From Phascolarctobacterium sp. ET69 (GTDB taxonomy: Bacteria > Bacillota > Negativicutes > Acidaminococcales > Acidaminococcaceae), in NCBI RefSeq assembly GCF_023336935.1, contig NZ_JAMBLR010000001.1, forward strand, positions 434,001 to 498,000: a DNA stretch of 64,000 nt. The letters run 5' to 3'. Shown piece after piece: positions 1 through 64,000 of this stretch. The notes beneath the pieces are model-generated. The model did not search any database and was not told the origin of the DNA. It saw nothing but the letters and a program-made list of their open reading frames with translations. A program made the position numbers and the translations under genes. How positions within the stretch are numbered: position 1 is the stretch's first letter; each line of letters begins with the position of its first letter.

Positions 1-468
1 GTCAGCGCCGGTAGTGCCAATCTGTGCGGCAATGCGTTTGCCGGCAAGGTCCTCAATGCTCTTGATGTCGTTGTTGTCTTTTTTAACCATTACAATCAAG
101 CCGGAAGTATAGTAAGGGTCGCTCATGCCTACAGCCTGTTTTCTTTCGTCGGTAATGCTCATGCCAGCAATGGCAACATCAATATTACCGGTGTTCAGCG
201 CAGGAATCAATGCATCAAAACCCATATTGGCAATTTCAACTTTGTAGCCGAGTTTTTTGCCGATAGCGCGGATTAAATCCATATCAAAGCCTGCCAGTTC
301 ATCGCTGCCTTCTTTCTGGAATTCAAACGGAGCAAAAGTCGGTTCAGTTGCTACGCGCAAAACTTTCTCCGGCTGAGCCTTAGCTTCATCCTTGCTGCCG
401 CCGCAGCCTGCAACTGCCAGTGCCACAAGCATTAAAGCAGCCATTAAAAACACCAAATACTTTTTCAT
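1..468 (-). CDS. amino-acid ABC transporter substrate-binding lipoprotein (3' part outside window)
   Basis: Solute-binding protein of the polar amino-acid ABC family (SBP_bac_3), which captures an amino acid outside the membrane for import. The start is the ATG at 468, because a GGAGG at 477-481 is 8 bases upstream. The N-terminus is a lipoprotein signal (MKKYLVFLMAALML, then AVAGCGG with the lipid-modified Cys). The family motif GFDMDLIRAIGKKLGYKVEI and the segment DVAIAGMSIT are visible. The protein is cut by the window edge after about 156 residues. It is a close paralogue of the gene just upstream (580-1353), so this is a tandem duplication, and it has its own promoter. The ligand cannot be read from sequence. 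Confidence 0.9.
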   Translation of the reverse strand, partial: MKKYLVFLMAALMLVALAVAGCGGSKDEAKAQPEKVLRVATEPTFAPFEFQKEGSDELAGFDMDLIRAIGKKLGYKVEIANMGFDALIPALNTGNIDVAIAGMSITDERKQAVGMSDPYYTSGLIVMVKKDNNDIKSIEDLAGKRIAAQIGTTGAD

Positions 469-517
469 AAACATAACCTCCAACAGCATAAATTTACAAA
501 CTTTTATCTGTTAAAAT

Positions 518-546
518 ATTATAGCTCTAAAATACAGGTTAAGCAA
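518..546 (-). promoter_or_regulatory. sigma-A type promoter of the left binding-protein gene
   Basis: Minus-strand TTGCTT (541-546) and TATAAT (518-523) are separated by 17 bases and lie 50 bases upstream of the start codon at 468. The second binding-protein gene can therefore be transcribed independently of its upstream paralogue. Confidence 0.6.
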
Positions 547-579
547 CAAAAACTTTCAAAAAACCTGTATAAAAAACCA

Positions 580-1353
580 TTATTTAGCTTCGCCGAACCA
601 TTTATTGTAAATTTTATCAAATTCACCGTTCTGCTTCAGCTCATTAAGAGCCTTGTTAATATCGGCAGCCAGTTTGTCGTTGCCTTTCTTAACGGCAATA
701 CCGTAATCTTCGGCATTCAAAACTTCGCCGACGGTTTTAGCGTATTCACTGCCGCCCTGCGCTAAAAAGTATTTCAGCACAGGAGCATCATTAATAACAG
801 CGTCAGCCGCGCCGTTTTTCATTTCCAGCACAGCGCTGCCGTTATCGTTAAACGCAGTTACCTTGGCTCCTTCAACTTTTTCTGCGCGGAATGCGCCGGT
901 AGTGCCAATCTGCACGGCAATACGCTTGCCTTTTAAATCGTCAATGCTTTTAATATCGTTGTTATCTTTCGGTACCATTACCAAAAGTCCGGATTTATAA
1001 TACGGGTCAGAAAAAATTACCTGCTGCTTGCGTTCTTCAGTAATGCTCATGCCTGCCAGCGCAACATCAATGTTGTCTGCCTGCAAAGCAGGAATTAAAG
1101 CGTCAAAACCCATCGCGCTGATTTCCACTTTATAGCCGAGCTGTTTGCCGATAGCACGGATTAAATCCATGTCAAAACCGGTAAGTTCCTCGCTGCCTTC
1201 CGCCTGCATTTCAAACGGCGCAAAAGAAGGTTCAGTACCGACACGCAGTAATTTTTCACCGCCCGCCTGTTTCTCATCATTGCCGCCGCAGCCGGACGTA
1301 ACAAGCGCCATTGCCAGCATGGCCGCCATTAATAATGCCAAAAACTTTTTCAT
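580..1353 (-). CDS. amino-acid ABC transporter substrate-binding lipoprotein
   Basis: Periplasmic or surface solute-binding protein of the SBP_bac_3 family, 257 aa, a normal length. Start at ATG 1353 with a GGAGGGAGA ribosome site at 1361-1369; an in-frame start at 1371 lies upstream of that site and is rejected. It has a lipoprotein signal peptide with the Cys in VTSGCGG. Ligand-site landmarks include FAPFEM, GFDMDLIRAIGKQLGY and the GKRIAVQIGTTGA loop. No permease or ATPase gene is adjacent in the window. The paralogue at 1-468 differs mainly in the C-terminal lobe facing the ligand, so the two may bind different amino acids (inference). Confidence 0.93.
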   Translation of the reverse strand: MKKFLALLMAAMLAMALVTSGCGGNDEKQAGGEKLLRVGTEPSFAPFEMQAEGSEELTGFDMDLIRAIGKQLGYKVEISAMGFDALIPALQADNIDVALAGMSITEERKQQVIFSDPYYKSGLLVMVPKDNNDIKSIDDLKGKRIAVQIGTTGAFRAEKVEGAKVTAFNDNGSAVLEMKNGAADAVINDAPVLKYFLAQGGSEYAKTVGEVLNAEDYGIAVKKGNDKLAADINKALNELKQNGEFDKIYNKWFGEAK

Positions 1354-1404
1354 CAGGTTATCTCCCTCCAATATTCTGCCAACAGGCAGGTTATAATAAT
1401 GTAT

Positions 1405-1433
1405 ATTATAAAACTAAAAGCCCTTCTGCACAA
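1405..1433 (-). promoter_or_regulatory. promoter of the 580-1353 gene
   Basis: Minus strand TTGTGC (1428-1433), 17 bases, TATAAT (1405-1410), 52 bases upstream of the ATG at 1353. Confidence 0.55.
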
Positions 1434-1472
1434 GCAAAAATATGCAAAAAAGGCTAATTTTTATAAAATAAA

Positions 1473-1677
1473 GCAACTCAGCTGACCTGGTCTTCGCCCC
1501 CACACCCGCCTGCTGGGAGGTTCGCTCCTAAGCAACATGCTCCCCACTACTGCTCCTCTCGCTTTTCGCGGCAGGACTTACTTCTAAGCTGCGCCGTGCT
1601 CACAGTAATTTTTACTGCTTACGTGGATCGTTTTGCCCGCAACTGGCATCGACTTTCAACCACAGACCTGAGCTGCA
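1473..1677 (-). ncRNA. structured small RNA, possibly 6S-like
   Basis: About 205 bases without an ORF, on the minus strand. A promoter (TTGCAA at 1705-1710, 16 bases, TATAAT at 1683-1688) would start transcription almost exactly at the 5' arm of a 9-bp closing stem: GCAGCTCAG (1668-1676) pairs with CTGAGTTGC (1473-1481). Inside are further short hairpins, for example one with a CGAA loop and an A/T-rich one near 1601-1618. A T-rich tract follows the closing stem. Size, closing stem and single-gene transcription fit 6S RNA, but I cannot confirm the family. SRP RNA and RNase P were considered and their signature motifs are absent. Confidence 0.5.
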
Positions 1678-1682
1678 TTTTA

Positions 1683-1710
1683 ATTATAGCGACTAATAGA
1701 TTTTTTGCAA
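1683..1710 (-). promoter_or_regulatory. promoter of the small RNA
   Basis: Minus strand TTGCAA, 16 bases, TATAAT; the predicted start point falls on the closing stem of the RNA at 1473-1677. Confidence 0.65.
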
Positions 1711-1742
1711 TACCTGTGGCTAAAAAATTTATAAAATGCTCT

Positions 1743-1770
1743 TTGATATTTTGCCGCGTTGTAGTATACT
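1743..1770 (+). promoter_or_regulatory. promoter of the HD-GYP gene
   Basis: Plus strand TTGATA (1743-1748), 16 bases, TATACT (1765-1770), 50 bases before the ATG at 1820. It is divergent from the small-RNA promoter. Confidence 0.6.
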
Positions 1771-1819
1771 ATTATGTGCAAGATTTGATTGGACGGATTT
1801 TTTACAGGATGGTTGTTTT

Positions 1820-2425
1820 ATGATTGCTTTACCCCAGACACTGGATTTTCCACGCGAAAATAACATACGTGAAATATGCAACTCGCTTTTAACGCTGCTG
1901 CAAAAAAAGGATACGGGTTTATACATGCACAGCCAGCAGGTTGCCAACTATTCGGCATGCATTGCGGCCAAGCTCGGCCTGCCCGCCGCAGAAATAGCTT
2001 CCATTAAAAGCGCCGCGCTTCTGCACGATATCGGGCATCTTTCCGTGCCTAACACGATTTTAAAAAAATCGCCTTATTTAAGCACGCGCGAGATGGCTAC
2101 CTATAAACGCCACTGCCAGGCAGGTGCCAGTATGCTCGAAAATATTCCGGAATTTTCGCATATTATCGATATTATTTACAGCCACCACGAAAAGTGGGAC
2201 GGCACCGGCTACCCCAAGCGTTTAAAGGGCGTAAACATACCGCTGGGAGCGCGTATAATCGCCGTAGCCAATTATTACGACCGCATTGTAAACCCCTGTA
2301 CCCATTACTGGCAAAAAACGCCTATGGAAGCAATTAAAGAAATGAACGATAAAGCGGGCACCGATTTTGACCCCAATGTTGTGCGTGCGTTTTTAGAATC
2401 AATAATACCGAGCAAAATACGGTAG
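1820..2425 (+). CDS. HD-GYP domain phosphohydrolase
   Basis: HD-GYP proteins usually hydrolyse the second messenger cyclic di-GMP. The 201-aa product is essentially only this domain. Metal-site motifs visible are the HD pair in LLHDIGHL and the extended HHEKWDGTGYPKRLKG, with the GYP triad intact; H-S-QQ near the N-terminus matches the first conserved His. No signal peptide, membrane segment or receiver domain is present, so it is probably cytosolic. The start at ATG 1820 is preferred over a longer frame because AGGA lies just upstream and the longer version would cover the promoter. A strong terminator follows, so the gene is monocistronic. Confidence 0.9.
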   Translation: MIALPQTLDFPRENNIREICNSLLTLLQKKDTGLYMHSQQVANYSACIAAKLGLPAAEIASIKSAALLHDIGHLSVPNTILKKSPYLSTREMATYKRHCQAGASMLENIPEFSHIIDIIYSHHEKWDGTGYPKRLKGVNIPLGARIIAVANYYDRIVNPCTHYWQKTPMEAIKEMNDKAGTDFDPNVVRAFLESIIPSKIR

Positions 2426-2453
2426 AAATTTATAAAAGTTTAAAGTTAATATT

Positions 2454-2498
2454 AACTCATCATCATTCAAGAAACTATCTTCTTAATGATGATGAGTT
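2454..2498 (+). terminator. rho-independent terminator of the HD-GYP gene
   Basis: 14-bp stem, arms 2454-2467 and 2485-2498 (AACTCATCATCATT and its complement), followed by TTTTTTATA. Confidence 0.85.
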
Positions 2499-2627
2499 TT
2501 TTATATTTTGCTAATTTTATTATTTCTCTTCTGATGACATCATAGCTCTAGCATATATAATTGTTTTAATATTCTCACGTTTCCCCATAATTAAAGTTTT
2601 CACCCAAATCTATAATCATTAGTTTCT

Positions 2628-3701
2628 TTAGAATTTTGATGGAACTTTTCTTTTTCGTAAATCCAAAACAGCAATATTTATATACATTTGAATTTCATCA
2701 GTATAAACATTTTCGCGGATAAATTTATAAGCTGTATTATATTCACTATCTGTAAAACATGCAATTAAATAAAATGCATTTTTACAATTTGAAGCGTACA
2801 TATATTTTGTTAACTGGTTTTCATAACCTTTTTTCAAATACGAACTGTTTGCTCGTTTTACTTCTATCAAAATTTTTTCTTTTTCATTATCATTTTTTAA
2901 TAATAAAAAATCAACTTTACCATTTCCAACTAAAGCTTCCCGCGTTATTTCAATATCTTTATTATGAAAATAAGCATCCATTATATTTTCTAAAATCAAA
3001 TGAATTCTTTCTTCGTTTACCGGCCGATTATCTACCCAAAATAATTGATTCAAATTACCGTTATGAATCCTGTTTTCTATATAATCTAATAATGAAGAAA
3101 TTTCACCACTCAGCGTAATGTGTTTTGTCTTATATTGTTTTTGTATATCTAAAGGTAATATTTCAAAATAATAATCTAAGTTTATACCTAATTTATCTTC
3201 AATAAGTGTACTGCCCATTTTATGATTATTATATATTAAATCCAAAAACAAAAAATCCATATCAATAAACAAATTATCAGCGTAACTATTAATATCATAA
3301 TACATATCTTTTAAATCTTTTAAATTAAAATCATCATCAATTTCATTCATATCATCTATTGCAGCTTTTTTAATCATTTTCCTTAATTTTTTATTGAAAT
3401 ACAATTTTTTAAATTTAGGACAATCACTTTGAATATCTGACATATATTCAAGAAATCCATTTAAAGCAATCTCATGAAACGCTGTCATTTCATGATAAAA
3501 TTTATCATTAGTCCATTGATACAATTCTTTTAAAATCTTAATACATTCATTATATTGTTCTCTATATAAATATTTAGGATATATACATTCAGCCATATCA
3601 AAAATAACTTCTTCATCTTCAACCCCAAATATCTCTATTTCTAAAAAATCATGAATTATATAATTATATAATTCAAAATGTTTAGTATTGAATAAAATCA
3701 T
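2628..3701 (-). CDS. hypothetical protein with C-terminal PD-(D/E)XK-like nuclease motif
   Basis: 357 aa, strikingly A/T-rich and Lys/Asn/Ile-rich compared with its neighbours. The first ~200 residues are helical and unrecognised. Around residues 260-285 the order GNGKVDFLLLK then ILIEVKRAN matches the D ... (D/E)xK active-site pattern of the PD-(D/E)XK nuclease superfamily (DUF3883/DUF4263-like restriction folds); this is pattern matching only. The gene stands alone between an HD-GYP gene and the 3' end of a tRNA cluster, with AT-rich flanks and a paired direct repeat at 3847-3866. These features suggest acquisition by transfer, perhaps as a single-gene defence element (inference). Confidence 0.7.
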   Translation of the reverse strand: MILFNTKHFELYNYIIHDFLEIEIFGVEDEEVIFDMAECIYPKYLYREQYNECIKILKELYQWTNDKFYHEMTAFHEIALNGFLEYMSDIQSDCPKFKKLYFNKKLRKMIKKAAIDDMNEIDDDFNLKDLKDMYYDINSYADNLFIDMDFLFLDLIYNNHKMGSTLIEDKLGINLDYYFEILPLDIQKQYKTKHITLSGEISSLLDYIENRIHNGNLNQLFWVDNRPVNEERIHLILENIMDAYFHNKDIEITREALVGNGKVDFLLLKNDNEKEKILIEVKRANSSYLKKGYENQLTKYMYASNCKNAFYLIACFTDSEYNTAYKFIRENVYTDEIQMYINIAVLDLRKRKVPSKF

Positions 3702-3846
3702 TCTCTTTCCTCCTTATATCACGATAATATTTAATTAAAATATAGTTATTATAATCAATTTTAAAAATTATACATCATTATATCATTCATGATTACTAAT
3801 TCAAATAACAATTTTTTAATGATTTTGTCAAGTTTTTAAGGTACAA

Positions 3847-3866
3847 TTGACCTCGCGTTGACCTCA
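3847..3866. repeat. paired 8-bp direct repeat, 11-bp period, next to tRNA-Arg
   Basis: TTGACCTC occurs at 3847-3854 and 3858-3865, exactly 11 bp apart, 76 bp from the 3' end of tRNA-Arg. The spacing is one helical turn, as in arm-type sites of tyrosine integrases. Similar pairs occur at 28088-28106 and 28276-28295. Confidence 0.5.
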
Positions 3867-3909
3867 AAGAACGCCGACCTTTTGTTCCCACACAAAAAAA
3901 AGAAAAAGC

Positions 3910-3927
3910 CGTGGAAGTCACTCCACG
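3910..3927 (-). terminator. terminator after the tRNA cluster
   Basis: 6-bp stem (arms 3910-3915 and 3922-3927) followed on the minus strand by GGCTTTTTC and a longer T tract. Confidence 0.65.
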
Positions 3928-3941
3928 ACTGTGTTTTAAAA

Positions 3942-4018
<77 letters not shown>

Positions 4019-4021
4019 ATT

Positions 4022-4095
4022 TGGAGCGGGCGATGGGAATCGAACCCACAACATCAGCTTGGAAGGCTGAGGTTTTACCACTAAACTACACCCGC
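4022..4095 (-). tRNA. tRNA-Gly (anticodon TCC)
   Basis: 74 bases with encoded CCA; acceptor GCGGGTG; anticodon loop CTTCCAA; T-arm GGTTCGATTCC. Only 3 bases separate it from tRNA-Arg. Confidence 0.95.
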
Positions 4096-4112
4096 AATAT
4101 AAAATTTTCTTC

Positions 4113-4189
4113 TGGTCGGAGCGGCAGGATTCGAACCTGCGACCCCCTGTTCCCAAGACAGGTGCTCTACCAAGCTGAGCCACGCCCCG
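4113..4189 (-). tRNA. tRNA-Pro (anticodon TGG)
   Basis: 77 bases with encoded CCA; 5' CGGGGCG; anticodon loop CTTGGGA; T-arm GGTTCGAATCC. First gene of the cluster, just downstream of the symporter gene. Confidence 0.95.
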
Positions 4190-4226
4190 AACACAACGTA
4201 TATTATACCGTTTCAGAAGTTAAAAG

Positions 4227-5600
4227 TCAAGCATTTTCCTTTGCTTTTGTTTCTTTCAAATGCTGCTGGTAAAGTTTTGTTTCGGCAACAACAACGCCGC
4301 TTAAAGCCAGCAGTGCAATAAGGTTAGGTATTGCCATTAAGCCGTTAACAATATCTGCCAAAATCCAAATTGCTTCCAGTTTTAAAAACGGGCCGCAGGC
4401 AACAAGAATGATAAAAATAATACGGTAAGGCAAAATTGCTTTAACGCCAATTAAATATTCAACGCAGCGTTCGCCGTAATAGTTCCAGCCAAGAATGGTT
4501 GTAAACGCAAACAGTACAAGTCCTACTAAAAGCAGGATACTGCCGAAAGCAGGAAGACCCATCGAGAAAGCCTGTTCCGTCATTGCAGCGCCGTTAAGGT
4601 CACCTTTCCAGACGCCGGTTACTACCAAAGTAAGGCCGGTAAGAGTACAAATAATAATGGTATCAATAAATGTACCGGTCATAGAAACGAGGCCCTGTTC
4701 CGCAGGCCATTTTGTTTTTGCTGCCGCTGCTACAATCGGCGCACTGCCAAGGCCGGATTCATTGGAGAAAACGCCGCGTGCTACGCCGTTGCGCATTGCC
4801 ATCATAACAGTTGCGCCAAGGAAACCGCCGGTTGCTGCCGTGCCGGTAAAAGCACCGTCAATTACGCTTGCAAAAGCAGAAGGAATCTGGTCGGCAAAGA
4901 TAATTAAAATGCCAACGGTTGTAATTAAATACAGCATTGCCATAAAAGGCACAATTTTAGATGCTACGTTTGCAATGCTCTGCAAACCGCCGATGGTAAT
5001 TACTGCAACCAGAACGGTAATGGCAATGCCTGTGTAAGTAACAGGTATGCCTGCGGTAATCTGCGTAATTTCTACAATGGAGTTTACCTGTGCAAAGGTA
5101 CCAATACCAAAGTAAGCACACAAAACACCGAACGCAGCAAACAAAATTGCAAGCGGCCTGTATTTTTTGCCCATACCTTTTTCAATATAATACATAGGTC
5201 CGCCGGAAATATTGCCGTTGGCGTCTACCGTGCGGTATTTAACGGCAAGCAGGCATTCAGCATATTTGGTAGCCATACCAAAAAACGCTGCCATCCACAT
5301 CCAGAACAAAGCGCCAGGGCCGCCTGCTTTAATAGCCGTTGCCACGCCTACAATATTGCCTGTGCCGACAGTTGCGGCAAGTGCCGTACAAAGGGCCTTA
5401 AAACTGTTTACATCGCCGTGGCCGTCATTTTTGGCAAAAAAGATAAGTTTTAAAGCATCGCCAAGTTTAAAAACCTGAAGCAGCTTTAAACGGATGGTAA
5501 GCCAGATGCCGGTGCCAACCAGCAGCACCAAAAGCGGCGGTCCCCATACAAAAGTATCAATCGTGTTCAATAGTGCAATAACTTCTTCGTTGTTAAACAA
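4227..5600 (-). CDS. Na+:alanine/glycine symporter (AGCS family)
   Basis: 457-aa inner-membrane carrier with about 11 hydrophobic segments that imports alanine or glycine with Na+. The AGCS signatures are obvious: FVWGPPLLVLLVGTGIWLTI at the start, AATVGTGNIVGVATAI, GPGALFWMWMAAFFGMATKYAE, and FSNESGLGSAPI. The start is probably TTG 5600, with GGGAG about 7 bases upstream. A tandem glycine riboswitch and a terminator hairpin precede it, so expression is set by glycine and glycine is the likely substrate. It is closely related to the next gene at 5961-7313. The three tRNAs follow it. Confidence 0.93.
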   Translation of the reverse strand: MFNNEEVIALLNTIDTFVWGPPLLVLLVGTGIWLTIRLKLLQVFKLGDALKLIFFAKNDGHGDVNSFKALCTALAATVGTGNIVGVATAIKAGGPGALFWMWMAAFFGMATKYAECLLAVKYRTVDANGNISGGPMYYIEKGMGKKYRPLAILFAAFGVLCAYFGIGTFAQVNSIVEITQITAGIPVTYTGIAITVLVAVITIGGLQSIANVASKIVPFMAMLYLITTVGILIIFADQIPSAFASVIDGAFTGTAATGGFLGATVMMAMRNGVARGVFSNESGLGSAPIVAAAAKTKWPAEQGLVSMTGTFIDTIIICTLTGLTLVVTGVWKGDLNGAAMTEQAFSMGLPAFGSILLLVGLVLFAFTTILGWNYYGERCVEYLIGVKAILPYRIIFIILVACGPFLKLEAIWILADIVNGLMAIPNLIALLALSGVVVAETKLYQQHLKETKAKENA

Positions 5601-5636
5601 TTTTTACTCCCTCTTCCCTGTTTAGTAAAATAAAAA

Positions 5637-5663
5637 CCGCCGGACAAATCCCAAATCCGGCGG
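5637..5663 (-). terminator. regulated terminator between glycine riboswitch and symporter
   Basis: 8-bp GC-rich stem (arms 5637-5644 and 5656-5663, CCGCCGGA/TCCGGCGG) followed on the minus strand by TTTTTATTTTA. It lies between the aptamers and the start codon, so it is likely the expression platform. Confidence 0.75.
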
Positions 5664-5709
5664 CAATAATAAGCAGGCAAATAATAATATAAATATATTA
5701 TTTACGCTT

Positions 5710-5882
5710 AAAGCTCTGTCCTTTGGCCTGAGAGATAAGGGGCGTTGCTTCCCCGTGCACCTTCGGCACCCTTTTAGTGGGATTCTCCAGAGATGTGTCC
5801 ACATACGGTTCTCACCGGCAACCCGGCACCTGAGAGTTTACTCCTTCGGTAGAAAAATTTCTTCTCCCATATGCTTCATCCA
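5710..5882 (-). promoter_or_regulatory. tandem glycine riboswitch (two aptamers)
   Basis: On the minus strand the RNA reads ATGGGAGAAG ... CTACCGAAGGAGTAAA, then CTCTCAGGTGCC as the first aptamer. A second copy follows with TCTGGAGAATCCC, GTGCCGAAGGTGCA and ATCTCTCAGG, then CCAAAGGACAGAG. These are the conserved blocks of the glycine (gcvT) aptamer, twice, joined by a short linker. The whole 360-base gap between the two symporter genes is this leader plus its terminator. Whether glycine turns the gene on or off cannot be told from sequence. Confidence 0.9.
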
Positions 5883-5960
5883 CTGCGATATTCATTTCTA
5901 ATTATTTTAACACAAACTCTAATAATTGCAAGTAGTTTGTTTACAGTTTTTCAGATTTTT

Positions 5961-7313
5961 TTATTTTAAATAATCTTTGTTTTCATCAAGATGTTTAAAA
6001 TATAACTTTGTTTCTTTTACTATTACACCGGTTAAAAGCAGCAGTGCAATAAGGTTAGGCAGCGCCATCAGCCCGTTGGCAATATCGGCAATAATCCAAA
6101 TCATTTCCAGTTTTAAAAATGCGCCGCAGGCAACCATGGCAATAAAGAAAAGACGATAAGGAATAATAGCTTTTACGCCTAAAAGATATGCAATGCAGCG
6201 TTCGCCGTAATAGTTCCAGCCAAGAATGGTTGTAAACGCAAACAGCACGAGGCCAATCATTAAAAGCATATTGCCTAATACCGGGAAAACCATCGTAAAT
6301 GCGCTCTGCGTCATTGCAGCGCCGTTTAAGTCGCCGCTCCATACGCCGGAAACGATAATAGTAAGGCCTGTCATAGTACAAATAATAATGGTATCAATAA
6401 AAGTACCGGTCATGGAAATAAGCCCCTGTTCGGCAGGCCATTTTGTTTTCGCTGCCGCAGCTACAATCGGCGCACTGCCGAGGCCGGATTCATTGGAGAA
6501 CAAGCCGCGGGCAATACCGTTGCGCATTGCAAACATCATCGTTGCGCCCAAAAAGCCGCCGGTTGCTGCCGTACCTGTAAAAGCATCATGCAGAACCATT
6601 GCAATAGCTCCCGGAAGTGCATCACGGAACATAAACAGAATGGCCATGGTCGTAATAACATACAGCGCAGCCATAAACGGAACGATTTTATCAGCAACCA
6701 CTGCTATGCTTTTTAACCCGCCAAGGGTAATAACCGCAACCAATACGGTAAGTGCGATAGATGTGTAAAGTACAGGAATCTGCGCACCGGCGTTGGTAAT
6801 TTCAACAATTGCATTTACCTGGGTAAATGTGCCGCTGCCGAAGCAGGCGCAAATCGTACCGGCTACCGCGAAGAAAATTGCCAGCGGGCGGTGTTGCCTG
6901 CCAAGACCTTTTTCAATATAGTACATCGGGCCGCCGCCGATATGGCCGTTAGCGTCAATAGTACGGTATTTAACAGCCAAAACGCCTTCGGCATACTTGG
7001 TTGCCATACCAAAAAACGCAGCCATCCACATCCAGAACAGAGCACCAGGGCCGCCGGCTTTAATTGCCGTTGCCACGCCAACAATATTGCCTGTGCCTAC
7101 TGTTGCAGCAAGTGCCGTACACAGCGCTTTAAAACTGTCAACATCGCCATGGCCCTCGTTTTTAGCCTTAAAAATCAATTTTAAAGCAAGCGGCAAACGT
7201 AAAACCTGAATCATGTTTAACCTGATTGTCAGCCAAATACCGGTACCCACCAGCAAGCACAAAAGCGGTGGTCCCCACACAAACGCATCAACCTCATTTA
7301 AAAATTCCAGCAT
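5961..7313 (-). CDS. second Na+:alanine/glycine symporter (AGCS family)
   Basis: 450 aa, same topology and signatures as 4227-5600 (FVWGPPLLCLLVGTGIWLTI, AATVGTGNIVGVATAI, FSNESGLGSAPI), so the pair arose by tandem duplication. Unlike the first gene it has no riboswitch. Its 5' region holds a conventional promoter instead. The leader of the first gene has no terminator for this one ahead of it, so read-through is possible. The differing regulation suggests that one copy answers to glycine and the other supplies baseline uptake, perhaps of alanine (inference). Confidence 0.93.
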   Translation of the reverse strand: MLEFLNEVDAFVWGPPLLCLLVGTGIWLTIRLNMIQVLRLPLALKLIFKAKNEGHGDVDSFKALCTALAATVGTGNIVGVATAIKAGGPGALFWMWMAAFFGMATKYAEGVLAVKYRTIDANGHIGGGPMYYIEKGLGRQHRPLAIFFAVAGTICACFGSGTFTQVNAIVEITNAGAQIPVLYTSIALTVLVAVITLGGLKSIAVVADKIVPFMAALYVITTMAILFMFRDALPGAIAMVLHDAFTGTAATGGFLGATMMFAMRNGIARGLFSNESGLGSAPIVAAAAKTKWPAEQGLISMTGTFIDTIIICTMTGLTIIVSGVWSGDLNGAAMTQSAFTMVFPVLGNMLLMIGLVLFAFTTILGWNYYGERCIAYLLGVKAIIPYRLFFIAMVACGAFLKLEMIWIIADIANGLMALPNLIALLLLTGVIVKETKLYFKHLDENKDYLK

Positions 7314-7411
7314 AGTATCTCCCTTTCATAGCAAAATCATAAGCAGCTCAAAAATTAACATCTTGTAAAAACTAAGAGCAATTTTATCGCTATTATGTAA
7401 ACACATTCTTT

Positions 7412-7440
7412 ATTTTACAGAACAACTTATAACTTTGCAA
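7412..7440 (-). promoter_or_regulatory. promoter of the second AGCS symporter
   Basis: Minus strand TTGCAA (7435-7440), 17 bases, TAAAAT (7412-7417), about 100 bases upstream of the ATG at 7313. No riboswitch motif is seen in this leader. Confidence 0.5.
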
Positions 7441-7499
7441 GACTTTTACAAAAGTATACTTGTATGCAAAATACCGGTATGCGTTAAAACAAAAAACAA

Positions 7500-7525
7500 C
7501 CCTTCCTGCCGTTAAGCAGAAAGGG
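7500..7525 (-). terminator. terminator after the DUF3870-like gene
   Basis: 10-bp stem with one mismatch (arms 7500-7509 and 7516-7525), then TTGTTTTTTG on the minus strand. Confidence 0.75.
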
Positions 7526-7538
7526 CTGCCCTGATAAA

Positions 7539-7889
7539 TCAATCGTAATAATCAATGCCTTCTCCGTTTTTGTGGCTGATGAATTTGTCGTTAAGCATAC
7601 GCACAGCCGTTAATACGGCTTTTTTGGCACTTGCCTGATAATGCTTTTCAATCATGGCGTTCAATTCATCAAGGCCATCATTCATATTGTAGCCTACAAG
7701 CATTTTAGCGATAAAATCGCTGGCAAGTTTGGTTGCAAGCGTACATTCCGCCTGCAAAATACGGCCGGTATGCATGTCAATTTCCACCACTACGCCAATT
7801 ACTTTATGTACTTCGTATGCCGTAATTCCCGCCGGCAATTTGGCATAGGCAGAAAAAATAACACTGCTGCGCTGCGTAGCATCAAGCAT
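7539..7889 (-). CDS. DUF3870-like small protein
   Basis: 116-aa cytosolic protein resembling the DUF3870 family (segments SAYAKLPAGITAYE, VVVEIDMHTGRI, DFIAKMLVGYNM). Its function is unknown; members often sit beside catabolic or signalling genes. The start ATG 7889 has AGGAGG 9 bases upstream. It follows the P-loop/Asp23-like gene by 14 bases, so the two are one transcription unit ending at the terminator at 7500-7525. Confidence 0.75.
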   Translation of the reverse strand: MLDATQRSSVIFSAYAKLPAGITAYEVHKVIGVVVEIDMHTGRILQAECTLATKLASDFIAKMLVGYNMNDGLDELNAMIEKHYQASAKKAVLTAVRMLNDKFISHKNGEGIDYYD

Positions 7890-7903
7890 CTGCAATTTCC
7901 TCC

Positions 7904-8725
7904 TTATTTGCGTACAGACAGGCTGCGTACCGAAACATCAACAGATTTAACCTGCATTGCTGTCATGTACTCAACTTTTTCTTTTATTTTATTTTGAAAA
8001 ACCTTTGTAACCTCAAAAACGCGCACACCGTAAAACAGCACTACTTCCACGGCAATGGCAATGCCTTTGGTATTGCTGCTGCGCCTTCTTACCCTGATGC
8101 TGTTTACCTTGTCAATGCCAAGCATCTTCTGGGCAACAATGTTTATTATATCCTGTATTGCGTAATCCGAAATAAAAATTTTGCCGTAATAGCTAAAAGC
8201 GGGGCGCACAATGGAACGGTCAGGTTCGGCATGCTTGCGCTCTTTGGAGAACAGATTATACGGCAAATCGGCGAAATAACCGGTAAAATGCGGTTTTAGC
8301 TCTACCGTCGGCACAGGAACAATATGTTTGCCGTCCTTCAGGCGCATCTGCTTGGCCTTTTTCATTTCCTGCTTGGTGGCAATCTGCTGAATATATACGG
8401 TTTTTTCGGGTTTCGGCAGGCCGAGGCGCAAAACAATTTTCTGAATCATATTGTCAGAAGTAGCCAGTATCAATAAACGGTGGATGCCGCCGGAAACAAG
8501 AGCATTGCGCACTTCATCGGCGTGGCTGTCTTCCGTAAAAATTGCCCTTTTTACAGCCTGTATTCTGTTGGTTTCATTTTTAGCAGAAGTTCCGGCCAAA
8601 ATTTTGGTACCTTTAATTAAAAGCCCGTCATCAATAATTGCATCGCAGTTATTATTATGCGCCACGCCTATTGCACGGTGGCTTTTACCGGTTCCGCTCG
8701 GTCCTACAAATGCAACAACCTCCAT
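7904..8725 (-). CDS. P-loop NTP-binding protein with C-terminal Asp23/Gls24-like domain
   Basis: 273 aa. Residues 1-15 hold a Walker A motif, FVGPSGTGKSHRA. The last ~100 residues (KIFISDYAIQDIINIVAQ, GIAIAVEVVLFYG, EYMTAMQVKSVDVSV) resemble the Asp23/Gls24 envelope-stress family, which is normally a stand-alone membrane-associated protein. The start ATG 8725 is chosen because GGAGG lies 7 bases before it; the ATG at 8731 is too close to that site. The combination suggests an ATP- or GTP-dependent step in envelope homeostasis, but no specific function is known to me. Confidence 0.8.
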   Translation of the reverse strand: MEVVAFVGPSGTGKSHRAIGVAHNNNCDAIIDDGLLIKGTKILAGTSAKNETNRIQAVKRAIFTEDSHADEVRNALVSGGIHRLLILATSDNMIQKIVLRLGLPKPEKTVYIQQIATKQEMKKAKQMRLKDGKHIVPVPTVELKPHFTGYFADLPYNLFSKERKHAEPDRSIVRPAFSYYGKIFISDYAIQDIINIVAQKMLGIDKVNSIRVRRRSSNTKGIAIAVEVVLFYGVRVFEVTKVFQNKIKEKVEYMTAMQVKSVDVSVRSLSVRK

Positions 8726-8747
8726 AAACATTCCTCCGGCATTATTT

Positions 8748-9566
8748 TTATTTTAGCATTTTCTGAATGATATTTACCTTTTCAGCGTAAACTTTAAAAA
8801 TTCCCAGCTGCTCCGGAAAACGCCCTTCCACACCATGAAAATCGCTGCCGCCGGAAACAAGCAGTTTGTATTTCTCTGCCATCTGCAAAAAGCATTGCTG
8901 CATTTTTTCATCGGCACTAGGATGGTATACTTCAATACCGTCAAACGGAATTGTACTTAACAAGGTATTCACCAAAGGCAGATTTTCTATTTCGGCAGGA
9001 TGCGCTAAAACAGCAAGCCCGCCTGCACCGTGCAGAAGCTCCACCGATTCTTCCGGCGAAAGTTTCGGCTGCGGCTCATAGCCCGGTTTTCCGCGTTTTA
9101 AAAGCAGGTCAAAGGCTTCTTCCACCGAAGAAAAATAACCTTTTTTTACCAGTGCCTTGGCCACATGCGGCCTGCCGACGGCACGGTTTTTCGGGTCGCA
9201 CTGCTCTACCGTTATATGGTAACCGAGCGCCCCTATTTTATCAAGCATCCTGTGCAGGCGTTTTTCGCGTGCATGGCGCATTTCTTCAATTTTATCAAGC
9301 AAATTTTTATTGTGAATATCTATATTATAACCCAAAATATGTACGCTGCTTTCGCCAACCTGTGTGCCAAGTTCCACGCCTTTGGCAATTACAGGCGCGC
9401 CAGCTGCGGCAGCGGCAGCATTAAGCGCTTCTTCTATGCCGTTAACGGAATCATGGTCTGTAATGCCCAATATGCCTATACCGGCTTCTGCCGCCATTTT
9501 TACAAGCTGTGACGGCGTGTAGCGCCCATCCGAAAACGTACTGTGAGTATGTAAATCTACAAGCAT
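8748..9566 (-). CDS. PHP-domain phosphoesterase (RNase AM / nucleoside bisphosphatase type)
   Basis: 272 aa. PHP metal motifs are visible: VDLHTHSTFSDG at the start, GITDHDSV, KGVELGT, LAHPAEI and GGSDFHG at the C-terminus. Proteins of this architecture (E. coli YciV/RNase AM) remove nucleotides from RNA 5' ends or dephosphorylate 3',5'-bisphosphates. The start ATG 9566 has AAGGA upstream and lies one base past the aminopeptidase stop, giving translational coupling with pepA. Confidence 0.9.
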   Translation of the reverse strand: MLVDLHTHSTFSDGRYTPSQLVKMAAEAGIGILGITDHDSVNGIEEALNAAAAAAGAPVIAKGVELGTQVGESSVHILGYNIDIHNKNLLDKIEEMRHAREKRLHRMLDKIGALGYHITVEQCDPKNRAVGRPHVAKALVKKGYFSSVEEAFDLLLKRGKPGYEPQPKLSPEESVELLHGAGGLAVLAHPAEIENLPLVNTLLSTIPFDGIEVYHPSADEKMQQCFLQMAEKYKLLVSGGSDFHGVEGRFPEQLGIFKVYAEKVNIIQKMLK

Positions 9567-9567
9567 T

Positions 9568-11061
9568 TTACAATTCCTTTGCAATGTTAACAAATGTCCT
9601 TACGCCAAAAGCCGTGCAGCCTTTAGGCTTAAAGCCTTCTGTTTTGGCAGCGGTTGAAGTTCCGCCGATATCAAGATGCGCCCACGGCGTGCTTTCGTCA
9701 ATAAATTCGCCTATAAACAACCCGCCGGTAATAGTGCTTGCCGCACGCCCGGCACTGTTGGTCAAATCGGCAATATCGCTTTTAATTGCTTCTTTGCATT
9801 CCGGCAGTGAAGGCAGGTGCCAGTACATCTCTCCGGCTTTTTTGCCGCATGACATAATCTTCTCAATCAGTTCTTCATTATTGCCAACAATACCGGCCGT
9901 TTCATTGCCAAGCGCCACAATAACGCCGCCTGTCAGCGTGGCAATATCTATAACTTTGGCAGCCCCCAAACGGCAGGCATACCATACGGCGTCTGCCAGA
10001 ACCATACGCCCTTCCGCATCGGTTGAAACAACTTCAATAGTTTTGCCAGAAGCGGCTTTTACAACGTCACCGGGGCGCTGGGCGCTTCCGGAAGGCATAT
10101 TTTCAGCACATGCCATAATGCCAATAACATTACACGGCAGTTTTAACTGCGCAATGGCTTGCATAGCGCCAAGCACTACGGCAGCGCCCGTCATATCGTC
10201 CTTCATTTCGCCCATATTGGCTTCAGGCTTGATGGAAATTCCGCCGCTGTCGAAAGTAATGCCCTTGCCTACAAAAGCGGTATACGGCGCATCTCCGCCG
10301 CCGTTATATTTAAGCACAGCCATATACGGTGGGTTTACAGAACCCTGACCCACCGCAAGAACTGCATTCATATTTTTAGCCTGCATTTGCGCGGCGTCAA
10401 GAATTTCACATTCCATACCGCATTTTTCCGCCGTAAGCTGAGCCGCTTTTGCCATATCCAGAGGCGTAAGCATGTTGCCAGGTTTATTGGCCAAATCGCG
10501 CGCAAAGCATACGCTGCTGCTTACAATGCAGCTTGCAGAAACAACTTCTGCCGCACCAGAAACATTGGTAACAATGGTATAGCAAATATCTTTTTCCTGT
10601 TCCTGTTTGCCTTTGCATTCACTAAAAGTATAACCGCCCAAAATAAGCCCTTCTGCCAAAGCCGAAAGATAATGCGGGCGAGCTGCGTTTAAAAGTATCG
10701 GCGCAATAACAAGCGCATTTTCCGTTTTAAGCTGTTTTAAAACGCGCGCCGCCTCACCGGCTGCTTTGCGCAAATCATTAGGCTTGCAGGCATTTTTACC
10801 GCCAAAGCCGCAAATAACCACCTGCTGCAATCCGTTTTTGCCAAACATGGCAAAATGTGTAATTTCACCGGTATCAGCCAGTTTTTCATTCTTTTTAAGC
10901 AGTTCATCCACTGCTTTTACCAAATATTCAGGCGCGTTCATTTTTGGCAAAGCCGGAATACAGCCCTTGCACAAAAACAGCACTAAGGTTTCCGCACCGG
11001 CAATTTCTTCAGCAGTAAGGTTGTTTTCCCTTACTGCAAAAAGTTTTTGATAATCTTTCAT
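9568..11061 (-). CDS. pepA: leucyl aminopeptidase (M17)
   Basis: 497 aa, the usual size of this cytosolic di-zinc exopeptidase that trims N-terminal residues from peptides. The catalytic domain shows VGKGITFDSGGISIKP and KDDMTGAAVV (metal and active-site Lys region) and the signature STDAEGRMVLADAVWY (normally NTDAEGRL; the first residue is Ser here). The PHP gene follows directly. Confidence 0.95.
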   Translation of the reverse strand: MKDYQKLFAVRENNLTAEEIAGAETLVLFLCKGCIPALPKMNAPEYLVKAVDELLKKNEKLADTGEITHFAMFGKNGLQQVVICGFGGKNACKPNDLRKAAGEAARVLKQLKTENALVIAPILLNAARPHYLSALAEGLILGGYTFSECKGKQEQEKDICYTIVTNVSGAAEVVSASCIVSSSVCFARDLANKPGNMLTPLDMAKAAQLTAEKCGMECEILDAAQMQAKNMNAVLAVGQGSVNPPYMAVLKYNGGGDAPYTAFVGKGITFDSGGISIKPEANMGEMKDDMTGAAVVLGAMQAIAQLKLPCNVIGIMACAENMPSGSAQRPGDVVKAASGKTIEVVSTDAEGRMVLADAVWYACRLGAAKVIDIATLTGGVIVALGNETAGIVGNNEELIEKIMSCGKKAGEMYWHLPSLPECKEAIKSDIADLTNSAGRAASTITGGLFIGEFIDESTPWAHLDIGGTSTAAKTEGFKPKGCTAFGVRTFVNIAKEL

Positions 11062-11076
11062 CTTTTTACCTCTCGT

Positions 11077-12372
11077 TTATTTAAAAGTCATTGCTGTATT
11101 AAACTCATCCAAAAATCTGCCGCCGTTGGCACGCTGCAGTTCCAAATCGCTTACAACCACGCGCATTTCCGTATGGCGCACGCCGCCGGTATAATGCGTT
11201 GCCAGTGCATGTATTGCATACGGTACATTGCTGGAAGTACCAACATACATTACGGCATAACCGTCCATATACAGGCACGAACCGGGCGTTAATTTTTTTA
11301 TCGCTTCCAGGCGCTGTTCAGATGTCATTCCGGTAAATTTAACGGCAGAACCGGAAGTATTTTCCTGCTCATCGGCATTGCGCGGCAAAAATATGCCCAT
11401 AGTGCGGTAAACGTTTGCAATAAAGCTGGCGTCGTCTATGCCTTTATGCGCGCCGCCCCAGCTGTAAGGCGCATTGTAATATTTAAAAGCACCCCTTAAA
11501 ACATTATTGGCAGTGTAAGGCAAATAACCTTTATGCAGGGCGGCATTTTTTACAACATTGCTGTTAACCTCCTGCAAAGTTCCGTTTTGCGCACGGATTG
11601 GCATTTTAACGGTGTAAATACTGCTGCCTTCCGTTACAAGCTGCAAACGCGTTCCTTCGTCACAATAAACGCTTTCGCCGGGTACTTTAACATTAAAGCT
11701 CTGCCCGGTTACAACAAGAAAGTTCTGCGGCTCCACATATTTAAGCCAGGCATCGCGCCCGCAAACGGCTACGTCAAAGCGCGAAATCCAGCCGCGGTAG
11801 TTATAACTCTGCACATAGTAAAAAAAGCCGTTGGCACTTTGATGCAGAATAATAAGCGGCTCGGAAACAGCAACAGCAGTTTCCTGCAAAGCATCAAAAT
11901 TATTATCGGTAGGATAATAAAAAAGCCCTTCGTTGGTTGGCAGCACACGCAAATTGCTGCGCCTTACCGTAACACCATAACGCACATTAACCTGTGCCGG
12001 TATTTTATCTGTATTGGTTTCTTTAATTAAAATATTTTTATAGTTCTGGCTTACTTCTTTGCCAAGGCGGAATAACGGGTCATTAAGAACATCATACCCG
12101 GAAACATAACCCTTTACGGTACTCCCGGCAAGCGTTTGCGGATAAGCCTTTAAATCATAAACCGAGGGCGATTTATCTGCAATTCTTTTATTGTAAGCGG
12201 CAACTCCTGCGGCATCAAGTATAACCTGCTCTCCTGCCGGGTTATTTTTTACCCAGTAATCAGCACTTATAAAGCTGCTGTAATTGGTAACACCCGCAGC
12301 ATTTACCGCAAAGCATGGCAAAACCAAACACGCACAAAAAATAAAACAGCCAATAAAATCCTTCAAACGCAT
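11077..12372 (-). CDS. exported SH3/NlpC-P60-like protein lacking the catalytic Cys
   Basis: 431 aa. The start at ATG 12372 follows an AAGGAGT site and gives a signal peptide ending near FAVNAAG. The middle contains SH3_6/SH3_7-like cell-wall modules (YGVTVRRSNLRVLPTNEG, YRGWISRFDVA). The C-terminus has the NlpC/P60 start YSWGGAHKGID, but the catalytic Cys of the normal D-C-S is Ala here (GAC GCC AGC, D-A-S) while the LPR-xxxxQ stretch persists. It therefore probably binds peptidoglycan without the usual Cys endopeptidase activity. A longer upstream frame to 12498 would cover the terminator and is rejected. Confidence 0.85.
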   Translation of the reverse strand: MRLKDFIGCFIFCACLVLPCFAVNAAGVTNYSSFISADYWVKNNPAGEQVILDAAGVAAYNKRIADKSPSVYDLKAYPQTLAGSTVKGYVSGYDVLNDPLFRLGKEVSQNYKNILIKETNTDKIPAQVNVRYGVTVRRSNLRVLPTNEGLFYYPTDNNFDALQETAVAVSEPLIILHQSANGFFYYVQSYNYRGWISRFDVAVCGRDAWLKYVEPQNFLVVTGQSFNVKVPGESVYCDEGTRLQLVTEGSSIYTVKMPIRAQNGTLQEVNSNVVKNAALHKGYLPYTANNVLRGAFKYYNAPYSWGGAHKGIDDASFIANVYRTMGIFLPRNADEQENTSGSAVKFTGMTSEQRLEAIKKLTPGSCLYMDGYAVMYVGTSSNVPYAIHALATHYTGGVRHTEMRVVVSDLELQRANGGRFLDEFNTAMTFK

Positions 12373-12440
12373 TTTACTCACTCCTTTACCCATATTATTT
12401 TCTATTTTTTCTGTTAAAATCCTGCCTGCAAATAAAGAAA

Positions 12441-12461
12441 AAGACCGTTTAAAACGGTCTT
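12441..12461 (-). terminator. terminator of the lysine-biosynthesis operon
   Basis: 10-bp stem AAGACCGTTT / AAACGGTCTT (12441-12450, 12452-12461), then TTTCTTTATTTG on the minus strand. It marks the end of the dapB-to-CGGC transcription unit. Confidence 0.85.
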
Positions 12462-12466
12462 TAAAA

Positions 12467-12871
12467 TTATTCAAGCGGTTTATAAATACCGGCTTCACGT
12501 TTTTTCTGTGCAGTTTTGGAAATATAAGTGCCGGAAATAAATTTATAGCCCTTACGTTCTACTATCTCTTTAATATATTCTTTATGCGGGCACGGCGGAT
12601 TATGGTAATTATCAGACACAATGCAGCTTGCCAGATATACCGTAACATCATCCTTGCTGTCGCCCCAGCGTTTCAGCTTACGGTTTAAATCCTCCAGCTT
12701 TGCCGCAACGCCCATTCCGCAGCAGCCTCCGCAGGTTGTTGAAAGATAGTTTACGCCTTCCTCCAGGCCTGCAAATTTGCCTGTACGTGTTTCAAAACTT
12801 TTCATGCAGGCATAGCCGACACATTTTTTGGCAACTATATCGCACTGAATAATTAACGCTGTTTTTGCCAT
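12467..12871 (-). CDS. CGGC-domain metal-binding-like protein
   Basis: 134 aa. The CGGC family is defined by the motif seen here as STTCGGCCG, with additional Cys at CDIVAKKC, CMKS, ASC and PPCPHKE, suggesting metal or Fe-S binding. Its function is unknown. It is last in the lysine operon and its ATG overlaps the dapA stop by one base (TAATG), so it is translationally coupled to dapA. Confidence 0.85.
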   Translation of the reverse strand: MAKTALIIQCDIVAKKCVGYACMKSFETRTGKFAGLEEGVNYLSTTCGGCCGMGVAAKLEDLNRKLKRWGDSKDDVTVYLASCIVSDNYHNPPCPHKEYIKEIVERKGYKFISGTYISKTAQKKREAGIYKPLE

Positions 12872-13767
12872 TATTTCATCAGCCCGTATTCTTTAAGCAT
12901 TGCCGCCAGCTGCTCTTTATGCTGCGCTTCCAGCTGAGTCAGCGGCAGGCGCGGTTCGCCGCATTCGATGCCGGTTACCATGGTAGTGGCAGCCTTAATG
13001 GGAATGGGGTTGGTTTCCATAAACATGGCTTTGGCAAGCGGCACCATTTTGGTATTAAGGCGCGCTGCTTCTCTTACGCGTCCGTCTTCATAAGCCTGCA
13101 TAAGCTCCTGCAGCATTTCGCCGCCGCAGTTGCTCAGTACGCTTATCAAACCGGTTGCGCCTACGGACATAAACGGCAGAATTTCGATATCGTCGCCGCT
13201 GTAAATGGTAAAGTCCTCCGGCAGTACGGTAAACAGCTCGTTAACCTGCCCTACATTGCCTGCCGCTTCTTTAATGGCAACAATGTTGTCAAAATCTTCC
13301 GCCAGTCGTGCCACAGTTGCCGGCGCAATATTGGAAGCCGTGCGCCCGGGCACATTGTAAACGATGATAGGCAGCTTGGTAGATTCGGCAACAGCCGCAA
13401 AATGCTGGTAGAAACCTTCCTGAGTAGGTTTGTTGTAATAAGGCCCTACAATAAGCACGCCGTCAATACCCATAACTTCGGCCATCTTGGTCATTTTTAC
13501 AGTTTCGGCGGTGCAGTTGCAGCCGGTACCTGCAATAACCGGCACACGTTTATTAACGCGGTTTACAACCACACGGAAGAGTTCCAGTTTTTCATCAACA
13601 GTCATGGTCGCCGCTTCGCCGGTAGAACCTGCCACAACCAAACCGTTGCTGCCGTGGGCAATCAGCCAGTCTGCCAAATCAGCGGCATTTTCATAATTTA
13701 CGCTGCCGTCGGCATTAAACGGAGTAACCATAGCAGTAAGCAATCTGCCAAAATATGGATTTTTCAT
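12871..13767 (-). CDS. dapA: 4-hydroxy-tetrahydrodipicolinate synthase
   Basis: 298-aa TIM-barrel aldolase that condenses pyruvate with aspartate semialdehyde, the first committed step to diaminopimelate and lysine. Motifs: VVAGSTGEAATM (substrate loop), VPVIAGTG, YYNKPTQEGFYQHF with the proton-relay Tyr, YNVPGRT, and the Schiff-base Lys in IVAIKEA. Fourth gene of the dapB-asd-lysC-dapA operon. Confidence 0.97.
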   Translation of the reverse strand: MKNPYFGRLLTAMVTPFNADGSVNYENAADLADWLIAHGSNGLVVAGSTGEAATMTVDEKLELFRVVVNRVNKRVPVIAGTGCNCTAETVKMTKMAEVMGIDGVLIVGPYYNKPTQEGFYQHFAAVAESTKLPIIVYNVPGRTASNIAPATVARLAEDFDNIVAIKEAAGNVGQVNELFTVLPEDFTIYSGDDIEILPFMSVGATGLISVLSNCGGEMLQELMQAYEDGRVREAARLNTKMVPLAKAMFMETNPIPIKAATTMVTGIECGEPRLPLTQLEAQHKEQLAAMLKEYGLMK

Positions 13768-13781
13768 TCAAAACACCCCTC

Positions 13782-14996
13782 TTATAATTTAAACGCTTTA
13801 TGAAGCGCGGTAACAGCTTCGTTAATATGTTCTTCTTTAACAATGGCAGAAATAGTGGTATCCGAATCCACCGTCTGCAAAATATGGATTTTATTATCGG
13901 CAAGCGCGCTGACAAATTTTGCCATCAGCCCCGGGAAGCCGCGCACAGCGGCAAACACCACGGAAACTTTGGCACAGTTTTTATTTACGGTATAAGCAAA
14001 GCCGGCTTCGTCAAGCACTGCAACGGTTTTTTCCGCATCGGCGCTGAAAACCGCAAACATGGAACTGCTCTCCGACAAATTAAGGCAGCTTACGCTGATG
14101 CCTGCCGCTGCCAAATCTTCAAACAAAATACGGCCGCTGCTGGCGTCTTTGGTATCCAACTGCACGCGGAACTGTACCAAATCCTTCAAATACGTTACGC
14201 CGCTAATTCTGCGTTCCGTAACGGAATTTTCAACTTCCAAGCCGGAAATATCGCTGGTAATAAGCGTGCCAGGCGCATCGCTGAAGGTAGATTTAACAAC
14301 CAGCGGAATGTTCCTGCGCATGGCAATTTCCACCGCGCGCGGATGAATAACCTTTGCTCCCTGCTGCGCCATCTGCGCCACTTCCGCATAAGAAATTTTG
14401 TGCAGAATGGTTGCATCTTTAACAATGCGGGGATCGGCGGTCATAACGCCTTCCACATCGGTATAAATTTCAATTTTTTCGGCATTAAGCGCCACACCAA
14501 GTGCAGCCGCCGTAACATCGCTGCCGCCGCGTCCAAGCGTGGTAAATTTGCCGTGGTTTTCCGTCATGCCCTGGAAACCGCAAATGACAGGTATCACGCC
14601 GGATTCCAGCAAATGCCTTAAATCATCGGTTTTAATGTTTTTAATGCGTGCCGCACCAAACTGCGAATCGGTAATAATGCCTGCCTGCCCGCCGGTAAGC
14701 GCCATGGCGTTAAAGCCAAACTTCTGCAAGGTGGCCGCCATAATGCAGGCGGAAATAATCTCGCCGCAGCACATCAGCATATCCTGCTCGCGCACATTAA
14801 CGGAAAGGTTAACCTGCTTTAAAAAATCAATTAAAGTATCGGTAGCATAGGGCGCGCCCTTGCGGCCAATAGCCGATACCACCACTACGGGAGCATAACC
14901 GCTGCGTATAGCCTGCTGTACTTTATCCTTAACGGCAGTGCGGGCTTTTTCATCAACGACGGAAGTGCCGCCGAATTTTTGAATAAGTATTTTCAT
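13782..14996 (-). CDS. lysC: aspartate kinase
   Basis: 404 aa. It phosphorylates aspartate, the entry to the aspartate family. The N-terminal kinase motif IQKFGGTSV, the substrate loop TLGRGGSDVTAAALG and EIYTDVEGVMTADPRI are present. Two C-terminal ACT domains (around residues 265-404) bind the feedback inhibitor, expected to be lysine given the operon. It lies 14 bases upstream of dapA. Confidence 0.97.
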   Translation of the reverse strand: MKILIQKFGGTSVVDEKARTAVKDKVQQAIRSGYAPVVVVSAIGRKGAPYATDTLIDFLKQVNLSVNVREQDMLMCCGEIISACIMAATLQKFGFNAMALTGGQAGIITDSQFGAARIKNIKTDDLRHLLESGVIPVICGFQGMTENHGKFTTLGRGGSDVTAAALGVALNAEKIEIYTDVEGVMTADPRIVKDATILHKISYAEVAQMAQQGAKVIHPRAVEIAMRRNIPLVVKSTFSDAPGTLITSDISGLEVENSVTERRISGVTYLKDLVQFRVQLDTKDASSGRILFEDLAAAGISVSCLNLSESSSMFAVFSADAEKTVAVLDEAGFAYTVNKNCAKVSVVFAAVRGFPGLMAKFVSALADNKIHILQTVDSDTTISAIVKEEHINEAVTALHKAFKL

Positions 14997-15011
14997 CAGC
15001 GCTCTTCTCCG

Positions 15012-16043
15012 TTAAATCCAGCCGTTTTTAATCATGGTTTCGGCAATTTGCAGAGTGTTAAGGGCTGCGCCTTTTCTAATCTGGTCGCCCACTACCCACA
15101 GGTTAAAGCTGTTGGGAGCAGATTCATCGCGGCGCAGACGGCCAACATAAACTTCGTCGGTATCGGAAGTGTACAGCGGCATCGGATAGGTCTGCGTTTC
15201 CGGGTCGTCCTGCACAATAACACCAGGGAATGCTGCCAGAGCCTTTTTAATTTCATCAAGGGACACATCTTTTTCCAGCTCGATATTAACAGACTCGGAA
15301 TGACTGCGGTATACCGGCACACGGATGGTGGTTGCGGTAATACGCATATCGTAATCATCTAAAATCTTTCTGGTTTCGTTCACCATTTTCATTTCTTCTT
15401 TGGTGTACAGGTTATCACAGAAAACATCAATCTGCGGAATTAAATTAAAAGCAATCGGGTAATGCTTTTCCGCACTGGCGGATGGCAGAATATTTGCCGT
15501 CATTTCTTTGCCCTCAAGGTATTCACCCACCTGATTTGTCAATTCGTCGATGCCTTCTTTGCCGGCGCCGGAAACGGCCTGATAAGTGGAAACAATAATG
15601 CGTTTAATCCTTGCCAGGTCGTAAATAGGCTTTAATGCCATGAGCATAATAATTGTGGAGCAGTTAGGGTTAGCGATAATGCCCTTGTGTTTTAAAATTG
15701 CTTCCGGGTTAACTTCCGGAACAATTAAAGGTACTTCCGGGTCCATACGGAAAGCACTGGAATTATCAATTACCACTGCGCCTGCTTTAACGGCGCTCGG
15801 GGCAAACTCCTTGGAAATGCTGCCGCCTGCAAACAGGGCAATATCAATACCGGCAAAAGAATCATGCGTTGCTTCCTGCACGGTGTAATCCTTGCCCATA
15901 AAGTTTATAATTTTGCCTGCGCTGCGTTTGGAAGCCAAAAGGCGCAGTTCGTTAAAAGGAAAATTTCTTTCTTCTATTAGTTTCAAAAATTCTGCGCCGA
16001 CCGCACCGGTCGCGCCCAAAATTGCTACATTATACTTTTTCAT
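15012..16043 (-). CDS. asd: aspartate-semialdehyde dehydrogenase
   Basis: 343 aa. It reduces aspartyl phosphate to aspartate semialdehyde with NADPH. The Rossmann start is VAILGATGAVGAEFLKLIEER; the catalytic Cys lies in IANPNCSTI and the active-site His in VPVYRSHSE. Start at ATG 16043 (GGGGG 6 bases upstream) rather than 16049. It sits between dapB and lysC. Confidence 0.97.
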   Translation of the reverse strand: MKKYNVAILGATGAVGAEFLKLIEERNFPFNELRLLASKRSAGKIINFMGKDYTVQEATHDSFAGIDIALFAGGSISKEFAPSAVKAGAVVIDNSSAFRMDPEVPLIVPEVNPEAILKHKGIIANPNCSTIIMLMALKPIYDLARIKRIIVSTYQAVSGAGKEGIDELTNQVGEYLEGKEMTANILPSASAEKHYPIAFNLIPQIDVFCDNLYTKEEMKMVNETRKILDDYDMRITATTIRVPVYRSHSESVNIELEKDVSLDEIKKALAAFPGVIVQDDPETQTYPMPLYTSDTDEVYVGRLRRDESAPNSFNLWVVGDQIRKGAALNTLQIAETMIKNGWI

Positions 16044-16064
16044 AAACATCCCCCATAAATAAAA

Positions 16065-16847
16065 TTATAATAATTTATCAAGGCCGTAAACAAGGCCTTT
16101 AATATTTAATATTTTGCGGCATCCAAGCATTACGCCTGGCATGTAGCATTCACGGTTAACCGGGTCGCTGATAATTTTAAGGGTTTCACCCTGGCTGCCA
16201 AACACAACTTCCTGCGAAGCAACATAACCGGGCAGGCGCAGGCTGTGAATTTTCATGCCTTCAAAATCTGCTCCGCGTGCGCCGGGCATGGTTTCTTTTT
16301 CATCGGGATGGCCCTGTTTCATAGCGGCACGTACTTCGGCAATTTTCTGCGCCGTAAGCACGGCCGTGCCGGAAGGTGCGTCCAGTTTTTTATCGTGATG
16401 CTTTTCGATAATTTCCACATTTGGGAAGTATTTTGCAGCTTCGCATGCAAGCTTAATCATTACTACTGCGCCCAGTGCAAAATTAGGGGCAATTAGAACG
16501 CCTACGCCTTTTTCGGAAGCCAGCTTGTCGATTTCTTCAAGATTTTCTTTGGTAAAACCTGTTGTGCCTACAACGGCGTTTACACCCATAGAAATAATTT
16601 TGCGCAGGTTGTCCATTACAACATCGGGACGGGTAAAATCAACAACAACATCCGGACGTGTGCAGGTAATGGCGTTTTCCAAATCCGTATCCACGCCGAA
16701 AACACCGCCGTCATAATAAGGAATAGTTTTATCGGCGCCGTTAATATCTACAACCCCGCTTAAATCCATATCTTTTTGTTCCATAACTGTTTTGCAAACT
16801 TCGGTACCCATTCTTCCAAGCGCACCGTTAACCAAAACCCTAATCAC
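16065..16847 (-). CDS. dapB: 4-hydroxy-tetrahydrodipicolinate reductase
   Basis: 260 aa. It reduces the DapA product with NAD(P)H. Cofactor motif VNGALGRMGTEVCK; catalytic segment IIEKHHDKKLDAPSGTA; VVGTTGFTKE. It is the first gene behind the lysine riboswitch and terminator, so the whole five-gene operon is under lysine control. Confidence 0.97.
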   Translation of the reverse strand: MIRVLVNGALGRMGTEVCKTVMEQKDMDLSGVVDINGADKTIPYYDGGVFGVDTDLENAITCTRPDVVVDFTRPDVVMDNLRKIISMGVNAVVGTTGFTKENLEEIDKLASEKGVGVLIAPNFALGAVVMIKLACEAAKYFPNVEIIEKHHDKKLDAPSGTAVLTAQKIAEVRAAMKQGHPDEKETMPGARGADFEGMKIHSLRLPGYVASQEVVFGSQGETLKIISDPVNRECYMPGVMLGCRKILNIKGLVYGLDKLL

Positions 16848-16867
16848 TTTGCCAGCCCCTTTCTTTT

Positions 16868-17083
16868 ATAAACAAAAACCGTTGAGAAAGACTTTCCCAA
16901 CGGCAACAAATCTGCTAAATCATTGAGATAGCCCTCCGCCTTTGTGGCGACAGTCCGGCAGTTATTCACTGACGGCCCAGCATAAAAAACATGGCTGCTT
17001 TTTAAACTTCGGCGGTTGCCCTTTCAAACGCTTCATCGCTCCCGCTCTGCGTTATACTGATGTGTTCCGCTCCTCTATCAAAC
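16868..17083 (-). promoter_or_regulatory. lysine riboswitch (L box)
   Basis: Minus-strand leader of dapB containing the conserved L-box blocks in order: ATAGAGGAGCG, GAAAGGG...GCCGAAG, GCTGGGCCGTCAGTGAATAA, GGACTGTCGCC and GGAGGGCTATCTC. These are followed by a terminator stem at 16879-16903 with TTTTTG. In this family lysine binding favours the terminator and shuts off biosynthesis. This leader fills the 338-base gap between dapB and thiE. Confidence 0.95.
16879..16903 (-). terminator. lysine-riboswitch terminator
   Basis: Stem CCGTTG...CAACGG extended by GAAAG/CTTTC, then TTTTTG on the minus strand, 31 bases before the dapB start codon. Confidence 0.85.
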
Positions 17084-17096
17084 AATTTATAGCATA

Positions 17097-17125
17097 ATTA
17101 TATAACCCATTATAAATGTTGTCAA
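17097..17125 (-). promoter_or_regulatory. consensus promoter of the lysine operon
   Basis: Minus strand TTGACA (17120-17125), exactly 17 bases, TATAAT (17097-17102): a perfect housekeeping promoter just upstream of the riboswitch. Confidence 0.85.
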
Positions 17126-17185
17126 ATAAAGTGTAACAAAAATTCTTTAAATTTTAAATTTTTGTCTTTTGAGAATGTTGCTTTG

Positions 17186-17830
17186 TTAAATTTTTACACT
17201 TTTGGCTTCTAAAGCCAGGTTTTTAAAATGCCGCACCGTCTGGCAAATATCATCCGCTCCTAAAATTGCGCTTACTATTGCTGCTCCGTCAGCGCCAGCC
17301 TGCAATACAGCTTTATAATTTTCAAGCGTTATGCCGCCGATACCCACAAACGGCAGTTTTGTTGCCGCACTGATTTTACTTAAACCTTCTGTGCCAATGA
17401 CGGAAGTATCTTTTTTGGTTGAAGTTGCATAAACAGCGCCGCAGCCAAGGTAATCGGCAGTATCCGCCTCTGCCTTCAGTGCTTCATCCGCGTTATGAGC
17501 CGATACGCCGATAACGGCATCGCTGCCCAGCATACGGCGTGCAATAAGCGGCGGCAAATCGCCCTGCCCCAGATGTACGCCTGCCGCCTGTACGGCAAAA
17601 GCAATGTCCGCACGGTCGTTAATTATCAGCGGCACTCTGTATTTATCACACAGGGCTTTTACTTTTAAGGCGCGCTCGTACAAAATACGTGTTTCCGCAC
17701 TTTTATCGCGGTACTGCAAAAGCGTTACACCGGCACTAAGCGCGGCTTCCAGCTTGTTGTAAATACTATCGTCCTTAAAATACACCGTATCCGTAACAAG
17801 ATAGATACTGTAATCAATTACAGGTTTCAT
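17186..17830 (-). CDS. thiE: thiamine-phosphate synthase
   Basis: 214-aa TIM barrel that joins hydroxymethylpyrimidine pyrophosphate and thiazole phosphate. Motifs: LLQYRDKSAE, LIINDRADIA, GVHLGQGDLP, ATSTKKDTSVIG and FVGIGGI. It is the last gene of thiD-thiM-thiE, one base after thiM. The upstream steps (thiC, thiG) are not in the window, so this is the salvage half of the pathway. Confidence 0.96.
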   Translation of the reverse strand: MKPVIDYSIYLVTDTVYFKDDSIYNKLEAALSAGVTLLQYRDKSAETRILYERALKVKALCDKYRVPLIINDRADIAFAVQAAGVHLGQGDLPPLIARRMLGSDAVIGVSAHNADEALKAEADTADYLGCGAVYATSTKKDTSVIGTEGLSKISAATKLPFVGIGGITLENYKAVLQAGADGAAIVSAILGADDICQTVRHFKNLALEAKSVKI

Positions 17831-17831
17831 A

Positions 17832-18656
17832 TCAGTTCATTCTTTCTTCCGGCTTTAAATTAATTAAATTCCACTTGCCGGTAACATGGTAAATACCGTC
17901 AAACAGGCGTGTTTTAAACATACCCGGCCCGTCTTTCTTTTCCATAAAGCCTGCGGCAAGTTCAGCAGCCTGCCCCATAATTACCACACCTAAAGCAGCG
18001 GCGGTCATATAATCTTTGGTAACAGCAGCGCAGCAGGCGCACAATGTTGTAGTAATGCAGCCTGCGCCGGTAATTTTTTTCAGCATTTCGTTGCCGCCGT
18101 TTAAAACCAGCACCTGTTTGCCGTTGCTTACATAATCAACTTGTCCCGTTACAGCGGCAATGCAGTTAAATTTGCCAGCAACAGCTTTGGCAGCCTGCAA
18201 TTTTTCGCCTTCATCTGCCTGCAAAACGCCGTCCACTCCGTGCCCGGCTGCTTTTTCGTCAGCCAGCGCGCGGCACTCGTCATAATTTCCGCGCACAATA
18301 TTAACATATCCGCCTTTTAACAGCTTCAGCGCAAAATTAAGGCGCAAAGCGCTGCTCATCACGCCAACAGGGTCAAGCACAACAGGTATGCCCTTCTTTT
18401 TAGCCGCCATGGCAGAGCGCTCCATAGCAATCATTTTATTATAATTAATAGTGCCAAGGTTCAATACCAACGCATCACTGCCTGCAGTTATAACTTCCAC
18501 TTCTTCCGGTTCATCTGCCATAACCGGGGAAGCACCGGCGCATATAGCGGCATCGGCACACGCTTCTGCCGTTACATAATTGGTAATGTGGTGAATTACC
18601 GGTTTTTGTTTCTGCAACTCCGCAATAATCTTTCCAAAATTGTTCTGCATTTCCAT
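17832..18656 (-). CDS. thiM: hydroxyethylthiazole kinase
   Basis: 274 aa. It phosphorylates the thiazole moiety for salvage. Motifs: PVIHHITNYVTAEACADA, DPVGVM, NYDECRAL and the ribokinase-fold active site KITGAGCITTTLCA (normally GTGC; the region is intact apart from Ala). The start at ATG 18656 is one base after the thiD stop; a TTG at 18665 inside thiD is the alternative. Confidence 0.94.
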   Translation of the reverse strand: MEMQNNFGKIIAELQKQKPVIHHITNYVTAEACADAAICAGASPVMADEPEEVEVITAGSDALVLNLGTINYNKMIAMERSAMAAKKKGIPVVLDPVGVMSSALRLNFALKLLKGGYVNIVRGNYDECRALADEKAAGHGVDGVLQADEGEKLQAAKAVAGKFNCIAAVTGQVDYVSNGKQVLVLNGGNEMLKKITGAGCITTTLCACCAAVTKDYMTAAALGVVIMGQAAELAAGFMEKKDGPGMFKTRLFDGIYHVTGKWNLINLKPEERMN

Positions 18657-18657
18657 A

Positions 18658-19461
18658 TTATTCAAGCATGCCTGCCTTTCTGTATAAATCTACAAAATGA
18701 TGTGTCGGGCCGCAGCCTTTGCCTATGGCAAGGCTGTGTTCAATGGCTTTTGTTACATAGCTTTTGGCATTTTTTACCGCTTCGGCAACGCTGAGGCCGT
18801 TAGCAAGGTTTGCGGCTATTGCCGATGAAAAAGTGCAGCCTGTGCCGTGCGTGTTTTTGGTATTGATGCGCTCGGTTTCAAAGTGGTAAAACTCCTTGCC
18901 GTCAAAAAGCACATCCACCGCATTGCCGATATGGTGCCCGCCTTTAACCACAATACCCTTGCAGCCCATGGCGCAGATTTTCTTCGCTGCTGCTTCCATA
19001 TCAGCAACGGTTTTAATTTCCATTCCGGCAATTTTTTCCGCTTCCGGAATATTAGGCGTCAGCACATCTGCCAGCGGAATTATGGTTTTTATAAGCGTAT
19101 CAATCGCGTAAGGCTGCATTAACGCACAGCCGTTTTTAGCATACATAACCGGGTCTATAACAACATTCTTAGGCTTATATTCTGTTAATTTTTCCGCAAC
19201 AGCCTGCATACATTCCGGCGTGGAAAGCATGCCTATTTTAACAGCATCCGGAAAAATGTCTTCAAAAACTGCGTCCATTTGTTTTTTTATCATACCGAGC
19301 GTAACATCCTGAATATCAATAACGCGTGCAGTGTTTTCAGCAACAACCGATACAATTACGCTCATGCCGAAAGTTCCGTGCGCGGCAAAGGTTTTTAAAT
19401 CTGCCTGAATACCGGCACCGCCGCTGCAATCACTGCCGGCAATAGTAAGTAAATTTTTCAT
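18658..19461 (-). CDS. thiD: hydroxymethylpyrimidine (phosphate) kinase
   Basis: 267-aa ribokinase-fold enzyme that phosphorylates the pyrimidine moiety of thiamine twice. Motifs: LTIAGSDCSGGAGIQADLKTF, VVIDPVMYAKNG, LTPNIPEAE, THGTGCTFSSAIAA. First gene of the thi operon. No TPP riboswitch could be found in the 54 bases between the transketolase stop and the start codon. Confidence 0.96.
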   Translation of the reverse strand: MKNLLTIAGSDCSGGAGIQADLKTFAAHGTFGMSVIVSVVAENTARVIDIQDVTLGMIKKQMDAVFEDIFPDAVKIGMLSTPECMQAVAEKLTEYKPKNVVIDPVMYAKNGCALMQPYAIDTLIKTIIPLADVLTPNIPEAEKIAGMEIKTVADMEAAAKKICAMGCKGIVVKGGHHIGNAVDVLFDGKEFYHFETERINTKNTHGTGCTFSSAIAANLANGLSVAEAVKNAKSYVTKAIEHSLAIGKGCGPTHHFVDLYRKAGMLE

Positions 19462-19480
19462 TTCTGCTCCTTTACATAAA

Positions 19481-19509
19481 AAACGGGCTCAGCATAAGCC
19501 GGCCCGTTT
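19481..19509 (-). terminator. terminator after transketolase
   Basis: 8-bp stem AAACGGGC/GCCCGTTT (19481-19488, 19502-19509) with T residues following on the minus strand; it separates tkt from thiD. Confidence 0.7.
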
Positions 19510-19515
19510 ACAATA

Positions 19516-21501
19516 TTACAATAAGCTTTTTACTTTAGCTGCAACGTTTTCGGCAGTAAAGCCGTATTCCTTCATTACCGTGCCGCCCGGTGCGGATGCA
19601 CCAAATTTATTGATGCCGATAACATTATCTTCGCTGCCGGTATAGCGGCTCCAGCCCAAAGTTACGCCGGCTTCAACGGCAACCTTCGACAAGCCTTCAG
19701 GCAATACGGATTTTTTATATTCTTCGCTCTGCATTTCAAACATATCCCAGCTCGGCATGGATACTACGCTTACGCAAATGCCTTCTTCGGCAAGTTTGGC
19801 CTGTGCTTCCAGCGCCAGATGCACTTCGCTGCCGGTTGCAATAATAACCGCTTTGGCTTCACCTTTGCCTGCATCAAGCACATAAGCGCCTTTACCGGCG
19901 TTATCGTGAATCACAGCGGTATACTTATGCAGTACAGGCAATTTCTGGCGGCTTAAAAGCAACGCCGTAGGCTTATGCTGGTTCAGGCAGGCTGTCTGCC
20001 ATGCCATAGCGGTTTCCAAAGCATCTGCCGGGCGGATAACGCACAAATTGGGAATAACGCGCAGGCTCATAGCATGCTCTACCGGCTGATGCGTAGGCCC
20101 GTCTTCGCCAACGGCAATGCTGTCGTGCGTAAATACAAAGATGGAACGCAGGCCCATCAGCGCAGCCATGCGTACTGCCGGGCGCATAAAATCGGCAAAT
20201 ACGAGGAAGGTACCGCCAAACGGAATGAAGCCGCCGTGCAGTGCAATACCGTTCAGTGCTTTGCCCATAGCGTGTTCACGCACGCCAAAATGAATATTTC
20301 TGCCGGTTCTGTCATCTTTGGAATAATAACCGCAGGTTTTCATTACGGTTTTATTGGAAGGTCCAAGGTCGGCACTGCCGCCAACAAGCTGAGGCAGCTG
20401 CATGGAAAGTTTCTGCAGCACTTCTCCGCCTGCTTCACGGATGGAAATACCTTCAATATCGTTAAATACAGCTTCAAGGTCGCTGCGGCTTACAAGCACA
20501 TCGCCTTTAATGCGTTCTTCAAGTTCCTTGCCGAGTTCCGGGTAAACTACTTTATAATCTGCAAGCAGTGCTTCCCAGGCAGCCTGTTTTTCTGCACAGG
20601 CAGCAAGTTTATCGTCAAAATGCTTGCGTACGGTTACCGGCACATAAAAGCTCTGCCCAACCGGCCAGTCAGCCGCTTCTTTGGTTTTGGCAACGCCTTC
20701 GGCGCCAAGCGGTTCGCCGTGGCAGGAAGCGTTATCCTGTTTCGGGCTGCCGTAACCGATATGGGTACGTACAATAATAAGGCTCGGATGTTCGGTATCG
20801 GCCTTGGCTTCTTTAATGGCATTTTCCAAAGCGTCGATATCTTCGGAATCGGCAACGCGCAGTACCTGCCAGCCGTATGCTTCAAAGCGTTTGCCTACAT
20901 CTTCGCGGAAAGCAATTTCGGTATCGCCTTCAATGGTAATATGGTTGTCATCATAAAGATAAATAAGTTTGCCCAGGCCCAAAGTACCGGCCAGAGATGC
21001 CGCTTCGCTTGCAACGCCTTCCATCTGGTCGCCGTCGCTGGTTAAGCCGTAGGTATAATGGTTAACCACTTCAAAACCCGGTTTGTTGTATTTGGCAGCC
21101 AGCATGGTTTCGGCAATGGCAAAACCAACGCCCATGGCAAAGCCGTGGCCCAGCGGCCCGGTAGAAGCATCTACGCCAGGAGTAACGCCGTATTCCGGAT
21201 GGCCCGGAGTAATGCTGCCCCACTGGCGGAAATTTTTAAGCTGTTCAATAGAAACGTCATATCCTGCCAGGTGCAGCATTGCATAATACAATGCACTGCC
21301 ATGGCCCGGAGATAAAATAAATCTGTCCCTGTTGAACCAGTTGGGGTCTTTGGGGTTATAGTTCATAAAACGGTCCCAAACCGTGTACATCAGCGGCGCC
21401 GTGCCCAAAGGAAAGCCCGGATGCCCGGATTTGGCCTTTTCAACTTCATCAATAGATAAAAATCTTAAGGTGTTTACTGCAACCTGGTCAATCGTCTGCA
21501 T
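19516..21501 (-). CDS. tkt: transketolase
   Basis: 661 aa, full length. The thiamine-diphosphate enzyme of the pentose phosphate pathway; its cofactor links it to the thi genes alongside. Motifs: SGHPGFPLGTAPLMYTVWDRFM, SPGHGSALYYAMLHLAGYD, GPLGHGFAMGVGFA, YDDNHITIEGDTE, the catalytic FGVREHAMG and TGSEVHLALEA. Start ATG 21501. Confidence 0.97.
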   Translation of the reverse strand: MQTIDQVAVNTLRFLSIDEVEKAKSGHPGFPLGTAPLMYTVWDRFMNYNPKDPNWFNRDRFILSPGHGSALYYAMLHLAGYDVSIEQLKNFRQWGSITPGHPEYGVTPGVDASTGPLGHGFAMGVGFAIAETMLAAKYNKPGFEVVNHYTYGLTSDGDQMEGVASEAASLAGTLGLGKLIYLYDDNHITIEGDTEIAFREDVGKRFEAYGWQVLRVADSEDIDALENAIKEAKADTEHPSLIIVRTHIGYGSPKQDNASCHGEPLGAEGVAKTKEAADWPVGQSFYVPVTVRKHFDDKLAACAEKQAAWEALLADYKVVYPELGKELEERIKGDVLVSRSDLEAVFNDIEGISIREAGGEVLQKLSMQLPQLVGGSADLGPSNKTVMKTCGYYSKDDRTGRNIHFGVREHAMGKALNGIALHGGFIPFGGTFLVFADFMRPAVRMAALMGLRSIFVFTHDSIAVGEDGPTHQPVEHAMSLRVIPNLCVIRPADALETAMAWQTACLNQHKPTALLLSRQKLPVLHKYTAVIHDNAGKGAYVLDAGKGEAKAVIIATGSEVHLALEAQAKLAEEGICVSVVSMPSWDMFEMQSEEYKKSVLPEGLSKVAVEAGVTLGWSRYTGSEDNVIGINKFGASAPGGTVMKEYGFTAENVAAKVKSLL

Positions 21502-21592
21502 AAAATAAACCCTCCAATTATTGTACGTTATTTGTATAAATTATAACATACTTAACATTTACTGCATAGTTAAAAGCGCATAATTGTCAGCA

Positions 21593-22465
21593 TTATTTTT
21601 CAAAATCTGCCCGGTGCTGTTTAAAAAAGTTATAATAAACCCGCACGTTTTCCAGTTCCGTCCAACGTTTTACCGCCGCAGGGCAAGAATCAAAATCATA
21701 AATCCGTGCATTTTTTACCGAAAGCACAAATGGTGAATGTGTTGCAATAATGAACTGGCAGCCGTAAAAACGCGCCGAATCTTCCAGAAAGCGCACCAGT
21801 TCCATTTGTTTTTGCGGCGACAGGCTGTTTTCCGGCTCATCAAGCAGGTACAGCGCGTTTTCTTCTATTTTCTGCGCAAAGTACATAAAAGCGCTTTCGC
21901 CGTTAGATTGTTCCCATACATTAACGCCGACATTTTTCTTTACATACATCGACTGCGTATTGCGCCGGACTGATGTAATCCTTTTCAGTTTTTCAAAATC
22001 GTCAAGGCTGCGCAGGCGGAATTTGCCGTTATCGCCTGACTTGATTTTCCGGTATTCCTCAAAAAGTTCTTCCCGGCCTGTGTCGATGCCTTCGTTCAGC
22101 ATACGCAGGTTCAGCATAAAATCAAAAACGTCATCGCTTGTAATAATACGGCTGTTTGCCGGAATTGCCATGCCTTTTAATGTATAGCCGCACAAATCAA
22201 CATAATCGTTAAAAAAGCTGCTTTTGTTATATACGGAACTGCGCTCCAGTTTTAATTTTTCGGCAATTACGTTTAACGCCGTTGTTTTGCCGCTGCCATT
22301 GCTGCCGTAAAAAATAGTTACCGGCTCAAAATCAATCTTTTCTATTCCCCGCTGCGATAAAATTTTAAACGGATAAAACGAACTGTAACATTTTTCCTTA
22401 ACATTTATGATAACGTCAAATTCTTCGCCGTCAGTTGGGAAAGTAAAACTTTTTAAATAAAGCAT
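21593..22465 (-). CDS. AAA-family ATPase (SMC/ABC-type, OLD-like)
   Basis: 290 aa. Walker A is FYGSNGSGKTTALNVI (residues 50-65), the signature-like region is SNGESAFMYF, and Walker B LYLLDEPENSLSPQKQ precedes a switch His in IIATHSPF. This is the single-domain AAA_21/predicted ATP-binding type found alone or beside nucleases in defence systems. No nuclease partner (OLD TOPRIM, HNH) is attached or adjacent, so its role is unclear. AAGGAA precedes the ATG at 22465. Confidence 0.88.
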   Translation of the reverse strand: MLYLKSFTFPTDGEEFDVIINVKEKCYSSFYPFKILSQRGIEKIDFEPVTIFYGSNGSGKTTALNVIAEKLKLERSSVYNKSSFFNDYVDLCGYTLKGMAIPANSRIITSDDVFDFMLNLRMLNEGIDTGREELFEEYRKIKSGDNGKFRLRSLDDFEKLKRITSVRRNTQSMYVKKNVGVNVWEQSNGESAFMYFAQKIEENALYLLDEPENSLSPQKQMELVRFLEDSARFYGCQFIIATHSPFVLSVKNARIYDFDSCPAAVKRWTELENVRVYYNFFKQHRADFEK

Positions 22466-22510
22466 TGCATATAATTCCTTTATTTTCAGGACGACAAAAT
22501 AAATTTACTA

Positions 22511-22541
22511 AAAACGCCGCCGTTAAAACCGGCGGCGTTTT
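22511..22541 (-). terminator. terminator of the EF-G-like gene
   Basis: 12-bp perfect stem AAAACGCCGCCG (22511-22522) with 22530-22541, T-rich on both sides. Confidence 0.85.
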
Positions 22542-22569
22542 GCAGGTTTAAACCTGGCATGTATTTAAT

Positions 22570-24636
22570 TTACTGTTGTTCTTTACGTTCGGCAATAATT
22601 TTTTCTGCCATTTTCTGCGGCACATCTTCGTAATGGTCAAATTTCATTTCAAAAGTGCCAAGGCCTTGTGTCAGCGCACGCAGGTCAACAGCATATTCGG
22701 TAATTTCTGCATAAGGCACCTGTGCTTTAATGCAGCCCATACCGTCATCAAGGCTCTGCATACCCAAAATGCGTCCGCGTTTGCTGTTAAGGTCGCCTAT
22801 AACGTCGCCCATCATACTTTCGGCGCAGTATACATCAAGGTTGTAAACAGGTTCCATCAAAACAGGTTTTGCTGCTTCCATAGCTTTTTTAAACGCTATG
22901 TTGGAGGCAGTTTTAAATGCCATTTCCGAGGAGTCTACGGTATGATACGAACCATCCGTCAGGGTAATTCTGATATCAACTACCGGATATCCGGCCAGTA
23001 CACCGCGTTCCATGGATTCACGCATGCCTTTTTCAACAGCCGGAATGTACTGGCGCGGTACGGCGCCGCCGAAGATTTTATCAACAAACTCAAATCCGCT
23101 TCCGGGCGGCAGCGGTTCCATGGTAATAATAACATGGCCGTACTGCCCATGGCCGCCGGATTGTTTCTTATGCTTGCCTTCAACATTGGTAGCAGTGCCG
23201 CGGATAGTTTCGCGGTATTCAACAATCGGTGCACGCAAATCGGCTTCCACACCGAATTTACGTTTCATGCGTTCCATAATAATTTCAATATGCTGGTCGC
23301 CCATACCGCTGATTAAAGTTTCTTTGGTAGCGGTGTTTCTGGTAACGATAATAGTCGGGTCTTCGTCCATCAGGCGGTTCAGAGCCGAAGCAATCTTTTC
23401 TTCCTCGCCTTTTTTCTTCGCGTAAATAGCGCGTGTATACATCGGCAGGGGGAATGCAATAGGTTTAAAGAGTACCGGGGAGTTTTTATCGCTCAGAGTA
23501 TCGCCAGTAGCGGTAAACTGCAATTTGGTGGTAACACCGATATCGCCGGCAACAACCTGTTTCATCGGAATCTGCGTTTTGCCGCGCATGGTAAATACAG
23601 TGCCGAAACGTTCTTCCTTTTCGCGGCTGGCGTTGTAAACCATGCTGTCGCTCTTGATAACGCCGGAGAATACCCTGAAGAAGCTCAGGCGGCCAACAAA
23701 CGGGTCGGAAGTTGTTTTAAATACCAAAGCTGCCATCGGCGCGTTGGCATCGCGTATTTCTTCTTCGCCGGTTTCCGGGTTAACAACGGTAAAGTCATTC
23801 AAAATTGCCGGGTAAGTATAGTCAATAATAGCATTCATTACACGGCCAAGGCCGATATCTTTATAAGCGCTGCCGCAGAGTACCGGGAAAATAATGGCCT
23901 GGCGGATACCTTTAATCAGGCAGTCCATAATTTCCTTGTCGCTGATGGTTTCACCTTCCAGATAACGCATCATGCAGTCATCATCGGCTTCAACCGCAGC
24001 TTCAACCATTTTTTCATGTGCTTCTTTGGCGGCTTCCATATATTCTTCCGGAATATCCATTTCGATGGAATCGTTGCCGTTAGCTTTATAAGCCTTCATT
24101 TTATAAATATCAATAACGCCGCAGAAGCCGGATTCTTTACCCAAAGGCAGCTGCAGGGGCAATACGCGTTTGCCTATTTTAGCGCGCAGATTATCAAGAA
24201 TGCTGTCAAAGTCAGCATTTTCACGGTCCATTTTATTTACGAAAACTATGCGGGGCAAATGTGCTTCTTCAGCAAGTTTCCAGCACTGTTCGGTGCCAAC
24301 CTGCACGCCGCTGGTTGCGCATACAACAATAAGCGCACTGTCAACCGCACGGAATGCGCCTTTAACTTCGGCCACAAAATCTGCAAAGCCCGGAGTATCA
24401 ATAAAATTGATTTTAGTATCACGCCATTCAACCGGTGCCAAAGTAGCGTTTACGGATACGCCGCGTTTAATTTCTTCCGGTTCATAGTCAGTGGTGGTAG
24501 CGCCATCTTCAACCTTGCCCATTCTGGTAATTGCGCCCGAACGGTACAGCAGGCCTTCCGTAACTGATGTAGTTCCTGCCCCACCATGGCCCACAATGGC
24601 CACATTACGGATTCTGTCTCCGGTATACTCTTTCAT
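22570..24636 (-). CDS. elongation factor G-like GTPase paralogue with altered P-loop
   Basis: 688 aa with all five EF-G domains, including DTPGFADF (G3), VNKMD (G4) and domain IV around HKKQSGGHGQYGHV. The start is ATG 24636, after AAGGGGG. Two GTPase-critical positions differ from true EF-G. The P-loop reads GHGGAGTTS, with Thr22 (codon ACT) where Lys is nearly universal, and the catalytic His of DTPGH is Phe. The second change is common in EF-G-like paralogues (FusA2 type); the first is not. It is probably a specialised ribosome-binding paralogue rather than the translocase; GTP hydrolysis may be weak or absent (inference). Confidence 0.9.
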   Translation of the reverse strand: MKEYTGDRIRNVAIVGHGGAGTTSVTEGLLYRSGAITRMGKVEDGATTTDYEPEEIKRGVSVNATLAPVEWRDTKINFIDTPGFADFVAEVKGAFRAVDSALIVVCATSGVQVGTEQCWKLAEEAHLPRIVFVNKMDRENADFDSILDNLRAKIGKRVLPLQLPLGKESGFCGVIDIYKMKAYKANGNDSIEMDIPEEYMEAAKEAHEKMVEAAVEADDDCMMRYLEGETISDKEIMDCLIKGIRQAIIFPVLCGSAYKDIGLGRVMNAIIDYTYPAILNDFTVVNPETGEEEIRDANAPMAALVFKTTSDPFVGRLSFFRVFSGVIKSDSMVYNASREKEERFGTVFTMRGKTQIPMKQVVAGDIGVTTKLQFTATGDTLSDKNSPVLFKPIAFPLPMYTRAIYAKKKGEEEKIASALNRLMDEDPTIIVTRNTATKETLISGMGDQHIEIIMERMKRKFGVEADLRAPIVEYRETIRGTATNVEGKHKKQSGGHGQYGHVIITMEPLPPGSGFEFVDKIFGGAVPRQYIPAVEKGMRESMERGVLAGYPVVDIRITLTDGSYHTVDSSEMAFKTASNIAFKKAMEAAKPVLMEPVYNLDVYCAESMMGDVIGDLNSKRGRILGMQSLDDGMGCIKAQVPYAEITEYAVDLRALTQGLGTFEMKFDHYEDVPQKMAEKIIAERKEQQ

Positions 24637-24766
24637 ACTTATTCCCCCTTGTTTACAAACATTATTGAGATATATTTTCTGCGAAAATTTTATATTTCCT
24701 TTAATTGACAGTAAATTTGGAAAATTATTTATTTTTAGTACCAAAACTGTTGCATAAGTAACAAAA

Positions 24767-24793
24767 AACGGTACAGCTTGTAACTGTACCGTT
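24767..24793 (-). terminator. terminator after the nitroreductase gene
   Basis: 10-bp perfect stem AACGGTACAG/CTGTACCGTT (24767-24776, 24784-24793), followed by TTTTTTG on the minus strand. Confidence 0.85.
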
Positions 24794-24806
24794 AAAAAAT
24801 TTTTAT

Positions 24807-25616
24807 TTACTTAAATTCTACTTTTAAATGCTGGCGTTCTACCATGCGCTGGAATTTATATTTAGGATGCCCTACCATTAAAGTGCCGCAAATTTTAAAC
24901 TTGGGCGGCACGCCTACCAAATCCAAAAGCGGCTGGTAACCTGCTATGCCGCAGGTTTGGATAAACCCGGCAATGGTTGTGCCAAGCCCGATTGTAGGCG
25001 CAAAAAGCTCTGCATAAGCCCATGCCTGCTCGGCATTGCTTACGCCGGTTCTGTTAAGGCGTTTTGCCGTTGCAAAAATAAGCATCGGTGCATTGCGGGC
25101 AATGATATCCTGTCCGCGGTCATTATACGCACGCAAAACGGTTGTAAAATAACGTTTGTCACTGCTGCCTGCGTCAATTTCCTGCTGCATCCATTCTGCC
25201 GTTGCATCAGCAATCTTTTTAATGGTTTCCTTATCGCGGATAACGATATAATACATACCCTGCGAATTACCGGCAGTAGGCGCATAGCGGCATACATCAA
25301 GCAGCTTTACAATTTCTTCCTCAGAAGGAGGTTCCGGTTTAAACAGGCGCACGCTGCGGCGCATACGCAAAAAATTGTAAGCTGTTTTGCTGTCCAGTAC
25401 AGGCATCGGTATCGGCTCCTGCTTTTCAAGCGGCGCATATTTGTTATCAAGCGCGCCCATAGGGCAAATGGCAACGCAGTGCCCGCAGCTCATGCAGCCG
25501 CGGTCAAAATCACATTTCGGCCCATCTTCCCCCATAGATAAAATGCAGGACGGGCAGGCCTGTACGCAAAGCCCGCACTTAACACATTTTTCGGTATCAA
25601 CTTTCAACAAATCCAT
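24807..25616 (-). CDS. nitroreductase family protein with N-terminal 2[4Fe-4S] ferredoxin domain
   Basis: 269 aa. Residues 1-55 carry two clusters, CVKCGLCVQACP and CMSCGHCVAICP. The rest is an FMN nitroreductase fold (RMRRSVRLFKPEPPSEEEIVKLLDVCRYAPTAGNSQ, then the FMN/active-site GLGTTIAGFIQT). Electrons from a ferredoxin-type donor are passed to an unknown electron-poor substrate in the cytosol. GAGGTGA precedes ATG 25616. It is co-transcribed with 25626-26015, nine bases upstream. Confidence 0.93.
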   Translation of the reverse strand: MDLLKVDTEKCVKCGLCVQACPSCILSMGEDGPKCDFDRGCMSCGHCVAICPMGALDNKYAPLEKQEPIPMPVLDSKTAYNFLRMRRSVRLFKPEPPSEEEIVKLLDVCRYAPTAGNSQGMYYIVIRDKETIKKIADATAEWMQQEIDAGSSDKRYFTTVLRAYNDRGQDIIARNAPMLIFATAKRLNRTGVSNAEQAWAYAELFAPTIGLGTTIAGFIQTCGIAGYQPLLDLVGVPPKFKICGTLMVGHPKYKFQRMVERQHLKVEFK

Positions 25617-25625
25617 GCCGTCACC

Positions 25626-26015
25626 TCAGTCTTTAAAATATATAAATTCCAAACCGCCAAAATCGGTTAAAAAATCTGCATCTTTATATGCCTTGCCGCA
25701 CAGTTCCTTATCTTTCGCCTTAGCACCGGCGGCATTGGCTATACCAAGATATGCACATGCTGCCTGCGCGTCAAACTTAGCGGCATTTTCCAAAAGCGCT
25801 GCCTTTTCACTGTCGGCAAAAGAGCCTTTATTAGGATAAACATCCGTTGCCGCAATGATAAACACAAGCTGTCCGTTCTTTTTGGCTATAATATGCGGAA
25901 ACATCTGCATATTGGGATGCATCATTTCTATTTCGTAAGCATTGGCCTCAAGATAACGGCTCAAAATCTGCAAACCAAATTCATGAATTTCTTCTTTTGT
26001 CATTAACTGCGGCAT
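25626..26015 (-). CDS. hypothetical cytosolic protein
   Basis: 129 aa with no family I recognise. Segments FPHIIAKKNGQLVFIIAATDVYPNKG and AACAYLGIANA suggest a small alpha/beta fold. Start at ATG 26015 because AAGGAG is 7 bases upstream; two further in-frame starts upstream are not served by a ribosome site. First gene of a two-gene unit with the ferredoxin-nitroreductase. Confidence 0.75.
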   Translation of the reverse strand: MPQLMTKEEIHEFGLQILSRYLEANAYEIEMMHPNMQMFPHIIAKKNGQLVFIIAATDVYPNKGSFADSEKAALLENAAKFDAQAACAYLGIANAAGAKAKDKELCGKAYKDADFLTDFGGLEFIYFKD

Positions 26016-26233
26016 CGTCATACTCCTTAAAAGAATTATAAGCTTATTATACCATGCCCGGCCAAGTACCGCCATAGTTTCCGACTCATCAGTCACTAAA
26101 AATCAGACAAAATATATTTTTATTTCTGCCTGTGAATACAGCTAAGCAGTAAAAATATGTAAAATTCTATACAAAAAACAGCATACGCTTTATCATATCC
26201 TATAAATTAAAATATTGCAAGCCTGACGCACAA

Positions 26234-26260
26234 AAAATCCGGCATTTTAAGCCGGATTTT
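26234..26260. terminator. bidirectional terminator in a gene-poor gap
   Basis: 10-bp stem AAAATCCGGC/GCCGGATTTT (26234-26243, 26251-26260), T/A-rich on both sides. In the 462-base gap 26016-26477 this hairpin and the promoter at 26421-26448 are the only features I can support; the rest is AT-rich and shows nothing recognisable. Confidence 0.7.
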
Positions 26261-26420
26261 AAATTAAGCATGCGCAATATTTGTATAATATGAAATTTTT
26301 CGTTAATAGTATATAAATCAGCGGCGTTTAAAATAAAAAGTCGGCTGCTTTTACTGATAACAAGAGCTTCAGACATTATATTTTCCATTACTTATATTAC
26401 CAGTCAACCGTTAATAAATT

Positions 26421-26448
26421 TTACAAACTACTAAAATAACGCTATACT
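26421..26448 (+). promoter_or_regulatory. promoter of the two small plus-strand genes
   Basis: TTACAA (26421-26426), 16 bases, TATACT (26443-26448), 29 bases before the ATG at 26478. Confidence 0.6.
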
Positions 26449-26477
26449 AAAAGCAGAACAGTTTTGAGGAGGCAGCC

Positions 26478-26699
26478 ATGTTAAGTTATAATTTTTACCA
26501 ATACAGCGTAAGCATAAATCCGTTAATGTTTGATGACGGGCACGGCGATTACAACCGCAGCTATGAGCGTGATTATGACGATTTCGATTACGCCGATTAC
26601 TCCACCGACCACCGTGACAATAATTACCGCAATTTTGAAAAGAAACGCCGCAAAAGCGAAAAAGAAATTATTAAAGATATTTTAAACAGGTGGGATTAA
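26478..26699 (+). CDS. small Asp/Tyr-rich hypothetical protein
   Basis: 73 aa. The middle is dominated by Asp, Tyr and Arg (DDGHGDYNRSYERDYDDFDYAD...), the C-terminus by Lys/Arg (EKKRRKSEKEII). There is no known domain. A strong GAGGAGG (26466-26472) and promoter support that it is real. It is followed after 41 bases by the DUF6125-like gene in the same direction. Confidence 0.7.
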   Translation: MLSYNFYQYSVSINPLMFDDGHGDYNRSYERDYDDFDYADYSTDHRDNNYRNFEKKRRKSEKEIIKDILNRWD

Positions 26700-26740
26700 T
26701 ACCTTTACCGCTATAATAAACGTAAAAGCGGGGTGAATTT

Positions 26741-27256
26741 ATGATTAACGAAACTTTAAAAAATTACAGCAAAGAACAATTAATAAAACTGATTGAAGGC
26801 TACTGCAAAAACTGGCTTGCCATGGACGGCGTATGGTTTCAATCTATAGAGCGCAAATACGGCATGGATGAAGCCATGGAACATGACTGTGCCATTTGGG
26901 AAAAATTTACTGTAATTGAAGCCAAACGCATAAAAACTTTTTTGAACCTGCCGGAGCACCCCGGCATAGAAGGGCTTAAACAGGCCTTAAAATTGCGGCT
27001 TTACGCCAATATTAACCGGGATGAGATTATTACCGAAGGCAATACATTAATATACCGAACTACGGAATGCCGCGTACAGCACGCACGCAGCAGCAAAAAC
27101 ATGCCGCTGCACCCCTGCAAAGCAGTTGGCATTATTGAATACAGCGGTTTTGCCAAAACTATCGACAGCCGCTTTACCTGCGAATGTTTAAGCTGTTACC
27201 CCGATATTACCGACAATACCTGCCACTGCGCATGGAAGTTTACTCTGAAGGATTAG
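26741..27256 (+). CDS. DUF6125-like protein
   Basis: 171 aa. Features of the DUF6125 group: YSKEQLIKLIEGYCKNWLAMDGVWFQSIE at the N-terminus, a CRVQHARSSKNMPLHPCKAVG core and a Cys-rich C-terminus (RFTCECLSCYPDITDNTCHCAW). A ligand- or metal-binding role is likely but unproven. The GGGGTGA ribosome site is adequate. Its end overlaps the convergent gene 27240-28019 by 17 bases. Confidence 0.85.
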   Translation: MINETLKNYSKEQLIKLIEGYCKNWLAMDGVWFQSIERKYGMDEAMEHDCAIWEKFTVIEAKRIKTFLNLPEHPGIEGLKQALKLRLYANINRDEIITEGNTLIYRTTECRVQHARSSKNMPLHPCKAVGIIEYSGFAKTIDSRFTCECLSCYPDITDNTCHCAWKFTLKD

Positions 27257-28019
27257 TTTCAGGCGTTTTCTCAGCGCCGTTTTCAGTAAATTTATATTCA
27301 GTTTTTTCTGTAAGCGTTGTAACTGTGCCGCCCGTTTTCCACGGTGCGGCTTCTTTTATTGTCCCGGCAGTTACAAGCCCGTTTTCATCAAAATAAACGC
27401 AGGTATCTTTTTTAAACTCCACAAAACCGGCGTTGCTGTTATCCGCCATGTTTTGCTGCCAAAAAGCCGGCCTGAGCTGGGTATCCTCATTCAGTGTCCC
27501 CATCTTCACTGCGCCGTTATCGTAAAATTCCAAAATTGAACTATCCGCAAAAGTTACAAACCCATACTGCCCTTCGCCAAGGCTCACAGTTGCCCGCGAA
27601 GCTATTGTTCCGCTTAAAACCGTGCCCTGCTTGCTAAAAGCAACGGCAGTGTCATCCTTATAACGCAAATGGCCGTAGCTTGGCAAAGCAATATTGTAAA
27701 CGCTGCCCGGCCAGTACCGGTGATGCCGCGGAAACCACGCTCCGCCGGTATAAGCGGAAACAAAATAATTATCGTTAATTATGCGCTGCCAGCCCTGCGG
27801 GCGAAGATAAGTATCATCAGCAAGCGTTCCGCTGATTACTTCACCGATGTCATTTAAACGCACAGCTGTTTTCTTTTTAAACTTAATAGTTTCACCTACA
27901 CTCCACCCCTGCGGATGAAGTTCAGTATTTTTATCAAGCATGCGGCTGCTGTCTGCAAAACACCAATTACCGATACCGAAGCATAACAGCGCTGCAAATA
28001 TAACTGCTTTTTTCAGCAT
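27240..28019 (-). CDS. secreted repeat protein
   Basis: 259 aa with a signal peptide (LKKAVIFAALLCFGIGNWCFA). The mature part repeats a short unit: a charged K-K-T/D-T stretch, an Asn/Asp-Gly turn, V-x-S/A-G-T, then A/E-D-T-x-L-R-P-x-x-W. Copies such as SGTLADDTYLRPQGW and MGTLNEDTQLRPAFW, and shorter relatives, resemble beta-hairpin repeat proteins. Start at ATG 28019 with GAGGTG upstream. It is the last clear host gene before the prophage. Confidence 0.8.
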   Translation of the reverse strand: MLKKAVIFAALLCFGIGNWCFADSSRMLDKNTELHPQGWSVGETIKFKKKTAVRLNDIGEVISGTLADDTYLRPQGWQRIINDNYFVSAYTGGAWFPRHHRYWPGSVYNIALPSYGHLRYKDDTAVAFSKQGTVLSGTIASRATVSLGEGQYGFVTFADSSILEFYDNGAVKMGTLNEDTQLRPAFWQQNMADNSNAGFVEFKKDTCVYFDENGLVTAGTIKEAAPWKTGGTVTTLTEKTEYKFTENGAEKTPETNPSE

Positions 28020-28087
28020 GGTTATCACCTCTTATCTCTATTTTACAATTTACAGTAATATCAGATTGTGAAAATATTATAAAAAAT

Positions 28088-28106
28088 AAACTCAATTTAA
28101 ACTCAA
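28088..28106. repeat. paired AAACTCAA repeat, 11-bp period, near prophage edge
   Basis: AAACTCAA at 28088-28095 and 28099-28106. Together with the related pair at 28276-28295 it flanks the terminator-containing stretch between host and phage genes and may be an integrase arm-type site. Confidence 0.4.
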
Positions 28107-28118
28107 TAATATGCAAAA

Positions 28119-28147
28119 GAGCGCCTGTTTTATATTTTCAGGCGCTC
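28119..28147 (-). terminator. hairpin terminator at the host/prophage junction
   Basis: 9-bp perfect stem GAGCGCCTG/CAGGCGCTC (28119-28127, 28139-28147) followed by TTTTG on the minus strand. It lies upstream of the host gene and downstream of the phage left end, so it would insulate the two. The remaining 28148-28360 is AT-rich and shows only the repeat pair below. Confidence 0.7.
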
Positions 28148-28275
28148 ACAATATTTTTAAAACAAATCTATCTGGTATATTAATATTTAATTTATAATTA
28201 TTTATGTCGTTTTCACATGTTTTTTTCTGCATATATTACGCATTATACTGTGTCTTTTTGTATTTTTCAATTTTT

Positions 28276-28295
28276 TTGAACTCAAATTGAACTCA
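28276..28295. repeat. paired TTGAACTCA repeat, 11-bp period
   Basis: TTGAACTCA at 28276-28284 and 28287-28295. Same architecture and near-identical motif to the TTGACCTC pair by tRNA-Arg (3847-3866). Confidence 0.5.
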
Positions 28296-28363
28296 CTTGT
28301 GCTATAATAATTTTAACAAATAGCATCCCTGCCAGGTGTTATTTGCTAATTTAATACCTCTAT

Positions 28364-28390
28364 AATAGGAAGTCTTTTCGACTTCCTATT
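28364..28390. terminator. terminator at the phage left end
   Basis: 11-bp perfect stem AATAGGAAGTC/GACTTCCTATT (28364-28374, 28380-28390) directly after the stop of the gene at 28392; a T run is present on the plus side. Confidence 0.75.
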
Positions 28391-28391
28391 T

Positions 28392-28763
28392 TTAAGGAAC
28401 CAGATGTTTTTGACTGCGTAGCGTTTTTAAAAACGCTTTTACTTTTATTTTTTCATCTTCGGTCATTCTGATTGATACCATTTTATAACCCTGTGATTTT
28501 CTTCCTGCATTTTTTCTATCGCCGCCGTTGGGTATTACCCACTCAAATTGCAAGCCCTCTGCCGCTGCGCTTTCGTTAAATGCGGTTTCAACTTCATGTT
28601 TATTAAAATCTCTGTCCATTTCAAGTGCAGGTAGTAATGCCTTATTAGCAAAAAAACGTTCTGACAAGTTAGCGTTTTTCTCCAAGCATTTTAAAATACA
28701 ACTTTTTTTTGATTTCCCTTTATAACCTTGCACTTGACCATCAATAACAATTTTTAATTCCAT
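28392..28763 (-). CDS. hypothetical prophage-edge protein, ribbon-helix-helix-like tail
   Basis: 123 aa. The C-terminal part YKMVSIRMTEDEKIKVKAFLKTLR has the strand-helix-helix pattern of ribbon-helix-helix DNA-binding proteins; a basic GGDRKNAGRKSQ linker precedes it. The N-terminal half is unrecognised. It is bracketed by terminators on both sides, so it is a separate unit from the lysis genes. Confidence 0.6.
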   Translation of the reverse strand: MELKIVIDGQVQGYKGKSKKSCILKCLEKNANLSERFFANKALLPALEMDRDFNKHEVETAFNESAAAEGLQFEWVIPNGGDRKNAGRKSQGYKMVSIRMTEDEKIKVKAFLKTLRSQKHLVP

Positions 28764-28798
28764 TCAACCATCCTTCCCATTCACATTATACCATCAAC

Positions 28799-28828
28799 AA
28801 TAAAGCGGGGCTTTTACCCCGCTTTATT
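28799..28828. terminator. terminator at the end of the phage late operon
   Basis: 12-bp perfect stem AATAAAGCGGGG/CCCCGCTTTATT (28799-28810, 28817-28828) after the spanin-like genes. Confidence 0.85.
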
Positions 28829-28929
28829 TATTTTTATTATATAATCCCGTTATTGTTTCGTCAATACGTTTTAACAAAGCGAAAAAAATGGCAAAAAAAA
28901 ATAAGCGCAGGTTAAAATCCTGCGCTACA

Positions 28930-29364
28930 TTATTTAACAGCAACATATAACATACATGCTGCAAAAATATATGCAATATTCCTTTGCCGCTCAAGGTTCC
29001 GGCGTTCTTTCTTCATTTCGTTGCTTAATTCTGTCAACGATTCGTTGGCATTTTGTAATTGCGTCTGCTGCAGTTTCGAGGTTACGGTCAAGGCTTTCAG
29101 CTGTTCCTTTAGCTGCATCGACTGTTGTTTCGCTTCGGTCAAGGACGTCTGCAAGTCTGTCAACTGTTTCTGTAGCATTGCCGATTCCGTCTTGGAGTTC
29201 GCGATTGCTTTGGACGCTCTGTTTAATTCCACCTCTAACGTTGTCAATTCCTGCGCCGTTATCGTATATGTTTCCGCAGCTTCGCAGGAAGTATGCGGCA
29301 CAAAAAGCCAAAGCAACGATAACAATACCAATATAAAGGCGATTATTAGATTTTTCTTGCTCAT
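28930..29364 (-). CDS. coiled-coil protein with N-terminal signal and C-terminal TM (spanin candidate)
   Basis: 144 aa. The N-terminal hydrophobic signal (LIIAFILVLLSLLWLFV) ends in PHTSC, a weak lipobox. Then comes a long coiled coil with clear heptads (LTTLEVELNRASKAI ... LKEQLKALTV) and a short C-terminal hydrophobic segment (IAYIFAACMLYVAV). A lipoprotein-like front plus a C-terminal membrane anchor is the layout of a one-protein (u-) spanin, which fuses inner and outer membrane at lysis. It lies in the lysis cassette and starts inside gene 28991-29371 in another frame. The role is inferred from architecture and place. Confidence 0.65.
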   Translation of the reverse strand: MSKKNLIIAFILVLLSLLWLFVPHTSCEAAETYTITAQELTTLEVELNRASKAIANSKTESAMLQKQLTDLQTSLTEAKQQSMQLKEQLKALTVTSKLQQTQLQNANESLTELSNEMKKERRNLERQRNIAYIFAACMLYVAVK

Positions 29365-29371
29365 TTTTCAT
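28991..29371 (-). CDS. membrane-anchored coiled-coil protein, overlaps the spanin candidate (i-/o-spanin partner?)
   Basis: 126 aa in a different frame of the same strand as 28930-29364, sharing about 370 bases. It has an N-terminal hydrophobic segment (LYIGIVIVALAFCAAYFL followed by RSC), then a heptad-rich coiled coil (GIGNATETVDRLADVLDRSETT ...) and a Pro-rich end. ATG 29371 has GGAGG with 5 intervening bases, better than that of its overlapping partner. Both frames encode convincing coiled coils, as in nested Rz/Rz1 genes, but one could be an accidental frame. Confidence 0.55.
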   Translation of the reverse strand: MKNEQEKSNNRLYIGIVIVALAFCAAYFLRSCGNIYDNGAGIDNVRGGIKQSVQSNRELQDGIGNATETVDRLADVLDRSETTVDAAKGTAESLDRNLETAADAITKCQRIVDRIKQRNEERTPEP

Positions 29372-29492
29372 GCGTTCCTCCATACACCGCCGCATTTGGC
29401 TTGTGCGCCGTTTTTACAGCTTTTGCATAAAAGTATAAGCGGCACTGTTAAAAATCAGCGCACGCGCCATCTGTGCAAGCGGTTATTTTTGG

Positions 29493-29591
29493 TTACAGCC
29501 CAAAATAATGATGCATAGCGCCAAGGGCAAAACCTACTGCGCAGCCAAGCCAGAAGTTTTTATCTGTTACGATACCTTTTAAAGTCTGCAT
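29493..29591 (-). CDS. 32-aa membrane peptide in the lysis cassette
   Basis: The reading is MQTLKGIVTDKNFWLGC followed by a hydrophobic AVGFALGAM and HHYFGL. A very strong AAGGGGGTGA precedes ATG 29591. Its size and position between endolysin and spanin candidates suggest a lysis accessory or phage inner-membrane peptide. Confidence 0.6.
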   Translation of the reverse strand: MQTLKGIVTDKNFWLGCAVGFALGAMHHYFGL

Positions 29592-29627
29592 AGCTGTCAC
29601 CCCCTTTCAAAATGTAAATTCGTACCG

Positions 29628-30122
29628 TTAATGATTTCTGTACCATTCTGCGTTCCCGCGAATAGTATCCATACGTTTATACAAATTATTGCCGGGACAA
29701 TCCGTTGCCATTAAGTCTTTGTGGCCCATCACAATGCTGTCACTGGCAATTAAGCCGTACGCATCGCAGATGTCAGCCAACAGCATCGGCAATGCGTTAA
29801 TCTGCGCTTCTGTCGGTTCGCCGATGTCAAAGTTACCGCAAACATGTACGCCGATGGAAGTGTAGTTAAAACCTTCGGCGTGTGCTCCCACCGCCCAGTC
29901 CGGGCGTCCTAATTCCACAGTGCCATCCTTGCGGACGATAAAATGATAACCTACACCTGCCCAGCCCAAATTTTGGTGGCTTCTGTGCAGCTGTTCTGCC
30001 GACAGGTCATCGTCTGTCGGGTCGCCGGTATGATGTATAACAATGCGGCTGGTATCATCACGCGGTGTTAAATTGGTAAATTGCAGGTTGTAGTCTTTTG
30101 GTTTTACCCTTTTAAAATTCAT
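29628..30122 (-). CDS. phage endolysin, N-acetylmuramoyl-L-alanine amidase (Amidase_2)
   Basis: 164 aa; cleaves the glycan-peptide bond of peptidoglycan at lysis. Zinc ligands are visible in IVIHHTGDP, GHKD and DCPG; the conserved core HFIVRKDGTVELGRPDWAVGAHAEG is present. There is no signal peptide, so release depends on the holin. It overlaps the holin stop by four bases (ATGA). Confidence 0.93.
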   Translation of the reverse strand: MNFKRVKPKDYNLQFTNLTPRDDTSRIVIHHTGDPTDDDLSAEQLHRSHQNLGWAGVGYHFIVRKDGTVELGRPDWAVGAHAEGFNYTSIGVHVCGNFDIGEPTEAQINALPMLLADICDAYGLIASDSIVMGHKDLMATDCPGNNLYKRMDTIRGNAEWYRNH

Positions 30123-30451
30123 TTTATGTCACCGTCCTTGAAACCAATTTTGTTGTTGCTGTACTCGCTATCTATTGCATCCGGCACTCCGTTGCCGTCC
30201 TTATCGGCAAAGGCCTTTGCTACAAATGTTACGGCCGCAATAAATTGCGCACCAACAAGCACAGTCAAAAAGTTAATCATTACCGGCACATCAGCTCGGC
30301 CGGTATCATACCAGTTATAAAGCCAGCCTGCATTAATTAGCAGTATTTCCAGTACAAGCAACGCGGCAAAAATAACTAATACCCACAGCGGTGCGTCTGT
30401 GGGTATATTGGCAGTAGTTTTAATCAAAAAATCTTTTAATTTTTCAAGCAT
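30119..30451 (-). CDS. holin
   Basis: 110 aa with two hydrophobic segments (APLWVLVIFAALLVLEILLI and FLTVLVGAQFIAAVTFVA) and a charged tail containing an EF-hand-like DKDGNGVPDAID. This is a common plan for class II-type holins that time lysis and release the endolysin. Directly upstream of, and overlapping, the amidase. Confidence 0.8.
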   Translation of the reverse strand: MLEKLKDFLIKTTANIPTDAPLWVLVIFAALLVLEILLINAGWLYNWYDTGRADVPVMINFLTVLVGAQFIAAVTFVAKAFADKDGNGVPDAIDSEYSNNKIGFKDGDIK

Positions 30452-30742
30452 TTAATCATCCTTTCTGCAACACTCGCTACACCGCATTTCAAGCGTGTGA
30501 ATTCTTTCCTGCAATTCGTCCAGCCGCTTATGTGCAGATTTTACGCTGGCAATAGCAACAGCTATGTCTTGCGCCATTTGATTGCTTAACTGCCGATAGT
30601 CCTCAATAGTACCTCTGGCTTCGATTATCATGTCCTTTAAGCCCTGTACCGTTGCATTGAGAGGGGCAATTATCCAAATTTTAAAAATCCAGCCTACTGC
30701 GCCTAAAACGGATAATGCTACGCCAATATCCTGCAAATCCAT
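30452..30742 (-). CDS. small membrane coiled-coil protein (XhlA/holin-accessory like)
   Basis: 96 aa: N-terminal TM (VALSVLGAVGWIFKIWIIAPL), then a coiled coil (VKSAHKRLDELQERIHTLEMRC) and a Cys-rich end. Head-to-tail with the holin without a gap, so it is probably a holin accessory or antiholin. Confidence 0.65.
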   Translation of the reverse strand: MDLQDIGVALSVLGAVGWIFKIWIIAPLNATVQGLKDMIIEARGTIEDYRQLSNQMAQDIAVAIASVKSAHKRLDELQERIHTLEMRCSECCRKDD

Positions 30743-30841
30743 TTAATAATCACCCCTGTCCTGATTCGCGCCCATGAAAAAAGCTATTGCCAAAAATGTA
30801 ATAACCATGCCAACAATATAGCCTAAAATAAAATCAATCAA
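30743..30841 (-). CDS. 32-aa single-TM peptide at the head of the lysis cassette
   Basis: Starts at TTG 30841, eight bases after a perfect GGAGG (30850-30854). It reads MIDFILGYIVGMVITFLAIAFF then a short polar tail (MGANQDRGDY). Its stop abuts the next ATG with no gap (TAAATG), so translation is coupled. Confidence 0.6.
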   Translation of the reverse strand: MIDFILGYIVGMVITFLAIAFFMGANQDRGDY

Positions 30842-30872
30842 TTTAACCACCTCCTTCTCCTACAATAAAAAA

Positions 30873-30897
30873 CACCCCTATAATTTTTATAGGAGTG
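30873..30897 (+). promoter_or_regulatory. hairpin hiding the recombinase ribosome-binding site
   Basis: Arms 30873-30883 and 30887-30897 pair over 10 of 11 positions; the right arm contains AGGAG, the only ribosome site for the ATG at 30905. Initiation would be low unless the hairpin opens. Confidence 0.5.
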
Positions 30898-30904
30898 TGA
30901 TTTT

Positions 30905-31960
30905 ATGAAAAAACAACGAAAACGCTTAAAACTACCAAACGGGTATGGCAGCGTAACCATGCGCAAAGATACCCGCCGCCGCACACCTGGTATTGTCCGC
31001 GTGCCAATTAATGGCAAGCAGGTAACCATAGGCTATGTGGCAACCTACGAAGACGGGCTTGCGATGCTTGCTGAATATCACAAGGACCCCACCCGCTTTA
31101 TAAACAATAACATCACCTTTGCTGATGTATATCGTTTTATGCGCGCCGAACACTGGCCTAAAATCGCCGCTAGCACAGCTAAGAATTACGAATCCGCTTA
31201 CAAGCATTTGAGCTGCCTATATAAGAAAAAATTTATTGAATTGCGTACCGGCGATTTGCAGTCTGCTATTTTACAAGCAGAAAAGAACGGTGCTGGATAC
31301 GGTATGCAGAAAAAGATTAGGCAGGTAATGCACTTTTGCTATAATTATGCCGTTAAGTACAACATTATAAAGCCGGATATGGATTACAGCCGCTATGTAG
31401 AAATTGGCCAGCATAAAATACTGTATCCCAAAAGCCCTTTTAACACACGTCAGTTAAACCGTGTTAAAGGGCTTATTACAACTGATAACCCTTTGGCTAA
31501 ATGGGCTATGTGCGTAGTCATGATGTGTTATTCCGGCGTGCGGCCATCAGAATTTTTATCAATCGTCAAAAAGGATGTAAAAATAAGGCCGCGTTATTTT
31601 ATAGTCCGTGATAGTAAGACGGAAGCCGGGAAAAACAGACCGGTCCCGATATCAAAAAAGACTTCGGTATATTTCCAATATTGGATGAACAGCCCTGGAA
31701 AATATTTAATTACCGACGACAAAGGCAACCGCCTTAATTATTCCCGCTTTCGTACTCGTTTTGATAAGGTTATGAAAGCAAGCCGCTGCAAACATACACC
31801 GCATGAATGCAGGCACACCTGCGCAACAATGCTTGATAATGCCAACGCCAATGAAACAGCAGTAAAACGCATTCTTGGGCACGCATCAGATGGCGTTACA
31901 AAACGTGTTTATACTCATAAATCCCTCCACGAATTAAAACGTGCAATAGACATGATTTAA
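30905..31960 (+). CDS. tyrosine recombinase, probable DNA invertase of the tail-fibre array
   Basis: 351 aa. Residues 1-60 form a small basic arm-/AP2-like DNA-binding domain (KLPNGYGSVTMRKDT...), ~70-160 the core-binding domain, ~175-345 the catalytic domain. Catalytic residues are visible: Arg213 (GVRPSEF), Lys238, His300-x-x-Arg303 (HECRH), His326 (LGHAS) and Tyr336 (VYTH). It is one of the very few plus-strand genes in the phage and lies beside the fibre cassettes, as rci lies beside the R64 shufflon. The alternative is that it is the phage integrase; the junction at 28.1 kb is only about 3 kb away. Confidence 0.9.
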   Translation: MKKQRKRLKLPNGYGSVTMRKDTRRRTPGIVRVPINGKQVTIGYVATYEDGLAMLAEYHKDPTRFINNNITFADVYRFMRAEHWPKIAASTAKNYESAYKHLSCLYKKKFIELRTGDLQSAILQAEKNGAGYGMQKKIRQVMHFCYNYAVKYNIIKPDMDYSRYVEIGQHKILYPKSPFNTRQLNRVKGLITTDNPLAKWAMCVVMMCYSGVRPSEFLSIVKKDVKIRPRYFIVRDSKTEAGKNRPVPISKKTSVYFQYWMNSPGKYLITDDKGNRLNYSRFRTRFDKVMKASRCKHTPHECRHTCATMLDNANANETAVKRILGHASDGVTKRVYTHKSLHELKRAIDMI

Positions 31961-32090
31961 TACACTTTTGGTACTAACACGGTGCTAATTTTGGCATAAG
32001 AAATCCCCGCAAGCCGCTCCATTACTGCATTCAGCGTGGTACTTGTGGGGTACTGTTTATGCTTGGCATCTAAAAAACACTTCAAAGCCC

Positions 32091-32744
32091 TTATTTATCT
32101 GAGTTTTCGGTGTTTTGCACCGAAACATTCAGTGTGATTTCTTCAACTTCTGCTTTTGTGGTAGCAGCAGCAATTTCTTCTTTCGTAAGCCTGTAGGCCT
32201 CGTGTAGTGCGTTGCTACGGACTGCGACAGCGGCGATAACAGCGCGCAGGTCATTTGCAGTTACAGTCACGTTTGTATTATCGGCAGTAGTCCATTCAAG
32301 CGTTGCTTCCGCGCCTGCCATGTCAAGCGCAATAATAGCTGCGTTGATACGGTCACGGGCTTTTTCATCATAATCAAACCGGCTGCCGTTATAAGTAATC
32401 GGTTCAACTTCTTTTGCATCACGTTCTGCTTTCAGCGTTGCAGTTTTCTGTGCTTTTATTTCATCAAGTGACGGTTCATAAGGCGGTATTAAGCTTAATG
32501 TTCCTGTCGCCACATCAAGCTGATAGCCATTAAGCAGCGCATACTGAGTTAGCTTGTCTACCACTACCCCGTTCTGCTTCACATCGTCTGGGATATTGGT
32601 ATCGGTGACAAGGTATGTCGGCGATGTACGCTGACCATTTTCATCAAGCAGCACATAATACTTGTTGCCATTAAACCCAAGGTTTAACCCTTGTAATTCT
32701 TCCGGCACGTCATTAATTATAATTGCATTAATTTCGTTCGACAT
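32091..32744 (-). CDS. DUF4376-containing tail-fibre-associated protein
   Basis: 217 aa. The C-terminal two-thirds match the DUF4376 pattern (AQKTATLKAERDAKEVEPITYNG ... ARDRINAAIIALDMAG), normally found next to or at the end of tail fibres and thought to act in fibre assembly. Start at ATG 32744 with AAAGGATG. It is the first gene beyond the cassette array, and the outermost repeat (32768-32776) is about 10 bases from its ribosome site, so inversions leave it intact. Confidence 0.8.
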   Translation of the reverse strand: MSNEINAIIINDVPEELQGLNLGFNGNKYYVLLDENGQRTSPTYLVTDTNIPDDVKQNGVVVDKLTQYALLNGYQLDVATGTLSLIPPYEPSLDEIKAQKTATLKAERDAKEVEPITYNGSRFDYDEKARDRINAAIIALDMAGAEATLEWTTADNTNVTVTANDLRAVIAAVAVRSNALHEAYRLTKEEIAAATTKAEVEEITLNVSVQNTENSDK

Positions 32745-32768
32745 TTTAATCATCCTTTCTTTGCTTTG

Positions 32769-32999
32769 CAGTGGGGTTTAACAGAAGAAGCCTATTTGCC
32801 AACGATAGATTTTCCTGTATCCTTTACATCCATCCCTGCTGTTGTTGGTACGCCAATTAAGGATTATGCGACCAGCGAAAATTATTTTGGTAATAATTCT
32901 ATCGAAAGTGTAACTGCATCTTCGTTCGTACCACGCCAAACCAATACCAATGGTGGCACAAAAGCCGGTGCAATAAGGTATATTGCTGTAGGATACTAA
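32769..32999 (+). other. silent tail-fibre tip cassette 1 (inverted)
   Basis: 76 residues from QWGLTEEAYLPT to IRYIAVGY plus stop; gp53-like fibre C-terminal domain pattern (QWG ... FP.SF.S.PAVV ... Y.A.G). It has no promoter or ribosome site of its own. Confidence 0.88.
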
Positions 33000-33002
33000 T
33001 TG

Positions 33003-33230
33003 CAGTGGGGTTATACCATTGAGTCTAATGGCCAAGAAGATTATAAGTATTTCCCTATTTCATTTGGAAGTCAATGCTATGCAGTAAGTTTAGGTTCTAC
33101 ATACAACTTACAAAGCGACGCTTATTCTTGGATAGAAAATGTAGATAAAGAAAAATTTTTAATCGGATTAGGGCATAACTATTCGCCTATGCCTTATCCA
33201 ACTATGTTTTATATGGCTATAGGCGAATAG
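33003..33230 (+). other. silent tail-fibre tip cassette 2 (inverted)
   Basis: 75 residues, QWGYTIESNGQED ... MFYMAIGE plus stop. Same domain pattern, different middle. Confidence 0.88.
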
Positions 33231-33440
33231 CAGTGGGGAACAGCTGACGGCACGCGCGGCAATTTTACGACTAATTTAAACGTGCCATATTTAAACTTTT
33301 ATCTTCCCTATGCTTCATCAACAAATACCTACGGAACCGATATATGGACTGTATCAGCGCGAGTTGAAACTGATTTGTCAAAAATCGGTCTATCTTCCGA
33401 AGGCAACTTTGAAATAATTTGGTTAGCTATCGGAATGTAA
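33231..33440 (+). other. silent tail-fibre tip cassette 3 (inverted)
   Basis: 69 residues, QWGTADGTRGNFTT ... IIWLAIGM plus stop. It has no start codon at all, which shows that the module is not an independent gene. Confidence 0.88.
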
Positions 33441-33442
33441 TG

Positions 33443-33685
33443 CAGTGGGGTTATTTATCTTTTAGTGCCGTTGTGACAGCGCAAAAAGTAATTACATATC
33501 CAATTGCATTATCTGAAATTGCACTCCCGGTTGCTATAGCTATTGCAGAAAGCTACGGAAACGATGCAGGGCTTGCCATAAATAATGATTGTATGGGCAA
33601 TCACTATAGCAGTTGCGAATTTAATGTTATTTCTTACGGCACACAAAGGTGTGTAGGAATTATATTTGTTGTAATCGGCAAGTAG
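33443..33685 (+). other. silent tail-fibre tip cassette 4 (inverted)
   Basis: 80 residues, QWGYLSFSAVVTAQKV ... GIIFVVIGK plus stop. Confidence 0.88.
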
Positions 33686-33877
33686 CAGTGGGGTGATATT
33701 GTTGACGGCACAAATACTTTTACTGTAGCGTTTACTTCTTTTTGCAAAATTGCTAATGCCGGCAATTACTCATGGGGTGGTGACGATAATATTATCAGAA
33801 GTATTGAATTAACTTATTTTACTGCAACATATGCATATAATAGTTACCCATTTCTTTATATTGCAATCGGTCAATAG
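33686..33877 (+). other. silent tail-fibre tip cassette 5 (inverted)
   Basis: 63 residues, the shortest: QWGDIVDGTNTFTVAFTS ... FLYIAIGQ plus stop. Confidence 0.88.
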
Positions 33878-34120
33878 CAGTGGGGAATTGTTGAAAATAT
33901 AAAGCCGGAAACGCAGGTCACATCCGCCTTTCCAACAGTTTTTAGCAGTAGTAATTTTGCCGTTTTACCGGTGATTTTTGCGTGGGAAACCATAGACGAT
34001 ACAATCAGTGCATACTGCATCAGTAAAAATCTTTCAGAGGCGATTTTTCTGGCGGATACAGGACGAGATTATACCAGTACAAACTACGCAACTATCCTTT
34101 ATTTTGCTATTGGCCAATAG
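33878..34120 (+). other. silent tail-fibre tip cassette 6 (inverted)
   Basis: 80 residues, QWGIVENIKPETQVT ... ILYFAIGQ plus stop. Its end overlaps the end of cassette 7 inside a 20-bp palindrome. Confidence 0.88.
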
Positions 34121-34123
34121 CAA
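34104..34123. repeat. 20-bp perfect palindrome at the tail-to-tail junction
   Basis: The palindrome encodes the last codons and TAG of cassette 6 on the plus strand and of cassette 7 on the minus strand, so both end identically in A-I-G-Q. It marks where the two halves of the array meet. Confidence 0.85.
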
Positions 34124-34355
34124 TCCAGTTTGTTTTAAAGGTTTTTTCGGTATCATCAGTCTCCGCATCTAACGTCACTTTAAACTGACTTGTAGTAATC
34201 CCGCCTATTACAACATATTTATCAACGTCATAATCGTCATTAGTTACAACAAGATTAGCTGTTACAGCCCAGCAAGCCGAAAATGCAGTCGGGAATTTTA
34301 TCGTAGTCAGCAAAGTGCCAGAGCCGTTACCAGTAACGTTTTTAGAACCCCACTG
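34107..34355 (-). other. silent tail-fibre tip cassette 7 (same orientation as the fibre)
   Basis: 82 residues, QWGSKNVTGNGSGTLL ... TNWIAIGQ plus stop. It lies directly behind the stop of the expressed fibre, with the repeat spanning the junction. It could be expressed only after deletion or two inversions. Confidence 0.88.
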
Positions 34356-35624
34356 CTATTTACCAAAACAAAGATAAATACCGCGGCGTTCAGAGTTATC
34401 ACCAAAACCCGTCGTAATATCAAAATTATTTAATTCCAGATTAGCATAACCAATCATTTCGGTAGCGGCTTGACTCACTGCGATAACTGGGGAATACCAA
34501 TCCTGATATGGCAATGACAATACGACGTTATATTGTTTGCCTGCTGTTTGGAACAAACCCCACTGCAGAATTAGCCCATTGCTGAATTTTACATACCCAT
34601 TTTGCGCTAATAATTCATCAACAATTACTGCCCCACCAGCCAATGCCGAAATAGCCGCCGCAACGCCTGCCGCATTTATTGGCTTTGTTGTGTTCGTGCC
34701 GCCCTGTGCTTCTGTGGTCGTTGCAAAATCATATAAATCAGATATTAATTTAGCAGCAGCATCAAGTCCTGCGATGCCATTAGATGCGCCAAGCAGTTTA
34801 TCAATTAACTGCTTAACCTTTAATGCAGTCATAGGCTTTTTATCATCGGTCATACCTTCTGCTTCGGTTTGGCTTGCTACCGGTACATACGTTTTACCGC
34901 CAGTTAAAAATTTATCCTGGTCGCCTGCTGCCGGTGCCGGAACCATACCACGTTTACCAGCGGCTTCGGCTGTTGCGCCAGTAAAATCGCTTAAATCAGG
35001 CAAATTATTGAGATTGTTATAATCCAGTTTTGCACCATTTGCTCCGCCGCTGTGGTCATGTTGATAAATATTAATAATCTCCGGCCGCATATCAACGATA
35101 TTACTTTGCTGTATAACGGATGCATTAGCTGGCACTGTTACTTTCGCCAATGCAACCCATCCTTCCGGTGTTGTAGGCACAGTAGGTTCTGCCGCCGCTG
35201 TACCACCAACCACCTGGAAAGCAATAGAACTTGCTATTCTTGTTTTAACTTCCACCTGTGTAATATTGCGGCTCACTACATCAGTCATAACATTGCGGAT
35301 TTCCGGCTCATCTTCCACTTCTTCGTATTTTGCGCAAATTAAGTCAATACGCGGCTGGCTGGCGGATGCAGGTGCAATAGTAAGCGGAGTAGTTAAATCT
35401 GCTTCTAAAAGCCCTTGATATCCATTCTGGTAAATCCTTCCGGATTTTACATATACCGTCATATCCGGCACTGCCTGCGCAGTTACTTCTAATCCGCTTA
35501 CACAATCATTTGCGGCAATAAAATCCGAAATGGTAGTTATTAATCCGTTGTATAAATAAGCGTTATTATTATTTAAGTCATCACTCAAAAGCTCGGCATA
35601 ATCATTAAACTTTACTCTATGCAT
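34356..35624 (-). CDS. tail fibre with exchangeable C-terminal tip
   Basis: 422 aa. The N-terminus (~1-170) attaches to the baseplate (DUF-type fibre start, FNDYAELLSDDLNNNNAYLY), followed by a short collagen-free shaft with a SGGANGAKLDYNNLNNLPDLS turn typical of phage fibres. The last 69 residues from QWGLFQTAGKQYN to YLCFGK (34356-34565) are the gp53-like receptor-binding tip. The repeat GCAGTGGGG at 34558-34566 marks the switch point between the constant part (ending FSNGLIL) and the tip. It follows the tail-I-type gene and faces the cassette array. Confidence 0.92.
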   Translation of the reverse strand: MHRVKFNDYAELLSDDLNNNNAYLYNGLITTISDFIAANDCVSGLEVTAQAVPDMTVYVKSGRIYQNGYQGLLEADLTTPLTIAPASASQPRIDLICAKYEEVEDEPEIRNVMTDVVSRNITQVEVKTRIASSIAFQVVGGTAAAEPTVPTTPEGWVALAKVTVPANASVIQQSNIVDMRPEIINIYQHDHSGGANGAKLDYNNLNNLPDLSDFTGATAEAAGKRGMVPAPAAGDQDKFLTGGKTYVPVASQTEAEGMTDDKKPMTALKVKQLIDKLLGASNGIAGLDAAAKLISDLYDFATTTEAQGGTNTTKPINAAGVAAAISALAGGAVIVDELLAQNGYVKFSNGLILQWGLFQTAGKQYNVVLSLPYQDWYSPVIAVSQAATEMIGYANLELNNFDITTGFGDNSERRGIYLCFGK

Positions 35625-35631
35625 TCGCTTC

Positions 35632-36309
35632 TCACTCCTCGCTTAAAAATTCGATATAAACCTTCGTTCCGGCAACAATTATCATCTGTACTGCATCCAT
35701 AATTTCAGTTCGTGACAAATTCTGCTTTCGTGTAGCTGGTAAAGTAAATGTTCCAGCATCCAAATAATCAGCATCATAAAAAAATAAACCAGCACTCAAT
35801 GCACTGGTTTCTGTATGTTTTATTCTAATATATCCGGTAAAGCTGCTATCTTTTTTACTACCCAATCTCGCAACATAACGGCCAGAACCATCAGAAGCTG
35901 CTGAAACCAAGTTATCACCAGCAGGCATTAAAAATATACCAGCATTGTTATAGGCTGTATCTCGGATAGGTTCAAAAACTTCAACCGGTTTCTCTCCGGT
36001 TAAATCTGTTAATACCTGAATAATTGCCTGCCGTGTACCATATAAACGTAACATTTCAACGATTATGCGGCCACGGAAGCTATCATCATCTTCCATATAT
36101 TTGCGTTTTAAACGTACCAAATCCCAGCCCCAGCGGTCAAGATATTCTCCTGTCGCTGTTCTTAAATAAATTTGTTCCGTCATTGCATCTACATTGCCGT
36201 TAAACTCGTCAATAGCCGTTATCGCAGCTTTGGCTAAAGTATAAAGGACAGTGCCTTTTTCAATAGCACTGTCCCCCAGCCAAGTTAAATATTGCAGTAT
36301 TCTTTTCAT
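35632..36309 (-). CDS. baseplate/tail protein I-like (YmfQ/DUF2313-like)
   Basis: 225 aa. It sits between the baseplate J-like protein and the fibre, the usual place of P2 gpI or Mu gp48. N-terminal segments DAMTEQIYLRTATGEYLDRWGWDL and DDSFRGRIIVEMLRLYGTRQAI match that family; the rest is Ser/Gly-rich and would contact the fibre. Its ATG overlaps the previous stop (ATGA). Confidence 0.8.
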   Translation of the reverse strand: MKRILQYLTWLGDSAIEKGTVLYTLAKAAITAIDEFNGNVDAMTEQIYLRTATGEYLDRWGWDLVRLKRKYMEDDDSFRGRIIVEMLRLYGTRQAIIQVLTDLTGEKPVEVFEPIRDTAYNNAGIFLMPAGDNLVSAASDGSGRYVARLGSKKDSSFTGYIRIKHTETSALSAGLFFYDADYLDAGTFTLPATRKQNLSRTEIMDAVQMIIVAGTKVYIEFLSEE

Positions 36310-37349
36310 AATACCGTAACCTCCACGCTATCCGGCTGCAAAATCTCGTTTTCTTCCGGTACGGTGTCCGTTGTCGGCTCGGTAAGTTTTACGTTCTCCA
36401 CGCCTGCCACATTCATGGCCGTTTGGATAATCGTTGCAGTATACAGCGGCTCACCCATTTCAAGATTTGCCACCAAATCCGTAAGTGCAGCAATAACGCC
36501 CTGACGGGTCAACACTTCATCACTACCGCTTAAAACATTAATAGACATTTTTATATCAACACCGACTCGCACGGCCCTTTCAATGGTGTACTGAATACAA
36601 AAGCCCCGGTATTCATCGATTTTTTCTTTTACAGCCGCCAACAACGTATCATCAACGCTGCTATCAAGGTAAACCGTAAACCACCCTTTTGTTGGATAGT
36701 TGGCACGAACCGTAACACCGGTAACACCTGATACCGTCATTGCCGCATATTTTATAGCGCCTTCCGTTGCACGTCCAAGGCTTTCAAAATAAGCCGGCAC
36801 ACGATTTCTATAATCATCATCAGTTTCATCGTCCATGCCGCCGGTCATTTCAACAACCTTCGCCCAGTCTATACCTGATATGGCCACACCAATTTGCTTT
36901 AACTCCGTACCAGCCGCAAGGTTAGCATTACTTCCTTTTGCCACCGCACGTGCCGACACATTAACGCTAATTCCACCAACCGGTAATGTTGCCAACTCTG
37001 TGGTAGCAAATTGCGCTCCATTTTCAGCTTCAAAAACCGTACCTATTGGTATAGATATACCAATAGGACTGGCGGCATCGCGCCCGATGGTTATAATGCC
37101 AAAAGCCATGCTACCAAGCTTACGGGTCATTCCTAAATCTTCCAGCCTTCTGTCAAGCCATTCCCCTTCAGAAGTAGATATGAAAAATTTTAAAACAAAT
37201 TTGTACAGATACATATATGCTTCCTCAATGGCGCTTGCCACTGCTTCCAGCACTGTACGTGTCACACTGCCGATGTTAAAGTCGCTTAGTGTACTTCCCA
37301 CAACGGCATTAAACATTGTTTGCAGAATATCTTTAAAACTTTTTATCAA
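36306..37349 (-). CDS. baseplate J-like protein
   Basis: 347 aa, the wedge component of the contractile-tail baseplate (P2 gpJ, Mu gp47, PBSX XkdT). Family landmarks: STSEGEWLDRRLEDLGMTRK, GIFIPIGT-like GISIPIGTVFEAENGAQF, GGMDDETDDDYRNRVP, and GVTGVTVRANYPTKGWFTVYL. TTG 37349 is taken as start because GGGGGG lies upstream; an ATG further upstream falls within the previous gene. Confidence 0.9.
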   Translation of the reverse strand: MIKSFKDILQTMFNAVVGSTLSDFNIGSVTRTVLEAVASAIEEAYMYLYKFVLKFFISTSEGEWLDRRLEDLGMTRKLGSMAFGIITIGRDAASPIGISIPIGTVFEAENGAQFATTELATLPVGGISVNVSARAVAKGSNANLAAGTELKQIGVAISGIDWAKVVEMTGGMDDETDDDYRNRVPAYFESLGRATEGAIKYAAMTVSGVTGVTVRANYPTKGWFTVYLDSSVDDTLLAAVKEKIDEYRGFCIQYTIERAVRVGVDIKMSINVLSGSDEVLTRQGVIAALTDLVANLEMGEPLYTATIIQTAMNVAGVENVKLTEPTTDTVPEENEILQPDSVEVTVL

Positions 37350-37353
37350 ACCA

Positions 37354-37761
37354 TTACCCCCCCACATCCAAAGTGTAAACAAGATTATTTGTTCCGGGGT
37401 TATCGACTACTTTATAATAAACGGTATAAATTATAGTTCGTTCGGCATGGTTGACGGTATAAGTTACGTCTACCAATTCCGCACGCGGCTCTTGCACAAT
37501 ACAATCTTTAATATTAGCAAGTGCCATTTCCAAAAAACTATCCGACATTGGTTCAGATAGAATATCATAAACGCCGTTGCCATATTCCGGGTGCCTTATA
37601 AGCGTACCCTTAGGGCAGTTAAGACGCATTATAAGCGCCTGCCTTACGTTATCGGCATCACTGATAGGCTGCATATCACCGTTGCGCGAGATTACCTCGC
37701 CAGCACCATCCAGCCACCCGGTATCGGCAATCATAATATCAACGCCTAATTCCTTATTCAT
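37354..37761 (-). CDS. baseplate wedge gp25/gpW-like protein (DUF2634)
   Basis: 135 aa. The gpW/gp25 fold of contractile tails: GDMQPISDADNVRQALIMRLNCPKGTLIRHPEYGNGVYDILSEP, then VDVTYTVNHAERTIIYTVYYKV. Follows the PAAR gene. Confidence 0.85.
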   Translation of the reverse strand: MNKELGVDIMIADTGWLDGAGEVISRNGDMQPISDADNVRQALIMRLNCPKGTLIRHPEYGNGVYDILSEPMSDSFLEMALANIKDCIVQEPRAELVDVTYTVNHAERTIIYTVYYKVVDNPGTNNLVYTLDVGG

Positions 37762-37763
37762 TT

Positions 37764-38060
37764 TTAGTCCCCTATAATGACATCGTTGCTGCCCTCGGCC
37801 ATTGTATCACCACAGCTTATGCTATCGCCGATACGGCAGGCGGGCAAACCGTTAATAAAGACAGTACCGCTACCGCTACTGCTTGTTCCAGCGTGCGGGC
37901 TATGGATAGGACAGGCTCCGTGCGTTTGCCAGCCGTCATTCAGCCTTACTGCACCGCGGCCGTTAATTATTACATTATCACTGCACCCGACAGCAGGTGT
38001 TGCAGGATAGCAATGCGGATGTCCAGCCGACATATCGCCTTTTCTTACTGCTCCCGGCAT
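37764..38060 (-). CDS. PAAR-domain spike tip protein
   Basis: 98 aa; caps the tail spike that pierces the cell. PAAR repeats are visible (GAVRKGDMSAGHPHCYP, NVIINGRGAVRLNDGWQTH, VFINGLPACRIGDSISCG, EGSNDVIIG). His/Cys residues probably bind the metal that holds the cone. Confidence 0.93.
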   Translation of the reverse strand: MPGAVRKGDMSAGHPHCYPATPAVGCSDNVIINGRGAVRLNDGWQTHGACPIHSPHAGTSSSGSGTVFINGLPACRIGDSISCGDTMAEGSNDVIIGD

Positions 38061-38071
38061 AATATCACCCC

Positions 38072-38464
38072 TTAGTTAATCATTACTTTTGTACCTTTAA
38101 GCGTTAAAACACCTGTAGCCTGTAAAGTAATATCGCCGTTGGCATGAAAACGGAACTGTGAGCCGCTCTCGTGTACCATTGCGACTTCTTCGCTTGGTGG
38201 CGGCGCATCTGCACCCTCACTATAACTGCAACCTATAACGTGGCCCTCGTTTAATTCCCCATTGGCAAATACCACAAGCACCTCTTGCCCAACGTGCGGC
38301 AGTGCTACAATGCCCCAGCCAGAGCCGACATACTGGCTTGTTACACGAATAAAATCACTTTCTTTTTCCAGAAGTGGAAACCATACTTTAACGCGGTAGT
38401 TATCGGTATCAATGGCCGTAACAATACCAACCTGAGCGAATGTAGTCTGGTCATCCATTTGCAT
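38072..38464 (-). CDS. baseplate assembly/spike protein (gpV-like)
   Basis: 130 aa. OB-fold start (GIVTAIDTDNYRVKVWFPLLEKESDFIRVTS) followed by WGIVALPHVGQEVLVVFANGE and a beta-helical end (GDITLQATGVLTLKGTKVMIN). The central spike to which the PAAR tip binds. Confidence 0.9.
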   Translation of the reverse strand: MQMDDQTTFAQVGIVTAIDTDNYRVKVWFPLLEKESDFIRVTSQYVGSGWGIVALPHVGQEVLVVFANGELNEGHVIGCSYSEGADAPPPSEEVAMVHESGSQFRFHANGDITLQATGVLTLKGTKVMIN

Positions 38465-38465
38465 A

Positions 38466-39560
38466 TTAGGTCACCGCCGTTTCATACAGATTTTCTCGAT
38501 ACTGCGCCGCACTGTCAGGCTGTTGATTAGTACCAGATAATGTACATGTATAACCGGTTGACGCGGCAAAATTATGTTTAATTTCAGACACATAGTATTT
38601 ACCGTCAAAGCGTCCGCATCCTTCAATGGCTATTAGCTTTTCGGCACCGACAGCAGCATTACCAGCTATTTCCATGCTTTCAAAAGTAACCACTGCCGTA
38701 CAAAGTTTAGACAGCAGGTTTTGTGCCGTACGCAGTGCTAAATCATACGTTTTCGCTTTGCTGTCATAAACAACTTTTGCTTTCTCGCCGTATTTTGCAA
38801 TAAGGTCATCGTTTTGCGCCGTTGCCGATATTGCCTGCTTACCTTTGCCCATAAAGTGCCGTACGATTACTTTATTGGTAATTTCCAGCATACTATCATC
38901 AAAGGTTACAGATTTGATATTGCTTGCCGTGTCCTTTTTCCAGGAAAAAGTAGCAGATACTTCTTCCTCACCGTTTTCGTCCTTCTGCGCTTGCCGCTCG
39001 CCGAAGTATAATTCTTTTTGCGGCGTTACATAGCACACAAAGCCTTCGCGGTCTGCCATGGTTTGCAGTATCTGCCATTCTTTCTTATCTTTGTACAGGT
39101 CGCGTTCCACAATCGTGGTAGTCGGCGTTACTACCGGCGTCAATCCATACTTCTCGGCAAGCAGTTCAGCTACCTGCGATGCAGTACGTTCCGCAAAAGC
39201 AAGATTAAATTCGTTATCCAAAAGCAAGGCAGCATAATCACGCCCAACAAGCGTAACATACTGGCCGCTAGCACTGTATGCAGGCCGCACGCCGTCAACT
39301 TTACCACGAAACACCAGCGACAGTTCGTTTTTGCTCCACGCCTGCGGGTTAGCAACATAGCCGAGATAAATTTGCACGTCCATTTCCTTACGCAGATAAT
39401 CCGATAGTGCTTTATCATTTTTCAGCGTCAACTCAAAGCTGTCAGCGGCATTATATAGCGTGTCAGTAACGGCAAGCGTTATAATGTCCTGCCAACTGAT
39501 TACTTCGGCATTCCCACCATCACGCGGCGTTACTTCAATCCATGCACGTGGATATTTCAT
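38466..39560 (-). CDS. phage late control gene D-like baseplate hub protein
   Basis: 364 aa, P2 gpD/XkdQ family, which links the tail tube to the spike. Motifs: ARVEV-type WIEVTPRDGG, FRGKVDGVRPAYSASGQYVTLVGRDYAALLLDN, LAEKYGLTPVV, and the C-terminal FDGKYYVSEIKHNFAASTGYTCTLSG. Confidence 0.88.
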   Translation of the reverse strand: MKYPRAWIEVTPRDGGNAEVISWQDIITLAVTDTLYNAADSFELTLKNDKALSDYLRKEMDVQIYLGYVANPQAWSKNELSLVFRGKVDGVRPAYSASGQYVTLVGRDYAALLLDNEFNLAFAERTASQVAELLAEKYGLTPVVTPTTTIVERDLYKDKKEWQILQTMADREGFVCYVTPQKELYFGERQAQKDENGEEEVSATFSWKKDTASNIKSVTFDDSMLEITNKVIVRHFMGKGKQAISATAQNDDLIAKYGEKAKVVYDSKAKTYDLALRTAQNLLSKLCTAVVTFESMEIAGNAAVGAEKLIAIEGCGRFDGKYYVSEIKHNFAASTGYTCTLSGTNQQPDSAAQYRENLYETAVT

Positions 39561-39561
39561 A

Positions 39562-40233
39562 TTACACCTCCAGCGGCGGTAGCTTCTTCAAATCTTCTTC
39601 CGCAATTAATTTCAAATCTTCCATAGCGTGCGCATTGGCCGGTAATGCAAGCGTTTTTACATCATCTGGCACAATCGCACTGTTAAGCCCGTTTATCATA
39701 GCTATATACTGCCAATCATCAGCATTACCGCTGATATTAACAGCTATTGACCGCAGGCAATCGCCTTGCACAAATGGTTTTGACACTGTAGCTACAGCCT
39801 GCAAAGCTCCGCTTGCTCCGCTTTTTGCCATTTCAGCTATGATATTGCTTTGTTTAACAAGGTTTGTCAGCTGATAGGTAAGCGATGTTGTTATATCGCC
39901 CACACGTATCAGCGACATTTCATAATCCACAAGGTCATCACGCTGCCAGTTATAATTAAAACTTTCAATTATAACTTTGGTATTAATCGGGCCGAAAATA
40001 AAAAGTGCTTCCGCGCCTTTGTTTTGCAGTTCTTCCAGCGCCCGCGCTTTATCCAGCGCACCTATTTCATTAATAACGCCTTTAAAGCTACAACTCTGTT
40101 CGCCCTGCCCCATATCCTGGTACTCTGTTTTATACCCCGGCACTTCAAAACGTGCAACCTTGCGGCTGGTTACAAACTCAATCTTTTTTTCAGGCGGTAT
40201 CAATGTAATACCGCCTATATTTAAAACGCTCAT
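39562..40233 (-). CDS. LysM-containing baseplate protein (XkdP-like)
   Basis: 223 aa. The C-terminal LysM module (VQGDCLRSIAVNISGNADDWQYIAMINGL) would hold on to peptidoglycan. The N-terminal part (SVLNIGGITLIPPEKKIEFVTSRKVARFEVPGYKTEYQDMG) matches tail proteins between tape measure and hub. ATG 40233 has GGGGGTAAG upstream; a longer frame overlapping the tape measure is rejected. Confidence 0.85.
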   Translation of the reverse strand: MSVLNIGGITLIPPEKKIEFVTSRKVARFEVPGYKTEYQDMGQGEQSCSFKGVINEIGALDKARALEELQNKGAEALFIFGPINTKVIIESFNYNWQRDDLVDYEMSLIRVGDITTSLTYQLTNLVKQSNIIAEMAKSGASGALQAVATVSKPFVQGDCLRSIAVNISGNADDWQYIAMINGLNSAIVPDDVKTLALPANAHAMEDLKLIAEEDLKKLPPLEV

Positions 40234-40237
40234 ACGC

Positions 40238-41833
40238 TTACCCCCTTGCAGCTGCGTATTTACCTGGTAATGCACCTGCGGTAAAGGTTGCCGCTTCCTC
40301 GGCACTGCGTACAGTTACATAGTTCGTCTGTTGGGTGTTATAAGCTGCCGTATTTCCGCCACTACTCATAGGCTCTGGCGTACTGGTATCAAGCTTTGCA
40401 CCTATCTTTTCGGCCAACCATGCACCGCCATTGTTCATAATATCCCTAAGGCCTTGCACAATCGGGGTAATCAAGTCTAAAATGCCTTGTAAAATAGGCT
40501 GCACTATATTAAATACCCACTGAAACGCCCCCGCAATTCCCTGAATTACAGCACAAAGGTTCTGAATGGCAATAATCATGAAATCAGCAATAAACCCGCC
40601 TATCTTCGACAGAATAGGCCACGCCGCTTCAAACATTTGCCAAAAGATACCTATCAGCGTAATAACCGTTGCAATAATAGGGTCAATAGCTGCCCAGATT
40701 TTTGCAAAGCCCGCCTGTATCATCGGCATGTTTGCTGTTGCCCACGCGGATATCTGGTTAAATAACGGCGTAAGCTGTGCAACTATACCACGGCAATAAT
40801 CAATAACGCCGCCCGCCTGTGTAAATCCATTAATCAGCCATGTTATTACGCCGCCGATACTTGCACCCATCTGCGCAAAAGTATCTGCCAACTGGTCAGA
40901 TAACGGTATAGCCATTTGTAATGCCGGCATTAATGCTTCCAGCATTTTCAAGCCACCCTGCTGTACACCGCTTTCAAGGTTGCCTGTAATGGTAGACCAT
41001 AAGCCCGCGCCGCTGGTCGATAGTTTTTCAGCGCCGCCAGCATAGAAGCCTTGCAAGCTCCTGCCCTTGCTGTCCGTCATAGCAAAAAGGTCGCCACCAG
41101 CAGCCTTAAAATCATCAGCCGACATTTTAAAGCCGAACTCTTTAAGGCGTTCCATTTCGCCGACATTCGCATCGGCCAGTGCTTCCATGGCGTCCATAAC
41201 CGTTTTGCCCGGATTAAGCGCCGCCATATCTTCGGCCAGTTCTACAAATTCCATAGCCTTTTTGGTATCACCATCGGCAACGGATAGCGCGCGTGTGCCT
41301 GCTTCCATAACTTCACCTTGGCTAAAAGGTGTATAGTTAGCATTTTTTTGCAACTGCGCCATGTAGTCGCTGGTCATTTTATCCAGTGCCGCACTATCCA
41401 TGCCAGCATTACTTACGCCGATAAAATGACGCATACTAATTTGCTGCTGCTGTAATTGGCTACCTAATCCGACCGCTGTACCAGCAAATCCTATCGCTGC
41501 TGTTGCTGCACCGACAACTCCCAGTGCCGCACCTAAAGCTACTGTTTTTGTAACTGCGCCACCGATAGATGATGTAAACTTTTTAAAGCGGTCTGTTGCC
41601 GCATCAATTCTTTCACTTGATATATTGATAGGTATTTTTGCTTTAATACTATCAGTAATGCCGCGCAGACGGTCACGTATGGTATTAAAGCTGCGAGTTG
41701 CTTTTAAGCTAACTGGCATATCTTTTAGCTTTATTTTTGCCTTTTCGATAAGGTTAAGCTGTTTAATTGCCTGTTTAATACCAGGTAACGCCTGATTTAC
41801 AGTACGGATAATGATTTCGACTGTATCGTTCAT
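40238..41833 (-). CDS. tail tape measure protein
   Basis: 531 aa, short for a tape measure, implying a short tail. Helical N-terminus (IIRTVNQALPGIKQAIKQLNLIEKAKIKL), a glycine/alanine-rich hydrophobic segment (VTKTVALGAALGVVGAATAAIGFAG) and repeated hydrophobic Trp/Ile stretches near residues 340-480. It follows the frameshifting tail-chaperone gene, the invariant order in tailed phages. Confidence 0.9.
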   Translation of the reverse strand: MNDTVEIIIRTVNQALPGIKQAIKQLNLIEKAKIKLKDMPVSLKATRSFNTIRDRLRGITDSIKAKIPINISSERIDAATDRFKKFTSSIGGAVTKTVALGAALGVVGAATAAIGFAGTAVGLGSQLQQQQISMRHFIGVSNAGMDSAALDKMTSDYMAQLQKNANYTPFSQGEVMEAGTRALSVADGDTKKAMEFVELAEDMAALNPGKTVMDAMEALADANVGEMERLKEFGFKMSADDFKAAGGDLFAMTDSKGRSLQGFYAGGAEKLSTSGAGLWSTITGNLESGVQQGGLKMLEALMPALQMAIPLSDQLADTFAQMGASIGGVITWLINGFTQAGGVIDYCRGIVAQLTPLFNQISAWATANMPMIQAGFAKIWAAIDPIIATVITLIGIFWQMFEAAWPILSKIGGFIADFMIIAIQNLCAVIQGIAGAFQWVFNIVQPILQGILDLITPIVQGLRDIMNNGGAWLAEKIGAKLDTSTPEPMSSGGNTAAYNTQQTNYVTVRSAEEAATFTAGALPGKYAAARG

Positions 41834-41848
41834 AGTTAACCCCCTTCC

Positions 41849-42333
41849 CTATTTTTTCATAGCATCACTTTCTGACTTCATCAGCCATTCTGTCGCATAA
41901 TAAAGCGCATCTCTGTCCTCTTGGTCCAAATTCAGCCATTCTTCATAAGTAACAGCGCGGCCATACCTGCTTATTTGGATAAATCGGTAGAGGTCGCATT
42001 CTCTAATAAAAAACGAGCTTTTTCGCGTGCTTCATCTTTTCTGTTTTCAGTCATGCCAAACATTTCATCAAATGCAGAGAAATAATAATCAAAATCAAGA
42101 CCGTCCATTCTTTCAAGGGTACGCTTATAATCAACATCAGGCTTTGCGCCGTCAATTTCTACAATGCACTTTGCCGCCGTATACTGTGCTACAAGCAGCA
42201 AATTGCTGATATTATCTGCCGACATTCTTGTTTCTTTGGTCACAATAACCTTATCCATACCTTTTGGACGTCTAAATTTAATAACTTTACCGCTTGGTAA
42301 TTCTAACGGTCCATAAATAATCTGTTCAGCCAT
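41849..42333 (-). CDS. tail assembly chaperone, -1 frameshift product (G-T type)
   Basis: Long form of the chaperone gene 41971-42333. At 42007-42013 the minus strand has T TTT TTA in the right frame. Slipping back one base after Leu109 continues as IRECDLYRFIQISRYGRAVTYEEWLNL... for 52 residues to the TAG at 41849-41851, giving about 161 aa. The extension is acidic and helical (YYATEWLMKSESDAMKK) and fills the otherwise empty 120 bases before the tape-measure gene. Confidence 0.8.
41971..42333 (-). CDS. tail assembly chaperone, short form (G type)
   Basis: 120 aa. It coats the tape measure during tail assembly. Its place between tube and tape-measure genes, its size, and the slippery heptamer near its 3' end identify it; the sequence itself (LPSGKVIKFRRPKGMDKVIVTKETRMSADN) is only moderately similar to known chaperones. 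Confidence 0.85.
   Translation of the reverse strand: MAEQIIYGPLELPSGKVIKFRRPKGMDKVIVTKETRMSADNISNLLLVAQYTAAKCIVEIDGAKPDVDYKRTLERMDGLDFDYYFSAFDEMFGMTENRKDEAREKARFLLENATSTDLSK
42007..42013 (-). promoter_or_regulatory. programmed -1 frameshift slippery site TTTTTTA
   Basis: Phase X_XXY_YYZ with codons TTT-TTA at residues 108-109 of the chaperone; the -1 frame stays open to 41849. Confidence 0.8.
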
Positions 42334-42381
42334 AGTTCAAACCTCCAATAATAAAAATAGGCGGCAAAATGCCGCCATAAT

Positions 42382-42816
42382 TTACGCCTGCGAAATGCCT
42401 TCCGCTTTAAAGGATAAATCTTTTTTTACTACTTCTGCGCCTGCCGTAATAGACAACGCCAGTTCGTTAAACACAGCCTGTTCAACACGAATTCTACCGT
42501 CATATCCTTTGTTGGCATTTTTCAGCGTTGTTTCAATGGTAAAACGCGGGCTTTGCGGGATAGCTTCACCCCTGCGGATAGTACCGCTACCCATAATGCG
42601 CTGAATAACATCAACATGCAGCATACCGCGCGTTAATTTACCTTCGATGCCAATCTGTCCGTCAAGCTGACGCGGAATACGCTCGCCAGTTTCAAGGTAT
42701 TCTTGCAACTCGTTTGTTACAGTAATTTCAGCTTCCTGATATTGGCCGACAAGCTCCGGCCCATTTTCGCCGATAATAGATATTGTTACATCATAGCCCT
42801 GCAACGGGTCACTCAT
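42382..42816 (-). CDS. tail tube protein (XkdM-like)
   Basis: 144 aa; forms the inner tube of the contractile tail. YDVTISIIGENGPELVGQYQEAEITVTNELQEYLETGERIPRQLDGQIGIEGKLTRGMLHVD matches the PBSX-type tube family. Immediately after the sheath gene. Confidence 0.88.
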   Translation of the reverse strand: MSDPLQGYDVTISIIGENGPELVGQYQEAEITVTNELQEYLETGERIPRQLDGQIGIEGKLTRGMLHVDVIQRIMGSGTIRRGEAIPQSPRFTIETTLKNANKGYDGRIRVEQAVFNELALSITAGAEVVKKDLSFKAEGISQA

Positions 42817-42833
42817 TATTTATACCTCCCTTC

Positions 42834-44249
42834 TTATGCAGCGTCATCTTCGCTCAGTTCGCGCTTCATGCGCAGCACAATAAAGTCAGCCGGATAAAGC
42901 GGCAACCACCTAATAATAGCCGTTAAAATGCGCGCCTGAATGTTTTCCGGCGGATTAGTTTGGCTGTTGCACAAGGTCTTTTTATAGCCACGGATATATC
43001 CGAGGTTCTTCTGTACCTGCAAATAAGCGTCACACTGTGCAGCAATGTTATTCCACAGCGGCGTATCATGCGGCTCGCTGATTGCCCACTGCATGGCGTT
43101 CCACAGTTCCATATTCATTTTATCCTGCTGGCGGCGGATACAGATTTGAGACCATGCGCTGTCACTGGAAAGCGTTAAGCCGTTGCGTACCCTAAAACCA
43201 CGGTTCGGCACAAGCGTAATCGGGCAAATACGCGCTTCGGTAAGCACTTTGACCTGCGCGTAAGTATAATCACCGCGCGTGGACAGAATGCCGTTCACCT
43301 GCTTGTTAGACGGCGACTGATGCGGGTTAAGCACCGAGATAACACCGGCAAGATAACCGTCAGGTGCTACATATTCGCCTTCAAGTTCTTCCGGCTCTAC
43401 CCAAGGATAAGCAAATACGCCGCGGTCACTGTCCAGCGTTTTGGTCTGAGCAATCGCGCTATCCACTGAAAGCTTGTCCTGCGTATTCAAAACAGCAATG
43501 CGCAAACCTTCTTCAATGTCGCAGTTTTCACAGAAAGTAATAAGCGCAGAATGCACTTTATCACTCGTCTGCTGCGCACAAAGTACAATGCCGCACTGTA
43601 TAGGCTCCAGCACTTTAAGCCCGGTACGGTCGCCGGTGCTGCTGTCGATAGCGCCGATATAATCATCATCATCTACTTCTGCTCCATCACTGCCACCGGC
43701 AAGGCTTTTGGCACCTTCGGTAGCATCCGGCAATCCGCTGGCATTTTCTGCAAGCGTGAGTGTTACATATTTCGGTACAATATCCGCGATTTTTTCAAGC
43801 GTAAGTTCCCGGAATTTTTCTACACTGTTTCTAAATGTAATCGTGAGATCAAAAGTAGAAGCTTCTGCATCTTTGTCTACCTCTACTTTAATTTCATTTC
43901 CCCAAGTACCTTCGGATGTTGCTTCTACCGTCAAATATGTAGTACTGCTTTGCATAAGTGTCAAAGTTGCTTTTTTAGCACCTTCGCCTACGATACGCAC
44001 AATTCGCAAATCGTTTGCGCCCTGACGAAGCGCACCGATGGCACTAAGATAGCCGGTTAAACCTTTTACATAACTGCCAAAGGTATTGACAAGCTGGTCC
44101 TCATCGCCGATAGTGGTTGCAAAATTTACAGGCCCACGCTCGAAGGTGCCTACAATGCCAATACCGGCTAGCGACATTTGGTCTGTTGGCCTTGTGCCGA
44201 CATCGCTTTCATCAATCTGCACGGACGGCACAATAAATTCCATTGCCAT
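42834..44249 (-). CDS. tail sheath protein
   Basis: 471 aa; the contractile outer tube, which makes this a myovirus. N-terminal RGTVNF-like FERGPVNFATTIGDEDQLVNTFGSYV, mid segment EPIQCGIVLCAQQ and the C-terminal domain VLTEARICPITLVPNRGFRVRNGLTLSSDSAWSQICIRRQQDKM match Pfam tail-sheath families (XkdK type). Confidence 0.95.
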   Translation of the reverse strand: MAMEFIVPSVQIDESDVGTRPTDQMSLAGIGIVGTFERGPVNFATTIGDEDQLVNTFGSYVKGLTGYLSAIGALRQGANDLRIVRIVGEGAKKATLTLMQSSTTYLTVEATSEGTWGNEIKVEVDKDAEASTFDLTITFRNSVEKFRELTLEKIADIVPKYVTLTLAENASGLPDATEGAKSLAGGSDGAEVDDDDYIGAIDSSTGDRTGLKVLEPIQCGIVLCAQQTSDKVHSALITFCENCDIEEGLRIAVLNTQDKLSVDSAIAQTKTLDSDRGVFAYPWVEPEELEGEYVAPDGYLAGVISVLNPHQSPSNKQVNGILSTRGDYTYAQVKVLTEARICPITLVPNRGFRVRNGLTLSSDSAWSQICIRRQQDKMNMELWNAMQWAISEPHDTPLWNNIAAQCDAYLQVQKNLGYIRGYKKTLCNSQTNPPENIQARILTAIIRWLPLYPADFIVLRMKRELSEDDAA

Positions 44250-44252
44250 GTA

Positions 44253-44768
44253 TTACTCCCCCTTTTTAGATTTTGCTGCTGGCTTTTCTTCTTTATCCGG
44301 TGCAATATCTGCTTTGATAGTTAAAACAGTAGGAACTTTGCTTGGACGCTGACGGTCAAGCCAGAATTTAACTTGTAAAAAAATAACCGACCCTGCAGGT
44401 TTTGACCTGTCAAAATCGGTTAAAAATTTAACTTTTGTAATTTTGCTGCTGCCGGTTACGATGGTTGGCGCTTCCGTAAGCAGATAGCGGATGCGCTCGG
44501 TCAGCATAACGATAATTTCTTCGCTCGCTTCTTCGTACTGTTCCAGCTTCTGCCACGGCACTGACAAGTAAATACCCCAGGTGCCATAGCATTCGTCCTT
44601 GTCCTGCGTATATTCTTTGCAGTCAATTTCATGGCAGCCTACGTTTACTTCGGCGTCTTTACCAGTAGCCGGCACGCCTGCGATAGCGTTGTAGTTATCA
44701 ATAACACTTTTAATAAGGTCATCGTTTTGCAGACGGCTCAGAATTTCTTTTGTGATTTTGTAAATCAA
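44253..44768 (-). CDS. tail terminator-like protein (hypothetical)
   Basis: 171 aa. It is in the slot of the tail-completion protein, between neck genes and sheath. N-terminus IYKITKEILSRLQNDDLIKSVIDNYNAIAG is helical; the C-terminal 20 residues are Lys/Pro-rich. No firm family match; its role is inferred from position. Confidence 0.6.
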   Translation of the reverse strand: MIYKITKEILSRLQNDDLIKSVIDNYNAIAGVPATGKDAEVNVGCHEIDCKEYTQDKDECYGTWGIYLSVPWQKLEQYEEASEEIIVMLTERIRYLLTEAPTIVTGSSKITKVKFLTDFDRSKPAGSVIFLQVKFWLDRQRPSKVPTVLTIKADIAPDKEEKPAAKSKKGE

Positions 44769-45169
44769 GCGCGTTTCACCTCCACGCTAAACAATTTTTT
44801 ATAACTGCTGGTGCTGCCCGTGCCGCCGTCCACCGTTGTGCCGTTAGCACTTATTAAAAAGTCGGCATCGGTAAGTTGTTTTAGCAGACGGTCAACCTCG
44901 CCCTGATATACTTGCAGTTTAGCATAATAAATATCAGTATCAGCATATCCTTCATGCGCCACAGGGTCGCGCCCCATATACTCACGGCATACGCAGATAT
45001 AGGCATAGGCAACGCCTAAACGCTTAACCATATAACTTAACGGCTCAGCGATTTTGTCCTTGCTCACGCCAAATCTCGCAGCGATGGCACGGATATACTG
45101 TTCGGCTTCTTCGATGTGATTTTCTGTTATTGGTAAAACCTCATCATTAAAATCTTTTACCTCAAGCAT
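44765..45169 (-). CDS. head-tail connector/neck protein (hypothetical)
   Basis: 134 aa, mostly helical (ENHIEEAEQYIRAIAARFGVSKDKIAEPLSYMVKRLGVAYAYI). Overlaps the next gene by four bases. Its place after the gp10-like gene suggests a connector. Confidence 0.55.
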   Translation of the reverse strand: MLEVKDFNDEVLPITENHIEEAEQYIRAIAARFGVSKDKIAEPLSYMVKRLGVAYAYICVCREYMGRDPVAHEGYADTDIYYAKLQVYQGEVDRLLKQLTDADFLISANGTTVDGGTGSTSSYKKLFSVEVKRA

Positions 45170-45171
45170 TT

Positions 45172-45645
45172 TTACCCCCTCGCGGCTTCGCTTACATGCC
45201 TCTGGAATATGCGAATAATTGTCCGGCGGTTTTTGTTAAGGGCATTATATAAAAACGGGTCAGGCTTAATGCCGCGTATCTGATGACCACGGCTATATGC
45301 AAAACCATTTTTGGCAACCCAGCGCAGGGCATATTTTGCTTTTGGGCGCACATTATACGCCCTGCCACTGCGGCCATAAACGCCGGTACCTTCATGCTGG
45401 TAGATACCGTAAGGCACCTTTTTATCCAGCATGACTTTACCTTCGTTTTTTGTTATTTCCGTTGCTATGCCTTCACGTTCCAATTTGCCGGTGCGAGATG
45501 TATATTCATGTTCCTGCTGGGCTGTTGTTTTAACCAATTCTGTGGCTTCTTTCAGTGACCGGTTTACAGCTTTTTCAATTTGTACCGGCAATACTTTTTC
45601 AACGTGCCGCAGGACTTTTTCCATGTCAATCTCTACCGACAGCAT
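45172..45645 (-). CDS. HK97 gp10-like tail completion protein
   Basis: 157 aa. Family pattern: IEKAVNRSLKEATELVKTTAQQEHEYTSRTGKL at the front and VPYGIYQHEGTGVYGRSG followed by IKPDPFLYNALNKN. Its start overlaps the capsid-gene stop by one base. Confidence 0.8.
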   Translation of the reverse strand: MLSVEIDMEKVLRHVEKVLPVQIEKAVNRSLKEATELVKTTAQQEHEYTSRTGKLEREGIATEITKNEGKVMLDKKVPYGIYQHEGTGVYGRSGRAYNVRPKAKYALRWVAKNGFAYSRGHQIRGIKPDPFLYNALNKNRRTIIRIFQRHVSEAARG

Positions 45646-46700
45646 TAGGCTACATTCGCAATGAATACAGTTTCGGAGCTTTCAAAGGACGGAAGCATAA
45701 TTGCAGATACGATGGTTTTTGCATTTACCGGGTGGATTTCTTTGTAAGTGGTAATTGCAACGCCGGTTTTAACGATAGATACGCTTGCGCCGTTCTGACC
45801 GGTCATCAGGTCTGCTTCTTCCGGCGTAGTGCCGAACCAGGTATTACCGAGATTACCGGGTGGCAGCAAGGTAAATACATTATCCGGGAAGAACTGCTGG
45901 CTCTCGCCACCTGCTACAATCAGGTATTTTTTAGTGTAAACAGATACCTGCAAGCGGAATTTTTCATTGAACCAGTTTTTAAGCTGGGCATCAGTAATCG
46001 GCGTGGAAGCAGTCAACAACGGCTTCAATTCCGTAAGAATTTCAGTATTCTTTTTCAGGTAATTGAAAGTTTTACGGCTGCAAATAGCTCGGGTTGGACG
46101 CACGCCAGTATCACTTTCGATAATGTCAATCCAGCTTTCGATTTGTTCAGTAACAGGTGCGGCGGCGTTGCTCCATGCGTTAGTGCTGGTAAGTTTGGCT
46201 TGAATATGTTTAGTATTAAATTTGTAGTCAAAATCACGGTGCAATCCGGTTTTATCTACAATAGAAATTTTACCGGTAGAAAGCAACTGCATACGCATAC
46301 GTTCAGCATCTACATCAACACCTGCAACAAGGTTGTTGGCATCATCATAAATTTTCTGTACAGCGGTTTTAACGGAAGAATCCATGTTTGCCGCCATAAA
46401 GGTAAGCAGGTTTTGGCGTTCTTCTTCGCCGATGCGCATAGCTTCACGGAAGAATGGCATTTTAGTTTCGCTGATAGTCAAGCCCATGCGGTCACGGAGA
46501 GGCGCCTTAGCGTCAAATGCGCCGTTAGCCAGCGCTACCGGCAGGCTGCTATGGGTTTTAATCCATTTCAGGTCAATGCCGACTTTTTTCTTTGCCGGAA
46601 ACAACAGTTCACCGAGGTAAGGGATTTGGTTGCTCCCCAATTCGTTAACATAGGCGGCAATAACAGGGGCATTGACATAATCAAAAATTGTTTTAGGCAT
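45645..46700 (-). CDS. major capsid protein E family
   Basis: 351 aa, lambda gpE-type coat protein. Landmarks: LGELLFPAKKKVGIDLKWIKTHSSLPVALANGAFDAKAPLRDR and the C-terminal FGTTPEEADLMTGQNG...VAITTYKEIHPVNAKTIVSAIMLPSFES. Follows the decoration-like and scaffold genes. Confidence 0.93.
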   Translation of the reverse strand: MPKTIFDYVNAPVIAAYVNELGSNQIPYLGELLFPAKKKVGIDLKWIKTHSSLPVALANGAFDAKAPLRDRMGLTISETKMPFFREAMRIGEEERQNLLTFMAANMDSSVKTAVQKIYDDANNLVAGVDVDAERMRMQLLSTGKISIVDKTGLHRDFDYKFNTKHIQAKLTSTNAWSNAAAPVTEQIESWIDIIESDTGVRPTRAICSRKTFNYLKKNTEILTELKPLLTASTPITDAQLKNWFNEKFRLQVSVYTKKYLIVAGGESQQFFPDNVFTLLPPGNLGNTWFGTTPEEADLMTGQNGASVSIVKTGVAITTYKEIHPVNAKTIVSAIMLPSFESSETVFIANVA

Positions 46701-46715
46701 TATTTACTCCTCCTC

Positions 46716-47114
46716 TTATTCATCATCTTTGGTGCCGATAAAGGTAATTTGTTTCAGCGCTGTAATCATAGTTGCAGTGGGTGCTTCGGGCAGCTTTGTT
46801 ACATCAATAAAGCCGTGAATAATCAGTGCGCCAATTTCCGGCCCACCGGTTACATCCACATCATTCATCAATACACCTTCTGCGGCAACAGCGGTAACCA
46901 GCGGTTCGCTTTGTCCATCAACAGATTTTTTTGCCGCTTGGCTACGGTCAGCAATTACACCGCCACCTAAAATAGTGCCAGCAGGCACAATCTTTCTGCC
47001 GTCAGCGTCTGCGGTTACATCAGTATCACCTACCATAATGGGAATTGCCACATAGTGGTCAGGGATAGCAAGAATTGTTTTCGTGGTAGTCAGTTCAGTT
47101 TCTTTAAAATACAT
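46716..47114 (-). CDS. head decoration-like protein
   Basis: 132 aa from ATG 47114 (AGGAGG upstream). Its Val/Ala/Gly-rich beta pattern (TILGGGVIADRSQAAKKSVDG, VAAEGVLMNDVDVTGGPEIGALIIHGFID) resembles lambda gpD/head-stabilising proteins. It lies just before the coat gene, the usual location. Confidence 0.7.
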   Translation of the reverse strand: MYFKETELTTTKTILAIPDHYVAIPIMVGDTDVTADADGRKIVPAGTILGGGVIADRSQAAKKSVDGQSEPLVTAVAAEGVLMNDVDVTGGPEIGALIIHGFIDVTKLPEAPTATMITALKQITFIGTKDDE

Positions 47115-47127
47115 AGTTTTTACCTCC

Positions 47128-47835
47128 TTACTCAAAATATGCGCCAAGCGCTTTATCATCAGGCTGGCCACCTTTGGCTTCCTTAGCAAGCTCTTTGGCA
47201 AAATCGGACATATCGCCGTCTTTGCCACCGGCACCGCCAGTGCCGCCGCCAGCGCCACCCTTCTGAACATTTTTTACAAAGGTCGGATTCTTATCTAACC
47301 AGTCTTTGATACCTTCTTCAATCGTTGCTCCGTCATCTCCGTAGGTCAGCGTTTCATCATCGTTTACTTTTACGTTGCCACGGAACATGGGCAGCATAGT
47401 CGATGCGTCAATAGCATTGTTTTTGTTAAGTGCTTCCAGCAGGGCAGTGTCTACCATGCTGCGGTGACGTTTTTCGCGTTCTTCGGAGTTTTTAGTGTTA
47501 AGGTCTGCAATCTGTTTCTCAAGACGCTTAATTTTGCGTTCAGCGGCGGCGTTATCTCCTGTTCCACCTTTTGCCTTTAAAGCGTCAGCAACAGCAGCCT
47601 GCAAATCCTCTGCATCTTCATCAACGCCCAGCACATCGGCGAACACTGCAATCTTTTCTTCCAGCGGCTTAACTTTGCCCTCGGCATCTTTTACCTTCGT
47701 ATTCAGCGTGCGGATGTTCTTTTCTTTAGCCTTGATATCTTCATCTTTAGCTTTAATAACTGCTTCCAACGCTTTTGCAACCGGACCGCCGTCCTGAGTT
47801 TTGTTTAAAAATGCGTAAATTTCTTCAATGTTCAT
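47128..47835 (-). CDS. phage scaffolding protein
   Basis: 235 aa, coiled-coil rich and acidic (AKDEDIKAKEKNIRTLNTKVKDAEGKVKPLEEKI), with a Gly-rich linker (GGAGGGTGGAGG) and a short C-terminus; this is the usual make-up of internal scaffolds (GP20-type). ATG 47835 follows GGGAGTAAATT. Confidence 0.85.
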   Translation of the reverse strand: MNIEEIYAFLNKTQDGGPVAKALEAVIKAKDEDIKAKEKNIRTLNTKVKDAEGKVKPLEEKIAVFADVLGVDEDAEDLQAAVADALKAKGGTGDNAAAERKIKRLEKQIADLNTKNSEEREKRHRSMVDTALLEALNKNNAIDASTMLPMFRGNVKVNDDETLTYGDDGATIEEGIKDWLDKNPTFVKNVQKGGAGGGTGGAGGKDGDMSDFAKELAKEAKGGQPDDKALGAYFE

Positions 47836-47874
47836 AATTTACTCCCTTCAAATTTATTTTTGGGTATAAAAAAA

Positions 47875-47891
47875 GCCGCTTTATATGCGGC
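47875..47891 (-). terminator. terminator ahead of the scaffold gene
   Basis: Stem GCCGC/GCGGC (47875-47879, 47887-47891) with seven T on the minus strand. Confidence 0.6.
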
Positions 47892-47936
47892 ACAAACAAT
47901 CAATATCCCCACCTCCTAAAATCGGGCATAAAAAAA

Positions 47937-47958
47937 CGCCTATGTAAAAACATAAGCG
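47937..47958 (-). terminator. terminator after the MuF toxin/immunity-like pair
   Basis: 8-bp stem with one mismatch (47937-47944, 47951-47958), then TTTTTTTATG on the minus strand, just after the stop of gene 47962. Confidence 0.65.
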
Positions 47959-47961
47959 CGG

Positions 47962-48186
47962 CTAATCTTTAAGTTGTTCTAATTCAGCATTTATTTTTTT
48001 TACTTTTTCCCAAAATGTTCGCATGAGTTCTTTTTGCTCTCTTAAATAAGGGCACTGGCTATCTAACCCACCAGTTCCATATTTTTCTTCCCATTCTAAT
48101 ATTTTATCTACAACTTTGCTATATTCTTTTTTATGTTCATTGTATAATTGCTCTTTTTGGGCAATCAACTCATCTTTTTTATTCAC
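47962..48186 (-). CDS. small coiled-coil protein, candidate immunity protein
   Basis: 74 aa, highly charged coiled coil (LIAQKEQLYNEHKKEYSKVVDKILEWEEKYG). It overlaps the end of the MuF gene by 8 bases and is followed by two terminators, so it goes with that gene and not with the scaffold. In MuF polymorphic toxin loci this slot holds the immunity gene (inference). Confidence 0.6.
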   Translation of the reverse strand: MNKKDELIAQKEQLYNEHKKEYSKVVDKILEWEEKYGTGGLDSQCPYLREQKELMRTFWEKVKKINAELEQLKD

Positions 48187-49879
48187 GAGAAATTCTCCTA
48201 TAATAATATTTATATTTCTTAGCCAAAATATTATTTATTTCATGGAAGCCATCCTCATCAATATCAAAATCTACGCCGTAATCTCCAAACCGAGATTTAT
48301 CTAAAACTTCCATATAGGCTATAGTGTTAAAATCAATAGCGATATTGTTAGTATTCCCAAACAAAGTATTTTGATTAGTTACAATTTCGTAAATATACTT
48401 TTCGTCAACACCTCTAAGCCTATTAAGTTTATAATTTAAAACCTCTTTTATGTCAAAATGACTAAAAGAATAGTGTGTTTCTTTTATCGGATGGTTATGC
48501 GTAACGGTTGCCCCTTCGAGTTCTTTTTCTCCAATGTTACGAAAGTTAACACTTGCTTCTTCACCAACAACGCTAAATACCTTACCTTCTTTGGTAATAA
48601 TTATAGCAGTTTCATGGTCAAGTTTCACCATTTCCTTTTCGTATTTTTCCAGTGTTTCATCAACCTTATCTAATGCGACCTTATCAACATACACCGGCTC
48701 GCTGATTTTACCACTGAAAGCCTTACTGGTAAAATCATCTGCTCCCAGTCTTACAACAGCAGGCTTTGTTTTATGCACCAGCTTCTGCCAGTCCTCTCCT
48801 GCATTGTACCGCGCCGCGCCTTCCTTACCAAACAGTATTTGCTTTTGCACAGCACTTCGGCTGTTTATATATTCGCGGGCCTTTTCTGGTTTCCATTCTC
48901 CTTTTAAATCGCCCTCAAAAATCTTGCTGTAATAACACATACAGTGCGGATGTACTGGTATATCAGGTTGTTTACCTTTTGGAAAAACGCCTTTACCGTA
49001 ACCAAAATCAGCGTTGGCATAGACATCGCAGATATCATAAGGTTTTGTTTTATGCGCCGATGATAAAGTATATTTAAAACCTACTATATCATCATCACTA
49101 CTGCTATCAGCCATATAACCTTCATACCACGCGCGGGCGGACTCTGTCCTGGCGATGCGTTCGGCATAATACCGGCTTTTTTCCTGCACCGCCGTCCACA
49201 ACGCTTTATCAACGGCTTCGGTTTCCAGCTTTGCGCAGGCTTCAACAAGGTCTTTATATGCCCTTTTCAGAGCCTTGGTTGTCAGCCTGTCCGGATTTTT
49301 TAACTTCTGCGCCGCCTGCAACACGCCCAGTTTACTTAGTTCTGACGCATCGCCCTGCACAGCTAAACGCGCCTGCCGCACCAGCTTTTTAAGATACTCC
49401 GGCAAATCAGCAGGTTTAATTACTGCTTTGCCGCTGTTATAGCCATCGTACAGCTTGCGCGCCATATCAATAACGCTGTCGCTATTATTAACGCTGGCCG
49501 TTACCGTGCTGATGATATTCTGCCGCAAGACTTTATCAACGCCGTGCAGGCGTTCCGACAGTTTCATGCCATCAGCGGACCACGGCTTTTTCATAAGCAC
49601 CTTTTTAATCTCGGCTTTAGCTTCCGCTGTTACCTGTTCCGGCCGCAATCCAAAACCAGCTATGGCACTGGCTACCACAGCGGCGGCGATAAGTTCAGTG
49701 TTATGGCTGTCAAAGTCCAAATCCTCAAGCACTTTTTGCACGGCGTCACGGATATCCATACCCTTTTCCATTTCAAACTTTACGGCGGCAATAACATCAT
49801 CGCCAAAAGCCTTAAATGCCGTGGTATACTCTGCTATTATCTCCCGGACTTTATCTGCAAATTCTTTATCGGCGGCCAT
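48179..49879 (-). CDS. MuF-domain minor head protein with C-terminal JAMM-like effector domain
   Basis: 566 aa, against ~300-400 for an ordinary SPP1 gp7/Mu gpF head protein. Residues ~1-330 are the head-morphogenesis part, ending in the MuF core (AERIARTESARAWYEGYM ... PVHPHCMCYYSKIF). After a linker, residues ~395-566 carry AIIITKEGKVFSVVGEE and THNHPIKETHYSFSHFD, the H-x-H-P ... S-x-x-D pattern of JAB/JAMM metal hydrolases. The C-terminal part is more AT-rich. MuF polymorphic toxins are delivered with the phage head; this is the likely class, though the target is unknown. Confidence 0.85.
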   Translation of the reverse strand: MAADKEFADKVREIIAEYTTAFKAFGDDVIAAVKFEMEKGMDIRDAVQKVLEDLDFDSHNTELIAAAVVASAIAGFGLRPEQVTAEAKAEIKKVLMKKPWSADGMKLSERLHGVDKVLRQNIISTVTASVNNSDSVIDMARKLYDGYNSGKAVIKPADLPEYLKKLVRQARLAVQGDASELSKLGVLQAAQKLKNPDRLTTKALKRAYKDLVEACAKLETEAVDKALWTAVQEKSRYYAERIARTESARAWYEGYMADSSSDDDIVGFKYTLSSAHKTKPYDICDVYANADFGYGKGVFPKGKQPDIPVHPHCMCYYSKIFEGDLKGEWKPEKAREYINSRSAVQKQILFGKEGAARYNAGEDWQKLVHKTKPAVVRLGADDFTSKAFSGKISEPVYVDKVALDKVDETLEKYEKEMVKLDHETAIIITKEGKVFSVVGEEASVNFRNIGEKELEGATVTHNHPIKETHYSFSHFDIKEVLNYKLNRLRGVDEKYIYEIVTNQNTLFGNTNNIAIDFNTIAYMEVLDKSRFGDYGVDFDIDEDGFHEINNILAKKYKYYYRRISRE

Positions 49880-51297
49880 TATTCAACACCGCCGTCATCT
49901 CCGGCGTTATTGGTTGGTTCGGCGTGGTTAGCATCAACCGCCTGCTGGTCGATATCATCAATAACCGCCTGTATTTCCTCATCGTCCATATCAGACAGCA
50001 GCATTTTTGCAGCTTTCTTTTTGACCGCAGTGTCAAATTTACCACCGACCGCCCAGCTGAGGGCATCGGTAATTTTATCCAGTTCGCTGCTTATATCAAC
50101 AACGCCAAAATTGCGGCTATACTGAACATTAACTCCAAGTTCTTTGCCAATATAATTACCAAAAATAACGGCAATCTGCTGTTCTGTTTCCTCACAATTT
50201 TGTGCAAAATCGCTAAGGCTTTGCATCATAGTTTTATTATCCCATTCTTTAGCTATACCGCTCTGCTGGCTCTGTACACCTGTAACGCCCGCACGGTCTG
50301 CCATGCGATAGATTTCTTCAATCAGCATTTTAAGCTCCGTGTGCAGCATTTCAGACGGCCCGTTATCGGGAGTAATAAACGCAGGCGCATTGTTACCGGC
50401 ATACAACAGCATATTATTTGTGCCGATGTTAATGCTTGCGTAATTATCAGGGTTAGGGTCATCAGAACTCATTTGATACACCAACACGCTGAACGCCTGG
50501 TTGCGGTTGCGCTCGCGCAGTTCAGAACAGGCGTTATAGATTGCAAGGTTTACGCGGGCAATCTGGTAAAAATCGCTAAATGGTTTGAGCCTATCACCCA
50601 TATCATCTTCCACTGCCGCACCTAACAATGGCACCACCGGCACAACGCCTGCACTGTTTATACCGCTTTCTGTTCCACCTTTTCGCGTAACCTGCCACAT
50701 TTCTTTGGTCCATGTCCAGCTTTCGGTGATGTCCGATTTTGACATGTTTACTACTTCGGTGTATGTAATATCGTACCTGACAAGGGTTAAATTACCGTAT
50801 TTATCAAGCGCATATTCTTTAACGTCCTGCGGCTTAACGGTATACAGATAAGGATATTTACGCTCCGCCAACGCCTGCGCCTTATTGGCCGGTAAATCCT
50901 TATAATTTTCGACAACAATAAACATCGCGCCGTATATTTTCGCCTGTTTGGCAGCTTTTTTCATGAAAGTATCCATGGAAGTATTCTTGCCGTCCACGTT
51001 TTTCAAAAACTCCGTCCAGTAATCATCGCCAACTTTCGCCGTGCGTGCTGGCGGGTCATCAAACAGCGGGTTTACAGCTGCATTGATACATGGTTTAACA
51101 TAATTCAAAAAATACGCTACACGCTGGCGATTTACATAGTTTTCGGCAGACTCGCGCGGGTGCTTAACCAAATAATTAGCGCTGTAATACCCGCCATTGC
51201 CAAAGTAACTATCGTGCATAAAAGTGTAGGGGTCAGTATTTACCACACCGGCAACAACGCCGCCAGCACTTACAGCCAACTCCTGTTCCTTGCCCAT
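49879..51297 (-). CDS. phage portal protein
   Basis: 472 aa; the dodecameric DNA gate at the head vertex. Portal features: NYVNRQRVAYFLNYVKPCINAAVNPLFDDP, the WTKEMWQVTRK beta region, helical LARVN-like IARVNLAIYNACSELRERNRNQAFSVLVYQ, and an acidic C-terminus. Between terminase and MuF gene, overlapping the latter by one base. Confidence 0.9.
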   Translation of the reverse strand: MGKEQELAVSAGGVVAGVVNTDPYTFMHDSYFGNGGYYSANYLVKHPRESAENYVNRQRVAYFLNYVKPCINAAVNPLFDDPPARTAKVGDDYWTEFLKNVDGKNTSMDTFMKKAAKQAKIYGAMFIVVENYKDLPANKAQALAERKYPYLYTVKPQDVKEYALDKYGNLTLVRYDITYTEVVNMSKSDITESWTWTKEMWQVTRKGGTESGINSAGVVPVVPLLGAAVEDDMGDRLKPFSDFYQIARVNLAIYNACSELRERNRNQAFSVLVYQMSSDDPNPDNYASINIGTNNMLLYAGNNAPAFITPDNGPSEMLHTELKMLIEEIYRMADRAGVTGVQSQQSGIAKEWDNKTMMQSLSDFAQNCEETEQQIAVIFGNYIGKELGVNVQYSRNFGVVDISSELDKITDALSWAVGGKFDTAVKKKAAKMLLSDMDDEEIQAVIDDIDQQAVDANHAEPTNNAGDDGGVE

Positions 51298-51306
51298 TTA
51301 AACCTC

Positions 51307-52590
51307 CTATTCTACATGGCGGCCATAACCGCCATAATTACCTTTAATATCTGCTACATCATAATCGTCTAATCCATACCACACCGCTGAAAATGTATGC
51401 GGGTCAATGTTAAATTCATCAGGTATGATATTATCGCTTCGGTCCAACGCATAAGTCAGTTCCGCCATTTCTTTTATGCAGTTTTTGCACTTTTCACTGC
51501 AATAAATATGCCGGAACCGTTTTACCTTGCGCGTATATGCCAGCCTACTTCCTGCAAATTTACGTGCACCACTGATTCTATATCCGCTTTTTCTAAAATA
51601 GCTTATTGCCTTCGGATCTTCTGGGTCAGCCTTAATATAATCAGCCCTAAAAGCCATAAAATCAGGGTCATGTGCTGTTTCATCATCAGTCATGCGGTTT
51701 TTATAATATTCATCAAAAATGTACAGCGTTTTATTCGCGTCATCTATGGCCATACGCACAACAGCGTTATAACTATCCTCAAAGCCAAAGTCCATGCCAG
51801 TACGGTACCAGCGCTGCGATATGCCACCGACCTGCGCCATAATTACATCATGCGGCAAAACCTCAAATTGCGGCAGCACTTTACGGCCGTTAACACCAAA
51901 CCTTCCCTGCCGCGCAACGCGGTACAGGTCCGGGTCATAGTTTTTCATGTTGTCCAATTCTTCAATATAGCCAGCCGGAAGGAAATAATTATCATCGGCC
52001 ACGCTGTGATGGTAAAAAGTGTTATTTACCACGAATTGGCGTTGCGCATAAAAAACATCCTCACGGATGCCCGGCATTACAAAAAAGTGCTGAAATACCC
52101 AGTTGTTTTTATCTATCGGGTTCGTAGATAAAATAAAATGCAGCGATAAGGTCGGATGGCGCACGCGGCCAAGCAGTTCTTTATATGCTGCATAACTTAT
52201 TTCACTGGCTTCCTCAATCCATATAATTGATACACCGTTGATAGATTTTAACTTTTTCGGCTTATCCAGCCCCTTAAAGATAATCTGTGAGCCATTGGCA
52301 AAGGTTATGCGCATCGGGCTAACCGTATATTTAACAACGTTATCCTCCAGTCCAAGGTCATCTATAATCTCCACCAGTAACGAAAAACAACTGTCACGGA
52401 TAGTATCGAACACTTGACGCACAACAAGTACCTTGCGCTTTTCTTCCAAGCATTTAAGTATTAGCTTCAAGGCAATATGATAACTTTTACTACTGCCGTA
52501 CCCGCCGCAAAGTAGGTAAAACTTGCAAAGCCAGTCAAAAATAAAATCCTCAAAATGCGGGTTAACATCTTTGCTAATTTCATCATCCAT
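51307..52590 (-). CDS. terminase large subunit (PBSX family)
   Basis: 427 aa; ATPase-nuclease that packages DNA. Walker A-like CGGYGSSKSYHIALKLI, Walker B SIIWIEEASEI, coupling motif STNPIDKNNW, and nuclease-domain Asp in TGMDFGFEDSYNAV and FDEYY. Overlaps the small subunit by eight bases. Confidence 0.95.
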   Translation of the reverse strand: MDDEISKDVNPHFEDFIFDWLCKFYLLCGGYGSSKSYHIALKLILKCLEEKRKVLVVRQVFDTIRDSCFSLLVEIIDDLGLEDNVVKYTVSPMRITFANGSQIIFKGLDKPKKLKSINGVSIIWIEEASEISYAAYKELLGRVRHPTLSLHFILSTNPIDKNNWVFQHFFVMPGIREDVFYAQRQFVVNNTFYHHSVADDNYFLPAGYIEELDNMKNYDPDLYRVARQGRFGVNGRKVLPQFEVLPHDVIMAQVGGISQRWYRTGMDFGFEDSYNAVVRMAIDDANKTLYIFDEYYKNRMTDDETAHDPDFMAFRADYIKADPEDPKAISYFRKSGYRISGARKFAGSRLAYTRKVKRFRHIYCSEKCKNCIKEMAELTYALDRSDNIIPDEFNIDPHTFSAVWYGLDDYDVADIKGNYGGYGRHVE

Positions 52591-53395
52591 TTACAGCCCC
52601 CGCCCTTCTAATTCTGATTGTAAGCGGCCGTTCTGACCAATCCTTTAACTGCCGCGCTTCTCTTATTGCACCAAGTTCCGCCAGCGCCTTTGTTTTGGCG
52701 TTAGCTATCAGCGTCAGCTCGCGTTCCACCGCCAAAATATATGGAAGATTGCTTTTCATTTTTCTTGTAGTTTTCTCCCTATTGTAAGCATCAATTACCG
52801 TTACCGATGATTCTTCAAGGACCGTTTCTTTTTGCAGTTTATCAAGCTGCGCCATTAGACGGCTTTCCCGCAAAATCAAACGCTTAATATCAGTTATCAG
52901 GGTTTTCTCCTCGTCAACCAGTAAATCATCAAGCATTTCAAGTTCTTCATCGGTCAGGTTGGTTTTGCGGATATTATCCAGTACGAAACGTTTTTCATTA
53001 TTGCGATGCGTACCCTTCGGCGGCTTTTTGGCATCCTCAAACCGGTTTTGCGTGACAGGAAGTTTTCTTTTGGGCGGAGTAAAGGTCTTAACCGACACCG
53101 GCGCGTGCTCCGCAGGCTTTTCAACTTCATCTGTATTTTCGCCTTCTGTCACACCGCCATTATTCTCCGCATCATCTGTCACATTTTCTGTCACGTCATC
53201 TGTCACGCCGTCAGAGTTTTTTTTATTCTGCTGTTCTTTCAGCTTTTGCTCCCAGTTATCCCGGCGTTTCCATTGACGCACAGCGTCAGGCTTTACTCCT
53301 AATCGGTCAGCAATATCACGTATTGGTATTCGCCCTCCGGATTGCAGCCATATTCGCATGGCCTGTTTTCTTTTATCCGGTTGCTCCAATGGCAT
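52583..53395 (-). CDS. terminase small subunit (PBSX/phBC6A51 type)
   Basis: 270 aa. N-terminal helix-turn-helix (RIPIRDIADRLGVKPDAVRQWKRRDNW) recognises the packaging site; a low-complexity Thr/Asp/Glu linker (ENVTDDAENNGGVTEGEN) and a coiled-coil C-terminal part that contacts the large subunit. GGAGAG precedes the ATG. Confidence 0.9.
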   Translation of the reverse strand: MPLEQPDKRKQAMRIWLQSGGRIPIRDIADRLGVKPDAVRQWKRRDNWEQKLKEQQNKKNSDGVTDDVTENVTDDAENNGGVTEGENTDEVEKPAEHAPVSVKTFTPPKRKLPVTQNRFEDAKKPPKGTHRNNEKRFVLDNIRKTNLTDEELEMLDDLLVDEEKTLITDIKRLILRESRLMAQLDKLQKETVLEESSVTVIDAYNREKTTRKMKSNLPYILAVERELTLIANAKTKALAELGAIREARQLKDWSERPLTIRIRRAGAVNG

Positions 53396-53418
53396 ACTCT
53401 CCTTCCCGGCAAATTATT

Positions 53419-53446
53419 AAGCCCCTGCAGTTTAATGCAGAGGCTT
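53419..53446 (-). terminator. hairpin between small gene and terminase
   Basis: 11-bp stem with one mismatch (53419-53429, 53436-53446), T-poor tail on the minus strand; weak terminator. Confidence 0.45.
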
Positions 53447-53619
53447 TAATCTTTATCGCCATATATTCTTTTGTATTCAAGCGCGGCTGTTATATTTCCC
53501 GGTATCTTTCTTTGATACTTCCGCACTTTTAATAATTTACCGTCTTTGGTATATGTTGCCACAATATCTTCGGCAGTATAACCAAAAGCCAGCTTTTTTA
53601 ATTCCTCTTTGTAGTTCAC
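53446..53619 (-). CDS. 57-aa hypothetical phage protein
   Basis: Starts at GTG 53619, eight bases after GGAGG. Sequence MNYKEELKKLAFGYTAEDIV then a basic KDGKLLKVRKYQRKI; short helical, Lys-rich, possibly DNA-binding. Located just before the terminase genes. Confidence 0.65.
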   Translation of the reverse strand: MNYKEELKKLAFGYTAEDIVATYTKDGKLLKVRKYQRKIPGNITAALEYKRIYGDKD

Positions 53620-53651
53620 TGCGTTTACCTCCTGCCACGGTTTTAAACGCT

Positions 53652-53849
53652 TTACCTTACAAAACCTGCAAAGGTTATTGTTTTAGGCTTCATATTGTAT
53701 TTCTTTGCTATTTCTGCGGATTTTTCATTAAAGGCTTTTATATATGGGTCTATAAGCCTTTTTGCTTCCTGCCGTTCTATAAAGCCACCTTTGTAACTGT
53801 CTCTCGCAATAATAGCCTGTTCTTTTAATACCTCAATCATTTTGCGCAT
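53652..53849 (-). CDS. 65-aa hypothetical phage protein
   Basis: Helical, Lys/Glu-rich (RQEAKRLIDPYIKAFNEKSAEIAKKYNMKPKTIT). AGGAGATG precedes the ATG. No recognised family; the KKYNMKPKTI end resembles a helix-turn-helix turn. Confidence 0.6.
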   Translation of the reverse strand: MRKMIEVLKEQAIIARDSYKGGFIERQEAKRLIDPYIKAFNEKSAEIAKKYNMKPKTITFAGFVR

Positions 53850-53889
53850 CTCCTTTTATATTTGTAGCTTGATATTAAGGTATGCGCAC

Positions 53890-55317
53890 CTATTCTTCAA
53901 GGACTTCTGCGTCCAGGTCTGCTATATTTATTTCTTTAAAAGTTTCTTTAATTGCTTTCGTATCGCCTTTATAAAACACAAGCACATTCTGATGCGTCTT
54001 GCCTATTTTGCGGCCACGCTGAAACGTTCTGCCGGCACGTTGCGGCAATGAACCGAAAGGCGTTACTAAAATAATTTCATTATAGAGCTTTGCGCCTGCT
54101 GTTTCGAATGCTGCAATAGTTTCAGAAACAAAATTACGGTAAAATCCTGTTTTTCTGTCCCTTACATCACCGACAACAAAACATGCAAAACGATTTTCTT
54201 TCAACATTTCCACGCAGCCTTCAATGATTTTTCGGTAGGTTGCCAAAAAATCAGCGTATTCCATATTACTCAAATCATGCGGGTTATCGCTGTATATTTC
54301 AAGGTCGAAATAAGGCGGACAACTAAAAATAAAATCATATTCACCTGCCGCCAATTCTTTTACATTTAAACTGTTACCGCAAATCCATTTTATTTTATCC
54401 GCGCCACCTAAAATATCAGCAGCTTGTTGATAATTAGCATTTATCTGCTCCTGCCGTAAATCTATGCCGGTATAATTGTATCCGGTTGCGGCCGCTACAA
54501 TCCCTCGAACACTTCCGCCGCAAAATGGGTCAAGTATCTTGCCGCCATCAGTGCAAAACCAATAATACATTAACTCGCAAAGAACCGGGTCAAACATACT
54601 GAGCATGCCGCCGGTATTTGTAACTTTTATAGTACTGTTTTTCGGCATATAATCTTTGGCATATTTTTCTTCAAATTCTTTTGCTGTTATTTTATGCCCC
54701 AGCTTTGCTTCCTGCATTTCCTTATAATAATAAAATCGCGGCATAGAACCGGCCAGCGAACCTAAAGTTTTCATATTCTCACGCGACAGGTCACTTTGCA
54801 GCCCTAAACTGTACCAAAGCCGCTTACGTTCCTGCCATTCTTGCCGGCGTGCATCTAATACCGAAAAAGGTGCAAATAAAAACCTTTCAGCAAGCGTCTG
54901 GCGCGTTTCTGCCAGTTTTTTAACATCAGGCAAAGGGAAATTAGGCACTTCAAATTTAAACGCGCTCAAATCAAAATCTGCCAGTGCTTCCAGTTCCGCC
55001 GCCAACAGTTCAGGCTCCCACTCGGACATTTCCGCTGTCTTATTATCTACCAGCCTGAATGCCCGCACCTGCTCATCTGTTAAGCCGTCAGCCATAACAC
55101 ATGGTACGCTCTCCCAGCCTAATTTCTTAAAAGCCTTATATCTGGTATGCCCTGCTACTATTACGTTATTCTTATCAAGCACAATAGGCACAAGCACACC
55201 AAAATTTTTAATACTTTCTGCCACGGCGTCAACTGCCGCATCATTTCTGCGCGGATTATTCGGATAAGGCTTTATATCCTCTAATTGCACATCAATGACC
55301 TTTAATACCTCTTTCAT
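53890..55317 (-). CDS. ParB-domain / DNA methyltransferase fusion
   Basis: 475 aa. Residues 1-110 are a ParB/Srx-like nuclease-CTPase domain (VQLEDIKPYPNNPRRND, VVAGHTRYKAFKKLG). Residues ~240-450 are an amino-methyltransferase: motif I region ILDPFCGGSVRGIVAAATGYNYTGIDL and catalytic motif IV FSCPPYFDLE. Such fusions are common in phages and modify phage DNA against restriction or mark packaging sites. GGAGG precedes the ATG. It is the last gene of the middle block before the terminase unit. Confidence 0.92.
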   Translation of the reverse strand: MKEVLKVIDVQLEDIKPYPNNPRRNDAAVDAVAESIKNFGVLVPIVLDKNNVIVAGHTRYKAFKKLGWESVPCVMADGLTDEQVRAFRLVDNKTAEMSEWEPELLAAELEALADFDLSAFKFEVPNFPLPDVKKLAETRQTLAERFLFAPFSVLDARRQEWQERKRLWYSLGLQSDLSRENMKTLGSLAGSMPRFYYYKEMQEAKLGHKITAKEFEEKYAKDYMPKNSTIKVTNTGGMLSMFDPVLCELMYYWFCTDGGKILDPFCGGSVRGIVAAATGYNYTGIDLRQEQINANYQQAADILGGADKIKWICGNSLNVKELAAGEYDFIFSCPPYFDLEIYSDNPHDLSNMEYADFLATYRKIIEGCVEMLKENRFACFVVGDVRDRKTGFYRNFVSETIAAFETAGAKLYNEIILVTPFGSLPQRAGRTFQRGRKIGKTHQNVLVFYKGDTKAIKETFKEINIADLDAEVLEE

Positions 55318-55360
55318 TTTTTAACCTCCTGCCAAGGATTTGCAAATTGGCATAAAAAAT

Positions 55361-55386
55361 ACCACCTGCAAATATTTACAGGTGGT
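55361..55386 (-). terminator. terminator after the 55459-56154 gene
   Basis: 8-bp perfect stem ACCACCTG/CAGGTGGT (55361-55368, 55379-55386), then ATTTTTTATG on the minus strand. Confidence 0.75.
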
Positions 55387-55458
55387 AATCTCTATACTTT
55401 TTGCATTTTAATTATATCATTCTTTAATATGACAGGTAAATGACAGAAAAATGACACG

Positions 55459-56154
55459 TTATTTTTTCAATAAATTGTCAAAGAACGGCACTATTTCATC
55501 CAATGTTTTTATATCTTTGGCCATTATAGTTCTGACTTCATTAATTAATTTACTCATTTTTTTATATTCATATATGCCTATCTTAATAGATAATTTATCA
55601 TTATTATCTTTCTGTATATTCAGCCCATAAAATTCTAAATTTCGCTTATTAGAGCAATTTATTGAAGTTAATGCATTAGCAATTATTAAATTTATTTCTG
55701 ATAGTTTGATTCTAACCTCATTAGATAACCATAAATCATATTTTGATACAGAAATTATGTTCTCACAAGTTTCTGCTAACATTTCTTTATTCATAAAACA
55801 TGAGTATATGTTTTTTCCCTCGCCCTGTTTTAATCTATAATCATCGAAAATCTCTTGTATAACTTCAATTTTAGATATTACAAATTCTAAATATTCATAG
55901 GCTGTCATTCTTTTATCAATTATTTTTTTATAATAATCATTTTTATAATCAATATTTTTAAGTCTTTTTTCAATTTCTTCTTTTTGCAATGCAATATCTT
56001 TCATAACATTTTTTTGAAAGCGACTTTGCAAGTAGTATGTGCCTATAAACCATAAAACCAATATCAACAAACAAAAAATTATAAATTGAAGTTCAGATAC
56101 TTGAAAATAGTTAACTGCTTGCTCTACCGCTTTATTCTGTAAATTATCTGCCAT
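55459..56154 (-). CDS. membrane-anchored coiled-coil protein (moron candidate)
   Basis: 231 aa. One TM near the N-terminus (LQFIIFCLLILVLWFIGTYYL), then a long helical cytosolic part. It is noticeably more AT-rich than its neighbours and has its own terminator, so it is an autonomous inserted gene. Membrane morons of this kind often block superinfection, but no family is recognised. Confidence 0.65.
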   Translation of the reverse strand: MADNLQNKAVEQAVNYFQVSELQFIIFCLLILVLWFIGTYYLQSRFQKNVMKDIALQKEEIEKRLKNIDYKNDYYKKIIDKRMTAYEYLEFVISKIEVIQEIFDDYRLKQGEGKNIYSCFMNKEMLAETCENIISVSKYDLWLSNEVRIKLSEINLIIANALTSINCSNKRNLEFYGLNIQKDNNDKLSIKIGIYEYKKMSKLINEVRTIMAKDIKTLDEIVPFFDNLLKK

Positions 56155-56213
56155 TTTACTCTCCTATAAAAATAAATACTGCTAATTGTTTTTAGCAGTA
56201 TTTTGTAATGAAC

Positions 56214-56432
56214 TTAAGCCAGCAAAGCAGTTTCAATGATTTTTTGTGTAAAATCGGCAACAATATCAGTATAAAAATCAATACCCATACGCATCATTCC
56301 TTTCCATCTATTAGACACATATTTAAATATGGTTGCTATAAGGCTGGATAGAATACACGTAATAAATATTCTCACCAGCATATCCACTGCTATGAACGCA
56401 GGCTCCATTACTGGCTTAAATTCATTACACAC
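56214..56432 (-). CDS. small membrane protein (doubtful)
   Basis: Up to 72 aa from GTG 56432, or 64 aa from the ATG at 56408. One hydrophobic segment (MLVRIFITCILSSLIATIFKYV). A fair promoter lies directly upstream, but no convincing ribosome site. Confidence 0.35.
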   Translation of the reverse strand: MCNEFKPVMEPAFIAVDMLVRIFITCILSSLIATIFKYVSNRWKGMMRMGIDFYTDIVADFTQKIIETALLA

Positions 56433-56434
56433 AT

Positions 56435-56463
56435 ATTATATCAAAAAGCGCCTACAAAAGTAA
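56435..56463 (-). promoter_or_regulatory. promoter overlapping the regulator's terminator
   Basis: Minus strand TTACTT (56458-56463), 17 bases, TATAAT (56435-56440). It would drive the small membrane gene and 55459-56154. Confidence 0.45.
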
Positions 56464-56469
56464 GCGCTT
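56446..56469 (-). terminator. hairpin after the late regulator
   Basis: 6-bp stem AAGCGC/GCGCTT (56446-56451, 56464-56469) followed by TTTGA on the minus strand; it overlaps the promoter above. Confidence 0.5.
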
Positions 56470-56481
56470 AAATTAATAAAA

Positions 56482-57057
56482 CTATTTTTTTAACCCATCA
56501 ATGCCGAACACCAATACTGATATTTTTTCAATTGCATCTAACTGCCAGCGGTAAATGGTGCGCGGGTCTGTAAAAAATTTTTCTGCCAATTCTGTACGTA
56601 TTTCTGACGGCGTTCTGCCCTGCGTATCGTCAATGTACAAAGCCTTTATTACTTCCCAACGTCTGATATTCTCATCTTTGCCGCTGTTATAACAAAAACT
56701 TTCATAAAGCCCCAGCATACTTTGTACATGTTCATAAATAATGCGGGTTCGTGTTGCTGATTTCACAATGCTTTGCACTTTCATTTCTGCCCGGCCCACA
56801 CCAAAGCGTTGCCACATGCTGTCAAGTATTTCAAAGGCGGTTTCATTTTCTTCGTCCAGCCTTACAAGGTCAAACACTGCATTATCAACATGTTCTTTAA
56901 AAATGCGGTAATTTTCCAAAAGCAGCTTAGTATTATTAATTTGCTTGTCCCTGCCCTTTTTAGCATCCTGTTTCAGCTTTTCGTATATAGCTTCTGCTGT
57001 TTTGGCGGCAGTTTCTTTAATAATGTCGGCAATTACAATCTCGGCTTCCTGTTTCAT
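56482..57057 (-). CDS. ArpU/sigma-70-region-4-like late transcription regulator
   Basis: 191 aa. C-terminal part RRWEVIKALYIDDTQGRTPSEIRTELAEKFFTDPRTIYRWQLDAIEKISVLVFG has a region-4/HTH plan, as in the ArpU/RinA-type regulators that turn on late genes. It stands directly upstream of the packaging and structural genes, where such regulators lie. GGGGGCGGG precedes the ATG. Confidence 0.7.
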   Translation of the reverse strand: MKQEAEIVIADIIKETAAKTAEAIYEKLKQDAKKGRDKQINNTKLLLENYRIFKEHVDNAVFDLVRLDEENETAFEILDSMWQRFGVGRAEMKVQSIVKSATRTRIIYEHVQSMLGLYESFCYNSGKDENIRRWEVIKALYIDDTQGRTPSEIRTELAEKFFTDPRTIYRWQLDAIEKISVLVFGIDGLKK

Positions 57058-57135
57058 TTGCCCGCCCCCTGTGCTATAATATTTTTGCGAACATTTTTTC
57101 GGGGCTTGCCAGAGGGCAGGCTCTTTTTTTATTTA

Positions 57136-57714
57136 TTAATCATCATCCGTTTGGTCGTTTATTATTTTTTCTGTAATTAACATCAGTTTTGCATCATGAA
57201 TTACATTACGCTGATACTGCGGCAGTTCTTTAATATCCCTTTCCGGCATTTTAGCACAAGTTTTACATACACTGTGCGGCTTAAAATCAGTACTTACGCA
57301 AAAATCCATTACATCATAATCTCGGCCGCAAATTTCACAGTGCCCTGGCACTACCTTAGGCGGAGGTGGAATAATCTCATCATTAACAGCAATACAGTCA
57401 ATAAATTCAATATCACTATCAGCGAACTGATAGCAGGAACCCGGCTCTGTTCCCTCGCAGTTCTGTATATTATGATATTTAATCCTATAACCACCACTAT
57501 AAAGGCGGTCATGCGATAATTCACCTGCATTATGTACTGAATTACTATCTTTATCTACAATGCGAATAACCGGCATTTTAACGATGTTCGCCCTGTCCAG
57601 TGCAATACACCGCTTCACGCAGGCCAGCGCTGTATTTAAAGCATCTGCATAGTTGCCGATAGATGCCGCTTCTGCTATCGGTTTTAAATACTCATATGCT
57701 GATTGTAATTTCAT
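57136..57714 (-). CDS. hypothetical protein with zinc-ribbon-like segment
   Basis: 192 aa. Cys pairs in HCEICGRDYD and HSVCKTCAKMPERD suggest a zinc site; otherwise unrecognised. Overlaps the upstream gene stop by one base; GGAAGGAG ribosome site. Confidence 0.65.
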   Translation of the reverse strand: MKLQSAYEYLKPIAEAASIGNYADALNTALACVKRCIALDRANIVKMPVIRIVDKDSNSVHNAGELSHDRLYSGGYRIKYHNIQNCEGTEPGSCYQFADSDIEFIDCIAVNDEIIPPPPKVVPGHCEICGRDYDVMDFCVSTDFKPHSVCKTCAKMPERDIKELPQYQRNVIHDAKLMLITEKIINDQTDDD

Positions 57715-57893
57715 TACTTTGCTCCTTCCATTCCACTTAAAATATTTCCAACAAAATCTTTAAAATAATTCTTATTCGGCTGCCAACAGGATTGTTCTTT
57801 CATTTCGGCTGCCAACAATATTTTACGCTTTTTATTGCACGCCGGAAGCCTACCCATCAGCTGATAATATTTACAAGTTATACACTCTTTCAT
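57714..57893 (-). CDS. 59-aa Cys-containing hypothetical protein
   Basis: MKECITCKYYQL ... PACNKKRKILL with four Cys; a short zinc-finger-like phage protein. ATG 57893 has GGTGGAAC upstream and overlaps the YopX stop (ATGA). Confidence 0.65.
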   Translation of the reverse strand: MKECITCKYYQLMGRLPACNKKRKILLAAEMKEQSCWQPNKNYFKDFVGNILSGMEGAK

Positions 57894-58237
57894 TGTTCCA
57901 CCACCTTGCAAATTTCCCGAACCTCATACAAATCATTATAGATAGTATCGTTGCGCATAATTACCCATCTGCCCTCATGCATTACAACTTTAAAAACCTT
58001 AACATCACCACTGCTATCAGTAAGCATAACTTTGTCACCTTCAAAAATGTTGACATCGTTCATATCTTCCATGTTGGTATACTGACCGATAGTTTCCGGT
58101 ATTACCTGATGTCCATTAAATATATTTTCGCTGACAGGCTTCGTTAATATATAAATATCATCATTATAATTTATTAAATTTCCATAAATCCAGCTGTTAG
58201 TATAAACTGTTTTACCCTTAAACAAAATTTCCCGCAT
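57890..58237 (-). CDS. YopX family protein
   Basis: 115 aa. Typical start REILFKGKTVYTNSWIYGNLI, then ETIGQYTNMEDMNDVNIFEGDKVMLTD. YopX proteins are common in Firmicutes phages; function unknown. AGGAGG precedes the ATG. Confidence 0.9.
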   Translation of the reverse strand: MREILFKGKTVYTNSWIYGNLINYNDDIYILTKPVSENIFNGHQVIPETIGQYTNMEDMNDVNIFEGDKVMLTDSSGDVKVFKVVMHEGRWVIMRNDTIYNDLYEVREICKVVEQ

Positions 58238-58246
58238 TTTATCCTC

Positions 58247-58450
58247 CTATTCAAATGTTAACTTAATATCCAAGGCATCACATATTTTAACCAAGGTATT
58301 TACGCCACAATTTTGACCTTTTAAAGCTCTTTTTAACGTGTTTACATGAATGCCAGCATAATCTGCAAACGCTTCATCACTCATGCGCGTAACTCCCAAT
58401 TTACGCATTATTTCGCGGCGCAAGGCTGCAACGTTTTGGGTGTTATTCAT
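58247..58450 (-). CDS. small helix-turn-helix regulator
   Basis: 67 aa; xre-type HTH (SDEAFADYAGIHVNTLKRALKGQNCGVNTLVKICDALDIKLTF). ATG 58450 with AGGTGA upstream. Probably a phage regulator. Confidence 0.75.
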   Translation of the reverse strand: MNNTQNVAALRREIMRKLGVTRMSDEAFADYAGIHVNTLKRALKGQNCGVNTLVKICDALDIKLTFE

Positions 58451-58460
58451 TCTTGTCACC

Positions 58461-58679
58461 TCAGCTTTTGCCCGCATTGCGCTCTTTGCATTTTTCACAT
58501 TTTAAAATTTCTAAAGTTCCTGTTATCATACTTGCGCGCCAGCTTAAAATCTCGCAGCCGTATAAAGCGCAATTATAATGTCCCATAACGCCTACAAAAC
58601 AGGCGCGGCAGCCGTTGCAAAACTCGCCTTTCGGTATGGTTTCGGCCAATTCTTTTTTATAGTCCCGTTCAGGTGTCAT
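58461..58679 (-). CDS. Cys-rich small protein (zinc-binding-like)
   Basis: 72 aa with CNGCRACFV, CALYGCEIL and CEKCKERN, three Cys-x-x-Cys-like pairs. Overlaps the next gene by four bases; function unknown. Confidence 0.65.
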   Translation of the reverse strand: MTPERDYKKELAETIPKGEFCNGCRACFVGVMGHYNCALYGCEILSWRASMITGTLEILKCEKCKERNAGKS

Positions 58680-58882
58680 TTTTCACATCTCCTGTTCCAC
58701 ATTTTGGCAGCTTTTTCGTCCCACGTTTTGCCGTTTTCTACCTTGTTTAATCTATCATCCCAAACTGTTTTAATCGCGATATTACAATCAACACAGGCTA
58801 TATAGCCGCTACAAGTTGATAATGGTACAAATACCGCCTGCCCACCGCAAAAAGGACAAGTCTTTAAATTTTTATCATCCAT
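58676..58882 (-). CDS. Lar-like zinc-ribbon protein
   Basis: 68 aa. CPFCGGQAVFVPLSTCSGYIACVDCN ... AAKMWNRRC matches the restriction-alleviation (Lar) zinc-ribbon family common in phages, which modulates type I restriction in the classic case. Start ATG 58882 after GGTGAT. Confidence 0.75.
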   Translation of the reverse strand: MDDKNLKTCPFCGGQAVFVPLSTCSGYIACVDCNIAIKTVWDDRLNKVENGKTWDEKAAKMWNRRCEK

Positions 58883-59282
58883 TTTTATCACCGCCTAAAT
58901 ATTTTTTCCGCAGTTCAGGCAATGCAGCTTCGCATTCTGCTTTGGTTTTAAAAATCATTCCTGCTTCTTTTAATGCAAAATCGTTTACTGTACCTCGCCA
59001 AAAATCTGTCACGGCTTCTGAAAATGCAGTGTGATAATCACGTGGTCGATAATACACATCGCCGTCTTTGGGTTGCCATGGAAGTTTAATTATCTTGTAT
59101 TTTCCTTTTATAAGCGACATAAAAGCAAAATCTGCTTGTTGTTCCCACTTGTCACAAACAAGGCAGCTCAATCCATCTTCCGTTAGCTTATAAAGCGTTT
59201 GTCCACAACCGCTAACATTAAATTCTTCGCCAAGCTCCACGTCCAGCATTTTAGCTACGTCTTGTATATAATTTTTCGCCAT
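58875..59282 (-). CDS. hypothetical phage protein
   Basis: 135 aa; KNYIQDVAKMLDVELGEEFNVSG ... LPWQPKDGDVYYRP is a phage-type fold without known function (often found next to recombination genes). Starts after GGCGGTGA. Confidence 0.65.
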   Translation of the reverse strand: MAKNYIQDVAKMLDVELGEEFNVSGCGQTLYKLTEDGLSCLVCDKWEQQADFAFMSLIKGKYKIIKLPWQPKDGDVYYRPRDYHTAFSEAVTDFWRGTVNDFALKEAGMIFKTKAECEAALPELRKKYLGGDKNG

Positions 59283-59517
59283 TGTTTGTCACCGCCTTAA
59301 AGTAGTTTCTGCTTATCTCATGCCACGTTACAGTATAGCCGTCGCCTTCGTCATCGATAATTTTAAAATCCGTCCACATGGTTTTACCATCGACCTTTTT
59401 TGCCAACGCACCACGTGCTTCGGCTTTATATATTTTCCCTTTGGTAAAGTTTCCCCATTTATCAGTAATGCACTCAAAGTAAAGTTCCTTGCTGAAACTG
59501 TATATGCCCTGACCCAT
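59251..59517 (-). CDS. hypothetical phage protein
   Basis: 88 aa from ATG 59517, nine bases after GGGGAG. SH3-like beta pattern (CITDKWGNFTKGKIYKAEARG ... GDGYTVTWHEISRNYFKAV). It overlaps 59474-59722 by 44 bases. Confidence 0.6.
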   Translation of the reverse strand: MGQGIYSFSKELYFECITDKWGNFTKGKIYKAEARGALAKKVDGKTMWTDFKIIDDEGDGYTVTWHEISRNYFKAVTNNGEKLYTRRS

Positions 59518-59722
59518 TATAATCATCTCCCCTGTCCTGAATGGCTTTTTTGGGTTCGCGTGGTTTATATATCTTGCCGGTGATAATATCATCAGTCTGT
59601 GCAAACTCTTTGCATTTATTCGGGCGCTTTATCTGTTCATCGTTAAGCGTTTTGTCATATGCAGTGCAGTAATAGCAATCGCCTTCGCAACAAAACGCGC
59701 AGTACCTGCAATACTGTTTCAT
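59474..59722 (-). CDS. Cys-rich hypothetical phage protein
   Basis: 82 aa starting MKQYCRYCAFCCEGDCYYCTAYDKTL, a dense Cys cluster that probably binds a metal. GGGGAGTAAG precedes the ATG; overlaps the radical SAM gene stop by four bases. Confidence 0.65.
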   Translation of the reverse strand: MKQYCRYCAFCCEGDCYYCTAYDKTLNDEQIKRPNKCKEFAQTDDIITGKIYKPREPKKAIQDRGDDYNGSGHIQFQQGTLL

Positions 59723-60609
59723 GGTCTTACTCCCCTTTTAGGATTATAATTTGCAAAATCAGGTTCGCTATTAAAAATAATCTTGTTATTGCACCACCGC
59801 TGCAAATGCCGCGTTTTCACCGGCGCGTTGTATTTGTCATATATCATAACAAAAGGGTCATAACCGATTTCCCGTAGCTTGTATATACGGTAAAGGTCTT
59901 GAGCGTGCGTGCTGTTATAATTTGTCAGCACATAAACCTTTAGTTTATCCTGCCGCAAGCCCCATTTCCCGGCATACTTTGCAAGCACTTTAGGCGTAAA
60001 ATCATCGTTGGCATTGTCCCATGCAAAATGCAGGATTTTATATTTACATGCTTGTATAGCTTCCACTTTTTCATTCGTCAAAAGCCGTGCATCCAGTCCT
60101 TGCGTAAAATCTACTTCTGCGCCACTATCTGCAATTTGCTTTAATAATTCTTGCCAGTTCGAACAAGCCAGTATATTTGGGTCAAGCAATTTAATTTTCT
60201 TTTGTCCCTGCCAAAATTCTATTAAATTTGCCACCTTAACGGATTGTACGCCCTCTTTCTGCGCTACTATGCAAAACGGGCATTGACGTGGGCAGCCTCG
60301 CGTTAAATATCCATACGCAGTATCTTCAACACCGTATAATTCATAATCCGGGTAAACATGTTCGATATGCTCCGGCAAAGTTAAGGCTATATTATAACCA
60401 GTACCGCCTTGTATAAGTGTATCTGTTTGATATGCTTGCAGGTCGTCCGGCGTAAAGGTAAAAACCTTCGCCATGTATACCACATCGTAATATTCAAGAC
60501 TGTTCGCCCATTCTACAACATCACCGTCAGCTTTGTGCCATGCCGATATTTTCATCAATGCGAGATTCGGGAAATTGTGACCATCAACATCAACTAAGCC
60601 TACTTTCAT
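59719..60609 (-). CDS. radical SAM enzyme
   Basis: 296 aa. The [4Fe-4S] SAM motif is GYLTRGCPRQCPFCIVAQKEG (C-x3-C-x2-C) at about residues 105-120. A SAM-binding Gly-rich LLDPN... and the barrel segment DFTQGLDARLLT follow. Such proteins occur in phages, but the substrate is unknown; nucleic-acid modification is one possibility. Start chosen at ATG 60609 after AAGGTGG. Confidence 0.88.
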   Translation of the reverse strand: MKVGLVDVDGHNFPNLALMKISAWHKADGDVVEWANSLEYYDVVYMAKVFTFTPDDLQAYQTDTLIQGGTGYNIALTLPEHIEHVYPDYELYGVEDTAYGYLTRGCPRQCPFCIVAQKEGVQSVKVANLIEFWQGQKKIKLLDPNILACSNWQELLKQIADSGAEVDFTQGLDARLLTNEKVEAIQACKYKILHFAWDNANDDFTPKVLAKYAGKWGLRQDKLKVYVLTNYNSTHAQDLYRIYKLREIGYDPFVMIYDKYNAPVKTRHLQRWCNNKIIFNSEPDFANYNPKRGVRP

Positions 60610-60619
60610 CATTTCCACC

Positions 60620-60994
60620 TTAAAATAACTCTGATATTTTTAAATCAACATCCGCCTGCTTACGCGCTGTAACAGTATCTCCATGTTGTGTTATTCTATG
60701 CTTGCGTACATCATAACATTTACCATTTGGAGCTAAATAATTGTTATCAACTTCCGGCGGCGTTGGCAGATAATATTCCTCTGGCAGGCTTCCAGCCTCG
60801 CATAATTCCCGCAGCCGCATTTTGTAATAAATAATGTGGTTACGGGTTAAATTCATATTTACACCATCAGCCCAAAATGGGTCTTGACAGCCATACTCCC
60901 GCAGATATTGCCAGTGTTTCAAATCTTGCACTATATTTTCACGCAGCTGTTTAATCTGCTGTTCCAGAGTTATTTTTTTCTCCTTTTTAGCCAT
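60620..60994 (-). CDS. hypothetical phage protein
   Basis: 124 aa; helical, basic N-terminus (KKEKKITLEQQIKQLRENIVQDLKHWQYLREYGCQDPFWADGVNMNLTRNHIIYYK) recognised only as a conserved-looking phage protein. GGGGTGG ribosome site. Confidence 0.65.
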   Translation of the reverse strand: MAKKEKKITLEQQIKQLRENIVQDLKHWQYLREYGCQDPFWADGVNMNLTRNHIIYYKMRLRELCEAGSLPEEYYLPTPPEVDNNYLAPNGKCYDVRKHRITQHGDTVTARKQADVDLKISELF

Positions 60995-61004
60995 TTTTCC
61001 ACCC

Positions 61005-61325
61005 CTAGCTAACCTTCACCGGCCGTTCTTCAATATTTACATGCCGGGCCTTATCCCACATAATTCTTGTAGGCTCAACCAGTTTATTGAAAGTATAAGC
61101 ACGGCAACGGTAAAACTCACGCGAATGGTCAAAAGACTCTGTAACTTCTGCCGGCTTAAATTCCACTGGCAAAGCAACGATATGTGTATATCCTCGCATT
61201 GCTAAAAACATCATTGCTGATGCAGGATTATCAGCAAAAAATACTTCATTATAACGGTTTGGTATAATTCCTTTTTCCATAATGCTGGCAATATTCTGAT
61301 AATCAGTTGCGTGCCATAAAACCAT
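61005..61325 (-). CDS. hypothetical protein with ADP-ribosyltransferase-like motif
   Basis: 106 aa from ATG 61325 after AAGGTG. LWHATDYQNIASIMEKGIIPNRYNEVFFADNPASA has the H-x-T ... G-(I/L) ... (V)FF-A pattern of RNA 2'-phosphotransferase/ART-like folds. Whether it is active is unclear. Confidence 0.55.
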   Translation of the reverse strand: MVLWHATDYQNIASIMEKGIIPNRYNEVFFADNPASAMMFLAMRGYTHIVALPVEFKPAEVTESFDHSREFYRCRAYTFNKLVEPTRIMWDKARHVNIEERPVKVS

Positions 61326-61383
61326 ATTTTCACCTTCTTTTAAAGATGTTCCCGACATATATGCCGGGAACATTATTTTTTTA

Positions 61384-61776
61384 TTATTCAATCTGAACTT
61401 TTTTTACTTCAACATGCACACCAATTCTTTTTAACAGCTCCAGCATTACCTTAAGGTCATCAGGTATCACACCACATTCAATAGCTTCTTCAATCGTAGA
61501 CTCACTGGCAAATTTTTCTACAAATTCTTTACTGCGTACTATTTCTGAAATCTGCTTATCAAATAAATTTTTAAAAATGCAATCAAGCATTTCACTATGA
61601 ATTTTGGCCACAATATTTATAACTTCTTTATTTTTCACAAGCAGCTCTTTATTTCTATCCAACACTTTAATTGCAGATTTTTCCATCAACAGCTTAACTT
61701 TTCCAGCGTTAAATTCTGCATTTTTACTCATCAGTTTTTCTTCAATAAATTTTTCAATTTCTTTTTTGCTAGCCAT
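61384..61776 (-). CDS. hypothetical helical phage protein
   Basis: 130 aa, Lys/Glu-rich helical (KKEIEKFIEEKLMSKNAEFNAGKVKLL). ATG 61776 eight bases after GGAGG. No known family. Confidence 0.6.
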   Translation of the reverse strand: MASKKEIEKFIEEKLMSKNAEFNAGKVKLLMEKSAIKVLDRNKELLVKNKEVINIVAKIHSEMLDCIFKNLFDKQISEIVRSKEFVEKFASESTIEEAIECGVIPDDLKVMLELLKRIGVHVEVKKVQIE

Positions 61777-61794
61777 TTTTAATACCTCCATTAT

Positions 61795-61881
61795 TTAAAA
61801 AATTATTCCAAGCAGTACGGCAATAACACTGTAAACTGCCAAACAAACAAGTAAAAATTTTAATGATAGTGCTTTTAACAT
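61795..61881 (-). CDS. 28-aa membrane peptide
   Basis: ATG 61881 encodes MLKALSLKFLLVCLAVY then SVIAVLLGIIF, a single hydrophobic helix. The ribosome site (AAAGAGTG) is weak. It lies in the gap between two phage genes. Confidence 0.4.
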   Translation of the reverse strand: MLKALSLKFLLVCLAVYSVIAVLLGIIF

Positions 61882-62450
61882 AGTTGTTCACTCTTTCTCA
61901 ACTTCCAATAGCGGTTACAAACAGCTCTTGTTGTTCTTCCCAGTCTGCGCGCCACTTCATCTCTCGGTAAATTAATCAACGCTTTAAGTGCTGTATCATC
62001 TGCAAGGGTCCATTCTTTCGGCCGCTTCTGTTCAGCTATAAAATCAGATTTTCTTTTAGCATCAACCCACCCAGGTTCTTCACCTAAAGTATATTTTTCA
62101 AAATGCGCAAAATTCAGTTTATCCTGATTGGCTTTTGCCCATTTCCAGAAATCCCTTAACTTAATAATCCACGTTCCTTTGTTCTTACGCAGTTTAGATT
62201 TCCGTGCCGGTAAACCATTATCTATAAAACGTTTTACACGTCCTCTGGCCGACTGACCGTAAATGGTTGTTAAAATGCTTAATACAGTAACATAATCTGA
62301 CGATTGCGTTTTACTGCCCAGCCCCATTAAATTGGCTTTTCTTGCTACGCTATTATTGCTTCTGTTTAAACGCCTGCAAATTTCATCTGTATTATGTTTC
62401 GGCCAAAGCGTTTCCAGAAGTTCCATTTCCTTTTCCGTCCACCGTGGCAT
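61875..62450 (-). CDS. Myb/SANT-type helix-turn-helix protein
   Basis: 191 aa with two related DNA-binding segments: PRWTEKEMELLETLWPKHNTDEICRRLNRSNNSVARKANLM at the front and EWTLADDTALKALINLPRDEVARRLGRTTRAVCNRYWKLR at the end, with a basic middle. Probably a phage regulator or replication accessory. Confidence 0.75.
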   Translation of the reverse strand: MPRWTEKEMELLETLWPKHNTDEICRRLNRSNNSVARKANLMGLGSKTQSSDYVTVLSILTTIYGQSARGRVKRFIDNGLPARKSKLRKNKGTWIIKLRDFWKWAKANQDKLNFAHFEKYTLGEEPGWVDAKRKSDFIAEQKRPKEWTLADDTALKALINLPRDEVARRLGRTTRAVCNRYWKLRKSEQLC

Positions 62451-62658
62451 TGCTACAACTCCCATAATTTAATACTTCTGGGTAATTTATTAGTGTAATA
62501 AGCTTGCCGCATTCTTCGCAGCGGTAGTAATTTATTACACGCCCCTTTGACTTCACTGCATGCATTCGCATTAAACGCGGATTTTTATTATTGCAGTTCT
62601 CGCAGTATAAATCTTTTCCGCGTTTGTATAGTCCATGAATACCTTTAACATGCTCCAT
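62392..62658 (-). CDS. zinc-ribbon protein
   Basis: 88 aa with CENCNNKNPRLMRMHAVKSKGRVINYYRCEEC, two Cys-x-x-Cys knuckles, like small phage zinc ribbons. ATG 62658 after GGGGTGA; overlaps the RecU stop and the start of the HTH gene. Confidence 0.7.
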   Translation of the reverse strand: MEHVKGIHGLYKRGKDLYCENCNNKNPRLMRMHAVKSKGRVINYYRCEECGKLITLINYPEVLNYGSCSNATVDGKGNGTSGNALAET

Positions 62659-63160
62659 AGTCTTCACCCCTTAAAAATTCTAACCGCAGGCCGCAATTCT
62701 TAATCTGGTAGGCTTCTACATCCGCCGCAGTAAAATATTTATGTCCATACAACTGCTTCATGTTCTGCCAAACTTTCAGCGGTATGCGGTAAAACCTTTC
62801 AAAGCCAAAACTGCAAAGTACAAAAGCCACCGCACCCATACTCTGATGTTTTAACAGCGCATTAAGCTGCGTTTCTTGCAACCTGTCATATGCCATCTTA
62901 TCAAGATCCGTGTGTTTGGCTTCAAACACAATGGAGCGGCCATTTGCAAGCGTTCCCTTAAAATCAGGTTCAGATTTACTCGTAAAACATGCGATATATT
63001 GACCGCGCGGCATACTTTTTATTACTTTCATCGGTTCATGCGCTTTATCAATTTTAGCAATACCCATGTCCAAATAATTCCGACAGCTGGCCAGTATCAT
63101 TTTTTCAAAATACGCACCAGCATTTTTATTTTTAAGACCGGTTAAAGCTTTGTTTGCCAT
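62645..63160 (-). CDS. recU: RecU-type Holliday junction resolvase
   Basis: 171 aa. RecU nuclease pattern: NKNAGAYFEKMILASCRNYLDMGIAKIDKAHEPMKV, then SEPDFKGTLANGRSIVFEAKHTD (the D ... E-x-K metal site), and LQETQLNALLKHQSMGAVAFVLCSF. It resolves branched recombination intermediates of the phage. GGAGT precedes the ATG. Confidence 0.85.
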   Translation of the reverse strand: MANKALTGLKNKNAGAYFEKMILASCRNYLDMGIAKIDKAHEPMKVIKSMPRGQYIACFTSKSEPDFKGTLANGRSIVFEAKHTDLDKMAYDRLQETQLNALLKHQSMGAVAFVLCSFGFERFYRIPLKVWQNMKQLYGHKYFTAADVEAYQIKNCGLRLEFLRGEDYGAC

Positions 63161-63313
63161 CGTGTAACTCCTAACTTTTCAACCTTCAAATATCCGCTTA
63201 TTATCAGCCTTTAAAGGCATTTTCATCCTTTAAAACTGTTACTTTAAAGCGCTACATTTTATAAAATAGTATTGCGGTTTCATTTATTCCATCTTCCTTT
63301 CACCTCTCGGATT

Positions 63314-63349
63314 GTACAGGCGTTAGTTTTTTTAAGCTAACGCCTGTAC
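63314..63349 (+). terminator. strong hairpin with T run on the plus strand
   Basis: 13-bp perfect stem GTACAGGCGTTAG (63314-63326, 63337-63349), then seven T on the plus strand. There is no plus-strand gene upstream in 63161-63313; that stretch holds no gene I can support. Confidence 0.7.
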
Positions 63350-63354
63350 TTTTT

Positions 63355-63795
63355 TTATTTTTTGTAGTATCCACGCACCTTGTTTTTAACGATTGTCACT
63401 TTCAAGGCCGCTTCGCGTTCCAAACGATTTTCAGCAACTTGTCTGGTCATCGTTTCGGCCGTAATCTCTACATCATACAGTTCCGACAAAAGATGCTCGC
63501 GTGTTTCTTTTGTTGGATTTTTTCTGTAATCTGCCAACGCTTCTTTAACCTCGTTAAATTCTTCTTCCAACTTTACTATCTGTTCTTCCGGTGTGTAGCT
63601 AATAAATTTATAACAAGGTTCAATGCGCGTGCCATGCTTAACTTTGCTCATTTTTTGACGGCGGCGATATAATTCGCTAATAATGTCGCTTAATACCGGC
63701 ACCGAAATGGTTACATGTGTGCTTTTGCAGTTTTTAAGCAATGCAAGCAAATTTTTAATTCTGCTTTTTTTGTCAATAGTGATTTTACTTTCCAT
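63355..63795 (-). CDS. MazG-like nucleotide pyrophosphohydrolase
   Basis: 146 aa. KLEEEFNEVKEALADYRKNPTKETREHLLSELYDVEITAETM has the paired E-x-x-E/D metal-binding helices of the all-alpha NTP pyrophosphatase (MazG/dUTPase-like) family. It may cleanse the nucleotide pool during replication. ATG 63795 after AAGGAGCG. Confidence 0.7.
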   Translation of the reverse strand: MESKITIDKKSRIKNLLALLKNCKSTHVTISVPVLSDIISELYRRRQKMSKVKHGTRIEPCYKFISYTPEEQIVKLEEEFNEVKEALADYRKNPTKETREHLLSELYDVEITAETMTRQVAENRLEREAALKVTIVKNKVRGYYKK

Positions 63796-63808
63796 GTTTA
63801 TCGCTCCT

Positions 63809-64000
63809 TTAAAACGGAATTTCTTCATCAAATGCAAACGGTACGTGTTCATTTTCCGAAACAGTGCCGTATTTTTCAGTACGCGCACGTTCAAAGTCAT
63901 CAAAGTTGGCTGGATTGTTATAGCTTCCGGCATTATTACCCTTCTGTTGGCTATCTTTCGCTGGCCATTGCCATTCAACATTACGGGCAACCAACTCCGT
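63809..64000 (-). CDS. ssb: single-stranded DNA-binding protein (C-terminal part)
   Basis: Partial: starts beyond the window. The read-out TELVARNVEWQWPAKDSQ is the end of the OB fold, followed by a Gly/Asn/Pro-rich linker and the acidic tip FDEEIPF that recruits replication and repair proteins. It belongs to the phage recombination block with recU. Confidence 0.88.
   Translation of the reverse strand, partial: TELVARNVEWQWPAKDSQQKGNNAGSYNNPANFDDFERARTEKYGTVSENEHVPFAFDEEIPF

Follow-up and report, generated by a model that had tools for sequence, protein, structure and literature searches.

The tail-fibre gene of a prophage in the gut-type bacterium Phascolarctobacterium sp. ET69 is accompanied by a series of short reading frames that all open at the same 9-bp repeat. 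The question this raises is whether these frames are interchangeable tips of the fibre, brought into use by DNA inversion, and which recombinase would then be responsible. The locus was studied within a stretch of 64,000 nucleotides, C1:434001-498000 of the host genome, referred to here as the window.

Arrangement of repeat sites and tip cassettes

GCAGTGGGG occurs eight times without a mismatch in a stretch of 1.8 kb, at six places on the plus strand and at two on the minus strand, versus a chance expectation of 0.29 (mean; maximum 2) in shuffled sequence. Sequence identity across all eight extends over these 9 bp and no further. A frame specifying Q-W-G begins at the second base of every copy and runs for 63-82 codons to a stop. 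The fibre ORF (34356-35624, minus strand, 422 aa) includes the site at 34558 and the tip belonging to it, so the tip encoded at 34359-34565 is the expressed one. In the following list the sites come from an exact repeat search, and the tips from their reading frames plus any further evidence given.

32768-32776, plus strand: site 1, GCAGTGGGG
32769-32999, plus strand: silent tip cassette 1, 76 aa, inverted (Gp53-like_C, E 1.3e-6)
33002-33010, plus strand: site 2, GCAGTGGGG
33003-33230, plus strand: silent tip cassette 2, 75 aa, inverted (Gp53-like_C, E 2e-8)
33230-33238, plus strand: site 3, GCAGTGGGG
33231-33440, plus strand: silent tip cassette 3, 69 aa, inverted
33442-33450, plus strand: site 4, GCAGTGGGG
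33443-33685, plus strand: silent tip cassette 4, 80 aa, inverted
33685-33693, plus strand: site 5, GCAGTGGGG
33686-33877, plus strand: silent tip cassette 5, 63 aa, inverted
33877-33885, plus strand: site 6, GCAGTGGGG
33878-34120, plus strand: silent tip cassette 6, 80 aa, inverted (Gp53-like_C, E 1.2e-5)
34107-34355, minus strand: silent tip cassette 7, 82 aa, direct (Gp53-like_C, E 7.8e-11)
34348-34356, minus strand: site 7, GCAGTGGGG
34356-34565, minus strand: expressed tip, 69 aa plus stop, coding 34359-34565 (AF2 model)
34558-34566, minus strand: site 8, GCAGTGGGG, within the fibre gene
34567-35624, minus strand: tail fibre, constant part (ORF; PHROG tail fibre and virion structural matches)

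Between like-oriented neighbouring cassettes, 0-2 nt separate the stop from the following repeat; when a TAG stop lies immediately 5' of the CAG, its G doubles as the first base of the next repeat. The sequence-only reading had described this layout (eight QWG modules of 63-82 aa, each opening at the repeat, one fused to the fibre, six inverted and one direct, with a spacer of almost zero), and the exact repeat count, the site strands, the ORFs and the measured spacers bear it out. The end motif that it proposed, hydrophobic-A-I/V/F-G-x, fits most tips but not those ending in FVVIGK or YLCFGK. Cassettes 6 (site 33877, plus) and 7 (site 34348, minus) converge, and their 3' ends overlap by 14 bp within TTGCTATTGGCCAATAGCAA, a perfect palindrome of 20 bp at 34104-34123; their ORFs therefore have their last codons and stops in common.

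Twelve single inversions between a plus and a minus site are possible, as had been counted from the sequence, and the fibre stayed open when each was carried out in silico. Only six of them, in which the site within the fibre gene takes part, alter the expressed tip, rendering fibres of 416-433 aa that end in six other tips; the remaining six rearrange the silent cassettes. The seventh silent tip reached the fibre in two simulated steps, and 10,080 orders were reachable in all by simulated inversion.

The expressed tip, as modelled, resembles fibre heads

When 62 QWG tips from a wider set were compared, Q1-W2-G3 alone was invariant and mean column identity was 19%. The Gp53-like_C family (PF21882) matched 46 of the 62 at E <= 0.05; in the window, tips 1, 2, 6 and 7 exceeded the curated cut-off of the family and the other four fell below it. 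The AF2 model of the expressed tip is all-beta (pLDDT 86.5). Its best PDB matches (E 0.01-0.1) were the fibre heads of cyanophage Pam1, R2 pyocin and AP22 gp53, together with Helix agglutinin, an H-type lectin. The tip is likely to be a sugar-binding receptor tip.

A tyrosine recombinase distinct from the integrase adjoins the array

A tyrosine recombinase gene, left unnamed in the sequence-only reading, lies ∼0.8 kb from the cassettes. This gene, the one that separates it from the array and the near end of the prophage are placed as follows.

28154-28176, no strand: 23-bp repeat, probable left attachment core (its partner, at C1:511290, lies outside the window)
30905-31960, plus strand: tyrosine recombinase, 351 aa, proposed shufflon invertase (PF00589 at 30905-31957, E 6e-23)
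32091-32753, minus strand: DUF4376 gene associated with tail fibres, lying between the recombinase and the array (PF14301, E 5e-20; PHROG tail fibre protein)

The catalytic residues R213, K238, H300, R303, H326 and Y336 are all found in this recombinase and are invariant or nearly so across an alignment of its homologues (A1). Its AF2 model (pLDDT 84.7) has an additional N-terminal beta-beta-beta-alpha domain, which may be called arm-like from its modelled secondary structure; full-length lambda Int rows begin aligning at model residue 21-22.

The prophage runs from the 23-bp repeat at window position 28154 to its copy at C1:511290, a span of ∼49 kb. The latter copy lies at the 3' end of a large host ORF, which we take to be that of the DNA polymerase III alpha subunit, and is adjoined by a 406-aa integrase ORF (L023 13015-14235) at the opposite end of the prophage from the shufflon recombinase. 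The possibility that the 30905-31960 enzyme is the prophage integrase was therefore rejected. A 24-bp repeat is present just inside each prophage end, and the two pairs of 23-24 bp (window 28154 and 28272; L023 14291 and 14217) are probably the attachment core and the arm-type sites of the 406-aa integrase. Also near the left end, at 28930-29395, two overlapping ORFs in different frames each weakly match Rz-like spanin families, possibly a nested spanin pair.

Five further tyrosine recombinase genes are present in the host genome. Serine recombinases (PF00239) occur only on contigs C2 and C3, while the recombinase at the array belongs to PF00589. A diversity-generating retroelement was rejected since no RVT_1 match, and thus no reverse transcriptase, was found in the whole host genome. 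A search for the window locus in another order found no near copy of the constant part of the fibre among viral contigs or 59 genomes of the family, nor a second copy of the locus in the host genome, where it is single.

Homologous recombinases lie beside similar arrays

Recombinase homologues (31-62% identity in A1) were collected from whole genomes, genome contigs and IMG/VR, and their surroundings were searched for tiled, mixed-orientation cassettes with a common 8-mer and frame, ignoring the position of the recombinase. This detector overlooks two-cassette arrays as well as gapped or truncated contigs, and the rows it overlooked were read by hand. Arrays of 3-11 cassettes were detected in 34 of 117 homologous stretches, compared with one in the same sequences reversed; the 34 take in the window, its partial copy, two duplicate pairs and a probably false array (L037) that lies 5 kb from its recombinase. 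The array was within 1 kb of the recombinase in 31 of 33. Most of the rows read by hand (L065 and L104 excepted) either show two to five cassettes or break off, at an assembly gap or where the contig ends. Most homologues with a readable flank outside the sister-integrase clade carry similar cassettes, at sites of 9-11 bp.

The nearest homologue (L001, 62% identity) has three cassettes, a different fibre type and the site AGGGCGG(A/G)GAT. The contig L024 (also 62%), from a Phascolarctobacterium of the host's family, matches the window in gene order and has four ACAATGGGG sites up to the contig end. The sites of other phages include ACAGTGGGGA, CCAGTGGGGA, CCAAGGGGGA, CCAGGGGGGA, ACAGGGTGGA and CCGTTGGGGA, with one constant sequence per phage. 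The wobble base of the Q codon and the base before that codon are invariant inside each shufflon but different between phages, as seen when the eight GCAGTGGGG sites of the window are set against the four ACAATGGGG sites of L024. This points to a DNA site rather than a protein motif alone.

Several homologous loci depart from the usual layout. One has a recombinase 53% identical to that of the window beside a single-tip fibre that lacks silent cassettes (L027 9245-11229), and is perhaps a collapsed shufflon. Another bears ten cassettes in strictly alternating orientation (L028 5682-7927), where neighbouring sites stand head to head, 4 bp apart, forming the 20-bp palindrome CCACCCTGATAGCAGGGTGG. 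In a third the array-linked recombinase has an internal TGA, next to three collar-type cassettes at CCGTTGGGGAG (L030 7966-9640); this is possibly an inactivated example. Two related phages have in common a segment of 600 bp that is 98.5% identical and oppositely oriented (L104 7103-7702; L080 8706-9305), away from the cassettes of L080.

In a first tree of 99 recombinases, 47 formed a supported clade (99/99) in which none had an array; all 34 array-linked recombinases, that of the window included, fell outside it, four of the 34 array labels having been set by hand. The root, the integrase of the prophage on a very long branch, was uninformative, and only the 47-member clade was used. The array label required 17 changes on this tree versus 28.4 in shuffles, a count due in part to truncated contigs scored as having none. 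In a second tree, rooted on a sister integrase, the members outside the 47-member clade formed one group of 55 (support 0.995). Related recombinases of named Butyrivibrio, R. gnavus and Fusobacterium phages were considered as further examples and rejected: the detector found no tiled cassette array beside them, and those that were placed sit on the shufflon-free side of the tree.

Related phages differ by site-to-site inversions

Two prophages from two IMG genomes (L188 and L189) are identical over flanks of 1,483 and 6,143 bp, and their sole difference is one inverted segment of ∼430 bp. Inverting this segment in silico left 0 mismatches over 1,100 bp. The crossover could lie anywhere within the site CCAAGGGGGA, and the inversion replaces an expressed tip of 66 aa by one of 75 aa. 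The enzymes beside these arrays scored 366 bits on a profile of the shufflon side of the tree versus 249 on a sister-integrase profile. In one IMG genome, blocks that are 100% identical between L098/L181 and L185 have changed order and orientation, and overlap by 10-11 bp at ACAGTGGGGA; between L073 and L080 a two-cassette block is inverted at 99% identity. This evidence comes from assemblies of relatives rather than from reads, and the window phage is not among them. Cassettes common to different phages were also found.

Some assemblies have features that a mixture would give. An identical stretch of 53 bp precedes two different cassettes in L032, and one of 83 bp does likewise in L029, as expected if isoforms were mixed in the sample. 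In two cases a run of N begins at the site in the fibre gene or a little beyond it (L034 11130; L029 4678), as expected if several junctions coexisted there.

Comparison with known inversion systems

In the R64 pilus shufflon a tyrosine recombinase, Rci, inverts multiple cassettes that encode alternative C-termini of one protein, the adhesin of the conjugative pilus, at 19-bp sites. The analogy with R64 drawn in the sequence-only reading is only partly apt; the present locus is set apart by being a phage fibre locus with 9 invariant bp and no 19-bp sfx-type sites. The analogy with Mu and P1 does not stand: Gin and Cin of these phages, and the multi-site Min of p15B, also invert C-terminal segments of a fibre, but they are serine invertases with longer sites of their own, whereas in the window the enzyme is a tyrosine recombinase and the asymmetric site has 9 bp.

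The right comparison is with the Rin shufflons of Bifidobacterium prophages, described in 2018, in which a tyrosine recombinase acts at 11-bp sites and inversions were seen in reads (PMC6109161). Like the element in the window, Bb423phi1 and its relatives are prophages with a tyrosine recombinase separate from the integrase, a constant N-terminus of the receptor-binding protein with several alternative C-termini, and a short asymmetric site opening each cassette (PMC6109161). The window has the same architecture: an adjacent non-integrase tyrosine recombinase, alternative in-frame C-termini and short asymmetric repeats that are partly inverted. The two differ in site (TTCCCTAACCC in Rin, GCAGTGGGG in the window), in number of tips (up to five versus eight), in phage type and in host phylum. 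The prophages of Eggerthella lenta clade 1 have a Rin-type shufflon as well, with the 8-bp asymmetric site ttccgtat (PMC8778435); it resembles the window in its tyrosine recombinase and in its cassettes, often with H-type lectin domains, and differs in its site and in belonging to Actinobacteria, a likeness drawn from the published description.

Rin loci were retrieved from IMG/VR via their paired sites. The Rin protein is ∼21% identical to the window recombinase over 285 columns, lacks the first ∼80 residues of the latter and starts near the core domain. On the shufflon-side profile it scored 39-43 bits, compared with 278-545 for members and 38 for an unrelated integrase. By sequence, then, the window recombinase falls outside the lineage of the Rin protein (armless, XerD-like), although the architecture of its locus is of the Rin type. 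Systems of this kind have been described before; for this recombinase lineage a search of open-access papers turned up no earlier account, though one may exist elsewhere. There is a good chance that the lineage is a widespread group of phage invertases that has yet to receive a name. These would be tyrosine recombinases that carry an additional arm-like domain at the N-terminus and shuffle fibre tips at a 9-11-bp site set in the tip-opening codons (QWG, QGG, VGE, etc.); clade, site and tip type would co-evolve independently of Rin.

Proposed mechanism and alternatives

We put at roughly 0.87 the probability that the locus is a receptor-tip shufflon of the ∼49-kb prophage, operated by the 30905-31960 recombinase. 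This enzyme would recombine oppositely oriented pairs of the 9-bp site, inside the Q-W-G codons, and the DNA between them would invert. With the site in the fibre gene as one partner, a different QWG-starting, lectin-like tip would become the in-frame C-terminus of the fibre; with two silent sites as partners, the silent store would be rearranged. The tip-swapping shufflon suggested by the sequence-only reading is thereby supported, on four grounds: the in-frame fusion at every site, an adjacent tyrosine recombinase dedicated to the array and separate from the integrase, the recurrence of this layout beside dozens of its homologues, and the site-to-site inversions between near-identical relatives. 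The tail-tip shufflon is real and probably active; from these grounds we infer activity in the window phage, catalysis by the adjacent enzyme and an effect on adsorption. Points that count against the shufflon are that the searches gave no second copy of this phage, that a conserved site of 9 bp is short for a tyrosine recombinase, and that one relative (L027) has the enzyme and the fibre but no silent cassettes.

An array made by past inversion and now fixed in the lysogen, its recombinase silent or inactive, is an unlikely state of affairs. No alternative junction was found for this locus, which has one genomic copy and no near relative, as such fixation would have it; yet the recombinase gene has an uninterrupted reading frame that retains the catalytic residues, every silent tip is open and in frame, and the eight sites are exact. 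It is more doubtful still that inversion is the work of an enzyme acting in trans, whether the Xer of the host, the integrase of the prophage or a serine recombinase, with another role for the 30905-31960 enzyme. Recombinases of the latter's lineage adjoin such arrays across phages, almost always within 1 kb, and the serine recombinases of the host sit on other contigs; these observations are to be set against the five other tyrosine recombinase genes and the serine recombinases that the genome does offer, and against a phage inversion locus with no adjoining recombinase that has been described (PMC6109161).

The repeats might also be no more than a conserved QWG domain boundary, with tips swapped by homologous recombination with other phages and no programmed inversion. 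QWG generally opens Gp53-like C-terminal domains (the 46 of 62 matching PF21882), so the protein sequence accounts for some of the constraint on the repeat, and different phages do have cassettes in common. This explanation is very hard to sustain, being already contradicted in relatives by the exact site-to-site inversions between near-identical genomes, and the base before the Q codon and its wobble base are fixed per shufflon yet vary among phages (GCAGTGGGG eight times in the window, ACAATGGGG four times in L024).

Significance

Tail-tip switching determines which cells a phage can bind. With a recombinase, its site and dozens of matching arrays in hand, such switching becomes predictable from sequence in the phages of poorly studied anaerobes. 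The same loci provide natural enzyme/site pairs for studying how a tyrosine recombinase acts on a 9-bp conserved site, and how inversion is favoured over deletion.
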